Assembly: GCA_010015805.1 (NCBI GenBank)
Contig: ML978133.1
Location: 682,001-746,000 of the forward strand
Length of the DNA stretch: 64,000 nt
Origin: Rhizodiscina lignyota
Lineage: Eukaryota > Ascomycota > Dothideomycetes > Aulographales > Rhizodiscinaceae
Direction: 5' to 3'
How positions within the stretch are numbered: position 1 is the stretch's first letter; each line of letters starts with the position of its first letter. Below are positions 1-64,000 of the stretch, in pieces. Under the pieces are notes generated by a model. That model saw only the letters and a list, made by a program, of their open reading frames with translations. It had not been told where the DNA came from and ran no database searches. The position numbers and the translations under genes were made by a program.

Positions 1-316
1 CTTCCACAGAAGATTCGATGATGGCCTGGTGGGGCTAGTACTATTATGGCATGGCGTATCCGTAATGTTGGTAACTTTTGGTGTGGGCATTTGCGCAAGG
101 GAGATCGCGACACCATCTGAAAACACCAAGCCCATTCAATTTGACCATCACACAAACAACAACCTCTCACGCGACGAGGAAACTCAGGAAGCTGCCTGCC
201 ACGCGATGGTCCATCTTCAACATCAATCGACTCGTCGCGACCAACCCTACCTCCTGTAAAGGCCCCAACAATCACCCCTACCGTCGCAAAAGCGCTGCGG
301 CGCGTCGCTCGTCACG
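1..316. other. Upstream flank of the SNF5-family gene
   Basis: There is no gene I can support here. Short open frames exist, but they lack coding character and overlap one another. The stretch is probably the promoter and 5' leader of the SNF5-family gene that starts at 317. Confidence 0.5.
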
Positions 317-2330
317 ATGGCCGGGCCAAACCCATACAAGCCAAATCCACCACAGGCGTTCATATCCAGCTATGCGCCGCGCATTCGGACGTTCGCCAAT
401 TCTCTCCTCACGCCCGTCATCCCCCCTCCAACAGCCGTACCGGGCGCGCGAACAACGAAGCGTGGCACAACTGCCATAAATTACGCGGAAGATGGCTACG
501 ACGACGACGATTTCGACGATAGCGAAGGTCCCCGACGGCTCACTGGTCTGCGAACTCGGCCACGAGAGGAGCCAAAAGATGACAAGCAGGGCGGTGGAAA
601 AGAGCTTGGAAAGGAACTCACAGCTCCTGTGGATGTACAAGGCATATGGCGAGATTGGATGGGAAAGCCAAGGCGGAGCCAGTAAGTGTTTTTCCATATG
701 TATTCCAATTCCTTTGCGCTGCGGCCACTCTTGATATATGTCAATGTCTGTGCCACTTCATTTTTACGAGACGATTACGAACATCAGGTTTTGTATTAGA
801 ACCGAACGCCAACTTCAGATCCAAAACGCGTTGCCGCTCGTCCTCATCCCAATCCGCATCGACCTGAACGTTCAGCCATTCCGACCAGACCCTCCCCTTC
901 CGACTCCGAACAACTTTCGCGAATTCGGCATCGATGAGACGCTTCCCGCCTACAAGCAACCAGAACAGACTCCTGAATACCGACTCAAGGATGCATTTCT
1001 GTGGAATCTGCACGAGGCACTCATGACACCAGACCAATTCGCGAAAGTATTTGTGGACGAGATGGACTTCCCGTCAGAAAAGAAAGGCGTCTTGGCTATC
1101 ACAGTCGCCGAACAGATACGTCAACAGCTTCAGGAATACGCAGGCGTTGCCATGCATCCCCTGTTCAGCCCACAGAGCAACGTTACAAATGGCGTTACAA
1201 ATGGCGCCGCGGCTGCCAGCGATGGCAATCCAGTAAAAACTACGCAAGCAACACCAACAGTCCTTTCAAGGGATCAGTCATCCACTCCTGCGCCAGCAAC
1301 GAACGGCGTGCCCTCATTTTTTAGCGGTGCTTTCAAATCTGGCACGCAGACTCCTGCACCTGCCACCCCTGCACCTGCCACTTCCGCACCTCCAGTGGAA
1401 CAAATCACTGCAACGGCGCGACCTCTGCCTGAAGAAGATATCCACAATCCTGATGACACATACCGCTGTGTTGTCAATCTCTCCATCAACCTCCTCAACC
1501 GCCTCTACACCGACAAGTTCGAATGGTCCCTACTCCATCCGCCCGGCTTTGCCGAAGCATTTGCAAAACAGACCTGCGCTGACCTTGGTCTAGCCGGCGA
1601 GTGGGTGCCCGCAATGGCGCACGCCATCTACGAAGCTGTCCTCAAGCTGCGGAAAGAAGCATGCGAGAACGGTGGCATCGTCGGCACTGCAGGCGGCGGC
1701 GTGGGCGGCGAGGTCGACAACGATGCAGCGGAAGGTGCGGAAGCGGGCTGGCGATACGAGCCGGAGCACCTCGGCGACGAGTGGGAGCCCAAGGTCGAGA
1801 TATTGTCGAAAGAGGAGATCGAGAAGCGCGAGGGCGACCGCGAGCGCCAGATTCGCAGACTTCGGCGCGAGACGGCGCGCTTCTCTAGCACGGCGAATAT
1901 TGGTGGTGGTCCGCCGGTGCAGATCCAGAACGAGTATCCGGATGGTGAGCAGCCGATGGGCAGAGGTGAGAGGAGCAAGAAGAAGAGGCGCTTCAGGAGT
2001 CTCAGTCCGCTTGGCAGGGAGACGCCGGATGTAGGCGCGGGATATGGTGGTGGTACGGGCACGCTGGGCGACTGGGAGAGGCAGAATTGGAGGTGTTCTC
2101 ATTGTAAGGTCTGGGGCTTGGCGGTTTGGATGGTGCGGGATGGACCATTGGGACCGAGGGTGAGTCGTTCCTCTTCCACTAATTCAACTTGTTCGGCAAG
2201 CGCTCTGACTGCTCTCGTGCAGACTCTGTGTCAAAACTGTGGATACATCTACGAGCGCGACAAGCAACTACCAGCGTGGAACGAGAACCTGTTCGCGACT
2301 GAGAAGGTCTACTATTCTGCCACGAGGTAG
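317..2330 (+). CDS. sfh1: SNF5/SMARCB1-family chromatin-remodelling subunit (Sfh1 type) with a GATA finger
   Basis: Exons 317-681, 788-2159 and 2223-2330, about 614 aa. This is a core subunit of an RSC/SWI-SNF nucleosome-remodelling complex acting in the nucleus. Two SNF5 repeats are visible: the first runs from IPIRID to the NLHEALMTPDQFAKVF block, the second starts at YRCVVNLSIN and includes FEWSLLHPP. A basic KKKRRFRSLSPLGRETP stretch follows. The C-terminus holds a GATA-like zinc finger (CSHC, then W..RDGPLGP, then LCQNC). The middle is Ala/Pro/Thr-rich linker. The last intron (63 nt) has no in-frame stop and cuts the finger between its two cysteine pairs. The start follows a plausible context at 317. 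I prefer Sfh1 over Snf5 because I remember fungal Sfh1 annotations with such a finger; only a search could separate the two paralogues. Confidence 0.9.
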
Positions 2331-3200
2331 ATGTTCGTTTCGGTGCAGCACGATTTTGGTTGCGTCTTGTTTCTTTTTGGGTTTGAGCATGGGCTAGTAA
2401 CCCTCACAGAGGATCTTGGGGTCTAGCAGGAATACGTCCTGCTATCAGCATTCAGCGTGGCGTTTAATGGTTGGTCTGCAAGTTGTGCAAAAATAGACCT
2501 GTATTGTAACAGTTAGTCAAAAGCCGTGTGCAATGGCATCGTAATGTTCACTCTTTTGCGAGATTCTAATCATAAGGGTTATGCCTTCGTACCCAACTTC
2601 ATGTTATGCTCGAATGAAGGTAGGTAAGCCATACCTTAGTGGGCTTTAGCATACATACGGCGAAAGTTTGGTAGAAGATTATTGGCACGACTTTAGTAGA
2701 CTTCCACGCCTAGTGCGAATTAGGTAGAAGCTATAGCTCCATACGACATACGTATAAGCTATCTGCTGAAGATGTGCCACGCCTACATATGAGATGAGTG
2801 AATCGAGATCCTTAGATCGTTGTCTCGAATCATGTCTCACCCCTTCTCTTAGCTCCGTGGAGACATCTCCAGTACGGGCTACATCTCACCCAGATTGTCT
2901 CCGAGACGTTTTGGACTATGTCTTACAGCTTCTCGACACTGTGGACTGTCTAACAAAACCAACATTCGAAGGATTCGGAGCTTTGTTGCGGGGTCTCCAC
3001 CGGTGACGCAACACGAGGATGGGTGTAGCTCGAAATCCTGCTTCAATTGGAATCCTTCAGTTTTCTATCTAAATTAAATCCCCGAGAACAATTAGTCGTG
3101 TACGAGCTGATACATCTTCGCCGTCTCTTATCGGTGCTCCGTCTCATACATCCGTCTTCTCTCCAGTCGCTAACCGGCTTCATACCTTCATCAATTCATC
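2331..3200. other. Intergenic, with a weak repeat of about 53 bp at 2,610-2,770
   Basis: No gene is supported. Around 2,616-2,770 three related blocks (GGTAGGTAAG, GGTAGAAGAT, GGTAGAAGCT) recur about 52-53 bp apart, and similar flanking words (TTTAGCATAC, TTTAGTAGAC) keep the same spacing. A CATGTCTCACCC-like word is also repeated near 2,832 and 2,880. Confidence 0.4.
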
Positions 3201-4252
3201 ATGCAGAAACTCCGTTCCGCTCTTAATATGGGGTCCTCCAAAACTCCCACGTTTTCTCCCGCCAATCCTCTTCTCGATGGCTCAACTGATCCCAATCCTC
3301 CCACGTCGCTCCCAAAGATGGCCATCACCCAGGAGCGTGTCGTCGGCCATCCCGCGAATGAGATGCTTGATCGGGCAAGTATTAAGTTCGAGGGCCAAAA
3401 CTCGTTCCGTGTTCTGGATAATGCCTGCGGAACTGGTATCGTGACCGCGTTGCTCAAAGCACGCGCTAGAAGCAGTAGTGCTGGGCAGCTTGACATCGTC
3501 GCCTCGGACATTGACGAAAAGGTGCTGGACCTTTTGCGGAAGCGCATCGAAGAGTGTGGCTGGCAAGGCGTCGAAGTGATGAACTTTGATCAAGCAGTGA
3601 GTCGCTCACTCCTTGCTGAAGTTGTCTGTTGTGTCTGACCTGCCAGCAGTCCATTCCTCTGCCGGACGAATCTTTCACTCATGTCTTTACAAACTTTGGC
3701 ATCTTCTTCTCTCAGCAAGACGATAAGGTTCTCGAAGGTATGAGATCAAGCCTGTGCAGGAGTTGCGCTTCTTACGTAGAGTCTGTGGAAAATGCTGATC
3801 TGTCTTTTACAGGCGTCCACCGCATCTTGAAGCCCGGCGGTGTAGCCGGTTTCACGTCTTGGAAGGCGATAACTTGGTGGCATGTCCCAACTACCGCACT
3901 GAAAGAATATGTACCGGATGCTCCAGCTCTCGGAGATCCAACGACACAGTTTCCATCGCAATGGCACGATGAAAGCTACGCGGTAAAGAAGATGCAGGAC
4001 GCCGGCTTCTCAGACGTTAAATCCGAGGTATACAAGTACAAACTGGATCCCCAATTAGCTCCGGAAGACTTTGCACAGGCCATGGCAATGTTGGCTAAGA
4101 TGGTCGCCATGAGGCGGTGGTCCAAAGACGACTTTGCGAAATACGCACCAAGCATTGACGAAGCAATATTGAATGTCCTGAAGAAAGAGTATCCGCATGG
4201 ACAGTGGGATCAACATATGGAAGCGATCATCACTATTGGGCAAAAATCGTAA
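3201..4252 (+). CDS. Class I SAM-dependent methyltransferase
   Basis: Exons 3201-3596, 3650-3737 and 3813-4252, about 307 aa. The protein carries the Rossmann-fold SAM-binding motif I (VLDNACGTGIVTALL, near residues 72-86), an acidic strand-2 motif (IVASDIDEKVLDLL), then LPDESFTHVF and the post-motif HRILKPGGVAGFTSW. This is the pattern of UbiE/Methyltransf_11-type small-molecule methyltransferases, probably cytosolic. Neither the substrate nor a pathway partner can be read from the sequence, and the neighbours are unrelated housekeeping genes. Intron 1 (53 nt) could end at either of two adjacent CAGs, adding or removing one Gln; I used the second. A second in-frame ATG lies nine codons downstream, so the N-terminus is uncertain. 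Confidence 0.85.
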
Positions 4253-4972
4253 GGGTGGAAGGTACATTGCTGCGTAATCATGAATTCTCCTCGTCACATT
4301 TAGAATTTCAATGCGTTCAAACTTCACTCATTAGTGTAGTACCGTAATAAGAGTACCATTGATTATTTATCAGGTTAAATTAAATATGAACGCCTTTTCG
4401 AAGCTCCAAGTCAAGCTTGAGGCGTCTTCCAGTATACTTGTTGTTACTGAATGATCTTCGATAGCGGCACCATCGGTTTCGCTAGTAATAAGCATAATAT
4501 CATTGTCCAGCTTGCCTTAAAATATTCATGATCGTGCCCAGTGGGATTCCCATGCCCATCAACCCCAAACAAAGCCCTGGTACACTCAAACAGCTAGGAG
4601 GTAGATTGCTTGGACTTGCTGCAGCTCCAGCAATGCATCTGGATCGAGAGTAGACAGAAGACCCATGAATGAATATTTTTGAAGATGTATAGAGGTAATG
4701 CCATTTTATAGCGTATCAGTCACTATTACACCCATAAACCTCCGCACAATACTCCCATAAAGTCAACACGTCCAATTTGATGCCTCTGTGAGCGCCCCTT
4801 CTAAATGCGGTTAGGCCATCACCATCTGCACGTGCTTGTGCGGGCCGAGCCGAGATCTGCGCGTCAATGTTATTTTGTCTCCGAACTATAAAAACACCCC
4901 TCCTCCTCCGCGATCAACCCAACTTCTTCCTTTTCAGAGGTCGTGCACTAAACGGAACTTGTCGCCGCGACG
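4253..4972. other. Intergenic, no gene seen
   Basis: About 720 bp of moderately AT-rich spacer with only short unconvincing frames. The last part should hold the 3' region of the methyltransferase gene and the promoter of the F-box gene (a CTATAAAAACACC word occurs at about 4885-4897). Confidence 0.5.
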
Positions 4973-5920
4973 ATGAGTTCCCCAGGCAGTTCCCCAAGGT
5001 ACTTAACCTCCCAACTTCACGCAGAAGAAAGTCCTATAACAGTAGTTTTACAGCGCGGCGCTTCAAGGCCCTCCGGACCGCTTCACTTCTCTCCCAACCG
5101 AAATCATCAACGAGATCCTCTCCTACCTTATCCACAAGCTCAGTGGCAGACCCGATATCAGCAGCGGAGCAGCCTATCGTAACTACTTGAATCTCTATCA
5201 CGACCGGCTCGGAGATCCGCCTCACCCGTTTCTTCAGCTGGCAAAGACGTGCCGACAACTACGTGCCGTCGTAGATGACTACGCAAGGTCTCTTCTCATA
5301 CAGTACTCGGCGGCTACGAGGTTCATTATTGAGCGCCGTTTCGAGTCCCCGGTCACTCATCGAGGATTGTGGGTAAAGTTCGCAAGGAACAAGTGCATGT
5401 GGTGCGGCAGGAAAACACGAAGGCACGCATTATTCGTGAATATTGCGAACTGCTGCGCGCCGTGCGACAGGAATAAATGGCCAGAAAAGATCGTAAGTTC
5501 TTATCCCCTATAAACCAACATATAAACCACGTTCAGTAATACACAGGCTTGTAACAAAAGAGACAGACCAAAACCTTCGCCTTGAAAACGTACAAGGTCA
5601 CTGAAACAGAGCTGATCCTGCCTGAGCTTCTATATCCAGGTTGCGGTCTCAAGCAGCTCCCTTATGCCATCTACGCCTGCGCTGGCGTGGACACGACTCT
5701 GTTCCTGAAGCACCAAGTCGAGGAGCGAGCTCAGGTTATTTGGGGCGAATGGTACAAGGCAGGCAGGCTGAACAAGAACCGGAAGCCACCTGGTGTCGAT
5801 TCTGGTATCAAGACTGATGCTAGGCGCGAGAAGAGCGAGAAGAGCGAGAAGAGCGAGAAGAGTGAGAAGAATGTGAAAAGGTCTGACGGCTCAGCGGTCG
5901 AGGTGATTGAAATTGACTGA
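4973..5920 (+). CDS. F-box domain protein with a Cys-rich motif
   Basis: Exons 4973-4998, 5054-5492 and 5567-5920, about 272 aa. After a short Ser/Pro-rich start, TSLPTEIINEILSYLI (about residues 20-36) is a typical fungal F-box, which would recruit Skp1 and an SCF ubiquitin ligase. It is followed by FLQLAKTCRQLRAVV and FIIERRFESP. A CMWCGRK...NCCAPCDRN segment has paired cysteines that could bind a metal. The C-terminus is a tandem EKS tract made by a 9-bp repeat, then an acidic tail. Lineage-specific F-box proteins like this are common in dothideomycetes. The target is unknown. The frame needs the CAG at 5566 as acceptor, because a stop lies just upstream of it. The first exon is only 26 nt, so the 5' end is the least certain part. 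Confidence 0.7.
5827..5871 (+). repeat. 9-bp coding microsatellite (Glu-Lys-Ser)n
   Basis: Five near-identical GAGAAGAGC-type units follow each other inside the last exon of the F-box gene and encode a short EKS repeat ending in EKN. Units stay in frame when copy number changes, so length polymorphism between strains is likely. Confidence 0.8.
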
Positions 5921-6625
5921 ATGAATGACTTCGAGCGTATAGACATGCATATTTGCACAACTGGGGCTGCTGGGGCTTGCATAATCCCCGAATGGATCGG
6001 TAGTCCTCTGTTTATGATAGAAATTCTATGCCTGCCTACCTCCCCAAATGGGTGCCAAAATAGTTGAGTCGTGAGTGCAGCATATCAAGCCGCGGGTATG
6101 TATATCCTCGTTGATTAATATAGGTTATGCACACTGAAGGTGCGTCTTTTCGATAAATGCGCTCCGGTGTACACTAATCGAGCTTTCGGGGATGTTCTCA
6201 CTCGTGCTGAAAAACAAAACTTGGTCGTGCTGCAGCCGTTCAGTTAATCGAGGGTAGCTATTTTGGTACCTGCATGCCTCTGTTGGGGGATTGGGGGAGA
6301 CATAAAAGTTGATCACACATAGAAGTTCACTACAGTCTCTATTACCAATAAAGCGGACAAATTTTACAGTTCTATGATACTGTGAAATACATCCTAAAGA
6401 GAGTAGAACAAGGCTCTCAGAGCTACTATCGGTATCACTATCTTTGAAGTACAAGAACTGCTCGTCTTTAGATGTTATATCTTTCCCGGGGAGCTGTTCC
6501 TACTTAGGGGCGTTACAGCTTAACCGGTAGCCATCAATTTTATCACCCTCGAGGTTGGCACAATATCTTGAATGAACCAGTAGTCCTAAGACTCTTCATG
6601 CTATTAATATTATTTCTATGACCAT
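5921..6625. other. Intergenic between converging genes
   Basis: About 700 bp of AT-rich spacer between the 3' ends of the F-box gene (+) and the sorting nexin gene (-). No supported gene or clear repeat was seen. Confidence 0.5.
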
Positions 6626-9600
6626 CTACCTGCCTCCCCTACCATCCTCATCAAAGACGGCCTGAATAATCTCATCCAGCAGCGTGAAGACCAAATGCAC
6701 ATTCAACCTCCTATTATTCAGCACCGCAAGCATCCTCCTGCTCGCCGCGCTCGCATTCGCCCTCCCCACCACGCTGCCAGCCACTTCAGGCACTAAGGTC
6801 GCAAGCGCCAGACTAGCTTCTTTCCTGCTCTTGTCTTTCTCCTGCTGCGTTCTCGGTTTTCCTGCTTCCCTTAGCTTCCCGCCAGGCCACATGATGTCCT
6901 TCACCAGATCCAGATATTTGACTATCGCATCATCCGATAAATGCTGCTTCGCCAAGTCGCGCACCTTGCGCTCCACCGTGCCGCCGAGCAGCTGGTGCAG
7001 GACCACGACGACGGCGCGGCCGCGCAGCCAGTTGGCGTCGCGGTTGAGCTCGAATGCTTCGAGGAACAGGTCGCAGATCGGCTTGACGAAGGGCTCCAAC
7101 TCTTTCGATTCAAAGGCGCGAAGCTCAGCCTCTGCTTCAGCTGCGGCGGTTAGATCCCCAGCGAAGGCACTGTTGGATGTTGCCGCGGAGCCTGTGTGAA
7201 TTGGAGATGTGAGAGAAGCAGGTGCATTATTGAGCTGCGTAGTTGCCGCTGAGATCAAGTTTTGACCAGCCAGCGAGAGCTGATCGAGCACGGGGATGTT
7301 CCCAAGAAATTCTTCCATTCCGTCTGTCACGGAGTTGTAAATACGGGTGACAAAGTCGCGAGTGTCGACCTGAGTGTTGCCGTCCTTTCTAATTGTAGTG
7401 ATCGCTTGCTGAGAAAGGAACGCTCTCAATTCTCGAGATCGGCAGATGGCCGGCACTCGCAGTAGTTCCTGAGGTTCATGTGAGCAGGTGCTCTTTGACT
7501 CTGCTTGTAGATTGATGACTTACTCGCAAATATCGCTCAAGAGCCAACCGCCTCTTTTGCAGAAAGTCCTTCTGCAGCTTCAAGACAACCTGACGACGTG
7601 GAAAGTCCATGTTGCGGACAATCGGATATCGTGCGCGCAATCGCTTATTGAGTTCGTGAAACTCGCTGTAGCGCCTTGCAACAACCCACGCTGCTGCAGG
7701 CATCTGCTCACCAGCTTCTCTGCGTACCTCAACGACATCTACACATTGTCAGTTTCAGAATGGGAAACGGCAGACTCGTACATACACATGGCGAATTCCT
7801 TCCCATCTTCTTCCTGTCCAACCATGATACGTTGAATGGAAATTGACGCGCGCCCGTACAAGCTGTTATCGCTCTCCTGGACGATGTACTGCTGTCTTTG
7901 CAACTCTTTCCGGTTAATTTCTCGTTGCAAGCTCGCTTTGGACTTCCTCAATATCTTAAGTTCCGCGGCATTGTTGGTGAGTTCAGCCTTGTTCGTCAAA
8001 GAGTCGACGATGGATTCCTGGGTGACAAGCTTCTCAATGTCCATTGTCAACGCATCGATTGCCTCAGCGAGACCCAGATCGCCGGGGGCGGCCTCATGAA
8101 TGGCATCTTCGTCCGACTTGTCGTTGACGTCGGAATCATCCCTTTCATCTTCCCAGAGCTTCTCGTTTTCGCCGAAAAGATCATCATCAAAAACACCCCT
8201 TCTTCCGGGCGCTCCGATAAGTCCAAGAGACGCGATTGTCGGCCGCTCTTTGTTTCCGCTCAGTGCGCTTAGTGCTGGTGAATTTGCTCGTGGAAGCTCC
8301 ATAGATCCCGCCATCGAATCGTTGTCATGAGGTGATCGGATGCTCGAATCGGAGAATAGGGAGTTTTTATCGGGCTGCTCGTCCATGATGTCGTTCAGTG
8401 CCGCCTGCATTGCGTCGACGACTTTATGATCATTCTCAAGTGACCTTCGAGGTTGTGTATCGACATCTGAATCAATGCTCTGGGTTGAACGGGCTAAAGG
8501 TTCCGTATCATAATCATCATCGTCAAACAATGGCTTCCGCTGTCCACCGCCATCGTCAAGCGACCGTCTAGGTGGAGATTCAGCTCCAGAGCGTGAGAAG
8601 GACTTAAGGTCTGATGATGAAACTACGGCCCTGCGCAAGTCTGGCTCTTTTGCGGGCTTGAGGCTGCTTGTGGAAAGCCTCGGAAGTCTCGGTGGTCGCT
8701 TTGGCTCTGCAGGTGAGAGCTCTGAACCGTTTGTCTTCGGGGAAGATGGACTGATTGCTGTCGCCGCAGCGGCCGCGGCTTCGTCTGATGCAAGCCACTT
8801 GTAGTAAAGATCTGATTTCTTGAAATTCACAAAATACGGGTCTTGCATCTCTTCATAAGTGGCAGTCTGTGTCTTTAATATAGCTCGTCTCGCTGCATGA
8901 TACTGCTGGATGCTCGCGCTGTTCCCAGCTTCGAGAAAGGAGCGAACAGCTGCCTTTGCTTCCGGAGACGCCTTCACTTCCGGCAAGGACAGGTACGCCT
9001 GGTTTATTGATGCCAGATCCGATCTATCAGACTCGGTCCAGGAGGTGGAGTAGTCCCCAGCATCGTCAGCATCGAGCGGGTTCCTGATGCCGTCGACAAC
9101 GATCCAAAATTGGACGAGACGCATCAAGCCCTGTCGATCCATGTATTCCATGAAACACGACAGTCCGCTCGCGCTATATAACATGTCTCTTAGTGAAGCA
9201 GTCTCCCAATGAGAGGCCGATGCAATGTTCCCGCCTTGTCCGTTCGCAATGCGCTGCGTTTTACGCGAACCTGTGGTAGCCAGGGTCGCAATCTTCTGAT
9301 CAAGCAAGCGCTTTCCTGTTTCTAGACGACGCAGATACAATGCATCCTGACCTTCAATGGCTGATTCTCGCCTCAATTGGGCTGCTACTTCGCTCCGAAA
9401 TCGGCGCGCATCTGAAAGCGCGTTACACCGTCGAACCGATCTGATGAAACGCTCGAACCTGCGTTCGTTGTCGCCGGGTGAAAGTTTTGGAAATCGAATA
9501 TTTGTGCTTGGTTGAGACAAATCCGGAGCATGCTCATCAAGCGCAGCGCGCAGTTTCTTCACCGTCTTTCGTTCCTGCAGCAAGGAACGGCCATATGCTT

Positions 9601-10450
9601 CGATTTGTTGGTTCCAGAAATCAGGATCCGTTAGCATGTCAACTATTGGGTAAAGTACAGCACATGCCACTAGCTCTTTGATCAAGACGTTCACTGCAGC
9701 ACTCTTCGTCATCTGCTCCGGCAAGACCTTTGGCAACAACCTCGTGACAATGCCTCGGAGGTGTTGCTGTTGGATGAGTCTGGTATTGGAGAAGGTCAAG
9801 GACGCGGCTGCGTGCAGGTTCCCTTCACGATATTTCGCAGCAATTGCAAGATTCAATTCCTCCGACTCTGTGACGCTGCGCGAAAGCTTCCTCCCACGCA
9901 CGGCGCGCTCAGCTTCGTCAAAATCATGGAGATGTGTCGTTATGATCGGAATAAATTTTGAGGTGGCAAGCTCCACAATGTCCAATTGCGACACGCGGGC
10001 AATGATGTCCGACAGCACGGCGCGAATGGCTTTGTCAACCTCGTTCTGAAAATACAGCTTCTTGCTGATGTGTCCATGCCAACTTGTGACAAAATCTCTG
10101 ATGACAAAATCCAGCAGGCCATCAGCGCTCTTGGATATCTCTTTTGATTGTGGATAGACGGGAAACTTCTTGTACGCCACTCTCTTCTTCAGCCGATCCC
10201 TTTCCAGCGTCCATGCCTGCGGTTGTGCAAACAGTGTCCCATTACGTCTCTGGTCTTCTCCTCCCCTTCCATGACTGATGCCATTCGATGTGTATAGTAT
10301 AACCCAAGCAATAAGGCCAATTGTGGATGCGACACCTGCGACAAAGGCCCATGGAAGATAGAGGAGTCGTGGAAAGAAGTCGGTGATATATCCCCAGGCA
10401 ATAAATGCGACGGCAGCAGCGATGATCAGCTGTCGGAGTGTGAGTTCCAT
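6626..10450 (-). CDS. MDM1: PXA-RGS-PX sorting nexin (Mdm1/SNX13/SNX14/SNX25 family)
   Basis: Exons on the minus strand: 10450-7786, 7738-7524 and 7468-6626, about 1,240 aa. Two hydrophobic segments near the N-terminus (about residues 5-27 and 31-53) form an ER-membrane hairpin. They are followed by a PXA domain (about 100-290), an RGS-like domain (about 415-555, with CFMEYMDRQGLMRLVQFW), a disordered Ser/Asp-rich stretch, a PX phosphoinositide-binding domain (about 860-980, with ARRYSEFHELNKRLR) and a C-terminal nexin_C domain (about 1,085-1,235). This is the full architecture of yeast Mdm1, which tethers the ER to the vacuole and to lipid droplets. The first intron (47 nt) lies inside the PX domain; splicing joins FAMY to VVEVRREAGEQMP, which restores the family consensus. 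A telomere-like element lies about 130 bp upstream. Confidence 0.93.
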
Positions 10451-11614
10451 AGTACGGGACAGGCCCGCTGGTTGCGCGCGACGCGCATGCTTATCGAGAA
10501 GGTGGTGGTGGTCGCATTGCTGGCAGATTTGTTTAACGATTGAGGTTGGAGTGGGATGTCGATCTGCCGAGCTTATGTAACCCTAACCCTGATATCAGAA
10601 TCGGCATACCTCTTTCCAAACACAAAGAGAAGTGTCTATGTAAACTGCATGTATTGAATTTAAGATCACAGCTTTGCTGGGAGCTATGAGTCGGTGGTGG
10701 TTGAATTCGACGATATCGTTCTTGCATGACGTTGCTCTGGACTGTGGAAAATGCATTCTATTTTTGGTAGGAGCTTAAACCAACCTTCGCATGTGGATCT
10801 TGACGAGATACAGAAATCTTTCAAGAGCATTACACTAGACTTTCTCCATGATTTCTGAGCGTCAATACTATCTACGGGAAAACTTCTACGTGCTCTTTGA
10901 TCTTAGGCCCGGAGGATAAGTTTAAGCATCGTTGGAAGCTCGTCCTGATATTTACTCCACCCTTTACACATATGCTACGATACACGAGAGCGAATAGGCC
11001 CCATTTGCTTCCTTATGATAGTACCACCGCTCTTCAGTCTTCCTGTTCAGTATGGCATCTCAAAGAATACAAGTCTCCAAAAAAAGATTTCTGTTGCCTT
11101 GTGCTGTGTCGCACTGCCACAAATCCTCCAGGAGTGATAGGATAAGTGTCAATAAATACACGAGCATACTCCATCAAGTTCAAACATGAGGCCGGAGAAC
11201 GTGATTTGAATGGCTCTACTTTTTGTACTCCTCATTTGTGTCTTTCTCATCTTCAGGACCAAAATGCTACAACAGCTTCTCCAATTTATTAGGTACGTGG
11301 ATTTGAAGTTACACGGCAAGAAGAAAGACTGTGAACAGCGGACCTTAAACGTATGGATTTCCCGAATGCATGATATGGTTCTACTTCTTTCAGTTCTACA
11401 AGGATGAACAAAAGAATCATGTCACAGTTACACCGTATTATTGATCGTCCAAAGCAATTCAGAGGTGGTATTCTTCAGGCACGGCGGTACATAGCGGGAG
11501 CTATCTCTCGCTAGAAGAGGCTTGGTTTTTCTACCCCTCTATCTGCAACTTCAACCATCAACTTCCCACCACTCACAATGATATCCCTATCAGAATCGCA
11601 CACCTAGACTGATA
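10451..11614. other. Intergenic with the MDM1-type promoter
   Basis: No supported gene. A 65-codon frame at 11,210 begins with a hydrophobic stretch, but nothing else backs it. The left side is the promoter of the sorting nexin gene and carries the telomere-like element listed separately. The right side leads into the MGNLC gene. Confidence 0.45.
10578..10590. promoter_or_regulatory. Telomere-repeat-like element TAACCCTAACCCT
   Basis: Thirteen bases match two and a bit units of the (TTAGGG)n telomere repeat on the opposite strand, 128-140 bp upstream of the ATG of the MDM1-type gene on that strand. Known biology: TBF1-type telobox Myb proteins bind such interstitial TTAGGG sites in fungal promoters. 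A TBF1-like gene is present at 47.1-49.0 kb. That it acts here is inference. Confidence 0.5.
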
Positions 11615-12274
11615 ATGGGCAATCTTTGCAGCAAAGATAGTCCCAAGAAATCCGACAACTTCGCCAGCCCCGGTCGAGTGCTAGGCTCCGCGCCCTCCCG
11701 CCCGGAGAACGCGAAGGCCGCAATCCCCGCCGCAGCGTCTGGAGCTACGCAACCACCTCCACAACAACCTGCAAATGCAGGCTCAGGACGCACACTAGGA
11801 GGAGGAGACGGTGCCGACGATGCAAAAGCAGCAGCAGCGAGGGCTGCGGAGGTGAGTTTCCACAGTCTACGTCACCAGCGCAAGCGGTCTATCCCTTCCA
11901 CTTCCAACACCTCGTCAAACGCCCGGCCGTATCATATTCATACCTACTTCGTCTCCCCCTCGTCTATTTTCCTCCTACCAAATAAACTTGCTCAGAGCCG
12001 CGCACGTCCTATGACGGCCACTGCCTGGCTCTAGCGCTTCCACGCCTATCCGGAGGAAGACAGCAGCAGCAGCAGTAGTTGATTCGAAAATGCCGCAATT
12101 TAGGATCGTCTGAACAAAGGCCGAGGCAGCGCGACGCCGGCCGGAAACAAGCTGCAAGCGCAGCTCGACGCGCAGAAGAAGCAGACGATGAACGACGCCC
12201 TGCGCCAGGGCGCGGCGGAGAATCAGGCCGCCAGGGACGCGGATGCCTCGGCGGAAGCCAGACAGTGGAATTAA
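11615..12274 (+). CDS. Small protein with N-terminal myristoylation/palmitoylation motif
   Basis: Exons 11615-11851 and 12104-12274, about 135 aa. It begins MGNLCSKDSPKKSDNF: Gly2 is a consensus N-myristoylation site, Cys5 fits S-palmitoylation, and Lys residues follow, so membrane attachment is likely. The rest is Ala/Pro/Gly-rich and then strongly helical and charged (KLQAQLDAQKKQTM, then AARDADASAEARQWN at the end). I recall small fungal proteins of unknown function with the same start, a GRVLGSAP-like segment and the Trp-Asn end, but can name no studied member. The two exons join in phase with a good GTGAGT donor. The 252-nt intron is long for this window and contains (CAG)5 at 12061-12075, so an extra small exon cannot be excluded. 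Confidence 0.7.
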
Positions 12275-15200
12275 AATGGGTGTTGGATTGTGAATCCCGT
12301 ACGACTGGCTCGGGCTGGCTGGCTTGCAATTCCGTGTTTTATTCATGGAATCATGGCGTGCGTGCAGCATATTTCGGTTGTCGGGTCTTCTGTGTACCCA
12401 TTAGAAGAAGCAAAGCACAAAAGTTTGGGGGCACGTACCGTGGGCAATGCCCAGAATTCCGCGCTGCATTTCCAATCCGGCCGAACCCACGAACCCGTTC
12501 ACTTGGTGAAGATGCATTTCGTCCGTCATGGTTATGGTTAGTAGAGAGCGAGCGTCGAGCGTGGAGACACGGGAACGCATAGGAAGGATCGCGATGCTTG
12601 GTGTCGATAACGCGCGGCTTGCGTGGTGGCTGCTCTCGTCACCGTTGAAGCGTTGGTAACAAAAACGCCGCAGACGCTCGCTCCCGCTGAAGTGGCTTTC
12701 GGAAGCGTTGTGGCAGCACCTCAACCTCCTCGTCGGGCTCAGAAGGATTTCATGCCTTGACGGAAGGACACGCTACCCTGCGAATGATCCCCCATTCTCC
12801 TTTCCTATCTCCCCGAGTCCGTGTGCTCAGTGTATCCAGGGCGAGCAAGGCCAGAGAACAAGGCACAATATCAATGCAAACGGGCACTGTTTTGGAAACG
12901 AGTCGCAATGTCGGTTGTTCACAGTCGTTTCTTCTTCGAACATGACGACTGGCCATGGCAGCCAATGGAACGCTCATTCCGGCAGTTAGCTTTTCTGTGC
13001 TCCCTCCTTGTAAGGCGTGTTTGATACGGCAGAGAAGGGCCAGCGCGTTTCAGGTACCACTTCATCAAAGAGAAGTCTATTGTTGGATACATGTATGCTC
13101 CTTGGCAATCTCGAAGCAATTCCAATTTGTCGCGATGCACAATATCAGACCACATAAGGCACAAAGTAAACAAACCTCAGGCGTCCAAAAACATGCTCAG
13201 GAATACGGAAGCGCTTCTTTCCTTTGATGAGCTTGTTGCAGGTTGGGCTGAATGGTCGGGCGAAGCACGTCACAGCTTGATGTTCCAAATGATTTCCCAT
13301 CTCGCTTGCCTCCCCCAACGCGGCATTGGGCGGTTTATCGAGGGTTCGACGCTGGGGGCGAGAATTTGAGTTTCTGTTCCCGTGAGCTGCAGCCGCCTGC
13401 AACGGCCGCAAAGTGATGTTCACGTGTCAACTTCCTCTTCAGGGGGACCTAAAGCAGAAGGTCCCTTGTTTGCGAGGGGCCAGGTGCAAAAAGCCCTCGC
13501 AAGCCAGGGAGATGGCCAACGGGTGCGGACAGCCGACGGCGGTTCGACAGCCGATGCCTCTGCGCTGCGCGCCCTCGCGAAACCGAAAGCTATCGCGACG
13601 ATTCCGCGAAGTCCGTGAGGGGGGCGCACTGGAATTGATGGCAAAGCTGAGCAAACCAACAGCTGCTAACATCGCAGAGCCGTAATTGGGGCATGTTAAA
13701 GGCAAATGTGAAGTCTGCTCAAGGTGCTGAGTAGCGACATATGGAACACTTACGGCAATCCTCACTCGGGCCGAACGACGGCGATTTGGGGGCGATTGGC
13801 CTGCCGCTGACCTCCTTCGGCGTCTTGCCCAACCGGCCGAGCGACGTGCCAGGAACGCCCAGGACCGCACATGGGGGCCGCTGTCCGACTGCCGCAAGCA
13901 TGCCGCAAGAAGCAAACGCGCAGCAAGAGGATATTCCCGAGCCAATGACTCGCGCCCTCCCGCTGCCAAACGCGGCAACGCATACCGGATATTCCGAATC
14001 AGGGCGTACAGCTCGCGCGAGCGAATGAGCGCGAGGCAAGCATGGGGGCGAGCTCGACTCGAGTCAATTCGGAAAACTTCATTTGGGCCATAGCATTTGG
14101 CGCTATTGTGTAGAGAGCCATGGGCTCCATTTCCAGAGGCACAATGTAACCCAAGAGCGATTCCGAGCATTGCCCGCGGTCGTGTCAAGCCAACAGATTG
14201 CGATATTCTCTCGCGGCACATGAGGAATTGCAGGAGCATCCCTGGGCGCGTGTTCTGTCTAGTCTTGGAGGCTTGGAGCATGCTTGGGAATCTTGAGAAA
14301 GGCCGGCAGTCCAGACTTCGAGAGCTCGAGACCCATGGTCACCGGTGGGCGTGATTCTGCCCTACGAGAGAGTTGCGCCCCTGGCATGGCAGCAGCTGTT
14401 CTGGTCATATGGGCATATCCCTATCGAGCTCCCCGAGGCGGCAGCGAGATGTTCGCGCGATACGTGCTGGATGCGGCAGTCTCCACGAACGAGAGACCGC
14501 ATAACGGACCCCAAAAGCTCCGTCTCCAGATTTGTGGCCAAATTTCAGTTGCGGTGGCTGCGCGAAGGGAAGCTTGCCAACGCTGAAATGATAGTCGGCT
14601 GGGTAAAATCAAAGGGTTGCAAAGCACAGCGAGAGCGAAAAACTGCGCAGCTATAGGCAGTAAAACACGGCGCAGATCACTGGGGTACAAGGTTACTTGG
14701 CCCCGGCCTGCTAGCCTGCAGTCCTAGCAACTGGATGATTGTTGTTCCTCCCCAAACACTGGCAATACAACAGGTGCTTGCGCACAGAGCACGCCAGACA
14801 GAGGCTGGTACTCGGCCTAGGGGCAATAGTATCGTCGATCGATCAGTGCGGTGGTGGTCATAGCCCGACTTCCGCGGTCCTGTTGTTCCTGTACGGAAAG
14901 GGTTAGACCGGATCGAACCTCTTCCAAATACTTGTGCGCCTAGTATGTCGTAGTGCCCGCCCACGCGCATGAAGTGCGAGCCAGTCAATCATTTGATTAG
15001 AAGTCAACGGGGAAGGTTGGCCGAGGCAGAATATGCTGTGTAACGCTCTGGGAATAACAGCCCTACGGAGTACATGAGCTGTGGCATGCGTGCTGATTTG
15101 CAAGCACTATTCAGGAATAGACACGCTCGAAATAATCAGCAAAGGCTCCATCTATCCAGATGGTCGTGATGAATAACGCCCGATTGATGTGCTGTAGGGC

Positions 15201-18200
15201 AGAGCCTAAGGGCCCCTGGCCCCTCTCTAGCATTAATGAGGAAATACAATCCTCACTGCCGTGCAAGACAGCAGGTCGCAGGTCAGAACTTTAACATGCG
15301 CTACTTGGGGAAGGGAGGTCTAACGGCCTGTGGGCGATCGTTGATAGGCACGAGCGTCGACGCAGGGGGTGCGGAATGGCGAAAGCTACAATGCTGTTAG
15401 ACAACGGTCGAGGATATAGTGGCCAAGTCATATAGGGCGGCGGAGGCGGAGAGCGTGGGTGTAGCGGAGGTATGAAGCCGAGCAGTTACAAAGCGTAGAG
15501 GTGTAGGTGATTAAGTTCGTGAAGGATCTGAATGCTTCTATGGAAACGCGCTAGAAGGCGCCACAGAGCTCCTCCTGAGACTTGAAACTCGTCGCAAATG
15601 CAAGCCGGCGCGATTGCGTGCAGAGCTCAGAATCCTGCGAGCAAACGGCCGAGCACAGGATCGGTGTGGCAGCGCGTCAATCAACGGCGGCGGTCGGCGA
15701 GAGCAGCGATCAGGACGCCGAAGACGTTCCGCGGATTGCGTGTGTACGGTAAGTGGATGGGCATGCAAGCCGACAACGGAGCGCATCTTTCCAATTCGTG
15801 GGTTGCGCGAGCCTGGCGCACTCCCCTGCTGGTAAATTCCCGATGATCAGGAACCACTCCTCTGGGCTGGCACTATGCCGCGCTGGGCTGGGAGCGACAG
15901 TGAGCCAGAGGGAGGGGAAGGAGGCTCGAGAGGCACCGGGGAGAAAGTGGCCTTACACGCAGAGCAAGGCATCACAGAGCAGGACCCTGATGCCGGGGTA
16001 GATTGAAACTCCAGCTAAGCGACGTCCAGGGTCCCCTAAGCAGCAATCAGTGTCGCTGCTTTTTCAAGCGCAGCACGGGCGCGACAGGGGGCCGACCACG
16101 TCGGTGGCCGAAAATCGTGCCTCGACTGAGCACCGCACCCATTTGCGGCGGAGAGGCCTCCAGAGTCGCAAGTGAAGGTTGTTCGCAACGTAAGATGCAT
16201 TCCGACGTCGTCCTGACCGTTGGGCCGCCGAAGGGAGGAGCCGCTCCACCCGTTAGCGGGAGAGTCTTTCGAGTTCGGTGGCGTGACAGGGATGTGAGAT
16301 CCATGGCGCCCTTGGAAGATGGTAGGGCTGAGAACCGTTTTCCAGCACCCTCTAGCTTGGGACTAAGGCCTTAGGGAACGCCCCGGTCCCACGTACGGAG
16401 CGTCATCTTTGTAAGGGCTGGGGTCCAAATAAGCTATTTTCAGACAACCATTCCTGTAAGGCTGCGCATCGGACGTGCGCATCGCTTGTAGGACCTGCGT
16501 GCAAGTCACGCATGCTATCTACCTATCCCAATCTGCTCGCTTTACGGGCGTACACTCCATCAGATAAGACAGTGATCTTTTTGGCTTGTTTATTCGCAGT
16601 GGCTTCGGTCTGGACCGATTGACCTTCGCTGCCGGCCCCATTGCTTGACTGCTTGACTGCACGCATCCGTTTGAAGGTATTGTTGCAATTTAGGAACGCG
16701 GCCACCGAGCCGTTTCGGCCCTTCTTGCTTTGATATGCAAAGGCGACTGCTGGAGGTGCCGATTCCATCTACCTTGGGGCAAGCATTGAAAGCTTCTTTT
16801 AGTCAGTGCATGGTTTGCAAGAGACGAAGGGATGTGCATTGTGCACTCGCTTGTTGTTCGGAGGAAATCAATTACTTCCTTCCCTGGGGACGGCGAGTGA
16901 TCTTCGGCATGGTATGCCATTTCATAGCGCACGGTACTCTATTGCGACAAATCTCCCCGGAGTCCTTGCAGGGCAGCAGGAGTGAGCTTTCAGGAACTCT
17001 GCATCAACAGTACACAGACTCCCAAGAACGGGATTGTCTCAGACGATTGGGGTCTCCCTGATTACTATCCAGAGCAGATCGACAGTGGAGCCCATGAAAT
17101 GATGTTGGAACTTTGAAATTTGCTATGCGGCCCTCACTTCATGGTAGCCTTACTACGGGAATGCTGCGGAAATGTACTTCACGGCCCTACACCAACTTCC
17201 CGAGTACTGTCAGGCCTGCTTGATATGGACATGAGCCTATTGGGTAGGGGCCATAGATATGCTGATCGTACGAGGATACGACTCCAAGGTACCATCCAGT
17301 GAACAGGCTGAACGACGGCCTCCCACAAAGGTTCTGACCCCCAGCTTCCCGTCGTCCAGAGCGTAGGGGAGCGAAGGGGCGATATTGAGCCTCTGGGGTT
17401 AAGGTCATAACTGGGGAGACCTTCACGGTCTCAGAAGTGGTTGGTACACACTTACCTGTGCTGCTCGTGCTGAACCACAGGGTTGATCGATAACTGGCAT
17501 AACAGCAGTCTAGAATTATCGAGGCCACGGACTCCAGAGAACGGCAGAGACTGGATTCGATCAATGCTCGCGATCGTATCATAATGTCTAAGCCGTGTGC
17601 AGACGGTAGAGCGGTCGGGCTCTCAATGAAGGCAAGGAACTTCGGTATCGGGACACTCTTCACACCAAGCGGCAATGATAGACGATCCAGTCCGCGGCAG
17701 TTGACAGCCTTGTGCATCGACCTTGCCGAGGATGGTATTGCTTGATATTTGCCAGGACCGTGTTGCTGCCTCAAGCCGAGAGGGAGCAATCTTGCCGTGC
17801 GGCCAGAACTCGGGCTTCCAGGGCCGGTGGTGATATTTTTGCCAGAAAGGGGCACCTCTATTTTCGCCATCATCTTTGTAAGTGTTTGAGGCATGAGCGT
17901 TACTGCTTTAGCGCCTGCCCCTTCTTCAGGATAATTGGAAACGCAACTTTGGAAACACACAAGCGATGGTTGCGATAGCGAAGCAGAGTCAATGCTACGA
18001 AATGCATATAGCACAATCTAAAAATATTGGAACGTTTGAAGTCGTCATGCCTAGGAGATGGTCATGTCGCTGGCCCGAGAAGCCACAGCCACACAGACCG
18101 AGCCGAGTGCACTCGTAGGGCGGTAGGGCGAGCGCGTACGTAGGGAGGCTATTCGGTTAACCGAAGATGTCTTGGGGGCCGATCACTACTCCAAGAGCGC

Positions 18201-21200
18201 CTAATATGGTGCGTTTCAAAGGCAAAAGGTGAGGCATAGTCTTGCAGCTGTCGAATGCATCTGGCCGACCACGACAGGTTCCTGGCGTCGGTTGAAGCCA
18301 TTCGAAGCCCTCTTGTTCATGCCATTTCCTTCCTCTGAACAACGGTAGCTGTTGCTTTGGAGGCAGGTCGGGGAAGTAGGTAGTGTGGAAGGGCTGAGCA
18401 AAGACATTTCGAAACAGGCCGCATGCGGCGTGACCTGCTGCGCATCTCGCAGAAGAGCAGCGGCATTGGTGGCATGCCGTCTGTCGCGTTTTCCCGTTAT
18501 GGAATCTGCAGATTTCCCGACCAGTTTTCTGGCTTGATTGGGCACTTCCCCGGTCCCGTGGAAATCTAATCATACCCGTCAAGCCGTGATGAGAATAAAC
18601 TCAGGACCAAGAATGCGGTCCGGTGGAAATGAGTGCCGCATTGGTGTTCATCTCGCTCGTACCAGAGCAGCCATGCGGCCTTGCGGGAGCCAGCATCCGC
18701 ACAAACAGGTGACGACGTCCCAATGAGTGCGGGAGAGAGGCAGCAGGGGTTTCAGAGCAGATTGACGAGTCGAAAGAGCCGAGTCAGCGAGACTGCCGTT
18801 CCTCGCTCGTGCCCCTGGTTGAATGAGTCGGACGGCCCGAGCGCCATACCTACCTTCTGAGCGGCGTCGATGAGTACCAGAAGTGCAAATCGTAAGTTAG
18901 TGCGGATGGCCGTCCGAGCTTGTGATGCGCCGAATGCGTTTGCCATCTTCGTCGCGTCTTCGGGTAAATGTCGCCATGAAACAAGGCAGGAAATAGGAGC
19001 TTCTGCAGACCAAGAGGCACGCGAGCCTGAAACAGATATTGCTGCTCGCAGGAAATGCGCCACACAGATCGTGTGCAGCGGCTGCGGCTGTCTTGGTTCA
19101 CTGCTCTTGTCCAGCGCTCCTACACGCAAATGGCGGCCGCCTCTCGGTGCTCCCGCTGCGGGAGAGCTTACAGCATGGAGTCGTTCTAGAATCCACGGGA
19201 GAAGCTGGGATGGCGTCGCCGCACACCGACCACACGGGGAGGGACCTAAGTGATTTGAGTGCTGACGACGTTGTTGGCTGCTTTGCGGCTGCAACGCTGG
19301 TGGTTGGTGAAATGGCGTGGGCGAGGGGCAAGCAGGCCTCTTAGCCTGTAGGGCTGAAGGGCGTGCGGGAAGGAAGACAGTGTCAGACGCTTATTGCGAA
19401 TAGCATTTCGTGGCATTTCGCCGCTGCGCGCAATGGTTGGTGCCCGCGACGGCGCAGGGAGCACGGTGGTTGGTGGAGGGAGGTTTGTTTGGGAGGATTG
19501 GAGAGAAGAATGGCAGCAGAGGTATATTTAGAGATTCTGACCAAGCAGCAGGCCGCTGGGATGGGCCTGCCTGCCGACGTAGCGCGGCAGGGGGCCCGAC
19601 GCTGATCCATGGCCTAGCGACGGCCTAACGAGGCGCCCGCCAAACGGCCAGCTCGGATCTTCACCGAGTCGCCAGCAGAGGCAGCACGAGCTGCTTCGTC
19701 GTGACACGCGGAAGCTTGCACTCACCTCCACACACGCCCTCACTCCTCACACGCCAGGCCACGCGTATCGCATCGTCCGTTTTGTCCCGCTTGGACTCTC
19801 CCCTGCCCTCGTCTTTACCGCTCTCTCGCCCGCCCAGCACACCTTATTCCCATGCTACGCCCAGTGAGCGTCGTCGAAAGAGCGGTTAAGAGCAGTGACA
19901 TGAGTACCAGCCCATCCCCTGCCGCTTGTTGCCCAAAACGCTCGAGCCTCTGCTTCTGGCTGCCGATTGAGTATAGCATGGCATGATTTGCGGTAAACGA
20001 AGGGGCATCGCAATGAAAATTGGAAAAGTGTGGAAGCAAGCAGCCCCATCAGGCATACGCGTGCCTACTTTGTCGCCCCATCGAGCTGCTCTCTATGCGC
20101 GTGAATGCAGGTGCAATGAATATGCTACTTGCTTCACGTCGAGCAGCCAGTGCCCCTTCGGCGACGTGCGGATGCCAGGTTGGTGACGATGTCGCGCGTC
20201 GTAGCGGAGGGAACTGAGCAGCGCGGCGTTCAGCGAGTGCCTTGCCCGTCCGAATGTTTGAGCGTATTCTCGCCGTGCTGGCGTGCAGAGGCGTACGAAC
20301 AATTTCGTGCGTTGCTATTTTCTGCATACCAAAGGCGAAAGCGAGGCCCAAGACCCAAGGCTAATCTGCAATTCCGGGCGAGTGAGGTGGTGGATGAGAA
20401 AGCACTCACACGCCCTTCCACGCCTCGGCGATGGGCCGGGAAACACAAGACGGAAACAACCAAGCACGCCGATTGCACGCGGAATTGCATCCTAAGCATT
20501 GTAGTCGAAAGCGAAAGGTGAGCGAGCGAGCGTAGCAGGTTCGTGCCAATTCCAGCACGCGTGTGGATACGACGTCCTTGACCGCCAGCAGAACAGTAAT
20601 TGTCATCACCAGCACACAGCCCTGCCATTCTTGGAGGCACGTTTGGGCGGGCGAGAGGGTGTGGCTGGGCGCGGCTTGACGTAGGCCTGCGTTTAGAAGC
20701 GTGCAGCGAATTTGCAGAGAACGCCAGGAAGAACGGCCCCGGCGCGTGCCCCAAAACGGAACATGGCCTCCTGCAGCCTTGTCGGTGCGGGCATAGCGCG
20801 CTGCCAAATTTACGGGCAGCACAGAATCCTAATCCTGGACACTCGCAGCGCGCCTACAGGGAGCATCCCCGTCGCAGAGCGTTGCTGCTTTTAGTGCGCG
20901 AGTGCAGGGTTGCATCAGACACGACTCCTTGCGAGCCCCAAATCTGGCAGGGCTGCTGCTTAACTCCAACGGTCAACCCAAATGTCCGGAATGCCATGGC
21001 GGTCGCAGGGCCCTGCCTACGCCAGATACCTTTCCCTAGCCCCCCGGGGTCCATGCCACCCCGGGCGACGGCTGGAATAACCAATCCATATGTTCGAGAT
21101 GCCCTGCCGAGTCGTTATGGATCCGACAGAGGGCTGATAAATATGAATGCCACTCCCTCCCCGACACTCTGATATCCCATCTGCAGACGAGCCTCCAAGC

Positions 21201-21296
21201 ACTCATCTATATCTATACCGCACATCTCCCCCATCCTCCATCATCTCTTCACCCCAACTCACCTTCACCAAGACAAGTCACACAACATCCTCTTCA
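12275..21296. other. 9-kb gene-poor region upstream of the bZIP gene
   Basis: Nine kilobases with no gene I can support. Open frames up to about 280 codons occur on both strands (for example 13439-14281 and 17187-18014, both minus). They overlap frames on the other strand, are rich in Arg/Ser/Ala, lack recognisable motifs and cannot be joined by good introns to anything recognisable, so I treat them as chance frames in GC-rich DNA. I saw no transposon ends, tandem arrays, tRNA or AT-rich decayed isochore. The region may be an extended regulatory region, a source of non-coding transcripts, or hold fast-evolving genes I cannot recognise. Confidence 0.5.
21137..21143 (+). promoter_or_regulatory. 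TATA-like element ATAAATA of the bZIP gene
   Basis: A TATA-like word lies 154-160 bp before the ATG at 21297 and is followed by a pyrimidine/CA-rich leader. It also lies only 4 bp before the in-frame ATG at 21147, which makes that ATG unlikely to be in the mRNA. This decides the start used for the gene. Confidence 0.45.
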
Positions 21297-22303
21297 ATGT
21301 TAAGACACGCCACCTACCCATATCCCCAGATGGCCCCCACTACCCACAGGTACTCGGGGACCAGCAGTGCCTTCAGCGCATCTGCGAACCCCAACGAGGA
21401 CTGGACGAAGATCTCCGACCTCGCTGAGAGAAGGAGAATACAGAACCGCATTGCCCAGCGCAACTACCGTATGTTCCCCGCATTTCGGACGCTTCGGCCG
21501 AATTGCAGCTAACACGCACTCCAGGCAAGAAGCTCAAGAAGAGACTCGAAGACCTCGAGCGCAGGGCAGCTTCCAACTCGGCATCTCCGGAGCAGCGACC
21601 AGCAGAGCTAGAGCGATCAAAGTCTCAGCATGGCGAGGAATACAGGGCAACGGTGTCTCCGGAGCAGAAGAAGCAAACCACAGAGCAGAGCAGGAGGACC
21701 AACTCAGTATCTCAAGTCAGCCAGCAGCAGCCGCAATACTACACTGCTACGCACGACGACCGGGGCATGTTCAGCCATCAATATACGAGGCAACTCTCAA
21801 CTTCTCCCCCACCATTCTCTTACTCTGGCTATCCCTCGGAGACTGTCACATACGCACCGTACTCGCATTCGTCATACGGCCCAATCTCCAGCGCACCGTC
21901 AGAACTGCCAATGTTCACACCTTACCTGCCGCCTCTCGCCCACTCCAACACCTACCCAGCTGCGCTTCCGAGTGTCATGTACCCGGCAGCAGCAGCAAAG
22001 CAGGAGTTCTACCCAGAGGACGAGATGAGCCCATTCTCAATGTCATACGCCAGCATGGCCGGCATTGACATCCCTCAAGCACAATCATACCACGACAACC
22101 ACAACGCTCAGGTAAGCTTCACTTTCTAGAATGATTTAAATTGCAACATTCTGATTCGTCTTCAGTTGCTAACGCAACCGGCATAGACTCCACCACTCTC
22201 CGAGTCATTTGAGCAATCAACCGCTGGTTCACCACCCGAAACGGCCAACTTTCCGGCGACGCCTGCGTCGATGCCCGGTACACCTCCGCTGCATCTGATG
22301 TAA
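21297..22303 (+). CDS. Fungal bZIP-type transcription factor with a short zipper
   Basis: Exons 21297-21468, 21525-22111 and 22187-22303, about 291 aa. The basic region ERRRIQNRIAQRNYRKKLKK (about residues 45-64) has the N-x7-R pattern of AP-1/Yap-like fungal bZIP DNA-binding domains; intron 1 sits exactly inside it at the Arg after NY. After KRLEDLERRAAS the chain becomes Ser/Pro/Gln-rich, so only about two heptads of zipper are present. The rest is a disordered, Tyr/Pro/Ser-rich activation-type region ending PGTPPLHLM. It acts in the nucleus; targets are unknown. An in-frame ATG exists 50 codons upstream (21147), but a TATA-like element just before it favours 21297. The gene stands downstream of a 9-kb gene-poor region. 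Confidence 0.85.
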
Positions 22304-23842
22304 CGGCCGCAGGTACATTCAAATTGTACACCTTCTCCACTTAGCTTTCGCAAAAGCTTTCAGACTTCAGATACCAGCGATTCATGTACGGAGCATTATA
22401 CACCCTTCCAATGCGGTCGCTCCCGCCTGTTGTTTTTGTTTTGCAATGTTCCAATTGTTTTTAACTGTACGACGTCATGCATTCGCTTGATCACAAAGCA
22501 TTAGCGCATCGAGCACTCTGGAATTTCAAGGTGGACTTGAAGCTCTGCGCTTGGCGCATGGGGGGGAACAAACGGCGTTTAGAACCTTTCTGGCATGTTG
22601 CCCGGCGGACTGCGGCAGCGACGCCCTGCAGGGTGGGCATTTGTGATTAGCATTATAGGCCATCTGAACAAACACGTATGCGTTCTAATCTGAACTCCGA
22701 TCTTATTTCCTGATCTAATGCCTGGTGAGAGCTGTTCCCTCCAGCCTTGATGTTTCGTTCTCTCTACTCTGCAGGACGCCCTTTTCATGGGGCCTCGCCA
22801 GCTGCTCTGGGGCGGGCTGCACACCATTGCCGCTTTTCGGGTTAATGCGTTTAGTTCGCAAAACGGCCCAAAGAGGCGGGGACTTTGAGGACACACCTGC
22901 CACGGCGACTTCACTTTAACCGGGGACTTGCGATCAAGCTGAACTGCTGCGACAATAGCCTACCCAACCACGCTCCATGCCTATTTGCTGCTTGCTTTAG
23001 CTAGTGACGGACGATTTACAGCTGGAAAGGCTCCTTGCGCATATTCTCCTTCAGTCCTAAAATGCGCTGTAACCTTCAACTGGGGTGCTTTTCCTAAATT
23101 CCTACGTGATATTTGCTTCTGCAAGGGGAAACGACCTGGTGGCCTTGTTCGGATGTACCGAGGCGCAGGTTCCTACCGTGACTGTACTTGGCCTGAGTAC
23201 CTCTGGCACACATGCGAGATTTGGAAGCTCTTGTGGCGCTCGTCAACATGTCCACCCACCACTCACCACACTTCACGCTTTCCCATCGCCGCGTCACACG
23301 CGGAGTATACGAGCAGCGCATGCGCAAGTGCGGCGGACTCTGGTCGACCGTGGCCGCCGCCACCACCGGGCCTAACGACGAAGTACAAGGGCGGAGAGGA
23401 GTACATGCGGAGAGTGCGAGGAAGTCTTCTTCTCATTGGGATATTGCCTAGCGCAGACCTAAGCCCTACCATCGGCCACTATTCCAAGCACAGATTGGCA
23501 TCGAACGAAATGTTGGAGTCGGCATGAAGGGCGCACTGCATGGCTGGATCGCAGTTATTCCCGCGAACGAGATCGCACGCTTTAATCTCATACGCCGCGC
23601 ATCACGTGGAGTTCTGCTCGTTTGCGGCTAGCGCTCGCTTGAGGCTGGGTTACTCAGCACGACGGCGCAGCTGCAGCTGCAACCACTTCCAACCCAAGAC
23701 GCGCCCTACCTCCCCGTCGGACGCGTTCCAGAACACGTGCAAAGCAACGTCCTTAGAAATCACAAATTCTCTTGCTTCCACCTGCCAAAAGCGAGCGCAC
23801 TTCCAAAGCATCAGTCACAGCCGCTGTGGCTGGAGGCTCCAG
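22304..23842. other. Intergenic, no gene seen
   Basis: About 1.5 kb holding the 3' region of the bZIP gene and the promoter of ORC1. Frames of 60-180 codons occur on both strands but conflict with one another and show no motif. Confidence 0.5.
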
Positions 23843-26298
23843 ATGGCGCCCGCGCGGAAAAGGAGCAGGCTCGAAAAGGCGAAACACTTCCTCAAGGGGG
23901 GCGGTGTGATTCGCGACGATTCTGACGACGAGTTGGGCGATGTCGACCACCCTTGGCAGTGGATCTTCGCAGAAAAGACCGCAAATAGTGGCGACAAGAG
24001 CTTGGACAACAATGCGTCGACATCACGAAAGCGAAAGGCCTCAGCAGCGGGGCAAAATGAGAAGCTCATTGTGGGCGCCCAGATGGGCTCGTTCAAGTGC
24101 AGGATCGGCGATGCGGTTCTCCTGAAAGCGGAGGGAAATGAGGCCTGGGTGGGCCTGATATGCGACCTTTTCGATGGCGAGGACGGCGAGAAGATGGCGA
24201 ATTTCATGTGGTTCTCCACTCCCAAGGAGATACGAAATAAGATTAAGAAAAGGACCGATGTGATGGAGGTGTGTACCCGAAAGCATCGTTTCGTCTTGCC
24301 CACCCATGGAACTAACCGTTGGAACAGAATGAGCTCTATCTCACACCGTCGTGGGACGATAATCCGTTGACAACAGTCAACGGAAAAGCAGCTGTCGTCT
24401 CACCCACAGCATTCGCAAAGCGCCACCCCAGTGGCAGGGTACCGCGTACCTCAAAGGACTTTGGCAAGATATTCGTATGCAGGCGGGGCTGCAACACCCG
24501 CACAGCCACTTATACTGAAGAATTCGTCTGGGAGGACCTCTATGGGGGCGAAACGGATATCCCGGCATTAATTCAACTGGTTAAATCACAGACAAAGGCA
24601 ACCCGAAAGCGCTCCGGGAAGGGTGCCCCGCCTGACAGAGATACCGAAGAATACATAGCGGCTGACGAAGAAGATGACGGCGTGCCGAAGACACCAAAGA
24701 AACGCCGCAGGCTCAACGACGCCGCGACCACGCCGACTCCGCAACGCGCAAAGTTGACGCCAAAGAAGTTTCTCACACCGACGTCGAAGAGGATAGTGAT
24801 CAAGAAACCGCTCGAATTCACTCCCCTCGGAACCCGCATTCTGTCCCCTTCTGTGCTGTCATCCCCTTTCCAGCTCGCTCGGAATCAGCTTCATGTTTCC
24901 GCAGTTCCAGCATCCCTTCCCTGTCGGGAAGATGAATTCTCGGAAGTTTACTCTGTGCTCGAGAAGGCCATCACCGATGGCAGTGGATCGTGCATCTACA
25001 TTGCTGGCACGCCGGGCACCGGCAAGACTGCCACCGTGCGAGAAGTCGTCGCGCAGCTCAATGCGTCGGTGCTGGAGGAGGAGCTTGACGACTTCATCTT
25101 CGTCGAGATCAACGGTATGAAGGTCACTGATCCGCACCAGTCATACTCGCTCTTATGGGAAGCGTTGCGAGGTGATCGAGTCAGTCCCTCGCACGCTCTT
25201 GAGCTGCTTGATCGAGAGTTCTCCGCTCCGAGCCCGCGACGCGTGCCGTGCGTGGTGTTGATGGACGAGCTCGACCAGCTCGTCACCAAGAACCAGAGTG
25301 TCATGTACAACTTCTTCAACTGGCCTGGCTTACGCCATAGCCGGTTGATCGTGCTTGCAGTGGCTAATACTATGGACTTGCCCGAGCGGACGCTGAGCAA
25401 CAAGATTAGTAGCCGTCTCGGTTTGCACAGGATCACGTTTAGAGGGTACACTCACGATCAGCTCATGCAAATCATCCAGTCGCGCCTTGAGAATGTGCCT
25501 GGTAACATTGTGCATCCAGATGCTGTACAGTTTGCGTCGCGCAAGGTTGCCGCCGTGAGTGGTGATGCACGTCGCGCACTTGACATATGTCGTCGAGCGG
25601 TGGAGATTGCGGAGACGGAGGCTCTTGATGCTAATACCAATTCTACTAATGAAGATGATGCCCCACTGCCTGACACGCCCAGCAGGACTGGCCGAGGTTC
25701 CAAAGCATCTAAAGGGACAAACTCCAATGCTGGCGCAGAGTCGACATTGCAGAAGAAGGCGGCACTGGCCCCCAAACCGGGAATTGTTACAATCGCCACC
25801 ATCAAACGTGCCATCGCAGAAGCAACGTCCAGCCCGCTGCAGCAATATCTTCGATCCCTACCCCTTGCTTCGAAACTCTTCCTCGCTGCGTTGCTTGCGC
25901 GAATACGAAGGACAGGCATCGCGGAGGCTGTGCTGGGCGACGTCGCCGACGAAGCCAAGAGACTTGGCACCATGAGCCAACTCAAAGACGTCAAAGACTC
26001 TCTCCTCGTCGAAGAAGCATGGGACAGCCTTGGGGCGAGCAGGACGACGCTGGCAGAACTGAACAGCAGCGCTGTAAATGTCGCCGGCGCTACGAGGGCC
26101 CATGGAGCAGCTGGGGATAAGGTCGCCCGGGTCTTGGGTATGAATTCCGCCGCAGCTGGCCTGCTGGAGGCCGGCCTGATAGGGATGGAGTCACGCCGCG
26201 GGGAGAGGGTGGGCCGTATTCAATTGACCGTAGGCACGGAAGAGGTCTTGCTGGCATTGAGGGACGACGACAGCGTCAAGGGCTTGGGGTTCGCATAG
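23843..26298 (+). CDS. ORC1: Origin recognition complex subunit 1
   Basis: Exons 23843-24268 and 24328-26298, about 798 aa. It is the largest ORC subunit, the AAA+ ATPase that binds replication origins and, with Cdc6, loads the MCM helicase. An N-terminal BAH domain (about residues 85-215, with GDAVLLKAEG...AWVGLICDLF and FVWEDLYGG) binds nucleosomes. A basic, phosphorylatable linker follows (TPKKRRRLNDAATTPTPQRA). The AAA+ module has Walker A GTPGTGKT (about 370), Walker B VVLMDELDQLV (about 451) and sensor-2-like SGDARRALDICRRAVE. The C-terminus is winged-helix-like. The single 59-nt intron joins DVME to NELYLTPSWDDNP within the BAH domain. Upstream in-frame codons exist to 23540, but the MAPARKRSR start fits the family. 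Confidence 0.96.
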
Positions 26299-27201
26299 AT
26301 CTTCATGGTGCAATTGACTCGGCATACAGGCTGCACACGGTGGATAATGATAGCAATGCTGAAACTTGAACGATAATTGTGGGTATCGTCTAACAAGACA
26401 AGAAGTGCGAAGGTGGCCACCGCTCGATCGACAGGTCATGTACAGTGTGCGCCTGGTCCGCCTGCAAGGCGGGCAGAGCCACCTCCATGTTTCCAATGTT
26501 TCCAACCAATGCCATTCTCGAATCGCCAGCGAGCCAACGTCGCCGATTATGCACGGGCAGCCGACAATAGGGCCAACGGCTGTCCCCCGGTACGTAAATG
26601 TATCCGAAATCTCAGGTCGCGCAGTTTAAAAGCGGCGAGATGCTTCAATCGACCCATTTTGGGCGCGAAGGATTCCACCTTCGGTGTGGTTGCAGACGAG
26701 CGCGCAAATGGTACACACCACCCCGGAAGCCACCAATACGTCACTTTTGCCGGAAATATCTGGGCCTGATGGAGTTTGAGAGCATTTTAGAATAAACGAG
26801 ATTAGCTCTCGGGCGCAAGCGAGAGTCTTGCTGGATGCCTAAATGGATATATTTGAAATTCTGCTCGGCGATGCTCGAAGTTCGATGAACAAAATCAATG
26901 TTGGTATCTTACAACAGAATATGCATCCTACCAACTCAGTTACCACAGCGCAACTATTTCGTCACGTTTGATCGTCCTCTGTCATTGCATCTCGCGCTTG
27001 ATGTCACCTGAGTGGTCAATTGCTGTAGCCCTACGAGGAAAATATGCGACGCGTTCCAACGGAGACTTTTTTTTTCAGCCCAGAAAATGTTCCCACAGAA
27101 CCCGAACTCATAAGACCGGAACAACTCCACTTCCCTTCCCGCACGCGCTTACCGCGTAGGTAGCGCCGTGCCCAGAGAAAAGTAACGGATCGCGACGTCG
27201 T
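26299..27201. other. Intergenic between converging genes
   Basis: About 900 bp between the 3' ends of ORC1 (+) and the PRP46 gene (-). Small conflicting frames only; no repeat or RNA gene recognised. Confidence 0.5.
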
Positions 27202-28446
27202 CTAGTACTTCTGTCTACCTATTGTGGGCTTCCAATCGAGCGGGTGGGTGTCTGGGGTAGCTTCGTCGTCTGGTTTCCACACCTGTATGGCCTTGTCCGC
27301 TCCGCCTACTAAAAGCCTAAGGCCCGTTTTGTCAAACGTCGATACCAACGAGCCGTTTTCTGCCTCGAGACTTCCGGGTTGCGCGATGGTATCTTGCATC
27401 TGAAACCTGTGGCCCGTCTTCCAGTCCCAGAATGCCACGGTGCCGTTGTCGCCCCCACTAAACATGACGTTGTCCTCGTTGACGGCGATGGTGTTGATGA
27501 CGGTGTTTTGTCCTTCGAAATTTTGCATGAATGCTCCCTCGGGGCATTTCCACTGCTTAATGACTCCGGTGGAAGCACTAGCGAAAGTGAACTCGGTAGG
27601 GTGGACCGCTAAGGACCGCACGCCGCGCTTGTGGTGCGTCAATGTGACCATGGACTTGCCTGCTGCCAGATCCCAGAGGCGCACGGTATGGTCAAGGGAC
27701 GCGGAAATAACTTGTGGATCTGCTTCCTGGCACTTTACATCCGTCACTGTTTGCTTGTGACCGCTCAAGACGTGAATGTTGCTCCTTGTCCGCATATCCC
27801 AGACTCTTGCTACACCATCACGACCACCCGTCACCAGCACATCGAGCGTCGGATGCAGACTGAGGGTGTAGACACCTGACAGATGGCCGTGGTAATGCCG
27901 TATGACCTTGTTCGTCTCCAAATCCCAGCACTTGACCATCTTATCCTCGCCACACGAGAACAAGTACGGATGTCGTGGCGAAACCGCCAGTCCTCTCACT
28001 GTGGAAATGTGACCGGTCATTGTGACCTTTAAAGCGCCCGATGCGAGATCCCAGATCTTGATTGTCCTGTCGCCCGCACCAGAAGCGAACCATTGATTGT
28101 TCGGTTCCACTGCCAATGCGCGCACCCATCCCAGATGCCCCGATAGCACTCTGAACAACTTCCACGGCGCATGCCACTCTGGCTTCGGTTGCCGTATCGA
28201 CATTTCGTGCTTTCGCAACGTGAGCGCAGTCGATTGCGATGTGGACGAGGTGGATGGGGTTGCGCCGTTTGGAGCTTTTGGGCCTTGGTCTGTCTTGGGC
28301 TTCTTCCGCTTCGCGAGCGCAGTACTTTGTGATTGCTGCATCCGCTTGCCCAGTGCTGGTGGGAGTTCTATGACATCTTGGTATTCGTTTCGTAGGCGAA
28401 CGGAGCGAGATATGTCGTCGGGTTCGGAGAGAGCGATGGGCGCCAT
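27202..28446 (-). CDS. PRP46: Pre-mRNA-splicing factor Prp46/PLRG1 (WD40)
   Basis: Single exon, 414 aa. It is a component of the NineTeen (Prp19/CDC5L) complex of the spliceosome and acts in the nucleus. After a basic, disordered N-terminus ([16 protein letters not shown]) comes the family hallmark [20 protein letters not shown] (near residue 90-110), then seven WD40 repeats with clear GH...WD spacing (for example [21 protein letters not shown]-like [48 protein letters not shown]). It ends KPTIGRQKY. The length suits fungal orthologues. It is intronless, while most neighbours carry introns. The ATG at 28446 gives [11 protein letters not shown]; no better start lies upstream. Confidence 0.96.
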
Positions 28447-29920
28447 CTTTGCTCTAGTGGCGCGGTTGCGCGCCAGACAGTCTCTTTTATATCTCAGCTG
28501 AAAAGAGGATCGGCACCAACTGAATGCGCGTATTGGCGGGCAGTATGCTTAATTGTAGCAAATCCAAGCTCGTCCTCGGTACTCTCAAGAGGCAACTGAT
28601 GTTGGGGAGGTGTCGAAGGTGCGAAAAAGGCGCGGGCTTGGTCGACTGAAACACTTGAAATAGGAGCTCGATGCGCCTTGGTGGATGTATATCTCGTGTT
28701 ACGCGTGAAGTTGGAGGTTGTTCATATATGTAGATCTGAAGGCGCTGAAGCTTCTCTTGAAATCGCAACCGTTCGAAATATTTTGCCGAATATTAGCCGC
28801 CGCGCGCACGCGTTCAGCCTCAACTCGGCACGCGACGAAGGTTGTAATGGACTTTCACCCACACTCTTTATTCACAATTTAAGCCTCAAAGACACTTCGA
28901 CCTCGAGCAGACGCAGCGACGGAGAGTGACGAAGAGTAACGAAGAGTAACTCGAAGTTTGAAAGCACCTCTTGACGACGCCACTCATGGCAGCGAAGACA
29001 GTTCTAAATCTTCGCTTAGTTGGCTGTTTCATTGATGTCGCAATGTCTAAAGAAAATGTGCCTCTTCTTAAGCTGTCGTCGAGCTTTGGATGTACTCGAG
29101 GTTGGAGCAAGTTCTGTCTCTACGCTAACCGATCATAATCATCGATGCGCTCAAAGCTGGAGTCTGCTCATATACCACTCACCAACTTGTAAAGTTTGCA
29201 ACCTAGCGTCGCTTGCCTTCTTCTATGGACGCCGCAATTTGGCCCTGAAGCACAGGGCTATGGCCGCTTAGCCTGTTCGACAGACATCGCACGGGCTGTA
29301 AAGGCATGTTATCGTGAAAGTTTCATCCAGTTCGACCAAGTGCGTACCGTTTGTGGAAACTCTCTCTTTTCTTTTATTCCACTTCCTCAACTGGATTCGC
29401 TGTATATGCGGTGGCGTTTCATCTGGTGCTTCGAACATTCGTCGACTCAAGTCGTCAGATACCCCAAGCGTGGCTGTTAATATGGTTCCATTCCACTCCG
29501 CCGGGGTCCAAGCCTGAAGACATCGCAGAAGCCACCGACTTTCGCTCCTTCGCTTAGATTCACTCGTTTACTCTCACTTTCGCGCTTCATTGACTGTATG
29601 GAGACTAGCAATTGGTTTCGGTTAATACGCGCAAGTGGTAGAACGGTCACAATTCTCTTTAAATAGAGTCAAGATTGATTTGAGAGCTAGCTAAATCGCT
29701 AATTGAAAAGCAGCGCCAAATAGGAGATGTGTCATATCGTAAATGTTCCATATATTCCTTAGAGTGGCCGTCGAACCAAACAAGATCGTCTCCCTCTGCC
29801 TTCGTCCGATAGTAACCCCAGCAATAGAGCAACCAACACCTTGAGAGATACCCACAATCTGTTTCCAAACCCACGCCGACAAGGATGAACCAGGATAATT
29901 CTGTCAAACCATAACTCCTA
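28447..29920. other. Intergenic, no gene seen
   Basis: About 1.5 kb between the PRP46 start and the 3' end of the next minus-strand gene. It has only short frames. A short direct repeat (GAAGAGTAAC-like, three units) lies near 28918-28952. Confidence 0.45.
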
Positions 29921-30460
29921 TCATGCCACGGCAACCTTCTTGATATTCCGCTCTTCTGACTCCTCACCATCATCCTCGGCTTTTCTCTTCACTCCCGCAT
30001 TGGCTTGCGCTTCTGCGGTCGACGTCGCACCAGCCATCGAGGCTGCCTTTGCTGCTGCTGCAGCGACAGCTTGTCGGCGTCGGATTGCTAAAGCAGTAGG
30101 GAGCGACCCCACGATATTTCTGTCACCGACGATCGTGATTCCGCAGTTCAGCTCGACGTTGATGTTTCTCGGCGTATTGTTCTCGGTAGGTGCCTGTGCT
30201 CTCGCTTGCACTAGTGCAGCAGAGAACATCGCGATGAGGCGTGTGCTGTCGACCAATGAGACGACATTGTTCGAGCCTTGAATTGTTGTTGTGGCGTCGA
30301 TGCGAAACGTTGTTGTTGGTGTGTCCATGTCTGGATCCTCTGATAAGTCGGAGCCTGAGAATGGGGAACTAAAACGAGTGTATGCGGGTGGAGGAGTTGG
30401 CAACGAGGTGATGGGAGTGGGGAGTTCTTGTGTTTGAGCAGAGTTGAGGGTAGAGTCCAT
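29921..30460 (-). CDS. Uncharacterised protein, probably nuclear
   Basis: Single exon, 179 aa, start at 30460 (GAAATGGACTCT). The frame is open for another 88 codons upstream, but that part is low-complexity and reads like a leader. The N-terminus is Pro/Ser/Thr-rich (TPITSLPTPPPAYTRF). Two related segments follow about 60 residues apart: TTTIQGSNNVVSL and CGITIVGDRNIVG, both with the pattern I-x-G-x-x-N-x-V. Between them is a helix-like stretch (LIAMFSAALVQARAQA). An Ala-rich helix and a bipartite basic motif (KRKAEDD...NIKKV) close the protein and suggest nuclear import. I recall similar small proteins in dothideomycete genomes, all of unknown function. It lies directly downstream of the CTATTGTC cluster, which would be its promoter. 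Confidence 0.6.
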   Translation of the reverse strand: MDSTLNSAQTQELPTPITSLPTPPPAYTRFSSPFSGSDLSEDPDMDTPTTTFRIDATTTIQGSNNVVSLVDSTRLIAMFSAALVQARAQAPTENNTPRNINVELNCGITIVGDRNIVGSLPTALAIRRRQAVAAAAAKAASMAGATSTAEAQANAGVKRKAEDDGEESEERNIKKVAVA

Positions 30461-32053
30461 TTCGTCGTTAATGTGAGGTGCGACTTGTGTGTCTGAAGAC
30501 AGAATGGGGAGGTCCTGGTGTGATGGGTGAATATTTGTAAATAAGGTAAAATGATAATGTCGAGATTGCAAATAGATTTGGAGATATTGTGAGGCGCGAA
30601 CAATTTGTTTGCCAGCAGGGTCGAAGAGGAGCCTTCGAATATTAGACTGATCGTTGATGAAGAGTGGTGAGAGAAAATGGAGCAGGAGATGGAGATAGAT
30701 ATACTTCTTCCTTGAATAGGACACGCAGGCGGCGAAGAGTGGTGAAGTTGTACGAACTCATCTGTCAATAGCAAGCCTTGACAGGGGGCGGGGGAAATCG
30801 CACCATCTTGCTATTGTCGACTGCAGGCCTTACGCGGCTAATACAGCGGGCCGTCTTTATTCCTATTGTCAAAGAGCACGGGGACGTTAGTTTCCTATTG
30901 ATTGATGCACCTTTTCCTATTCATGCACGTCGCATTCCCAGCCCAGCCTCCGTGTTTTCCCACCCACCAATGACTCGCACGACTAGGCATCCACTGGAAT
31001 CGTAGTACATGCTTAGCCAGAAATTGGCCCTGTAATCGTGGCTCGATTACAGAGTGGCCCGCTCTGAATCGTTGCACAGGGCGACGTCGTTGCTATTGTT
31101 GTGAAGTTGGATCCTATTGTCGTACCGAAAGGGAATAGCGTGTTTCGCGTGACAATAGGAAGGGCTGCCCAACCACAAGCCACCCATTTTTCATCATATG
31201 CCCGCTCGGTGGCTCCTCTGTCCAAAGCAACTAGCAACAAAAGTTTTTCGCTAATCTCCCCAAGTTTGCGAAGCCTTCTCTCCCGTTTGAATTGCGCTGT
31301 ACACTCGCGGCAGAAGCCCCTTCAATCCCGACTGTCGTGTTGAACAACTTCTGGAACAATGTACACAACTTCTCATTTGAGATTCATTCCACCCAGCATG
31401 TGCATAATATATCATCTCATGAAGTGACTCCGCGATCTACCGACTAATTTGAGCTGATGGCGTACGCTGTCATTCCCTATTGTCGTTGAGACTTTTACCC
31501 TTTCACATCCTTGCCCGTCGTTTCAGTCCTCTCACGTTCTCCAATCGCGTCCATATCAGCGTTTTTGTCACCTACAGCTACCTGCAGTCCTCTGATATGG
31601 CAAAAAGGCATTATGTTTTCAGTCACGAGCCAGATGGCTTCAGAGTGGCGAAATTGCATTAGACTCGTTTCGTTTTCAACTTCGAGTGTTTCTGAAACGA
31701 CACCCAGCATTTTGGGCTACGGCAACCAAAGACCTCCGGATCTCCCCATTGCCCGAATAGGGTCGAGCTGTTAGAATTTTTGTCTGTTCAACGAACAATT
31801 CAGGTTATGACTAATGGTGTACAGTGGAAACTATGCTACAACTGCAATCAAAATGCAAACAACAGAGTGCAAATTTGACTTCCTGCTAAGTCGCGCAGAG
31901 ACAGTGTCCGGCCGGGTTCTTTTCCACCGAATATCATATCAAGCGCTGAATATACACCCTTCACATGCCGAGGGAGCCTGTCCGCGAGACATCAAAAGGT
32001 TCATAGTTGATATCCATGTAGTAGGATGGTCGTCACCGGAAAACCAGACGTGC
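30461..32053. other. Intergenic, holds the CTATTGTC cluster
   Basis: About 1.6 kb between the start of the 179-aa gene and the 3' end of the CFEM gene, both on the minus strand. No supported gene. The first 300 bp is A/T-rich leader; the cluster described separately occupies 30811-31484. Confidence 0.5.
30811..31484. promoter_or_regulatory. Cluster of CTATTGTC motifs
   Basis: The 8-mer CTATTGTC occurs five times in 674 bp: at 30811-30818, 30863-30870, 31114-31121, 31151-31158 (reverse strand) and 31477-31484. Four of the five are extended to CCTATTGTC. Near-copies CCTATTG (30894-30900), CTATTGTT (31093-31100) and a reverse CTATTGACA (30764-30772) lie in or next to the cluster. For random sequence about 0.02 exact 8-mers would be expected on both strands of such a stretch. 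GACAATAG/ACAAT resembles cores bound by HMG-box proteins; that link is inference. Confidence 0.6.
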
Positions 32054-32747
32054 TTACAAGGCAGCCACGAGAGCAGCGATGCCTAGGCCGAACGCTGCGC
32101 CGTTGGCAACGTTATGGTCTGCAGCGCCAGTGAACTGAGCCGGTGACGAACTGCCCGCCGCTGCCACCGACGATCCCTCTCCAGCTGCGGTAGTAGCGGC
32201 TGCGGAAGATCCTGTGGAACCGGCACCAGAAACAGAAAAAGTAAGAGGAGAAGAGACGCCACCGGTACTGGTTGGAGCTACCGATGCAGCAGCAGAAGAA
32301 GTCTTCACGCCAGCACCGCTACTACTGGTCGCAGATTCGCTAGCGTCGAGGGAGACCGTGATGGGAACGCCGGCAGAGTTGCATTGTGAGGAGACGACTT
32401 GGATAACGGCTACGATGGATTCATTAGCCCCGTGGCCAAATCCATGGCAAGAAGAACGTTGACTTACACTGTTGGTCTGCCTCACTCGGACAATTTTTCT
32501 TGACGCATGGGACGATCTGAGCAGAGAGGCCGGGCTTGCTGCAGTGGCATTTGAAATCGGTCAGGCCAGAGCAGCCATCGCCAGTAAGAGCAGTAACAAA
32601 GCAATTGAGCTAATGAAGAAAATGTCTTCTCAGTCTTTGCGCTGACGCTCTGCAGTAGAGCAGTATACTCACCGAGCAAGATGGAACAGCAGGAAGCTGA
32701 GCGTAGGCCACAGCGGCAAAAGAAAGTGCAATCGTGAGATACTTCAT
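32054..32747 (-). CDS. CFEM-domain protein, probably GPI-anchored
   Basis: Exons on the minus strand: 32747-32673, 32609-32468 and 32409-32054, 190 aa. A signal peptide (MKYLTIALSFAAVAYA, cut near residue 16) leads into one CFEM domain (about 18-85) with eight cysteines: PSCSLNCFVTAL, DGCSGLTDFKCHC, VPCVKKNC and SSQCNSAGVP. The Asp in LTDFKC is the residue that binds haem iron in Candida CFEM proteins, so haem binding is possible. A Ser/Thr/Ala-rich stalk follows, and a C-terminal hydrophobic tail (ANGAAFGLGIAALVAAL) after small residues fits GPI anchoring to the plasma membrane or wall. Known roles of the family are haem/iron uptake, adhesion and appressorium signalling; which applies here cannot be told. 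Both introns split the CFEM region in phase. Confidence 0.92.
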
Positions 32748-34185
32748 TCTTCGATATTTGTGCTTTGATTAACGAGTGAAAGCCAAGCTTCAGATTGTGG
32801 GTCGAATATTTACAGAACGACGCTGTGGAAATAGAGATTTGCAGTATGCGAACGTACCTGCATTCATATAGCCCTTATATGTTCAAACCTTTCACACATT
32901 CGAAACGGAAATCGCTCAGGGATCCAATGCGGTGGTCGGCTTCACATGTTACGGTTTGCCTACCGTGCATCGAAGTTTCGACGCGGTGACGCCAATTGTT
33001 CATTCTCAGCGAAGCAATGGACGACTCGGAGCAGAGCTACCGCGGCATAGAGGCCTGGCCGCTCCCCGCTCCATTCACTCGGACCAACGTGAAAAGGGAA
33101 GTGGTCGCCGTAAATGAGAAAGGCACTGGTTGCGTTTGACTGCATGCGCCAGGACCGCTCTGCGTACAGAAGATTTAGTCATTAGACTATTGTTCGGCAA
33201 TTATGCTGTGCTATTGGGCACTATGCTTGCAAGTGGCACAAGTTGTGACAGAAGGAAAATGGACGTGATGCGCCTCGGAACGTGCCAGGTCGACCCCGGA
33301 TGCAGTTGATACACTCGAGGCCGATGATGCACTGCGATTGGCTGGGAGCTGTGGTGATGGTGTTTGAGATGCGACCCTTGCCTACCAATTTCGACTTAGA
33401 GCGAGGCACCATCGACGGGAGTCTGGGGAAAGTCGATACGCTAATTCGCCGCCCCTCGCGCTATTATCATTGCAGGCAGTCCTTCACGTGCTTTTTTGTG
33501 AAAAAAACATCGAGTTGCGTGATTGAACTTCTCGCACGCCCTGCGCCAATGACGGTTGCCCGCTGGTGTAGGAACTGATCTGGAAGGTGATAAGAAAAGT
33601 TGCCCACAGCTTTCAGGACACTGTGCAACTATGATGCAAAGCTTCGATAACTAATAAAATATACGAGCTTTTCAATAGTTTGTGTAATGTATAAATTCCG
33701 ATGAATATAGAACTAAGCTTTCAGATATAGTCGTGCCTACATTAGTACCTTAAAGTGCAGCTGCTCGAACTTGGGCGTTACAACTTGCCCGGAGGTCAGC
33801 TATTTTGTCAAATTCGTGCTCATCAAGCTGCTTTCGAACGATACAACAGACTTCTAACTAATGACTAGCTAGCTCCGGATATTTTTTTTTGTCGAGGCAG
33901 ATTCCGACCGAGACGAAAGCAGCTCGAATAGACCGCTGTTCGGAGAGACTCGACGCTGAACTTGATGTATTTTCTGTCAATAAACCACCTAATCGCTACT
34001 TATTCTACGTATATTTCAGTCCATCGTCAGGACAGCCGGGCAGAGGGCTCGCCGCGGTGAATTCATTCTATCTGCTATTGGAGGAAGTCACATTGATGTC
34101 GCGAGATTGAAACAGCACCAGAAGAGACAAAGAAAAACTCAGACGTGAGCAACTACATCTATGCTGCTGCTAGAGCTAAGATTAA
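32748..34185. other. Intergenic, no gene seen
   Basis: About 1.4 kb holding the promoter of the CFEM gene and, near 33,600-34,180, an AT-rich spacer downstream of VPS11. Only short conflicting frames. Confidence 0.5.
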
Positions 34186-37100
34186 CTATTCAACTCCAGG
34201 CGCACTCATTACGCCCCTCCCAAACCATTCACTGATTGTTCCAAACTTGTCTCTACTCCTTCCCAAAGCGTCCATGAACAGATCATGTCGATCCGCGCTC
34301 TCGTCCTGGGCCTTCCTGATCGCCTTGACGGTGGCGTTCTGCGGCGCACAAACTGGACACTCGACCGCACCATCACCCTCCCGTGTAATGTCCTCGCCAT
34401 TGCTCGCATTGAGACACCGCTGATGGAACGAGTGTTTGCACATGAAATGCACCGTCGGCAGGTCAAGGCTTTGGCCACACGCCGAGCATCGCGTGGCTTG
34501 AAAGACCGCCGGCTTGGTAATGAGGGTAGAGATCTCGGTGCGCTTGGCGTCCGTGTCGGTCCGGAAGGTTTGGATAAGGCGTCGATTGCTTGAGATCTCT
34601 TGTCTCTCGCGCTCGATGGAATTGCTCAGGTAGGACTTAATCAAGCCCATTGTCGCCACGCCGTTCGTACTCAAGGTTTGAATTACTTGGAGCGGCGCCA
34701 TGAGTCCATCCGCGTCAATTTTCTTCAAAACAGCATCGAGCTCGTCGCCTGCTTCTTCGAGAATCGCGGGGCTGGAAGTGAAGTAGGCCAGTGCTGCTGG
34801 ATACAACTGCGGTTCTTCAGGACCGTATTTTCGGAGTGCTTTGATGGCCCCTGCTGTATCCTTGGCTGCGGTGTACGACCTGAAGATATCAAATCGCAGT
34901 CCCTGTTGCTCGCGAACGAGCGTAGTCCCTGCCCGGAAGTTTTCAAGGGATGAAAGCAATAGCACATTTGACGTGTCTATCGGTATCTGCACAAAGGGAA
35001 TTAGCATTGCACGGTTGTCGGCAAAATGAGGACCCTCACCTTTTGACTACCAATCAGAGCTTTAGCCTTGTTCTCCCACTCTTCTCTGTCCTCGCCCTTC
35101 TTCTCGGTTGCTGTATGCAAATACATTTCAAAAAGAGTAGTGTACAGATCACGCTTGTCCTCTTCTTCAATGTCATCCGACTCGATGCAGGCTTCAAGGA
35201 ATTTGATGAAGTTCTCTGGGTGATCTACAAAGGCTGAGAATGCGGTTCTTGGTTTCGGTATCTCATATTCTGGGGGAGGCTCGTTGTTGGCAGTCTCAAT
35301 CACTTGGGCCTGGCTTAACGTCGTTTTCTGATCCCCTTCACTACCAGGCGTTACGACAGCGCTTGTGCTCATGTACGGCAGCGGAAGGAGGGCGGCAAGG
35401 TTTTGGACTGCCGTGGACGCTATGCCTCTTTCTTGCCCTTGCGTGTTCGGACTCTGGGTGATGACTATGGCATCCTTTTTAGGGCGATACTGTCCGGTGT
35501 AGTAATCGACGAATATTTGCGTAGTATCTGCTGAGCAATGCTCGAGCAATACCGTTGCGTATTTCATGAGATTGTGATATGCCTTTCCACGTTAGTTCTC
35601 ACTTGTGAGGATCGCAAATGTTTAGACTCACGTCGGATGGCCCTAACCGCCAAATGTACGCAAGTGCTTCGGCGTACTTCTTTGAGTCCTCAATCAAAAT
35701 GTCAACGACCAACTCATGCTCGTCGTGCTTCCTCGCGAGATATGCCGCCTGATCATAGTAGCTACCTTGACGGCACATTGATATTGCCGTATCAAGGTCA
35801 AATTTCAGGTCTCCAGGAGACTTGATGAATTCTTCAAGCTTTTGGACATCCTTCAGTTTTGCGTAGCAGTTGAGAAGTAGCGTGGTGTGATCTGATGTGG
35901 CTTTGTGATGATCGTGCAATTCTTCGAGGTAATCGATGAGATTGTGGATTCTTTGGGTGTCCAGGTACTTCCTTATTACTTGTGACGGTTCTGTATTATC
36001 GATTGCCCTCAAATACATCTGCATCGCAGTATCGTAGTCTTGCTTCTGGTACAGAAAATCGCCATATTTGCGATATATGACGTTCTGCTGGGCAATGTTC
36101 AATCCGCTCTTCTTCGCAATATCGATAGCAAGGATGTAGAGGTTTCTTTGGTACAGAGCCTCTAGCTTTTGATGCATAGTCTTCTCTCTGTACCGAAAGA
36201 GTTTGCCGTCGGTTGTCAACAGGAAGAGATCACCCCACTCTTGGAAGACCGCTTGAACGGGTGAGGACAAGGCCTCTTGATGAGCAATGTACTTTGGATC
36301 CGTACTCAGAAGCGTGAAATTAGATGTGCTGAATAGGTCATCGGCTTGGCCGTTGCCAAACGTGCGCATAGTACTGCCTCGACCGATCGCATTAGATTGC
36401 GGAGGCGACGCCACCGCGAGGTAGTTCTTGAATGTGGTGATTAACTTCTTTGGGATCTCATACGGAAAGACTGAGCGACCACCTCGAGAACCATAGTAGT
36501 AAACGGCATCATCTCGAGCAACGACGATGTCGGATGTACTCTTTTCTACGGTCATGCAGTGTACTGCACAACCTGTCTCTTCTATTGGTCTCGGGGGTTG
36601 TCCTTGTCCACGGCCGGAGATGACTAGGGTGAGAATCCGGCCTGTCGTTGCTATGTAGAGTGTCGTCTGATTTCCCTCGCTGAATTCTATGCCAGTGATT
36701 GGTTCTTCAGACTCAAAGACTGTTCGTTGTTTCGTCCCTCGGTCATGGATGAGATCGCCCCTGATGACTTTTACAGCGCCGTTCCCAAAACCCAGTGCAA
36801 TTTGAGATAAGCTATCAAGCGCGGCAAATGCTGTGATTGGAAACTGTTTCTTTCCCGTCTGGACGACTACGGAGCTTAGGCACTGCGGCATGCCGCTTTT
36901 CTTGTCGACCTTATCGAGCGCCCATACTCTGAGGACTGGCTCATTGGAGAGATCTTCTGCAACAGTCACAAGCATAGAGGTCCCTTGGACTTGCTTCATA
37001 TGCGCAATAGACGCGCCCTCATGAGCCTGGAATGATCGAACGACCTTGAATGCATTCGATAGGATCCGTACCACTCCTTCGGCGCTTCCAAGAAAGACAT

Positions 37101-37423
37101 TTTCAGAGCCCGATGCTACGCAGGTAATGCTTCCTTGCTAAAGGGGCATCAGATGAATTCAATATGATCCCTGAAGAGTCATACCTCAAATATCGATGAG
37201 CTCTCATCATCCGGAAGCTTGATCTGCGTAACATCGAAGAAGCGGAACGCTTTCCACTGCCTCACTGTTAGCGCTGGGTCTTTATTACCAACACTTCTGC
37301 GAAGCCATGGAGCTCTCAGAGAAGAACAGGTCGGGGAAATGGGTTTCTGCCATCGACCATGCAAAGTGCATGATGATAACAAGGACTGCAATGTCCATAT
37401 CTACTTACTGAGGTCAACGCCAT
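34186..37423 (-). CDS. VPS11: Vacuolar protein sorting protein VPS11 (HOPS/CORVET core)
   Basis: Exons on the minus strand: 37423-37409, 37256-37185, 37137-35632, 35582-35040 and 34986-34186, about 978 aa. It is a class C Vps core subunit shared by the CORVET and HOPS tethering complexes at endosomes and vacuoles. The start MALTS|WKAFRFFDVTQIKLP matches the family. It is followed by an N-terminal beta-propeller-like region (GSENVFLGSAEGVVRI, FQAHEGASIAHMKQV), an alpha-solenoid with clathrin-type repeats (YGDFLYQKQDYDTAMQMYL, LARKHDEHELVVDILIED) and a C-terminal RING-H2 finger (CSACG...MCKHSFHQRC...CPVC). The first coding exon is only 15 nt and its intron is 152 nt; the acceptor at 37257 is needed to avoid a stop. 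It is divergent from the YRA1-like gene over 629 bp. Confidence 0.95.
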
Positions 37424-38052
37424 CTCACCTAGCCATCTCTCCTGGACACAACGCACAAAAGATAGATAATCTGACTTTCAAGAGTAAGTGCAGCTACACA
37501 TTTCACGACACCATGGCACAGGCGATGTTGTTCAAGGTGCTCGTCAAGGTCGTGCTAGCGCGGGAACACATTTTGGGACTAGCGTGAAGCTCCACGTGAC
37601 GTTAGGCAGCGGCTACACATAGGGCTTAGCGCGTAACAGCGCCTCGCGCCTTCGCCCCCTTCAACTACTTGTTCTTTCTTTCCCTTCCCCTTCCTTCCTT
37701 CCTCCTTCAACATCAACAAGAAACCACGCACCCGTCACAACAACTTCTTGTTCTCTTCGAACGAGCCTCCTTCATCTACTCTCTTGCGACTTCGCGCTCG
37801 ACTCAGTCGCACCGCCTCTCTAATTTCACTTTTGAGGCCCAACACTTCACGCGCGCAGCCTCGCCGTCCACTGCCGCCGTAACGCGAACACAACCTCAGT
37901 TTGCATAACGAAACTCAGCCATCATCCTCCAAGCGCTCTCTTTTGCTCCGAGCATTTGAATTTCGCGACTTCACGGTCCCAAATCTCATTACACGCACTG
38001 TACAATCGCCTCAGAGCCACATTCACTCTTCACCGTCACCTCAACTCACAAA
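37424..38052. promoter_or_regulatory. Shared promoter region of VPS11 (-) and the YRA1-like gene (+)
   Basis: The two ATGs point away from each other across 629 bp. The right half is a long C/T- and CA-rich leader (from about 37650), typical of a 5' UTR of a strongly expressed fungal gene. No TATA box was recognised. Confidence 0.55.
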
Positions 38053-39989
38053 ATGTCTTCCTCCAAGCTTGACCAATCCCTTGATACCATCATGGGCGAA
38101 AGCCGCCAGTTCGTGCGCCGCAACAATCGCCGCGTGAGAGGCGGAGCCAAGGCTATCGCAACACCCGTTGGAGGTGTGCATAAGCCAACGAGGGCGGCAA
38201 AGGCCGCGGAGAAGGTCATGGCTCCCACTGGAGGTCCAAGGTCTGGCGAGGGCAAGATCCAAGTCAGCAATCTTGTAAGTCACGCTCAAAGCTCACCGTT
38301 AAAGACGTATCGCTTACTGTTCGTAGCCGATGGATGTGGAAGAGAACCAGATTAAGGTATGTTAAGTGCGAAGCCAGCACATGCCTGGATTCTCCTCGCT
38401 CCTCGCCGTTATTTTACGATCGACGTTCAGTATATTTTGGACTCTTGTTGGGATCGGTATACCTCTGCCCTTCGAACACCGAAGGACCATTACTTGGGCC
38501 GAGGTCGCGTCGTTGCTCTTGCTTGAGATCTTTTCTAGCGGCATGATGCAGAGCATAAGACGACCTACGACGCCTTCATCCTGTGTATGCGCCTTGAAGC
38601 TTGTTGAGCAATAGATACGCCTGGCAAGCGTGCTCCGAGTATGGGCTGCGGATGAACAAGTACAAAGCAGATGGTCGCACGAGCTACTTTAATTTCTGGA
38701 ATGTCTCTCTCCAGTCGGGTGCGAGATAACAGCAGCATATGAATCAGCGAGCGGAGCAGTGATGAAGCAGTTCAGTATTCAATCCTTTGGACCTTCAAAC
38801 GACGTACATCTCACCGCCACCGATTCCTTTTCACTGCCTGTCGGCTTATTGCAACGATCTGCGAATGGCAACGTAGCATCGGCTGCGGAGCATACCCGCC
38901 GTCCCTTTATCGACACGGTCACAAGTTCAACGAGGACATCTTCCATCGACCACTCCAGCAATGCAAGGCTTCAGAACCATGAGGGCACTCGGCAAATATG
39001 CTTGGGACCATGATGGCTGTGTATCCTACCCTCTACGCAGTTCTCAGGTTTGTGGGAGAGAGGAAGATTAAAGAATGTTACCAATCATCTTCACTCTTTA
39101 TTGTGGATAGAGATGGCTCATGATGTGGATGATTTTGGGGGAAACGCGTTGCTGGGCATCGGACCTATTGGATTTCAACTGGACTGGACCTGGATATACT
39201 AACTGACTGCTCCCTCGCTGACCATGTGCTGCTTGTCCGCTGGTAACGTGGCGTGGCGATCATTTTGGCGAGCCGATCCCGCCACTGAGTTCTCTCTACC
39301 GTGTTCGCGATCGATACCCGGCGCTGCTATTCTATATCCGCACGCACCATTTTTGAAGAAGCTAAACGTTTGCCCAAATAGGATTACTTCCATTCCACGA
39401 TTGGCCCAGTCAAGAAGGTTCTCCTCACCTACGGCCCCAACGGTAAGAGCCGTGGCGTGGCTACCGTCATCTTCCACAAGCATGACAGTGCTGTCAAGGC
39501 TGCCAAGGATCTCGATGGTCTCAAGGTCGACAAGCGCCCCATGAAGGTATGCAATATTCAGTTCTCGTCTTTGCGCACCACATTTCTGACAATGAAGTAG
39601 GTCGAGCTCCTCGTCGCCGCCAAGGAGGTCCCCAACCCAGTTCCTGCAAGGAGCCTCGGAGATCGCATCGAGTAAGTTTCCAGAGAGTGCCTTCAAATTT
39701 GATCCGCACTAATCTTATCTTCAGCAAGCCGAAGTCCGCTGCCAAGCCGAAGCCTGCAACCGTTACCAAGCCTACCGGTAAGGGCACTGGTGGTCGTCGT
39801 GGCCGTGGAGGTCGTGGCCGCAACGTTGGTCGCGGCAAGCCGAAGACTGCAGAGGAGCTCGACGCAGAGATGGTCGACTACTTCGGCACCGACGCCAATG
39901 GCACCAACGGCGACGCTGCGATGGGTACGAACGGTGGCGCTGTCCAGCCTGCTGGCAACGCCGATGCTGGCATGGACGAGATCATGTAA
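38053..39989 (+). CDS. YRA1: mRNA export adaptor of the YRA1/ALY(REF) family
   Basis: Exons 38053-38274, 38327-38356, 39382-39546, 39601-39671 and 39725-39989, about 250 aa. It couples mRNA to the TREX complex and the Mex67 export receptor in the nucleus. The N-terminus has the REF motif that binds the Sub2/UAP56 helicase (SSKLDQSLDTIM), then a basic variable region. One RRM runs over about residues 69-145 (IQVSNLPMDVEENQIK|DYF, then GKSRGVATVIF as RNP1-like). An RGG box (GGRRGRGGRGRNVGRG) follows, and a conserved end motif (KTAEELDAEMVDYF) recurs in the family. Intron lengths are 52, 1,025, 54 and 53 nt. The long one splits the RRM, yet the residues either side join without a gap. Read-through of that intron would stop two codons later. 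Confidence 0.93.
38357..39381 (+). other. 1,025-nt intron within the YRA1-like gene
   Basis: Donor GTATGT at 38357, acceptor AAATAG at 39376-39381. A perfect TACTAAC branch word lies at 39199-39205, 176 nt before the acceptor, and a closer GCTAAAC at 39361-39367. No coding continuation, snoRNA box pair or repeat could be made out inside with confidence. Confidence 0.85.
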
Positions 39990-41609
39990 ACGGCCTATCG
40001 TCGCCGTCTGCACAGTCCAAGCTTATCAGGATGAGTTTGCGATAGGAGTTGAAATTGCCCGGGTCTGCGGGAGGATTCCACTTTGTATTAAGAGATTTCG
40101 ATGGGATCACTTGATTTCATGCATGCTTCTGTTTCGGTTCACAGGAAAGGCGTAAGGGGAATGCACAGCCAATACGTGGGAAGTAAGGGGATTCTGCATC
40201 GAAGGGATCAAACATCATGTCGACAGGCACACAAGCTATCTCGAAATGACAATCAAGTACCAATACCATGATGTCCACTTTTGATTGGTACCATTCCTCT
40301 CCTGGAAATCCCCTAGCCCCGTCGCGTCGGATGCGAGCCGCAGCGGCATGTGGCGTTTGTGCGGAAGCTGCCCTCTCGAAAACACCACTCCGCCGATCAC
40401 CCCATCGCTGTGTTCGAGATTTAACGCAAATTGTGGGGTTGAATAGGAATGATAGATAGCTCCGGCCAATACCCACCTATCATGTTCATGCGGAGGACGG
40501 GGAAGTGCTGGAAACACTTTCACAGCAGCTCTGATTCTTAGTACGTTCTCACAATGAAGGCCAGGTTACAGCTCCATCGATAGGCTACTGCAGGCCGCGG
40601 CTAACATCGGCGGAGCGTTGACTTAGTCGCTTTCAGCAAGAGAGCTCCTATAGCACGTGGCTTTTTCTAGTTACTGATCATGCACTTAAAGTAGCTGCCT
40701 TTCGGCCGTTCGACATGAGACTTCGGGGGGATGTTGAGGAACTGCTTTGTAAAGGAGGAAAGCGACAACACGATATCTCCCGAAGGAGTCACCAAATATT
40801 CCCTTGCACAGCATGGATTCTGTTCAATATGCGACGTTCCTCATCCCCGCAAAATGTCAGAATGTCACTGCGGCTTACTCTCCGCACAAGTACTGCATTT
40901 GCTGTTTCTGCTGCTATGCACGGTAGATGGATGAGGTGGATTCCAGCTTTCAGCTGGAACATTCCGATGAGCTTGACTTCTTTTTACTCTCATTATATCA
41001 GCAGTGAGATAGCTGAGGGCGTCAGCTTTGCCAGCCTCGACCGTTTCGGAAACAGGAAACGGAAATGCTTTCGTGCAGGAGGGTTCGATTCCAGAGGTCC
41101 CCTTCGCGCGGAATACTGCCGAGCTGGTATCGCGAAGACCCCGTAAACAGCTCGAGCTCGACCGTCTTGGCGGCGAGTGTAGAGAGGTTTTGGAGATAGG
41201 GACGCACAAGTAGCTCCTGATGCGCCCCTCCATGCCCGCAATGAGCGGGGTAACCTCATCGATGGAGCTTCATGACGCTACAAGATCCATACCACCGAGG
41301 ATGGTGCACCAACCAAAGGAGCGCGCGGTGCTGCCCCCATTCGCCACGGTTGGGGTTTCGGCGGAGGTAGAGAGGTTGGAGCTATTCGAATCTAAGCGCT
41401 GGTGTTCTCGACTTGACGCAATGCAGCGCGGAGCGCTGGAGAATTTTCATCTTCAGGCAGTATAAAGCGTCAAGCCTTGCCCCGCTCGGTAGCTGACGTC
41501 GACTTTATCCCTCTTCACATAATTGTCAGCTGCGACTACCACTCCCTTATTTCAATTCATTGATACCCACCCACATAACCTGATCACATTCCACACCACT
41601 CTGCAAAAA
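39990..41609. other. Intergenic between the YRA1-like and ALDH genes
   Basis: About 1.6 kb. It holds a doubtful small two-exon gene candidate at 40731-41007 (listed separately) and the ALDH promoter and leader with CA/CT-rich sequence just before 41610. Otherwise nothing was recognised. Confidence 0.45.
40731..41007 (+). CDS. Doubtful small gene candidate
   Basis: An ATG at 40731 opens 53 codons up to a GTACTG donor at 40890; joining to 40927-41007 (acceptor GGTAG) gives 79 aa. The peptide contains CSICDVPHPRK and CHCGLL, two close Cys pairs, and an acidic amphipathic end (LEHSDELDFFLLSLYQQ). The 37-nt intron is shorter than any other in the window and no family is recognised. It may be a chance frame. 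Confidence 0.2.
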
Positions 41610-43316
41610 ATGACGTCCATAAAGCTCAAGACGCCCACGACTGGCGAGTTTGAGCTCCCAACCGGACTGTAAGTGTTTTTAAGCTTATCGAACTGGTGCG
41701 GTCCTCAGCACTTTAAATTGTGGCGCTCCCGTCGCAAGTGTCGTGTCATATTTTAATCCCGTGGCTTCACGGCCATTCCAACGCGAGATCCGGGCAACTA
41801 TCTGCGCAATTACTAACATCTTTGTCATACAGCTTCATCAACAACGAGTTCCAAAAAGGCGTCGACGGCAAGACATTCGAGGTCATCAACCCCACAGATG
41901 AGAGCGTCATTTGCTCCGTCCACGAGGCCACTGAGAAGGATGTCGATCTCGCAGTCAAGGCCGCCAGGCAAGCCTTCGAGGGCTCATGGCGGAAGGAGTC
42001 ACCCGAGAACCGTGGCAAGCTGTTGAACAAGCTAGCCGTTCTGTTCGAAGAGAACATCGACACTCTCGCCGCGATCGAGTCGCTCGACAACGGCAAGGCC
42101 ATCACCATGGCCAAGGGTGATGTCGGCATGTGCGCCAGCACACTCCGATACTACGGCGGCTGGGCAGACAAGATTGAGGGCAAGGTCGTCGACACTACTC
42201 CCGATACCTTCAACTACATCAAGAAGGAGCCAATTGGTGTCTGCGGTCAGATCATTCCCTGGAACTTCCCACTGCTCATGTGGGCGTGGAAGATTGGCCC
42301 TGCCATCGCCTGTGGTAACTGTGTCGTCCTGAAGACTGCTGAACAGACTCCCCTCTCCGCCCTGTACGCCGCCAAGCTCGTCAAGGAGGCTGGTTTCCCA
42401 CCAGGTGTCGTCAACATCATCTCTGGCTTCGGCAAGGTCGCCGGTGCCGCCATCTCCTCGCACATGGATATCGACAAGGTCGCTTTCACCGGCTCCACCG
42501 TCGTTGGCAGGCAAATCATGAAGGCGGCGGCCGGCTCGAACCTGAAGAAGGTCACCCTCGAGCTGGGCGGCAAGTCCCCCAACATCGTCTTTGAGGACGC
42601 AGACATCGACAACGCTATCTCCTGGGTCAACTTCGGCATCTTCTTCAACCACGGCCAATGCTGCTGCGCTGGTAGCAGAATCTACGTTCAGGAGAGCATC
42701 TACGACAAGTTCGTCCAGCGCTTCAAGGAGCGAGCACAGCAGAACAAGGTCGGCGACCCATTCAAGCAGGACACTTTCCAGGGCCCGCAGGTCTCCCAGA
42801 TACAATTCGACCGCATCATGAGGTAAGACTCTCTTCACCCAAAACAGAAGTAAGATTTCTGACGAGTCATCCAGCTACATCGAGCATGGCAAGCAAGAGG
42901 GCGCACAGGTCGAGATTGGCGGCAACCGCATCGGCGACAAGGGCTTTTTCATTGAGCCCACCATCTTCAGCAACGTCAGCGAGGACATGAAGATCATGCA
43001 GGAGGAGATCTTCGGCCCCGTCTGCTCCATCAGCAAGTTCAAGACCAAGGAGGATGCCATCGCCCTCGGCAATGGCACCACCTACGGCCTCGCCGCCGCC
43101 GTGCACACCTCAAACCTCAACACCGCTATCGAGGTCTCCAACGCCCTCCGCGCTGGTACCGTCTGGGTCAACACATACAACACGCTGCACCACCAGCTGC
43201 CGTTTGGCGGATACAAGGAGAGCGGTATTGGCCGTGAGCTCGGCGAGGCGGCGCTGGATAACTACACGCAGACGAAGACGGTCAACATCCGGTTGGGCGA
43301 TGCGCTGTTCGGTTAA
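41610..43316 (+). CDS. NAD(P)-dependent aldehyde dehydrogenase (fungal cytosolic ALDH type)
   Basis: Exons 41610-41668, 41833-42822 and 42875-43316, 496 aa, the usual length. It oxidises aldehydes such as acetaldehyde to carboxylic acids, in the cytosol (no targeting signal seen). The motifs are all present: [20 protein letters not shown] (cofactor loop), [12 protein letters not shown] (Rossmann turn), the general-base Glu in [14 protein letters not shown], the active-site Cys in [20 protein letters not shown] and [16 protein letters not shown]. It closely resembles the mould allergens Cla h 10 and Alt a 10 as I remember them, and A. nidulans aldA. Intron 1 is 164 nt and intron 2 52 nt. The A-rich CAAAAAATG start suits high expression. 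It converges on the esterase gene. Confidence 0.95.
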
Positions 43317-44254
43317 GCGACGAGGTTCATGAAGAAAATGAAATTGGAATTAACGAAAAAAGGATGATGTATAACACGCGGTCTAACAGCATTTGGAACT
43401 TCTGGGATGTATATATCGATGCTTCTGATTAGTGAAGACAATGAAAAAGAGCTGCGCGTGAACCGAGAACTTCTAGTGCCACTTCTTCCGTCGTGCTTGC
43501 TGAAATCCATTGACATGTACGGCTGCTCTCTTTCCATGTTGCTCGTATGATGGGCTGAGATTCTGTAGCACCCGGCACTGTTACGAAGGTTAACCAACTC
43601 ACTCCGCTTACCTCCTTCGATCGAGTCCATCCTGTCTATAGAGGTTAGCTAAGTTATCCGATTCACCTTCTTTGGACAGGCCGGGACTACCTGCGGAGGT
43701 TGGGCAATCTGCTCAATATACGTTCGCTGAGAGAGCTCACACTATACGCAGAGCTTCCCTAACTTATTGGTTTTATCTTCTTCTACTGATGTCGCCCTAC
43801 CTGCGGATATTGGCTAAGCCATCAACTTAACTGCCCTCAAAAGAGCTTGCACTGCCTGTAGAGGTCAGGTAAGTCGTTTGCCATATCTTCCTCAAGAGGG
43901 CTCATGTTAGCTACAGAAGCTGGCCACGTTAGTTCCCCCGGCTTCGTCGAGCGATGTCGTATTATGTACGGACGACCCAGTCACCCAAGATCTATAGTAG
44001 ACGGCAGAGAGCTCTGAGCGCCTGTCGATTTTCTCCATGTGGTCCGTGGATTCGATCGAACTGGGAATCGTGGAGCGAAAAGGACACACTTCCTGTGGAG
44101 CGGCGGTATATATACACGGCAAAGGCGCTAGCCAACGCCCTCCGGTCTCGCTTTGGGTTGTCAAAGCACATAAAACGGCAAAAGCTGGTGTCAATTAAAT
44201 CAATACACAAATGGTATGGTCATCAATCATTCGTTCATTTCATCGTGAGCCACG
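43317..44254. other. Intergenic between converging genes, with a 55-bp repeat array
   Basis: Spacer between the 3' ends of the ALDH gene (+) and the carboxylesterase gene (-). Its main content is the tandem array at 43575-43940. Confidence 0.6.
43575..43940. repeat. Degenerate 55-bp minisatellite, about 6-7 units
   Basis: The anchor word CTGYRGAGG recurs in diverged form at about 43581, 43636, 43691, 43745, 43801, 43856 and 43911, that is every 54-56 bp. After each anchor comes a GTTGGCTAAGT-like word, and before it a GAGAGCTC-like word. The units are strongly diverged, so the array is old. The period is not a multiple of three and the units contain stops, so it is non-coding. Confidence 0.7.
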
Positions 44255-46087
44255 CTAATTCCTAACAACATAGCTCTGGCTGTGCCAAAAGTCGCACAGT
44301 GGACTAGCATCCATATCCGGAATCGCCCCTATCATCGTATAATTGACGTCCATGATCGTGAACGAGTCGGACTGATTGTTGATATAAGTCGGCCACAGAG
44401 GCTTTGGCGTGCCGATATAGCTCACGGCATTCGGATCCAGGTGCGTCGTGAAGGAGATGTAGTAGTCCTTCATGATGTTCGCTAATGTGCCGTTTTGACT
44501 GGGCTTTCCGCCTTGTCCGGGGAGATCTGCGAGACGGGAATTAGCGATCAAGGGCATAACCATAGAGGAAGAAGGCACATACCGCCAAAGGAGGTGTTGA
44601 AGAGAAAGTCCTTGTCCGCACCATGCAGCTGCGTCCCGGCGTCGAAAATCATCTTCCACACTGGCACGTAATCCGACGCCGCGGTCGCCATGTAATATGT
44701 CGGGCAGTCAATGATGTAGTCGCCAAAGATACCAGCGCTCTGGAAAAAGCTAGAGTTGTAGTTAGAGGCGGGATAGAGCTCGAACAGGCGTTTGAAGAAA
44801 GATGGGGTGGCGGTGGGGAAGAGCGATTCGAAGCCTGTCACTACGTCTTGCATGGTGGAAATGTTCTTGTCGCGGTAGTTGAAGCCTTCGTAGCCGTCGT
44901 GGTTGGTCATTAGGGGCACCTGTCTCTCGTCAGCGCATGAGATCAGAGATTACTCTTGCGTTCTACTAGCCTTGCTGAAATGTCCTCGCTTGAAGTCGTT
45001 TGATGGTAGATCTTGTATGATAACGCCGTCCACATAAGGACCATAGTAGAAGTCTCCCCATCCGTAGTGGCCTGCAGCGTACCCTGCTGTCAAGCTATTC
45101 TCCTGAGCCTGTGCAAGATCATCCTCTGAGAGACCTCGCAAACAGGTTATATTGGTGCAGCCAGCCGCGTCCAGTAAGTCACGGTATTGTATCTCCACAA
45201 TATCGTCATCATGCAATGACTGCCACCATGGGTACTCTAGATCAGAAGTTAGCCACGCCCACCTGCCAGACAGTCACCGCAGCTTACCAGCGATTGCAGC
45301 CCTAAACGGCGGATTCTGTACACCTCCGTACATTGTCAAATGTAGTGACACGGAGCTGCCTCCCGCAGAGCCTCCAATGATCGTGACTTGGTCGGGATCT
45401 CCTCCGAAGGCAGAAATGTGCCTCTGAATCCATTCCAGCGCTAGTCGCTGGTCCAGAAGGCCAGCATTAGCCGCTCCGTGACGCTTGACCTCCGCGCCTC
45501 CGAGGAACCCATATGCACTCAAGCGGTATTGCATTGTCACGTATATCATGTTGCCTTCAGATGCATTGACGAGCGCGTACCCAGGATAGAACTCAGAGTT
45601 CCCCTGCGCGTACCCGCCGCCGTGTATCTGCACCATTACGGGCAATTTCGAGGACTTTGGATTGGCGGGCGCCTGTACGTCGAGCAGCAGGCAGTCTTCT
45701 TTGCCAATTGGGAGAACGGTGGTATTTGTCAACCGCCATCCCGGGAAGCCGTGTACGCAGATGACACCCTGAGAAGTCGCGTCTACCATCTGTCCCCGAG
45801 AATATGTGCCGCTCTGTTCGACAGCCCGAGGAGCCGCGAAGCGCAGGTCTCCCACTGGCGCCGCCGCATATTTCAGTCCAAACCAGGTAGTCACTCTGAA
45901 TGGAGTTAGCAGATCGCTTCAGACACCCGTCACCCAGGCACGCGCACCCAATGGACGAGTTCAACGCGCCCTTAAAGCGCGCATATCCCAGATCTACCAC
46001 CAGATCACTGCCATAGGGAGCAACAGACGCGCTCAGCGCCAAGACAGAGTGGAAGATGGCGATGCTGCTGAAGAGAAACGCCCACAT
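44255..46087 (-). CDS. Secreted type-B carboxylesterase/lipase
   Basis: Exons on the minus strand: 46087-45948, 45895-45288, 45236-44971, 44919-44583 and 44526-44255, 540 aa, alpha/beta-hydrolase. The start MWAFLFSSIAIFHSVLALSA is a signal peptide. Family motifs follow: YARFKG, WFGLKYAAAPVGDLRFAAP, EDCLLLDV, the oxyanion loop IHGGGY, the nucleophile elbow TIIGGSAGGSS, an acidic NHDGYEGFNYR and the His region QLHGADKDFLF. Several N-x-S/T sites fit secretion. The natural ester substrate is unknown. Intron 3 has a GC donor (AAG|GCTAGT) with a normal AG; it is the only join that gives the family sequence FSKVPLMTNHDGYEG. Intron 1 has a weak GTGCGC donor. An upstream in-frame ATG (46237) is disfavoured because a TATAAAT lies between. 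Confidence 0.88.
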
Positions 46088-47144
46088 AATGAGACACGAG
46101 AGCGCGAACGAGACCAGAGCAATTGTCCCAGCGGCACTCTGCGGGACTTTAGGACACGCCTGATTTATAACCATCACAGAAACTGATTCAAGAGCAAGAG
46201 AATATCCATTTACCCCGCGCATCTCTGCGGGGGACACGGCAGTGACCTACCTTGAAGCTCTTGCCTACGGAAAAGGCGAGCGCCTCACGATGCCGTGGGG
46301 TTTGCAATTGAAGGCTTCTCTCATGCCTTTGAGCGCGCTCCTCGGTCGGCGGGAGCTGAAACAATTGATGAATTGCACGCGTCATAGCTGTGGATTGAAA
46401 CTCTGGAGCTCCATAAGTTTTTCTCGACAGAACTTGGGACCGACGTCATTCCAGGATGTCAATGCGGATATGGTGATTTGAAAATTTTCTCGAGCTGGCC
46501 CTGCATGAGAAGGTATCGGCTTTCGATCCGTGCAATCGAAGTTCGTGGATCTCGCCAAGGAGAAGAGAGGGGATGAAGTGATTTCAGCCGGCATCTGCGA
46601 GGAGTCGGAGATTATCAGCGACCCGAAAGATGTTTGCCATTCGGCCCTAATGGTGGCATGGGCAGTACGAACGAGGAGTTCTTTAGCACTGATGGCGACG
46701 TGCCGCCTGAGTCCCCAGATGCTCGAAGAATTCGAAGAAAGTAAAGGGATAGAGATTGGGGAGCAGAGTGCCAAGTTTAAAGAGCCTATTCTCCCGCCCG
46801 CTCTAACCGGGGGCGTATCGAGGCGTTAACTCAAAGTAGAAGCCTCCCTGGTATTGGCCCCAGCATTGAATGAAATTCGCTGTATTAATAGGCGAGTGTG
46901 TTCGCACAGAGTGGTTCTAACCGCCCACAGAGCATTCCACTTCGTTCAAGCAGTCCTTTTCTCACTGGATTATGGAATATCGTTTCTTCAACTCGCGGCA
47001 GCAACTCAAAACAATCTGGTATAGAATTGCGTTGACATAGGGATATCTACAAGCCATTACAAAATACACCCTCTGTATTCACAAATGTTTGACTTTCGAA
47101 GCACTCGGGTATTCATATCGATTCTCATTCATGTCTCATCCCAT
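46088..47144. other. Intergenic with coding-like fragments on the plus strand
   Basis: Contains the esterase promoter, including a TATAAAT on the minus strand at 46163-46169. Between about 46400 and 46780 plus-strand stretches in more than one frame look protein-like (for example LHKFFSTELGTDVIPGCQCG and MGSTNEEFFSTDGDVPPESP), but I could not join them into a convincing gene. They may be exons of a small gene or the remains of one. Confidence 0.3.
46163..46169 (-). promoter_or_regulatory. TATA box of the carboxylesterase gene
   Basis: TATAAAT on the minus strand, 76-82 bp upstream of the ATG at 46087. It supports that ATG over the in-frame one at 46237, which would precede the transcription start. 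Confidence 0.5.
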
Positions 47145-49007
47145 TCACGGCGGACGCTGTTGCTGCTGTTGCTCCAGCGCCTCCCTTTCCGCCTTCATCC
47201 TTTCTTCCCGTTCCCTCTTCGCCGCTTGCGCCGGGGCTCTCGTCTTAAGCTCTCCCGTAACGCCCTGAAGATAGGTCGGCACCTCCACCCCGCTCTTCAA
47301 AAAGAACAGCTTCAGATTCCTTGCTTTGTCTTTCAACTGCACCTGCGTCCTCTCCTTCAGCGCCTCGCTGATGCGGCCCCCAACGCCGTATAAGGCGAGG
47401 ATCTGGCTCCAGTGAGGGCCCTTTACTCGATCGAGCCCATCCATGAGAGCGCGCTCCTCCTCGGGGCTCCAGGGCTTGCGCTGGCTGGCCACCGATACTC
47501 TCCGGCTCGGTGGCGTCGACTTGCTAGTCGAAACTTTGCGAGCATTTTCGTACTGCATCAGCATAGGCGCCTTCTCGCTTCTCGACGTGCTGCTCTCAGA
47601 TCGTTCACGACCGGACGTAGTCCTGGATTTGTTCGAGAGTGACCTCTGTGGGAGCGGCTCTGGCTCCTGGTATATGGGGAACGGCGCAGAGTCTTGTTGT
47701 GGCGTGCTCTGGACAGAGACAGATCCTTGCGGATCAGGGCTGAAGATCATGCCAGAGTAGTCTGAGCTCATTGATGGGGTCGGCATGCTTGGATGGACCA
47801 CCTGTCGAAGGCAGTCGCTCAATACTCTGAGCAGGTCAACCCATTTCCACGTGGAGTAGAGTGGTCGCAGCTGAGGTGAGCTGTATTGCTCTGTCAGCAG
47901 CTGTTGTCGCCTCATGTTGACTTTCAAGGCCAAGTCCTGTTCCACAGGAGACAGTGGTGGGCTTCCGGGCCGCCGGCGTACAAGCTGACTGTGCATGTCT
48001 GCCGGGAAGTACTCGAGAAGCTCAGTCTGCGAAACCGTGCCATTATGCAGCGCTGCTATATACGCCTGCGTCTTCAGCTCTAAGAACAAGCTTGCCACAG
48101 ATTTGGTCAACGCATGTCCTTCTGGAAGGAAGACATCGAGGCATTGCTCGTGTAGCTGAGAGAACGGTATATCTCGTCCGGCAAAGATGATAACTGCAAA
48201 CGTCGCGAGGTTCGCCTTGCGTATTACGACGTTTGCCGAAGGTTCGAGGTTGAGCGATTGCGCATTGAGGAAGATGTGCTCTCGACTGACATAATACCCC
48301 TTCGTCTGGTCGAACAGAGCGACTGAAGTGTAATACGCTTGCCCACCGGGGCTATCCGGCTGGCTGGCCGTCTCGATTACCTCTTGCAAGTTGTTATGCG
48401 CAAGCGTCTCAAGTATTTGCGTAGCAAGTTTCTCGAGCACTGGCAAGCTCTGCTGTTTCAGCTGAAGGGCAGGATCGAACAGCTGCGGATCCCACGGTTC
48501 GGTCTGCGGATTGGGCTCGTTGAGGATGGGCGCATCGTGCATATAGCCTTGATACGAGGTGTTCATCGGATTCTCGAGCGCATTCTCGTAGGAGTGATAG
48601 AGCGGCTGTTGCTGGTGGTGCTGGTGGTGAGGATGCTGCTCCTGCGCAGTCTCGTGCATCAGGTAGTAGGAAGGGTCGGCGGGCGCAGGCTGGCTGTACG
48701 CCGTGTAGCCTCTGGAGTCCTGTCCAGCGAATGCGACAGCTCCATAGGCCGACTCGCCACCGTCATGCTGTGTTGTGAGATAGCTTGTGCGACGTCGCTT
48801 GTGCGGGTGCGAGTGGGCCAGCGAAGCGTCGGCTCGCCCGGCGAAGGAGTCGCTGTTGAGCGCGTGGTCGTGGATGTGGAGCGCTGGCTTCAGTCAGTAA
48901 GGCGACGCTTCAATGACCGCTCTGCACGTCTGGCGGGTGCTCTTTGGGGCGTTGAGGTCGCGATACTTACCGTCGGCGTCCATCATCCTTAGCACTGCTA
49001 AAGGCAT
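47145..49007 (-). CDS. TBF1: TBF1-like telobox Myb protein (telomere-repeat binding)
   Basis: Exons on the minus strand: 49007-48971 and 48883-47145, about 591 aa. The C-terminal single Myb/SANT domain (about 478-535: KPWSPEEERALMDGLDRV..., then LKERTQVQLKDKARNLKLFF) is a telobox in its TBF1 form. Such proteins bind double-stranded TTAGGG repeats at telomeres and in promoters. The middle (from LEKLATQILETL through FLPEGHALTKSVASLFLEL to PLYSTWKWVDLLRVLSD) fits a TRF-homology dimerisation region. Basic and Ser/Pro-rich linkers surround these. The C-terminus is a charged coiled helix ending in a Gln run. Exon 2 is open but has no ATG in its first 74 codons, so the 37-nt first exon is needed. 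ATGs at 49007, 48986 and 48983 are all possible. Taz1/TRF-type naming is an alternative. Confidence 0.85.
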
Positions 49008-50498
49008 GTCAGGGCTGGAATTCTCGGAGAGGGTATGCCGAATTAGCCCTAATAAGGGCTTTCGCTTGCCTGCCTGCCCGCTGCGGAAGGTGAGAAATGC
49101 GGAGAGTGGACAAGCGAGCGGTAGCGCGTGGGTGTGCACAAGCACAAGGCTGAAGCTTGGTGCGATGGAACGAGGCAACGCAACGTTTGGATGCAAGGCA
49201 CCAGAGGAGATGGACGAGAGGGCTGAAGAGGGCAAGCAAGGCCGCCTGCCTGCAGCGCCGTTGTCGATGGACTGGTGGGTGCAGTGGATTTAGGATCGCT
49301 CCGGGAGGGCAGAGATTGAAGGGCCGTGACTGTATTTGATCCGCACCGCGAGTCCGCTTCCCATGCGCTTCAGCTCCCTGCGTGCCAGTGCCTGGTCTTG
49401 TTGGTCTTCAAGAGCGTGCGCCGCTCGAGCTTCTGTCGCGCTCAGATTCGCACATGCGTGCCTACGGTCTCGAGTTGAATGGGGTTACCATGCGACGCGC
49501 AACGACCGGGCTGGGGAAGATATTCCCAGAGCCGTCATTTGCCCTCGGATCCGGCCGTTTTGCCCTCTTTGGCGCTCCAGCGGAACTGATGTTTTGGTCG
49601 CATACAATTCGCAGATGTCTGACACCAATCGCGCGGGCGCCGTTATAATGTCAAAGCGGATCCGCTAGTCAACGGTGCTCAATAATGCGATGCGGGGGAG
49701 CGAGCTGGCTTCCGTAGCGCTCAGACGCGATGCTGTTGAACAGTTCGCGCGTCGAAAATGAGGCCTCGGACTTGCGAGATTCCAAGTTGAAATTCTTGAT
49801 GCTTTCTGGTGCAACATTTCGCACACTTTGATGGGACAAATTCCAGGGCAGCAGCAGCCAGCTCGACATTGTAAAGCACAGGCGCGTGTGCACGGCTCTC
49901 TCCGCTGTCTCAAGGATGGCAGGAGCGGAGCTGGAACCGTCATGCGCTTCATCAGGAAATCCTTGCGCTTGTATGTATATTAAGCATGTTAAGATCTGAT
50001 TGCGTCTCCAACTACTAAAGGTGTGTACTACACGCAATTTGAACTGCTCTGAATTTCTGACCGCTTTTCTTACGGCCGTCTGCGTCTCGAGCGCCATTTC
50101 ACTATGGGATTGCGATAGATGGTGTGAGTAGGATCCATGCGCGTTCGCCGAGTTTCACCATATGCAGCTGTGACAAAGAACACCGCCTGGCTTTTATATG
50201 ACATAGTAGTTTTGACGTCGGTGTGTATGGATACAAATACCTGCTTCAGCCATTTCATAAGCCAAAACTCTCCGGCTGAGTGGAAACCGCTGACGCATAC
50301 CAAACCGCGGCCTTCTAGAAACCCATCCGAGAGATAGCGTGCTTATTCGCGCCAGGACAGTGACAGCGTCAAAACCCAGCAAGATTGACGTAAGACACGA
50401 ACCCCGGAAATCTCAGCCTTGGGAACTGGTCTGGCGAAGCTTGACTTGAGTACGTAGCCCCTGGTAATTCTGCCTCGCGCCAAGATGCAGTTGATGCG
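49008..50498. other. Intergenic with one weak minus-strand ORF
   Basis: Left part is the promoter of the TBF1-like gene; a single TTAGGG hexamer (CCCTAA at 49047-49052) lies 40 bp upstream of its ATG. A 142-codon frame at 49669-50097 is listed separately. Nothing else was recognised. Confidence 0.45.
49669..50097 (-). CDS. Weak hypothetical ORF
   Basis: Uninterrupted 142-codon frame beginning MALETQTAVRKAVRNSEQFK and ending HRIIEHR. The N-terminus is basic and amphipathic and could be a mitochondrial presequence. No domain is recognised. A possible donor (GTAGTA) and small acceptors lie inside, so the true structure, if any, could differ. Sequence character is in between coding and non-coding. 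Confidence 0.3.
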   Translation of the reverse strand: MALETQTAVRKAVRNSEQFKLRVVHTFSSWRRNQILTCLIYIQAQGFPDEAHDGSSSAPAILETAERAVHTRLCFTMSSWLLLPWNLSHQSVRNVAPESIKNFNLESRKSEASFSTRELFNSIASERYGSQLAPPHRIIEHR

Positions 50499-51698
50499 TC
50501 ACGAAAAGAAGAAAGAATTGCCTTCCGTATCCTTCCTGTTCGCTTTGCTGTAGTCCTTGGTGGGGTCGAACTCTTCCCAGACGCTGGCGGGGAAAATGTG
50601 CTTGTTGCGCTCGTACCATCGCCGGTCGACCACTTTTGTGATCGTCGGATCATCGTCATAGCCTTCAAGCTCCTCTTCAGGAACCCCGACAGCTTTCTCT
50701 TTCTTCACCGGCTTGGCGAGGGGGTTATAGTTTGCCAGATCGACCTCCTCCTCCTGACCCGACTTTGGAGTCGCCGACGATCGCTCCGACGAGAAGTTGA
50801 AGAGGCGACCGCTGTACGACATGCTCTTGTTGATCATAAAGTAGTAGAACTCGTAGTGATGCGGGAGAATGATCTCGTTCCGAACGAGCATCAGATCGTC
50901 GACGCTGACTCGCGCCCACTCCCTCCGGCTCTTATCGCCTCCAACTCCAAGCTCTGCTCCCACCTTCCGCGCCTTGTCCAAGAACAGCCAGATGTAGTCG
51001 CCCTTCTTCACGCGACATCTGCCTCCAGGTACGTTTGTGCCATCGTAGAACACGAACGGGAGGACGATGTCTGTTGCCTTGACCACCTCTTGTGTTGCCA
51101 GAAACTCTTTCCTCAGCTGTTCTCTGGTCTGCGCTTCCTTGAGCAAGGCATTCTTCGTCCTGACCTTCGGCACGAACGCAATCTTCGAATTCGGACCTAA
51201 TCGCCGCTTTGCGGTCGAGGTATCGCTATCCACGTCGGAAGGGTCTGCGGATGGAGTTGCTCGCACGGCTGGGGTATTGCTCCTGGAAGTCGATGCCCCA
51301 GATGGAACATCATCCACCTCTTCGTCGTCATCTACATCAAACGATAGCTTGCCCCTTGCGATAGGCTTGCGCTTCTTCTTCGCGGGTTGAGGCGTCGAGG
51401 CACTGTACTTTGTAAATTAGCGCTGAACTTTGCGAACTGCGCCGCACCCTCTAACTTACCCGTCTGCCGGCGTTGAGACCCCAGAGGCAGGTGTAAGTCG
51501 GCCAGACGTCTGCTCCAAGGCCTCTGCGCGCCGCTTACGGAAATCAGACAGTTGCACGAGACCGACGGTCTGTTCCTTTAAGATGTCTTCGGCTGTCGCA
51601 TTGCGGGAGCTCTGCGATGTGAAGCGCGATGCGCCGACGGAGGCAGGCGTCGAGCTGCGCGACGGTGCAGCAGATGAATTCCCCGAGTTCTTGTCCAT
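50499..51698 (-). CDS. XAP5/FAM50 family protein
   Basis: Exons on the minus strand: 51698-51460 and 51402-50499, 380 aa. This is the conserved nuclear XAP5/FAM50 family, linked to spliceosome C complexes in animals and to circadian timing (XCT) in plants; its biochemical activity is not established. The N-terminus is Ser/Thr-rich with a conserved helix (TVGLVQLSDFRKRRAEALEQ). An acidic block (LSFDVDDDEEVDDV) follows, then the family core: DPSDVDSDTSTAKRRLGPNS...VPKVRTKNALLKEAQTREQL, then FVFYDGTNVPGGRCRVKKGD, IWLFLDKARK, REWARVSVDDLMLVR and IILPHHYEFYYFMINK. The C-terminal DRRWYERNKHIFPASVWEEF is diagnostic. The acceptor is the TACAG at 51403, which restores the frame. Confidence 0.95.
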
Positions 51699-52539
51699 GC
51701 TTGGAGCAAAGGCTATTTCCGTGCCTGTGGTGGTGAGATGCAGCTGGGAATGGTTATTTTAGAAGCAGCTCAAGGCTCCTGGATGGGATTTTCGATGTCT
51801 CATTCGGCAACTGCCGATATCGGCTTAGCCTGCGACAGGGGTAGCTGCAAGCTTGAGGTTGGAGACGACATGCTCAAAGAGCTACCCGCCATTCGCTCTA
51901 TCAGACAGTGTTGGATTGAGCCTGTGTGCGCTCGAATAGCTGTATGAGCCCGTTTTACACATGTGGAAGACACCCCAGAAATTTTCCGAATACCATGTGA
52001 AGTCGGAACGCATATTTCCATGTTCCAAGATCCCAGTTGGGGCTCCAATCCTCTCGCCAAAGAGGAAGGCTCACCTCTCTTGATTCTCCATCTCCCCTTG
52101 AGTCAATCGTTATCACTACGTCTTATTGCATCTCAAGCATGCTGCCACTCGCTGGATAAACGCGAGCAGTCTTTCCCTCGTCCTTGTGACTCTCCCCGCA
52201 AGGTGCACTCGCTTGTCTGCAATTTCTCCGCCCCTCTTCACAACCCCACAGTGGACGATCCTAGCTCGCAGCATCCGTACCTGATCCTTTCGTCATATCC
52301 GACCATTCACCAGGCCCGAAGCAGCAGGCGGACCCAAAAGGCTTGCTGCCCATTGCCGGCGCTGTAAGCTTGTTTACAGGAGCTTCGGACGATTGCAGCG
52401 CGAAAGACCATGGGGCTCCTCTCAACGGCCATCGCGCTATGCTACGCGGTGGCATTGACACTCTCTTATAAGCTGCCTCAGCAGCCATTGAGTCCTGCAA
52501 GCGGGGCCACTGGTAGCAATCAAGCTTCTCCTCTCCACG
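51699..52539. promoter_or_regulatory. Divergent promoter region of XAP5 (-) and beta-galactosidase (+)
   Basis: 841 bp between two outward-facing ATGs. A GATAAAC-containing word and CT-rich leader sequence precede the GH35 start, but no specific site can be assigned. The frame at 52410 is a short upstream open frame overlapping the leader. Confidence 0.45.
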
Positions 52540-55500
52540 ATGGTCCGTTTCTCTCGCTTCTTCACGCTTGCCGTTTCGTGTGTGTCTTCGTTTGCGGCCA
52601 TTGCTGAGGCCGCTGTAGTTGCAAGAAAGCCTGCCATATCAATTGACCCTACGTCTGATGGGCTGCAAAATATTGTGACATGGGATGAGCACTCAATTTT
52701 TGTGCGCGGCGAGCGCGTGCTCTTCTACAGTGGAGAATTCCACCCATTCAGGTCCGCTTCCTGCTATTGTTGCATGGAATATGAAGAGTGACACTATACA
52801 GATTGCCCGTAGCAACGCTGTATTTGGACGTATTTCAAAAGATACGTGCACTAGGATACACTGGAGTCTCCTTCTATGTTGATTGGGTCAGTCAACGCGA
52901 TCTACCATGACCAGACATCAACATAACGATGCTGATATAATGGCTCCCAAAAGGCACTCCTCGAAGGCAAACCAGGGGAATATCTTGCAGAAGGAGTCTT
53001 TGACCTGAAGCCATTCTTTGATGCTGCAAAGGAGGCTGACATATATTTACTTGCTGTGAGTTAGCTTGACTGGGTAATTTGGCGATGACGAAGGCTAACC
53101 TTTGCACAGCGACCGGGCCCATACGTAAGTCTCTCGGCCATTGGCATCAGAAACCGCTGACTTTCAATTCGAAGATCAATGCAGAAGCCTCCGGTATGCA
53201 AATCGGATCATCCCACGAGAATGAGCTGACAACGGTTTAAGGTGGAGGCTTTCCAGGATGGCTCCAAAGGATCCCCGGCTACCTTCGTTCATCGAATGCG
53301 AGCTTCCTTGAAGCAACACAAAAGTACTGAATCGAGTTCGATTGATCAGATCATGTACTAATGCACATCTAGCTATGTAACGAACACTGGTCACATCATC
53401 GCCGAAGCTCAAATCACGAACGGCGGTCCTGTCATTCTGTTCCAGCCGGAGAACGAATATGCTGGAGGTGATGATGGGGGCTACTTTGCCTATGTTCGAG
53501 ACCAATGGCGCAAGACCGGCATTGTGGTCCCGCTGATAAACAACGACGTCAGTCATTCAGGACGTCAAGCACCAGGCAAGCCAGGTGGTGTAAACATCTA
53601 CGGCCACGATGGATATCCCCTTGGGTTCGATTGCGGACATCCGTTCACTTGGCCGGAAGGTCAGTTGACGGCGTATATGGGCGATTGGCATACGAAACAT
53701 CTTGAGTTCAGCCCCAAGACACCATACAGCATTGTCGAGGTACAGAAAATGCACAACAAAAAGCTCCATTATAGCTTACAATCATTTAGTTTCAAGGCGG
53801 ATCGTTTGATCCTTGGGGTGGACCTGGCTTCGAGCAATGTGCGATTCTGTTGAACATGGAATTTGAGCGCGTCTTCTACAAGGAAGATTTCAGCTTCGGC
53901 GTGACAATTTTCAACATCTACATGGTAAGGCTCCGTGAATATCAATGAGCTGAAATAAGCTAATTGCAAAAGACATATGGTGGCACGAACTGGGGTAATT
54001 TAGGACATCCAGGTAAGTACCTTACGCTGATTGATATTATAATAAGGGTAATTTAAGTGTTTAGGTGGATATACGAGTTACGATTATGCTGCAGTTATTC
54101 GCGAGGATCGCATGGTGGACCGCGAGAAGTACTCAGAAGCCAAGCTCCTCGCCAACATGCTCCAAGCCTCTCCGGCATACATCACAGCGACTCCTGGCAA
54201 TGCCACGAACGGGACACTTGCATCAACTGCAGCAATCACCGTTACTCCCCTCCACGACGAGAAGTCAGGGACGCGATTTTACGTCGTTCGACATGCCGTG
54301 TACAATACATTGGATACGACGGATTACAAGCTTACTGTTGACTCGAGCGTTGGCACGATCACGATCCCACAGCTGCAAGGAAGTCTGTCATTACACGGCC
54401 GCGACTCGAAGATTCATGTTGTCGATTACGATGTCGGCGGCACGAAGCTGCTATACAGCTCGGCCGAGATTTTCACGTGGAAGAAGTATTCATCTTCGAC
54501 CGTCCTTGTTGTGTATGGCGGACCAGGAGAGCTGCATGAAATGGCATTCAAGACGAATAAGAAACCCTCTGTCCTAGAAGGCTCTGGTATCACTTTTGGA
54601 TCGAAGAAGGGAGCCTATATCTTGAACTTTGAGACTAGTACATCGAGACGTATTGTTCAAGTTGGAAGCCTATTCGTCTATGTTCTTGGTAAGAAAACCT
54701 GGAATTTAGTATTTTATTGAGACCGCTAACAGTTTTCAGATCGTAACTCGGCATACAACTACTGGACGCTCAAGATCTCCGATGACTCCTACGCCATCGT
54801 CAAAGCCGGCTATCTGCTGCGAACCGCTTCGCTCTCATACGGTACTTTAGCATTGACTGGAGACTTCAACGCCACTACTGAGGTAGAAGTCATCGGTGCA
54901 CCGTCCTTCTCACGTTTGACGATCAACGGCAAGTCCGTTCAATCTTCATACTCCAAGAAGCACGGATCAACTTCCACCACAGTTCAGTACCAAAAGGCTA
55001 CCCCGAAGTTGCCGAACCTCAGAACGGCAACATGGCACTATATCGACAGTCTGCCAGAGATCCAGTCATCCTATTCCGATGCCGACTGGACGGTCGCCGA
55101 TCACACAAAGACAAACAACACGCACCGGAAGCCAGTACTTACCCCAAAGGTTCTTTTCTCGAGCGACTACGGCTACCACACCGGAAGTCTTATCTATCGC
55201 GGCCACTTTACTGCCAATGGAGAGGAGAAGACGCTCAAGCTCTGGACCCAAGGTGGTTCAGCGTACGGCATGTCTGCATGGCTCGGGGATACGTTTCTGG
55301 GCTCATGGAACGGCGCTGACTACGCCGAGGAATGGAACAGCACATTTACCCTACCGAACAGCATCAAGAAGGGCAAGAAGTACATCTTCACGGTTCTGAT
55401 CGATGTCACAGGTCTCGAGGAGGACTTTACGCCCGCCGAGTAAGTTCCCTTCCCCTTCACACTTCCCTCTGCCAAAATACTGACACCATCCAAGCGAACA

Positions 55501-56119
55501 AATGAAAGAACCCCGCGGCATCCTCGACTACTCTCTGTCTGGCCACCCCAAGTCCGCCATCACCTGGAAACTAACCGGTAACCTCGGCGGCGAATCCTAC
55601 CCCGACAAGACGCGCGGCCCGCTCAACGAAGGCGCTCTCTACGCCGAGCGGCAAGGCTACCACCTCCCCTCCCCACCCATCTCCTCGCCTGGCTGGAAGA
55701 CAGTCTCTGGTGGCCCGCTCAAGGGCATCACCTCCCCCGGTGTCGCCTTCTACACCACCAGCTTCAGCCTCGACATGCCGTCGGGCTACGACATCCCTCT
55801 CTCCTTCACCTTCAACAACGGCAGCGCCACGGACGCGGCAGGGCGCAGTCTCGCGTACCGCGCGATTCTGTACGTGAATGGGTACCAGTTCGGCAAGTAC
55901 GTGCATAATGTCGGCCCGCAGGACACGTACCCTGTGCCTGAGGGGATTCTGAATTACCATGGGGAGAATTGGGTTGCGGTGGCGCTGTGGGCGTTGGAGA
56001 AGGGTGGGGCGAAGTTGACGGGTTTGGACTTGGGCGCTGATGCGGTGATTGTGAGCGCACTGGAGCCGATCACAAATAGTCCGATGCCGGGCTGGGAGAA
56101 GAGAGCTGGGGCGTACTGA
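52540..56119 (+). CDS. lacA: Secreted beta-galactosidase, glycoside hydrolase family 35
   Basis: Twelve exons: 52540-52751, 52802-52886, 52954-53055, 53110-53124, 53175-53193, 53242-53323, 53373-53739, 53790-53924, 53973-54012, 54065-54688, 54740-55439 and 55495-56119; about 1,001 aa, normal for fungal LacA. It removes terminal beta-galactose from plant cell-wall polymers outside the cell. A signal peptide ([20 protein letters not shown]) precedes the TIM barrel: [31 protein letters not shown], acid/base Glu in [11 protein letters not shown], nucleophile Glu in [16 protein letters not shown], then [21 protein letters not shown]. Beta-sandwich domains follow. Exons of 15 and 19 nt encode part of the active-site strand. 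The first donor (GTCCGC) is weak. All joins restore the family sequence. Regulation is not visible. Confidence 0.94.
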
Positions 56120-56746
56120 GTGAGGTTGTGAGATGCGATGCGAGAGCAGGGTTATGGCTTGATGTATATACACGTTCTCTTAAGGATAATAAAATCGTTG
56201 GACACGGCTCAAGTTGAAATACCTAAGTACAAGCAGCTCTTGCACTTCCAGGTAATCGATACTACCTCTGAAAGCTTGATTCTACGTCCGTTGGAGGGTA
56301 TATGATTTGGTCGCCCGATAAGCTGTAACGCCGAAGGGAAAGCAGCTCTTGCACTTCAGACCGAGCGATACTATCTGTGAAAGCTCAATATCGTATTCTG
56401 TGCAGTGTGTTACACGATAGCATACTGGCGACAGCTTCGGACGCTGTATTAGCTACGGAGGGAATATGTGCTGTCTGCGTGAAAGCTGTGGCCAGCGTTT
56501 TCGTCCCCATCGAGCTAAGACGGTGTAGGCTTTGCATATATGTTGGAGTCGATGATGAATGGCCTTGGATATACCTTCTGGAAAGTCATACTGACAAAAC
56601 GAATGAGGTTCATTATACTACAGCTCATGCCAATCGCTGAAATTTCGCGCTATCTGTAGCGCGAAAGCCCACCATTGAACTTGTCGATCGACAAGTCGCG
56701 ACCATTGATCATTAGAAAACACTCTTGGGTATATCTTTCTCTCTAC
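56120..56746. other. Intergenic between converging genes, with a repeat
   Basis: Spacer between the 3' ends of the GH35 gene (+) and TFB4 (-). It contains the repeat of about 105-110 bp at 56231-56490. No gene is supported. Confidence 0.5.
56231..56490 (+). repeat. Degenerate tandem repeat of about 105-110 bp
   Basis: AAGCAGCTCTTGCACTTC occurs at 56231 and again 109 bp on at 56340. After each copy come CGATACTA and TCTGAAAGCT-like words. A third, more diverged GAAAGCT block lies about 102 bp further on at 56481. The unit is about twice 55 bp. Confidence 0.65.
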
Positions 56747-58067
56747 CTAACTCGGCGCCGGTGTTCCCGCCGCACTGCTCGTCCCAGGCGTATCCGCTCC
56801 CCCAGCAATCTTCTTCTTTTTCTTCTTCTTCGCCCTCGGCAGCACTGCTGGCACCACGCCCGCCTCTCGAGGCAGAATGAGCTGCGTCCCGCACGTCAAA
56901 CATTGTCCATCTGCGAGCGGCTCGCAGAAGATGCTCAGGCACACGCTACACACGTAGCCGATGTCAACGACTCGCCGGTGGCAGAAGCATGCCGCACGGA
57001 AGTCGACTGCTGCGTCGGCGGGTGGGACTAAGGAGTGTCGTGCGTATGAGTCGGGGAGGAGTGGGTGCAGGAGGTGTAGGAGTAGGCCTTGAAGGGTGCC
57101 GCTGACTGCCGCGGCGGCTGTGTCGGCAGGCGCTTTGCCGTTTGTCTTCGTGCTGGAGTCTAATGGAGGAGTGTAGTGTGATGGGTCGAGGTATATCCCA
57201 CCGGTGCTGTCGCACGCTTGCTGCAGGAAGACGGTGTCGCCTGCGAGCTTGAGCACGTCGATCGGCACGCGCTGCCGTTGTGCGGCAAAGATGGTGTTCA
57301 TGACTGGGATGTATTGCGCTGCTAGGTCGCCGGACACGCTGAGTATGAGGATGCGGCTTGTGAGCGTCTGGCGTGAGCGAGCGGACGCTGCGTCTTGTCC
57401 GTCGACAGAGGTCATTGGCAGCGCTGCGCTGCTCACTGCGGAGGTGTCTGCGTTGAGGAGGACGGAAGGGTCGCTGGGGGACTTGAGGAGGATCTGCTTG
57501 TTGATGTATGCCAGGGCTGTGGTGAGGGCACCGGCAATCATGGTGGTGGTTCGGGATTTGAGGTCCTCCGGAGTGGTCTTAGAAATGAGATTTGTGAGGT
57601 TTGCGAGCAGTTCTTGCTCGATTATGCGGAAGGGGCGGTACTTGTTCGCATCGTCTTCGTTCGCAATGCGCTCTGCAATTCCATTGCTCATCTCAACATC
57701 GCCGTTGCTCGCAGCCTCGTTTGTGGTGCCTGAGTCTCGCCCTCCAGGCTGTGGTGGCTTCGGCGTGGGATAAAGAAATTGTGCGCATGTTGTGTGACTG
57801 GCAATGACGGCGACTTGGTTCGCATGGTTTATAGCCAGGTGAGCGTTTATGAAGACCAGAAGATTTGCGATGACTTTGGAGAGCGGAAGGGTCGAGGAGA
57901 GAATGGACCAGGCATACGGGTTGGTGTCGAGGATGATGGTTAAGAGGGACGGCGGAGGAGCTTTAAATAATCTAACTTAGCCTGAAGGATACTGCTTAGA
58001 GGAGGAGTGATGTATACATACCTTCAGACGCTGTAATAGTACGGTCTGTACCATCTATTGCGTTCAT
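56747..58067 (-). CDS. TFB4: TFIIH core subunit Tfb4/p34
   Basis: Exons on the minus strand: 58067-58022 and 57960-56747, about 419 aa. It is part of the TFIIH core that opens promoters and repairs DNA by nucleotide excision. The von Willebrand-like fold is visible: PSLLTIILDTNPYAWSIL, VFINAHLAINHANQVAVIAS, ILILSVSGDLAAQYIPVMN, VPIDVLKLAGDTVFLQQACD and TGGIYLD. The C-terminal C4 zinc finger (CFCHRRVVDIGYVCSVC...CEP...CLTC) and a poly-Lys tail complete it. The 61-nt intron ends at an AAAG that splits an Ala codon (SE|A|PPPSLL), matching the position where yeast Tfb4 starts its fold. It shares a 375-bp divergent promoter with VPS26. Confidence 0.93.
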
Positions 58068-58442
58068 CGTGCTCCTGGTCGTGTGCTCATCACTGTTGAT
58101 GAGTGATGGAGTCTTGCAAAGTTTGGTGTGGAATCGCTCGGTAAATGGTAAGAAAGCGTGCTTTTTATCGGAAGTGGCGGAGAATATCGGTCTCTATTAA
58201 GGATGGTAATATAAAAAATGTGTGAAGTTGAAGACGCGCTTTTCGACTCTTAACGCGCCCTGCAGTGACGTTCACGATCCCTGCAAATTTGAGCGCAACC
58301 CCACGGCGAAAGCTTCAAGGCAGCTCCGAGAGAGCTTTAATATTCAAACTCACCACCTCCACCGTCCAATTCCTCTTCGCACTCCCTCTTCTCTCTTCTC
58401 CTCCCCTACATGCTCCTATAGCGATCCCTCACGCGCTCGAAA
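58068..58442. promoter_or_regulatory. Shared promoter of TFB4 (-) and VPS26 (+)
   Basis: Only 375 bp separate the two outward-facing ATGs. The right side is a CT-rich leader before AAAATGTCC. No TATA box was identified. Confidence 0.6.
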
Positions 58443-59514
58443 ATGTCCTACTTCTTCACTACACCCGTCGACATCGACATCGTGCTCGAAGACAGCGATG
58501 AGCGCCAAACTGTAGACGTCAAGCTCGAGAAGAACCGCCGCGAGAAGGTCCCTCTGTACAAAGATGGCGAGTCGGTCAAGGGCGCGGTGACAATCCGGCC
58601 AAAGGACGGCAAGAGGCTAGAGCACACTGGCATCAAAGTGCAATTCATCGGCACCATAGGTAGGTCCCTCCCATGTTCCCTCTCCACATCAAACAATTAC
58701 ACATACCCCGAAAGACAAGATCCCCGGCCACCAACACGAAGGCTTCACAGAAATGTTCTTCGACCGCGGCAACCACTACGAGTTCCTCTCCCTCGGCCAG
58801 GAGCTCGCCGCGCCCGGCGACCTGCAGCACCCGCAGACGTTCGAGTTCAACTTCAAGAACGTCGAGAAGCAGTACGAGTCATACAACGGCATCAACGTGC
58901 GCCTGCGCTACTTTGTGCGTGTCACTGTGTCGCGGCGCATGGCGGACGTGACGCGGGAGAAGGACATCTGGGTGTACAGCTACCGAGTCTCGCCCGAGAC
59001 GAACGCGAGCATCAAGATGGACGTTGGTATTGAGGATTGCCTACACATCGAGTTCGAGTACAGCAAGAGCAAGTACCACCTCAAGGATGTGATTGTGGGG
59101 AGGATCTACTTCTTGCTGGTGAGGTTGAAAATCAAGCACATGGAGCTAAGCATCATACGCCGGGAGACGACGGGCGCCGCGCCGAATCAGTACAATGAGA
59201 GTGAGACGCTGGTGCGGTTCGAGGTGAGTTCCTTTTGTTGTATGTGACGATAAATGGGTGGGGACACTGACGGGTATCAGATAATGGATGGCTCGCCGTC
59301 AAGAGGAGAGACGATACCCATCAGACTGTTTCTCGGCGGCTTTGACCTCACCCCTACGTTCCGCGAAGTCAACAAGAAGTTCTCGACAAGGTACTACCTC
59401 AGCCTCGTGCTCATCGACGAAGACGCGCGAAGATATTTCAAGCAGTCGGAGATCGTGCTCTTCCGGCAACCACCAGAGGGCGTGCTCCCCCCATCAGACT
59501 CCAAGTCCGCATAG
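58443..59514 (+). CDS. VPS26: Retromer subunit VPS26
   Basis: Exons 58443-58659, 58751-59223 and 59281-59514, 307 aa, close to the usual length. It is an arrestin-fold subunit of the retromer cargo-selective core, which recycles receptors such as Vps10 from endosomes to the Golgi. Hallmarks are FTTPVDIDIVLED, HTGIKVQFIGTIEMFFDRGN, FLSLGQELAAPGDLQHPQTF, YFVRVTVSR, the central MDVGIEDCLHIEFEYSKSKY and GRIYFLLVRLKIKHMELSII, and the C-terminal IPIRLFLGGFDLTPTFREVN...RYYLSLVLIDEDARRYFKQ. Intron 1 must end at TTCACAG (58750), not at the earlier AAG, to give GTIEMFF. With VPS11 and the Mdm1-type nexin it is the third endolysosomal gene of the window. Confidence 0.96.
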
Positions 59515-60973
59515 TCTGTTTCTGCTCTGCAAAGTTCGGCGTGGGTGGCGTTGGTTTTGTGCATAAAGCATGGGTGGTCAAAGGCGCAATGATACCATAT
59601 CTTGAGGATGGGAGAACAATTGCATCCTTGTTAATATACTTCGGATGGGTACGCCGATTATGGCCTTCTGCGCGAATAGAATAAGTTTTCTCGAGCTGAG
59701 TATCCACTTTAAGTACGGATGAGTATGCATCCAGGTTGACTTCCAGACATGATATCACTGGCGCTGAAGAAAGCAATGTTGCACTTATCTTCAAGCTCTC
59801 GACTTTGAATTGCGAAGGCGATTATAGCTTCTACCCAAAAAGAGGATGTTCATCGGAGCTGAGTATTTCCCTGGAACAGAGACAAACGCATTCTCCCAGA
59901 GGATCTCCACAAGGGATATCACTTCCCTGGAAGAAAGGAACATCGCATATACCTAGAAGCTTTCGACAACAGTTCACTTGCTGTGAAGAGCGTGACCCAC
60001 CATATACTGTATACCTTCACTGACAGTGTCGCCTCTCCCAAAGAACAGAAAGTACTAAATATCTATCAATTTTTGAGCAGTCTCTGTTAACGAGCCCTTA
60101 CAATTCGCATCCACCTCACCTTCAAATATTCGGTCATCACTGTTATCTTGGAGTTTCTTCTACAAGTCTCAGGCACGGAGCCTCGCTCGTACTGGACAGG
60201 GCATTGGTACAGGTAGTCCTGGTAGTGGTAGGGTTTTTGCTGGTGCTAAAATTGCAGCGCATATCGACACTGCAATTGGCTCGAGTACTGAAATGCCTGC
60301 ATTTCGGATCCCAAGCCCACTCTCATCGAGTCACTCCTGGGGAAAGACACAGTATGAGCATGGATGTATGAGTCATTAGGTATCTATTCTTTCTACGGAG
60401 TATACACGCCTTTTAGAACCATGAAAAGGATAAGAAGAAAGAAGAATGTAGAACTCCATCTAGCCAGTAAAGCCATCAAACTCTCAGCCGTCATGAGAAA
60501 CCAGCCCTTTTAGGAAACTCAGCATCGTTACACAGGAGACTCTGTGCGCCTGTATGAGGAGCCATGCCGTGTTCGGGTAAAGCAGAAATGTCATGCTCTC
60601 ATTAGGTCGTCGTAAGCAATCTCAGGCCTGTCATTAATTAGAGACCATTAGATAGTCCTCGTTGAACTCCATAGAATGCCGAATGCACACAACTCCATGA
60701 CAAAGGGAAAGGCCGAGATTTGTATCTCGATCATCAGGTGGAGGGGAGAGCTTTTCAGTGGAAGATTTCGGAAGTGCCCGAGCCGCAGATTAATTAATCA
60801 TTAGGAAGGAAGGGTGTCTCGTCGAAGGATAGCTGTAGGTCTGGTATGTATCAGCAACAATCCATTATCTGAGAGGAGGAAACCGACATACCGTCAGAAG
60901 CACCCGAGCAGCAATCAAGCAAGCAGTAGATGACTCTCAACATATGCTTCGGGACTGACTTGAGTAAGGACCA
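59515..60973. other. Intergenic between converging genes, with a weak 56-bp repeat
   Basis: Spacer between the 3' ends of VPS26 (+) and the taspase-family gene (-), 1.46 kb. No gene is supported. A weak tandem pattern lies at about 59835-59975: TTCCCTGGAA at 59867 and 59923, and AGAGGAT-like words at about 59840, 59896 and 59952. Confidence 0.5.
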
Positions 60974-63135
60974 TCAATTTTTGCGCTTCTTGAAGCGCAT
61001 TGCGCGGCCGCCTTGTGCGATTGCTCCGCCTCCAGGGCTGCGGGACATGCAGCACACGGGTAGAGGTTCGTTGGCATGCATGGATGCCAGAGCCTAGAGG
61101 TAGAAAATCAGCTATCTACATCCCTTTGACGTGGACCCGGGGCACTTACAAAGGAGTCGGTGTTGTGGGCAAAGTACAAGAATGCGCCTTCGCTCGTCTT
61201 CTTGATAGCAAGCACACCGATTGCTCCGCCGCAGTTGCTGTTCTTTACACTTGGGTGGCCTTTTGCTATTGTTAGATAGATTATTTGTGCAAACGAGGAT
61301 ATCAGCGAAGAAGAATCCAACTCACCCATGAAATCATGCTCAATAAAGCTCCTGAGCACATCGTCATCATGGTCAACAGAGGTGAGGCCACCCAAGCGAT
61401 TGCCAAGGCTGCCAACGCTTCCATCCATGGCATCTGCATTCGACGGGGTATTAAATGCACCCTCACTTTTGACAGAACGATAGAGGCGTTCCGCACACAC
61501 GCCGGCGGCCATGGTTGTGGTCATGTGCTCTCCGGTGCCGCTCGTAACGGCAGCAGTGCATGTCCGATCATCGTCACCTTCGCTAATAGGAATGACAGCG
61601 GCGCCGACGTTGACGAGAGCAGCTGGGCCAATACGACCGCGACGCTTCATTCCAATGCCGCCAGATGAGGCACCGGCAGCGATGTTGCCGTAGACATCAA
61701 TAGCGATCGCGCCGACAGTGTCAATGATCATATCATCGCGATCATTAGACTTGTTGTCTTCGGTGATGGTAGGCACATGAGGTATCGGCGTTCCAGCACT
61801 TGGCGACGGACCCTCTTGCTTCACTGCAGGCGTATCAGGAAGCGGCACGCCGCTCGGCTCGGCTGGCGGAGATGGAGTTATGGATGGTAATTGCAGCGTC
61901 GAGTTTGAGCTCTCCGACTCGCCGCCAGATGAGCCATCATTCCAGCCACGCCCAGCCACAGGACGATGCATCCAGGCTTCAGGAACCTCGTGGTCCACAT
62001 CAGCCATTTCAACTTCTTGGCCCTCGAAAACTTGCTCGAAGCCTGTGGATCCTTCAGTTGCGTCCGAAGACGCGGACTCGGCATCATAAAACTCAGAGAC
62101 TGTCGGCACTTTTTGCGTGCTGTTTACGAAGGGATTCATAGAAGAATCAATTGTCGTCAAAGAGCTTCTGCTAGGAGTTTGAGGAAGTCCCGGAGTAGTG
62201 CACGGCGTGGTACCAGTAGTAGGAGATGATGATCCCGTCTGAAGAGCCGCAGGTGAAGGTGGAGATGAAGGAGAAGGATTTGGCGGCTTGCTCCAAGTAA
62301 TTTCTGACAACTGGCGGGTGTGACTTTCGCGAATCTTTTCCTGTTCCAGATCGCGAGGCAACAGGTTAGGCGTGCGCCTCTTTCTCTTGAAGCCACCTCC
62401 AGTGATTCCAAGCTTCTCAATCCTCTCAATCTTTCTCTTCTCTGCCTTCCTGAGGTCTTCAACCCATCTCTTCCATCTCTCTCGTGCGCCTGGCGACACT
62501 AACGCGTCGTGTGGCAGGATAGGAAGACCCATCTCGTATGCGAAATCCGTTGCACCTTGTCCGACAAGAAGGTTTGGGGCGACGCGCTTTAAGGTGAGAG
62601 GCTCCATACTGTGGTCCAATACCTTGCGAGCTAGGACAATCGGATTTTGGATTTCTGACACTGCGTTACTAAACGGAAATGCTGCGAACTGGTGGAATCG
62701 GAATACTTACGAGCAACAGCACCAACTGCGCCACTTCGACCGAAATGGTCGACAACGACAGCATCACACTCGACGACACCATCCACGGCCAAGTTGCTTC
62801 CGTATCCAGCGTTCGTTATTTCCTTGTCTTCGAGGACTCTGATTGCGATCTCGCAAGCTTCGACGGCAGTGGCACCGCTCTTTAGGAGATACATGGCAGC
62901 CTTGCAGGCACTGTGACTCTGTTAGTCGAGCGCTCGAGCCTTGACATGCTCGGCTGAATTGATGGACGTACTCTTCACAGGCTTTTAAATGAAGGTTCTG
63001 GTTCTGCACGCTATGATAGCCTGCTCCAGCATGGACAAAGATTGCGCGGATGTCGCCCCCTCGCTTCTTGGGCACAAGCGCGTCCGGGGCAGGCGTTTTA
63101 GGGGGTGTCCTGGGTATAGCCATATTGGAGGCCAT
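60974..63135 (-). CDS. Taspase/asparaginase-2 family N-terminal-nucleophile hydrolase
   Basis: Exons on the minus strand: 63135-62972, 62910-62711, 62660-61326, 61259-61150 and 61093-60974, about 642 aa. The alpha-subunit part is clear: IFVHAGAGYHSVQNQ, LLKSGATAVEACEIAIRVLE, NAGYGSNLAVDGVVECDA. The autocleavage site with the catalytic Thr is DTVGAIAIDVYGNIAAGASS, Thr near residue 436. These proteins cut themselves before this Thr. Family members are either threonine aspartases (human Taspase-1, which cuts MLL and TFIIA) or L-asparaginases; NAGYGSNL and GMKRRGRIGPAAL favour the taspase branch, but I cannot settle it. A disordered insert rich in Pro, Ser and Thr (about residues 200-430) makes it longer than human TASP1. 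The C-terminus ends in a basic FKKRKN tail, a possible nuclear signal. Confidence 0.88.
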
Positions 63136-64000
63136 AGAGGACGAGTGTGGATGTGTAATTCGATTGTGATGATCAGAGTTCCGAGAGTGAAGATGTCTGC
63201 AGATTTTGTGGAATGAAGATTCACTCGGCTGCCCCTTCGAGGAACCTCCAATTCTTCTCCCAGTAACGGGACACCTGAGGTGAGAGCGGCTTGTTTTATC
63301 CGTGGTGAAAGTGGAATGAGGGGAATCTCATATGTCAGTCTAGTCTTGAATCTGCTTTCGCTGAAGCAAAAAACTAGATTGAGTGATGCTTAGCTGGGAG
63401 ATTATATCCAATGTCATCTACTTCGAGACCGTGTGACACGATGCTTGGAGTGAGGAGAGACCACAGGAGGTGCCGGACGTAGGACGATGCAATACTGACG
63501 AGCCCTGGAGCTTGAGAAGGCTTTGGCGCGTAGGCTTCTTTAGAGTAAAAGGTTTACGGCCTGAGGGTTGTTGTAATCTGCGCTTCTGAGGGTTGTGATG
63601 GTGTTGAGAAGACGGGGCAGAAGGCAGAGGCAGGGAAGATTGAAATATCGCCTATAACGAATGATTATGGCTCTCTCAATGAGAGGCAGTGTGTGGCTGG
63701 CAGGAGGATTGAAAGCTGCAGCAGCTTAATGGACGGGATGAAGGGAGAAACTGGAGGCAGAGTTGCGTCAAGTGCTCGTTCCAGTTATCTCGAGCTCTTC
63801 ACTCTCCATCGCGACTTCCCCGAGTAGAGACGATAACAGCCCAGTGCCCAAGACCCCGGCCACCCTCGCCATCACGGCAGCCAGCGGGCCCACGGCTTCC
63901 TCAAAGCTCTTGTACAGGCGCACATTTACATATCTATTCACGTAGTCTGCTACAGTAGCGTTGATGCAGCTGAGAAAGCTCGTTACGTGAACGACGGAAG
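63136..64000. other. Window end, no gene seen
   Basis: Promoter side of the taspase-family gene and about 800 bp of further sequence with no supported gene or repeat. A gene starting beyond the window edge cannot be excluded. Confidence 0.45.

Follow-up and report, generated by a model that had tools for sequence, protein, structure and literature searches.

Why does an mRNA-export gene with introns of 52, 54, and 53 nt also carry one of 1025 nt, and how does that oversized intron relate to the long intron by which baker's yeast limits the expression of its own YRA1? Long YRA1 introns have been described in several yeasts. The first intron of Yarrowia lipolytica YRA1 is reported as 850 nt (PMC2911113), introns of S. 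schoenii YRA1 as 850 and 748 bp (PMC13148404), and hemiascomycete YRA1 homologues are described as having a long intron, with a branch site that is divergent in almost all species (PMC2911113). For S. cerevisiae, the form that retains the intron is stated to be translationally repressed and to decay via Edc3 (PMC2864733), and the structures predicted in the intron are given as conserved in the Saccharomycetaceae only (PMC4937481).

The fate of the retained transcript has been followed in Yarrowia, where it is reported as visible on Northern blots only in mutants of nonsense-mediated decay (NMD) (PMC2911113) and where retention rose 27-fold in a upf1 deletion as measured by q-RT-PCR (PMC6351623). 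Loss of the exon-junction protein Y14 lowered retention there (0.58; PMC6351623), so that exon-junction-dependent decay is unsupported in Yarrowia, and its authors regard the S. cerevisiae Edc3 route as probably not conserved in that yeast (PMC2911113). Among the literature matches listed, none reports a long YRA1 intron in filamentous ascomycetes, and a splicing paper on Cladosporium fulvum names Yra1 in a reference only.

Here, we describe the YRA1 gene found in a 64,000-nt stretch of DNA (the window, in whose coordinates all positions are given), and ask what its long intron is, where it lies relative to the yeast intron, and what could account for its length.

Gene model and intron sizes

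The gene occupies 38053–39989 on the forward strand and encodes an ALY/Yra1 protein of 250 aa from five exons with 753 nt of coding sequence; the spliced frame is complete, and all four introns run from GT to YAG. The product matches the Pfam families RRM_1 (residues 71–138, 2.1e-14) and FoP_duplication (residues 180–217, 3.3e-6), and its alignment with REF2 in the PDB spans residues 4–145, from the KLDQSLDTIM stretch onward. In the PDB, its top-scoring sequence is THO complex subunit 4 (3.1e-13), another name for the ALY protein. With a central REF-type RRM and conserved N- and C-terminal boxes, the predicted protein has the makeup of an ALY/REF/Yra1 mRNA-export adaptor, and the gene and its style of introns lead us to infer a filamentous ascomycete as host. 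Among viral contigs, protein searches gave 19 stretches that fit a pattern and no confirmed relative, and among bacterial and archaeal contigs, where 138 of the 250 residues were used, they gave 591 stretches, again with none confirmed.

Exon 1 (38053–38274) encodes the ALY/Yra1 N-terminus and runs into the RRM, exon 2 (38327–38356) adds 30 nt and is phase 0 on either side, exon 3 (39382–39546) carries the bulk of the RRM, and exon 4 (39601–39671) is followed by exon 5 (39725–39989) with the RGG-rich region, the C-terminal box, and the stop codon. Three of the introns are short and have a branch candidate close to the acceptor: CTTAC at 10 nt as the closest in intron 1 (38275–38326, 52 nt), CTGAC at 11 nt in intron 3 (39547–39600, 54 nt), and CTAAT at 12 nt in intron 4 (39672–39724, 53 nt). 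The second intron (38357–39381; donor GTATGT, acceptor TAG, phase 0) measures 1025 nt, which bears out the original prediction of a single YRA1 intron about 20 times oversized. Exon 2 is itself a microexon whose skipping would keep the frame and delete ten residues of the RRM, making a further non-productive isoform possible.

For comparison with other genes of the window, we used a short-intron finder limited to 45–160 nt, with a branch word required no more than 45 nt from the acceptor and a score of at least 7. It kept eight introns of 47–80 nt out of 24 candidates, two of them from the YRA1 gene, and all eight have a CTRAY word 10–18 nt from the acceptor, a spacing to be read alongside the finder's own demand for a nearby branch word. 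When the search was extended to 400 nt, seven candidates appeared, three of them short (scores 15.4–16.2) and four longer and weak (252–351 nt, scores 2.8–5.4). The claim that most introns of the window are under 100 nt agrees with the eight that were kept, within the 45–160 nt range over which it was tested.

Intron boundaries and predicted outcome of retention

The frame of exon 2 closes at an in-frame TAA (38363–38365, forward strand) and that of exon 3 is shut upstream by a TAG at 39379, so coding can extend no further than 38363 and must restart at 39382, and the removed segment must be either one 1025-nt intron or several introns flanking hidden exons. Nineteen YAG triplets lie inside the intron, of which 18 were examined as acceptors (the one at 38377 was omitted as too near the donor), and all 18 lack a CTRAY branch word within range. 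Loose donor and acceptor words allow nine hidden exons of at least 15 nt that would keep the frame, with codon scores of -0.21 to 0.09 versus 0.05 to 0.35 for the real exons, the two ranges overlapping at exon 5. Both the bare acceptors and the low codon scores speak against the alternative, named alongside the original prediction, that a hidden coding exon sits between two short introns, and a single 1025-nt intron is the better reading. Two open reading frames inside the intron (106 aa on the forward and 108 aa on the reverse strand; codon scores 0.06 and 0.02) had no Pfam match and were not accepted as genes, the low codon scores being weak evidence given the overlap at exon 5.

If the intron is retained, translation adds Val-Cys and stops at the third intron codon, which yields a product of 86 residues ending within the RRM, the length of about 86 that had been predicted. 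Two more exon junctions lie downstream of this stop, so the retained transcript would be shaped like an NMD target.

Intron position relative to S. cerevisiae YRA1

The S. cerevisiae YRA1 intron is reported to start at nt 286 (PMC2864733) and to be 766 nt long (PMC3454408), so that yeast exon 2 begins at nt 1052. A published exon-junction primer encodes DAVREFF and the primer for1062 encodes SQVGGVQ (PMC3454408). If the two primers overlap by one base, with nt 1062 both ending the first and beginning the second, nt 1052 opens the E codon. On this basis, which is published numbering and primers, the yeast junction falls between DAVR and EFFASQVGGVQ in phase 0; it assumes that the primer name counts from the ATG, which is consistent with 286 plus 766. 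The primer overlap also fits the S. cerevisiae Yra1 protein.

In the gene studied here, the long intron sits between NQIK and DYFHSTIGPVK, also in phase 0. The joined yeast peptide aligns with IKDYFHSTIGPVK without gaps over 13 columns, four of them identical, with a score of 29 that none of 2000 shuffles reached. By this alignment, the 1025-nt intron and the yeast intron are at the identical codon boundary and in the identical phase. The parallel with the long yeast intron, for which a comparison of positions had been proposed from the outset, is firmer than first claimed, as codon boundary and phase (from the published numbering and primers) both match. Because identity of position and phase is what common descent would lead one to expect, common ancestry is favored over two origins. 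Yeast YRA1 carries a single intron, so of the four introns here the shared one is the oversized one.

Branch site and YAG-free stretch

All three RCTRAY words of the long intron are clustered in 39198–39222, and TACTAAC (39197–39203) together with two CTGAC words makes up a proposed distant branch-site cluster at 39197–39222. Measured to the acceptor, the branch adenosines of TACTAAC and the two CTGAC words are at 179, 175, and 160 nt, and no YTNAY word of the long intron puts a branch A nearer than 160 nt. TACTAAC is thus far upstream, as first noted, although the distance given then (176 nt before the acceptor) becomes 179 nt when taken from the branch A to the acceptor's last base. The cluster lies in a stretch without YAG (39111–39378) that reaches to the acceptor TAG and measures 271 nt with the acceptor included. 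Four RAG triplets (39272, 39289, 39358, and 39361) stand between cluster and acceptor, so the exclusion applies to YAG only.

We compared this arrangement with shuffled introns, using branch-site statistics that were chosen after the sequence had been read. No YAG-free run of such length appeared in 5000 dinucleotide-shuffled introns, and, across both strands of the window, only 3 of 3456 YAG-to-YAG gaps reach it, its own gap counted. Among 5000 shuffles, 0.32% packed three RCTRAY words into 25 nt and 2.6% had TACTAAC anywhere in the intron. None of the 5000 placed TACTAAC over 100 nt from the intron's end and followed by no YAG, and when any RCTRAY in that placement was accepted, as a looser test, 0.6% qualified. 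A real branch site in TACTAAC with a long YAG-free stretch behind it is more likely, on these counts, than a stray word.

Hairpins that would shorten the path from branch site to acceptor were considered and dropped, the effective distance being equal to that of shuffles (as short or shorter in 200 of 300, 103 of 200, and 77 of 200 shuffles for the three branch sites). Another YAG-free run in the window, of 292 nt (55412–55703, forward strand), holds ACTGAC and ACTAAC words; it lies mostly inside the open frames 54730–55443 and 55484–56119 and is probably coding.

Proposed role and comparison with known systems

The reading that we favor, with a probability of roughly 0.55, is that the 1025-nt intron is the filamentous-ascomycete counterpart of the yeast YRA1 regulatory intron, inherited and kept long because its length would make splicing slow and controllable. 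Under this proposal, the spliceosome would use the distant branch site and locate the acceptor slowly; when Yra1 is abundant, a larger share of the transcript would keep the intron; the retained RNA, stopping after codon 86, would be cleared by nonsense-mediated decay; and Yra1 would thereby settle at a set level. Autoregulation of this gene by its intron is plausible. NMD would be the likelier decay route here than Edc3, since the host appears to be a multi-intron filamentous fungus, and, given Yarrowia, the budding-yeast kind of decay may not apply.

The gene has in common with S. cerevisiae YRA1 the gene family, the codon boundary, the phase, and the possession of one oversized intron. The branch sites differ: that of S. 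cerevisiae is reported to have G at its first position (PMC3454408), whereas the TACTAAC here is perfect but 179 nt away. With Yarrowia YRA1 it shares a long intron in a multi-intron gene, and the removal of the retained form by NMD, which is Yarrowia's, is proposed here; the Yarrowia branch site, TGCTGAC, is described as three bases from the acceptor motif (PMC2911113), in contrast to the distant cluster of this intron. Human exons with distant branch points offer a further comparison, being defined by AG exclusion zones and linked to alternative splicing (PMC1431707). As in those exons, the branch words here are far upstream and the stretch behind them is poor in competing acceptors; unlike in the human zones, YAG alone is excluded and four RAG remain, and this is a single fungal case seen in sequence alone. 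The long intron may therefore work like a distant branch point with an AG exclusion zone, and we do not assign it as a member of that class.

An oversized intron at the very boundary of baker's yeast's self-limiting intron implies that this form of gene control may be very old. A wider reading, which we offer tentatively and at less than even odds, is that the Yra1 feedback intron predates the split between budding yeasts and filamentous ascomycetes, and that the filamentous brake is a perfect branch site, rather than a poor one, about 180 nt off with a YAG-free guard. If that is true, the regulatory outcome was preserved while the splicing signal was rebuilt. If both intron and brake are ancestral, the autoregulatory intron would have held its position through the yeasts' heavy intron loss, with an altered splicing signal and different routes of decay (Edc3 for S. 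cerevisiae, NMD for Yarrowia), and it would provide a direct test of why a few introns persist in genomes poor in them. A branch point some 180 nt away in a natural fungal intron, if real, would also be a useful substrate for studies of how the spliceosome searches for acceptors. A long YRA1 regulatory intron is a kind already known; the distant branch site and the filamentous extension would be new if they hold.

Contents of the intron and alternative explanations

Searches for content that might explain the length of the intron found no RNA family, no significant structure, no inverted repeat, and no convincing coding ORF. Rfam gave no match at gathering scores in the whole window, and a sub-threshold search of 37000–41000 gave a narK match inside the intron (38567–38621, minus strand, E 0.33) and a mir-999 match (37241–37321, minus strand, E 2.5), both far below gathering score and rejected as chance. 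The predicted fold of the whole intron has a z of -1.25, with 6 of 60 shuffles equally stable, and that of 39205–39381 a z of +0.73. Twelve 150-nt windows of the intron range from z -0.84 to 2.19 with none notably stable; two near z 2, at 38657–38806 and 39107–39256, are less stable than shuffles, and the latter contains the branch cluster. Inside the long intron there is one direct repeat (15 nt, two copies) and no inverted repeat of at least 12 nt, and the window holds no second copy of the intron, with matches of 19–30 nt only.

One stretch of the intron, 39051–39080 on the forward strand, resembles the end of exon 2 together with its donor (38335–38364), 24 of 30 positions being identical and the donor GT having become GA (GAATGTTA in the copy, GTATGTTA at exon 2). 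None of 1000 intron shuffles reached the score of this match, which emerged from several comparisons and was noticed late. Nor did any of 482 real blocks from the rest of the window when compared with exon 2 plus donor, and of 1955 random 40-mers compared with the intron, 1 scored as high. Translated in register, the copy reads FVGERKIK against DVEENQIK in exon 2. Beyond the 30 nt, the flanks at the same offset drop to chance identity and neighboring stretches score at most 16, and no excess was found for the other three exons, nor for exons 1 and 2 whole, against the intron. The stretch is probably a decayed duplicate of exon 2, in which case the intron grew partly by duplication. With GA in place of GT, the copy breaks the usual donor rule and so cannot serve as an exon under it, and it speaks for the origin of the intron rather than for a function.

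The exon 2 copy, the lack of any RNA family or significant structure among the searches above, and a GC content of 0.46–0.56 across the intron's eight full 125-nt blocks all suit a neutral account, in which an ancient intron at the shared position was enlarged by duplication and insertion, is spliced adequately, and regulates nothing. Such an account leaves it surprising that a long YRA1 intron recurs among hemiascomycetes (PMC2911113), that the S. cerevisiae position is shared, and that a YAG-free stretch unexpected by chance (0 of 5000 shuffles) lies behind the branch cluster. We regard neutral enlargement of an old intron as a serious rival, if an unlikely one.

A second alternative concerns the branch site only and is compatible with regulation: the brake would be a weak, degenerate site close to the acceptor, GCTAAAC (39361–39367, forward strand), with TACTAAC unused. 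It is the sole near-acceptor candidate, its distance of 16 nt is normal, and the yeast and Yarrowia YRA1 branch sites are reported to be likewise divergent (PMC3454408, PMC2911113). Against it, the word lacks the consensus final pyrimidine, and its use would leave the TACTAAC cluster and the YAG-free stretch unexplained. We take the distant branch point to be the more probable signal and consider the near-site brake rather doubtful. GCTAAAC may also be a relic of the branch site that the intron used when it was still short.

A third alternative is a poison cassette exon inside the intron. One could be drawn at 38431–38584, between an acceptor TTCAG at 38430 and a donor GTATGC at 38585, and its inclusion would give an NMD-sensitive isoform; the 74 nt of 38357–38430 would then form an intron of their own, whose acceptor has a weak branch word 14 nt away, and the donor GTATGC takes the same form as that of YRA1 intron 3. 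Weak sites of this quality are expected by chance, however, and the results given above for hidden exons (CTRAY in range at 0 of 18 internal acceptors; nine frame-keeping exons at -0.21 to 0.09 against 0.05 to 0.35 for real ones, overlapping at exon 5) make such an exon improbable. Least probable of all is that a hosted small RNA such as a snoRNA accounts for the length, for although fungal snoRNAs may reside in introns and RTGATGW words occur at 38759 and 39120, the second followed by CTGA at 39203, the 38759 word is followed by no CTGA before 39203, and Rfam gave no gathering-score match in the window and no snoRNA at E ≤5 in 37000–41000.

Neighboring genes

Upstream of the YRA1 gene and divergent from it lies a PEP5/VPS11-like frame (35599–37137, minus strand; PEP5 match 5.2e-48), of which the frames 35001–35591 and 34186–35046 look like a continuation, and an aldehyde dehydrogenase frame (41717–42826) lies downstream. 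Farther away, the window holds an ORC1-like frame (24316–26298) with Pfam matches to AAA, lid, and ORC1 winged-helix domains, and a PRP46-like frame (27202–28548) whose best match is chain 9l5r_T at 652 bits, followed by prp5 (566 bits), pleiotropic regulator 1 (506 bits), and PRP46 entries (450 bits).
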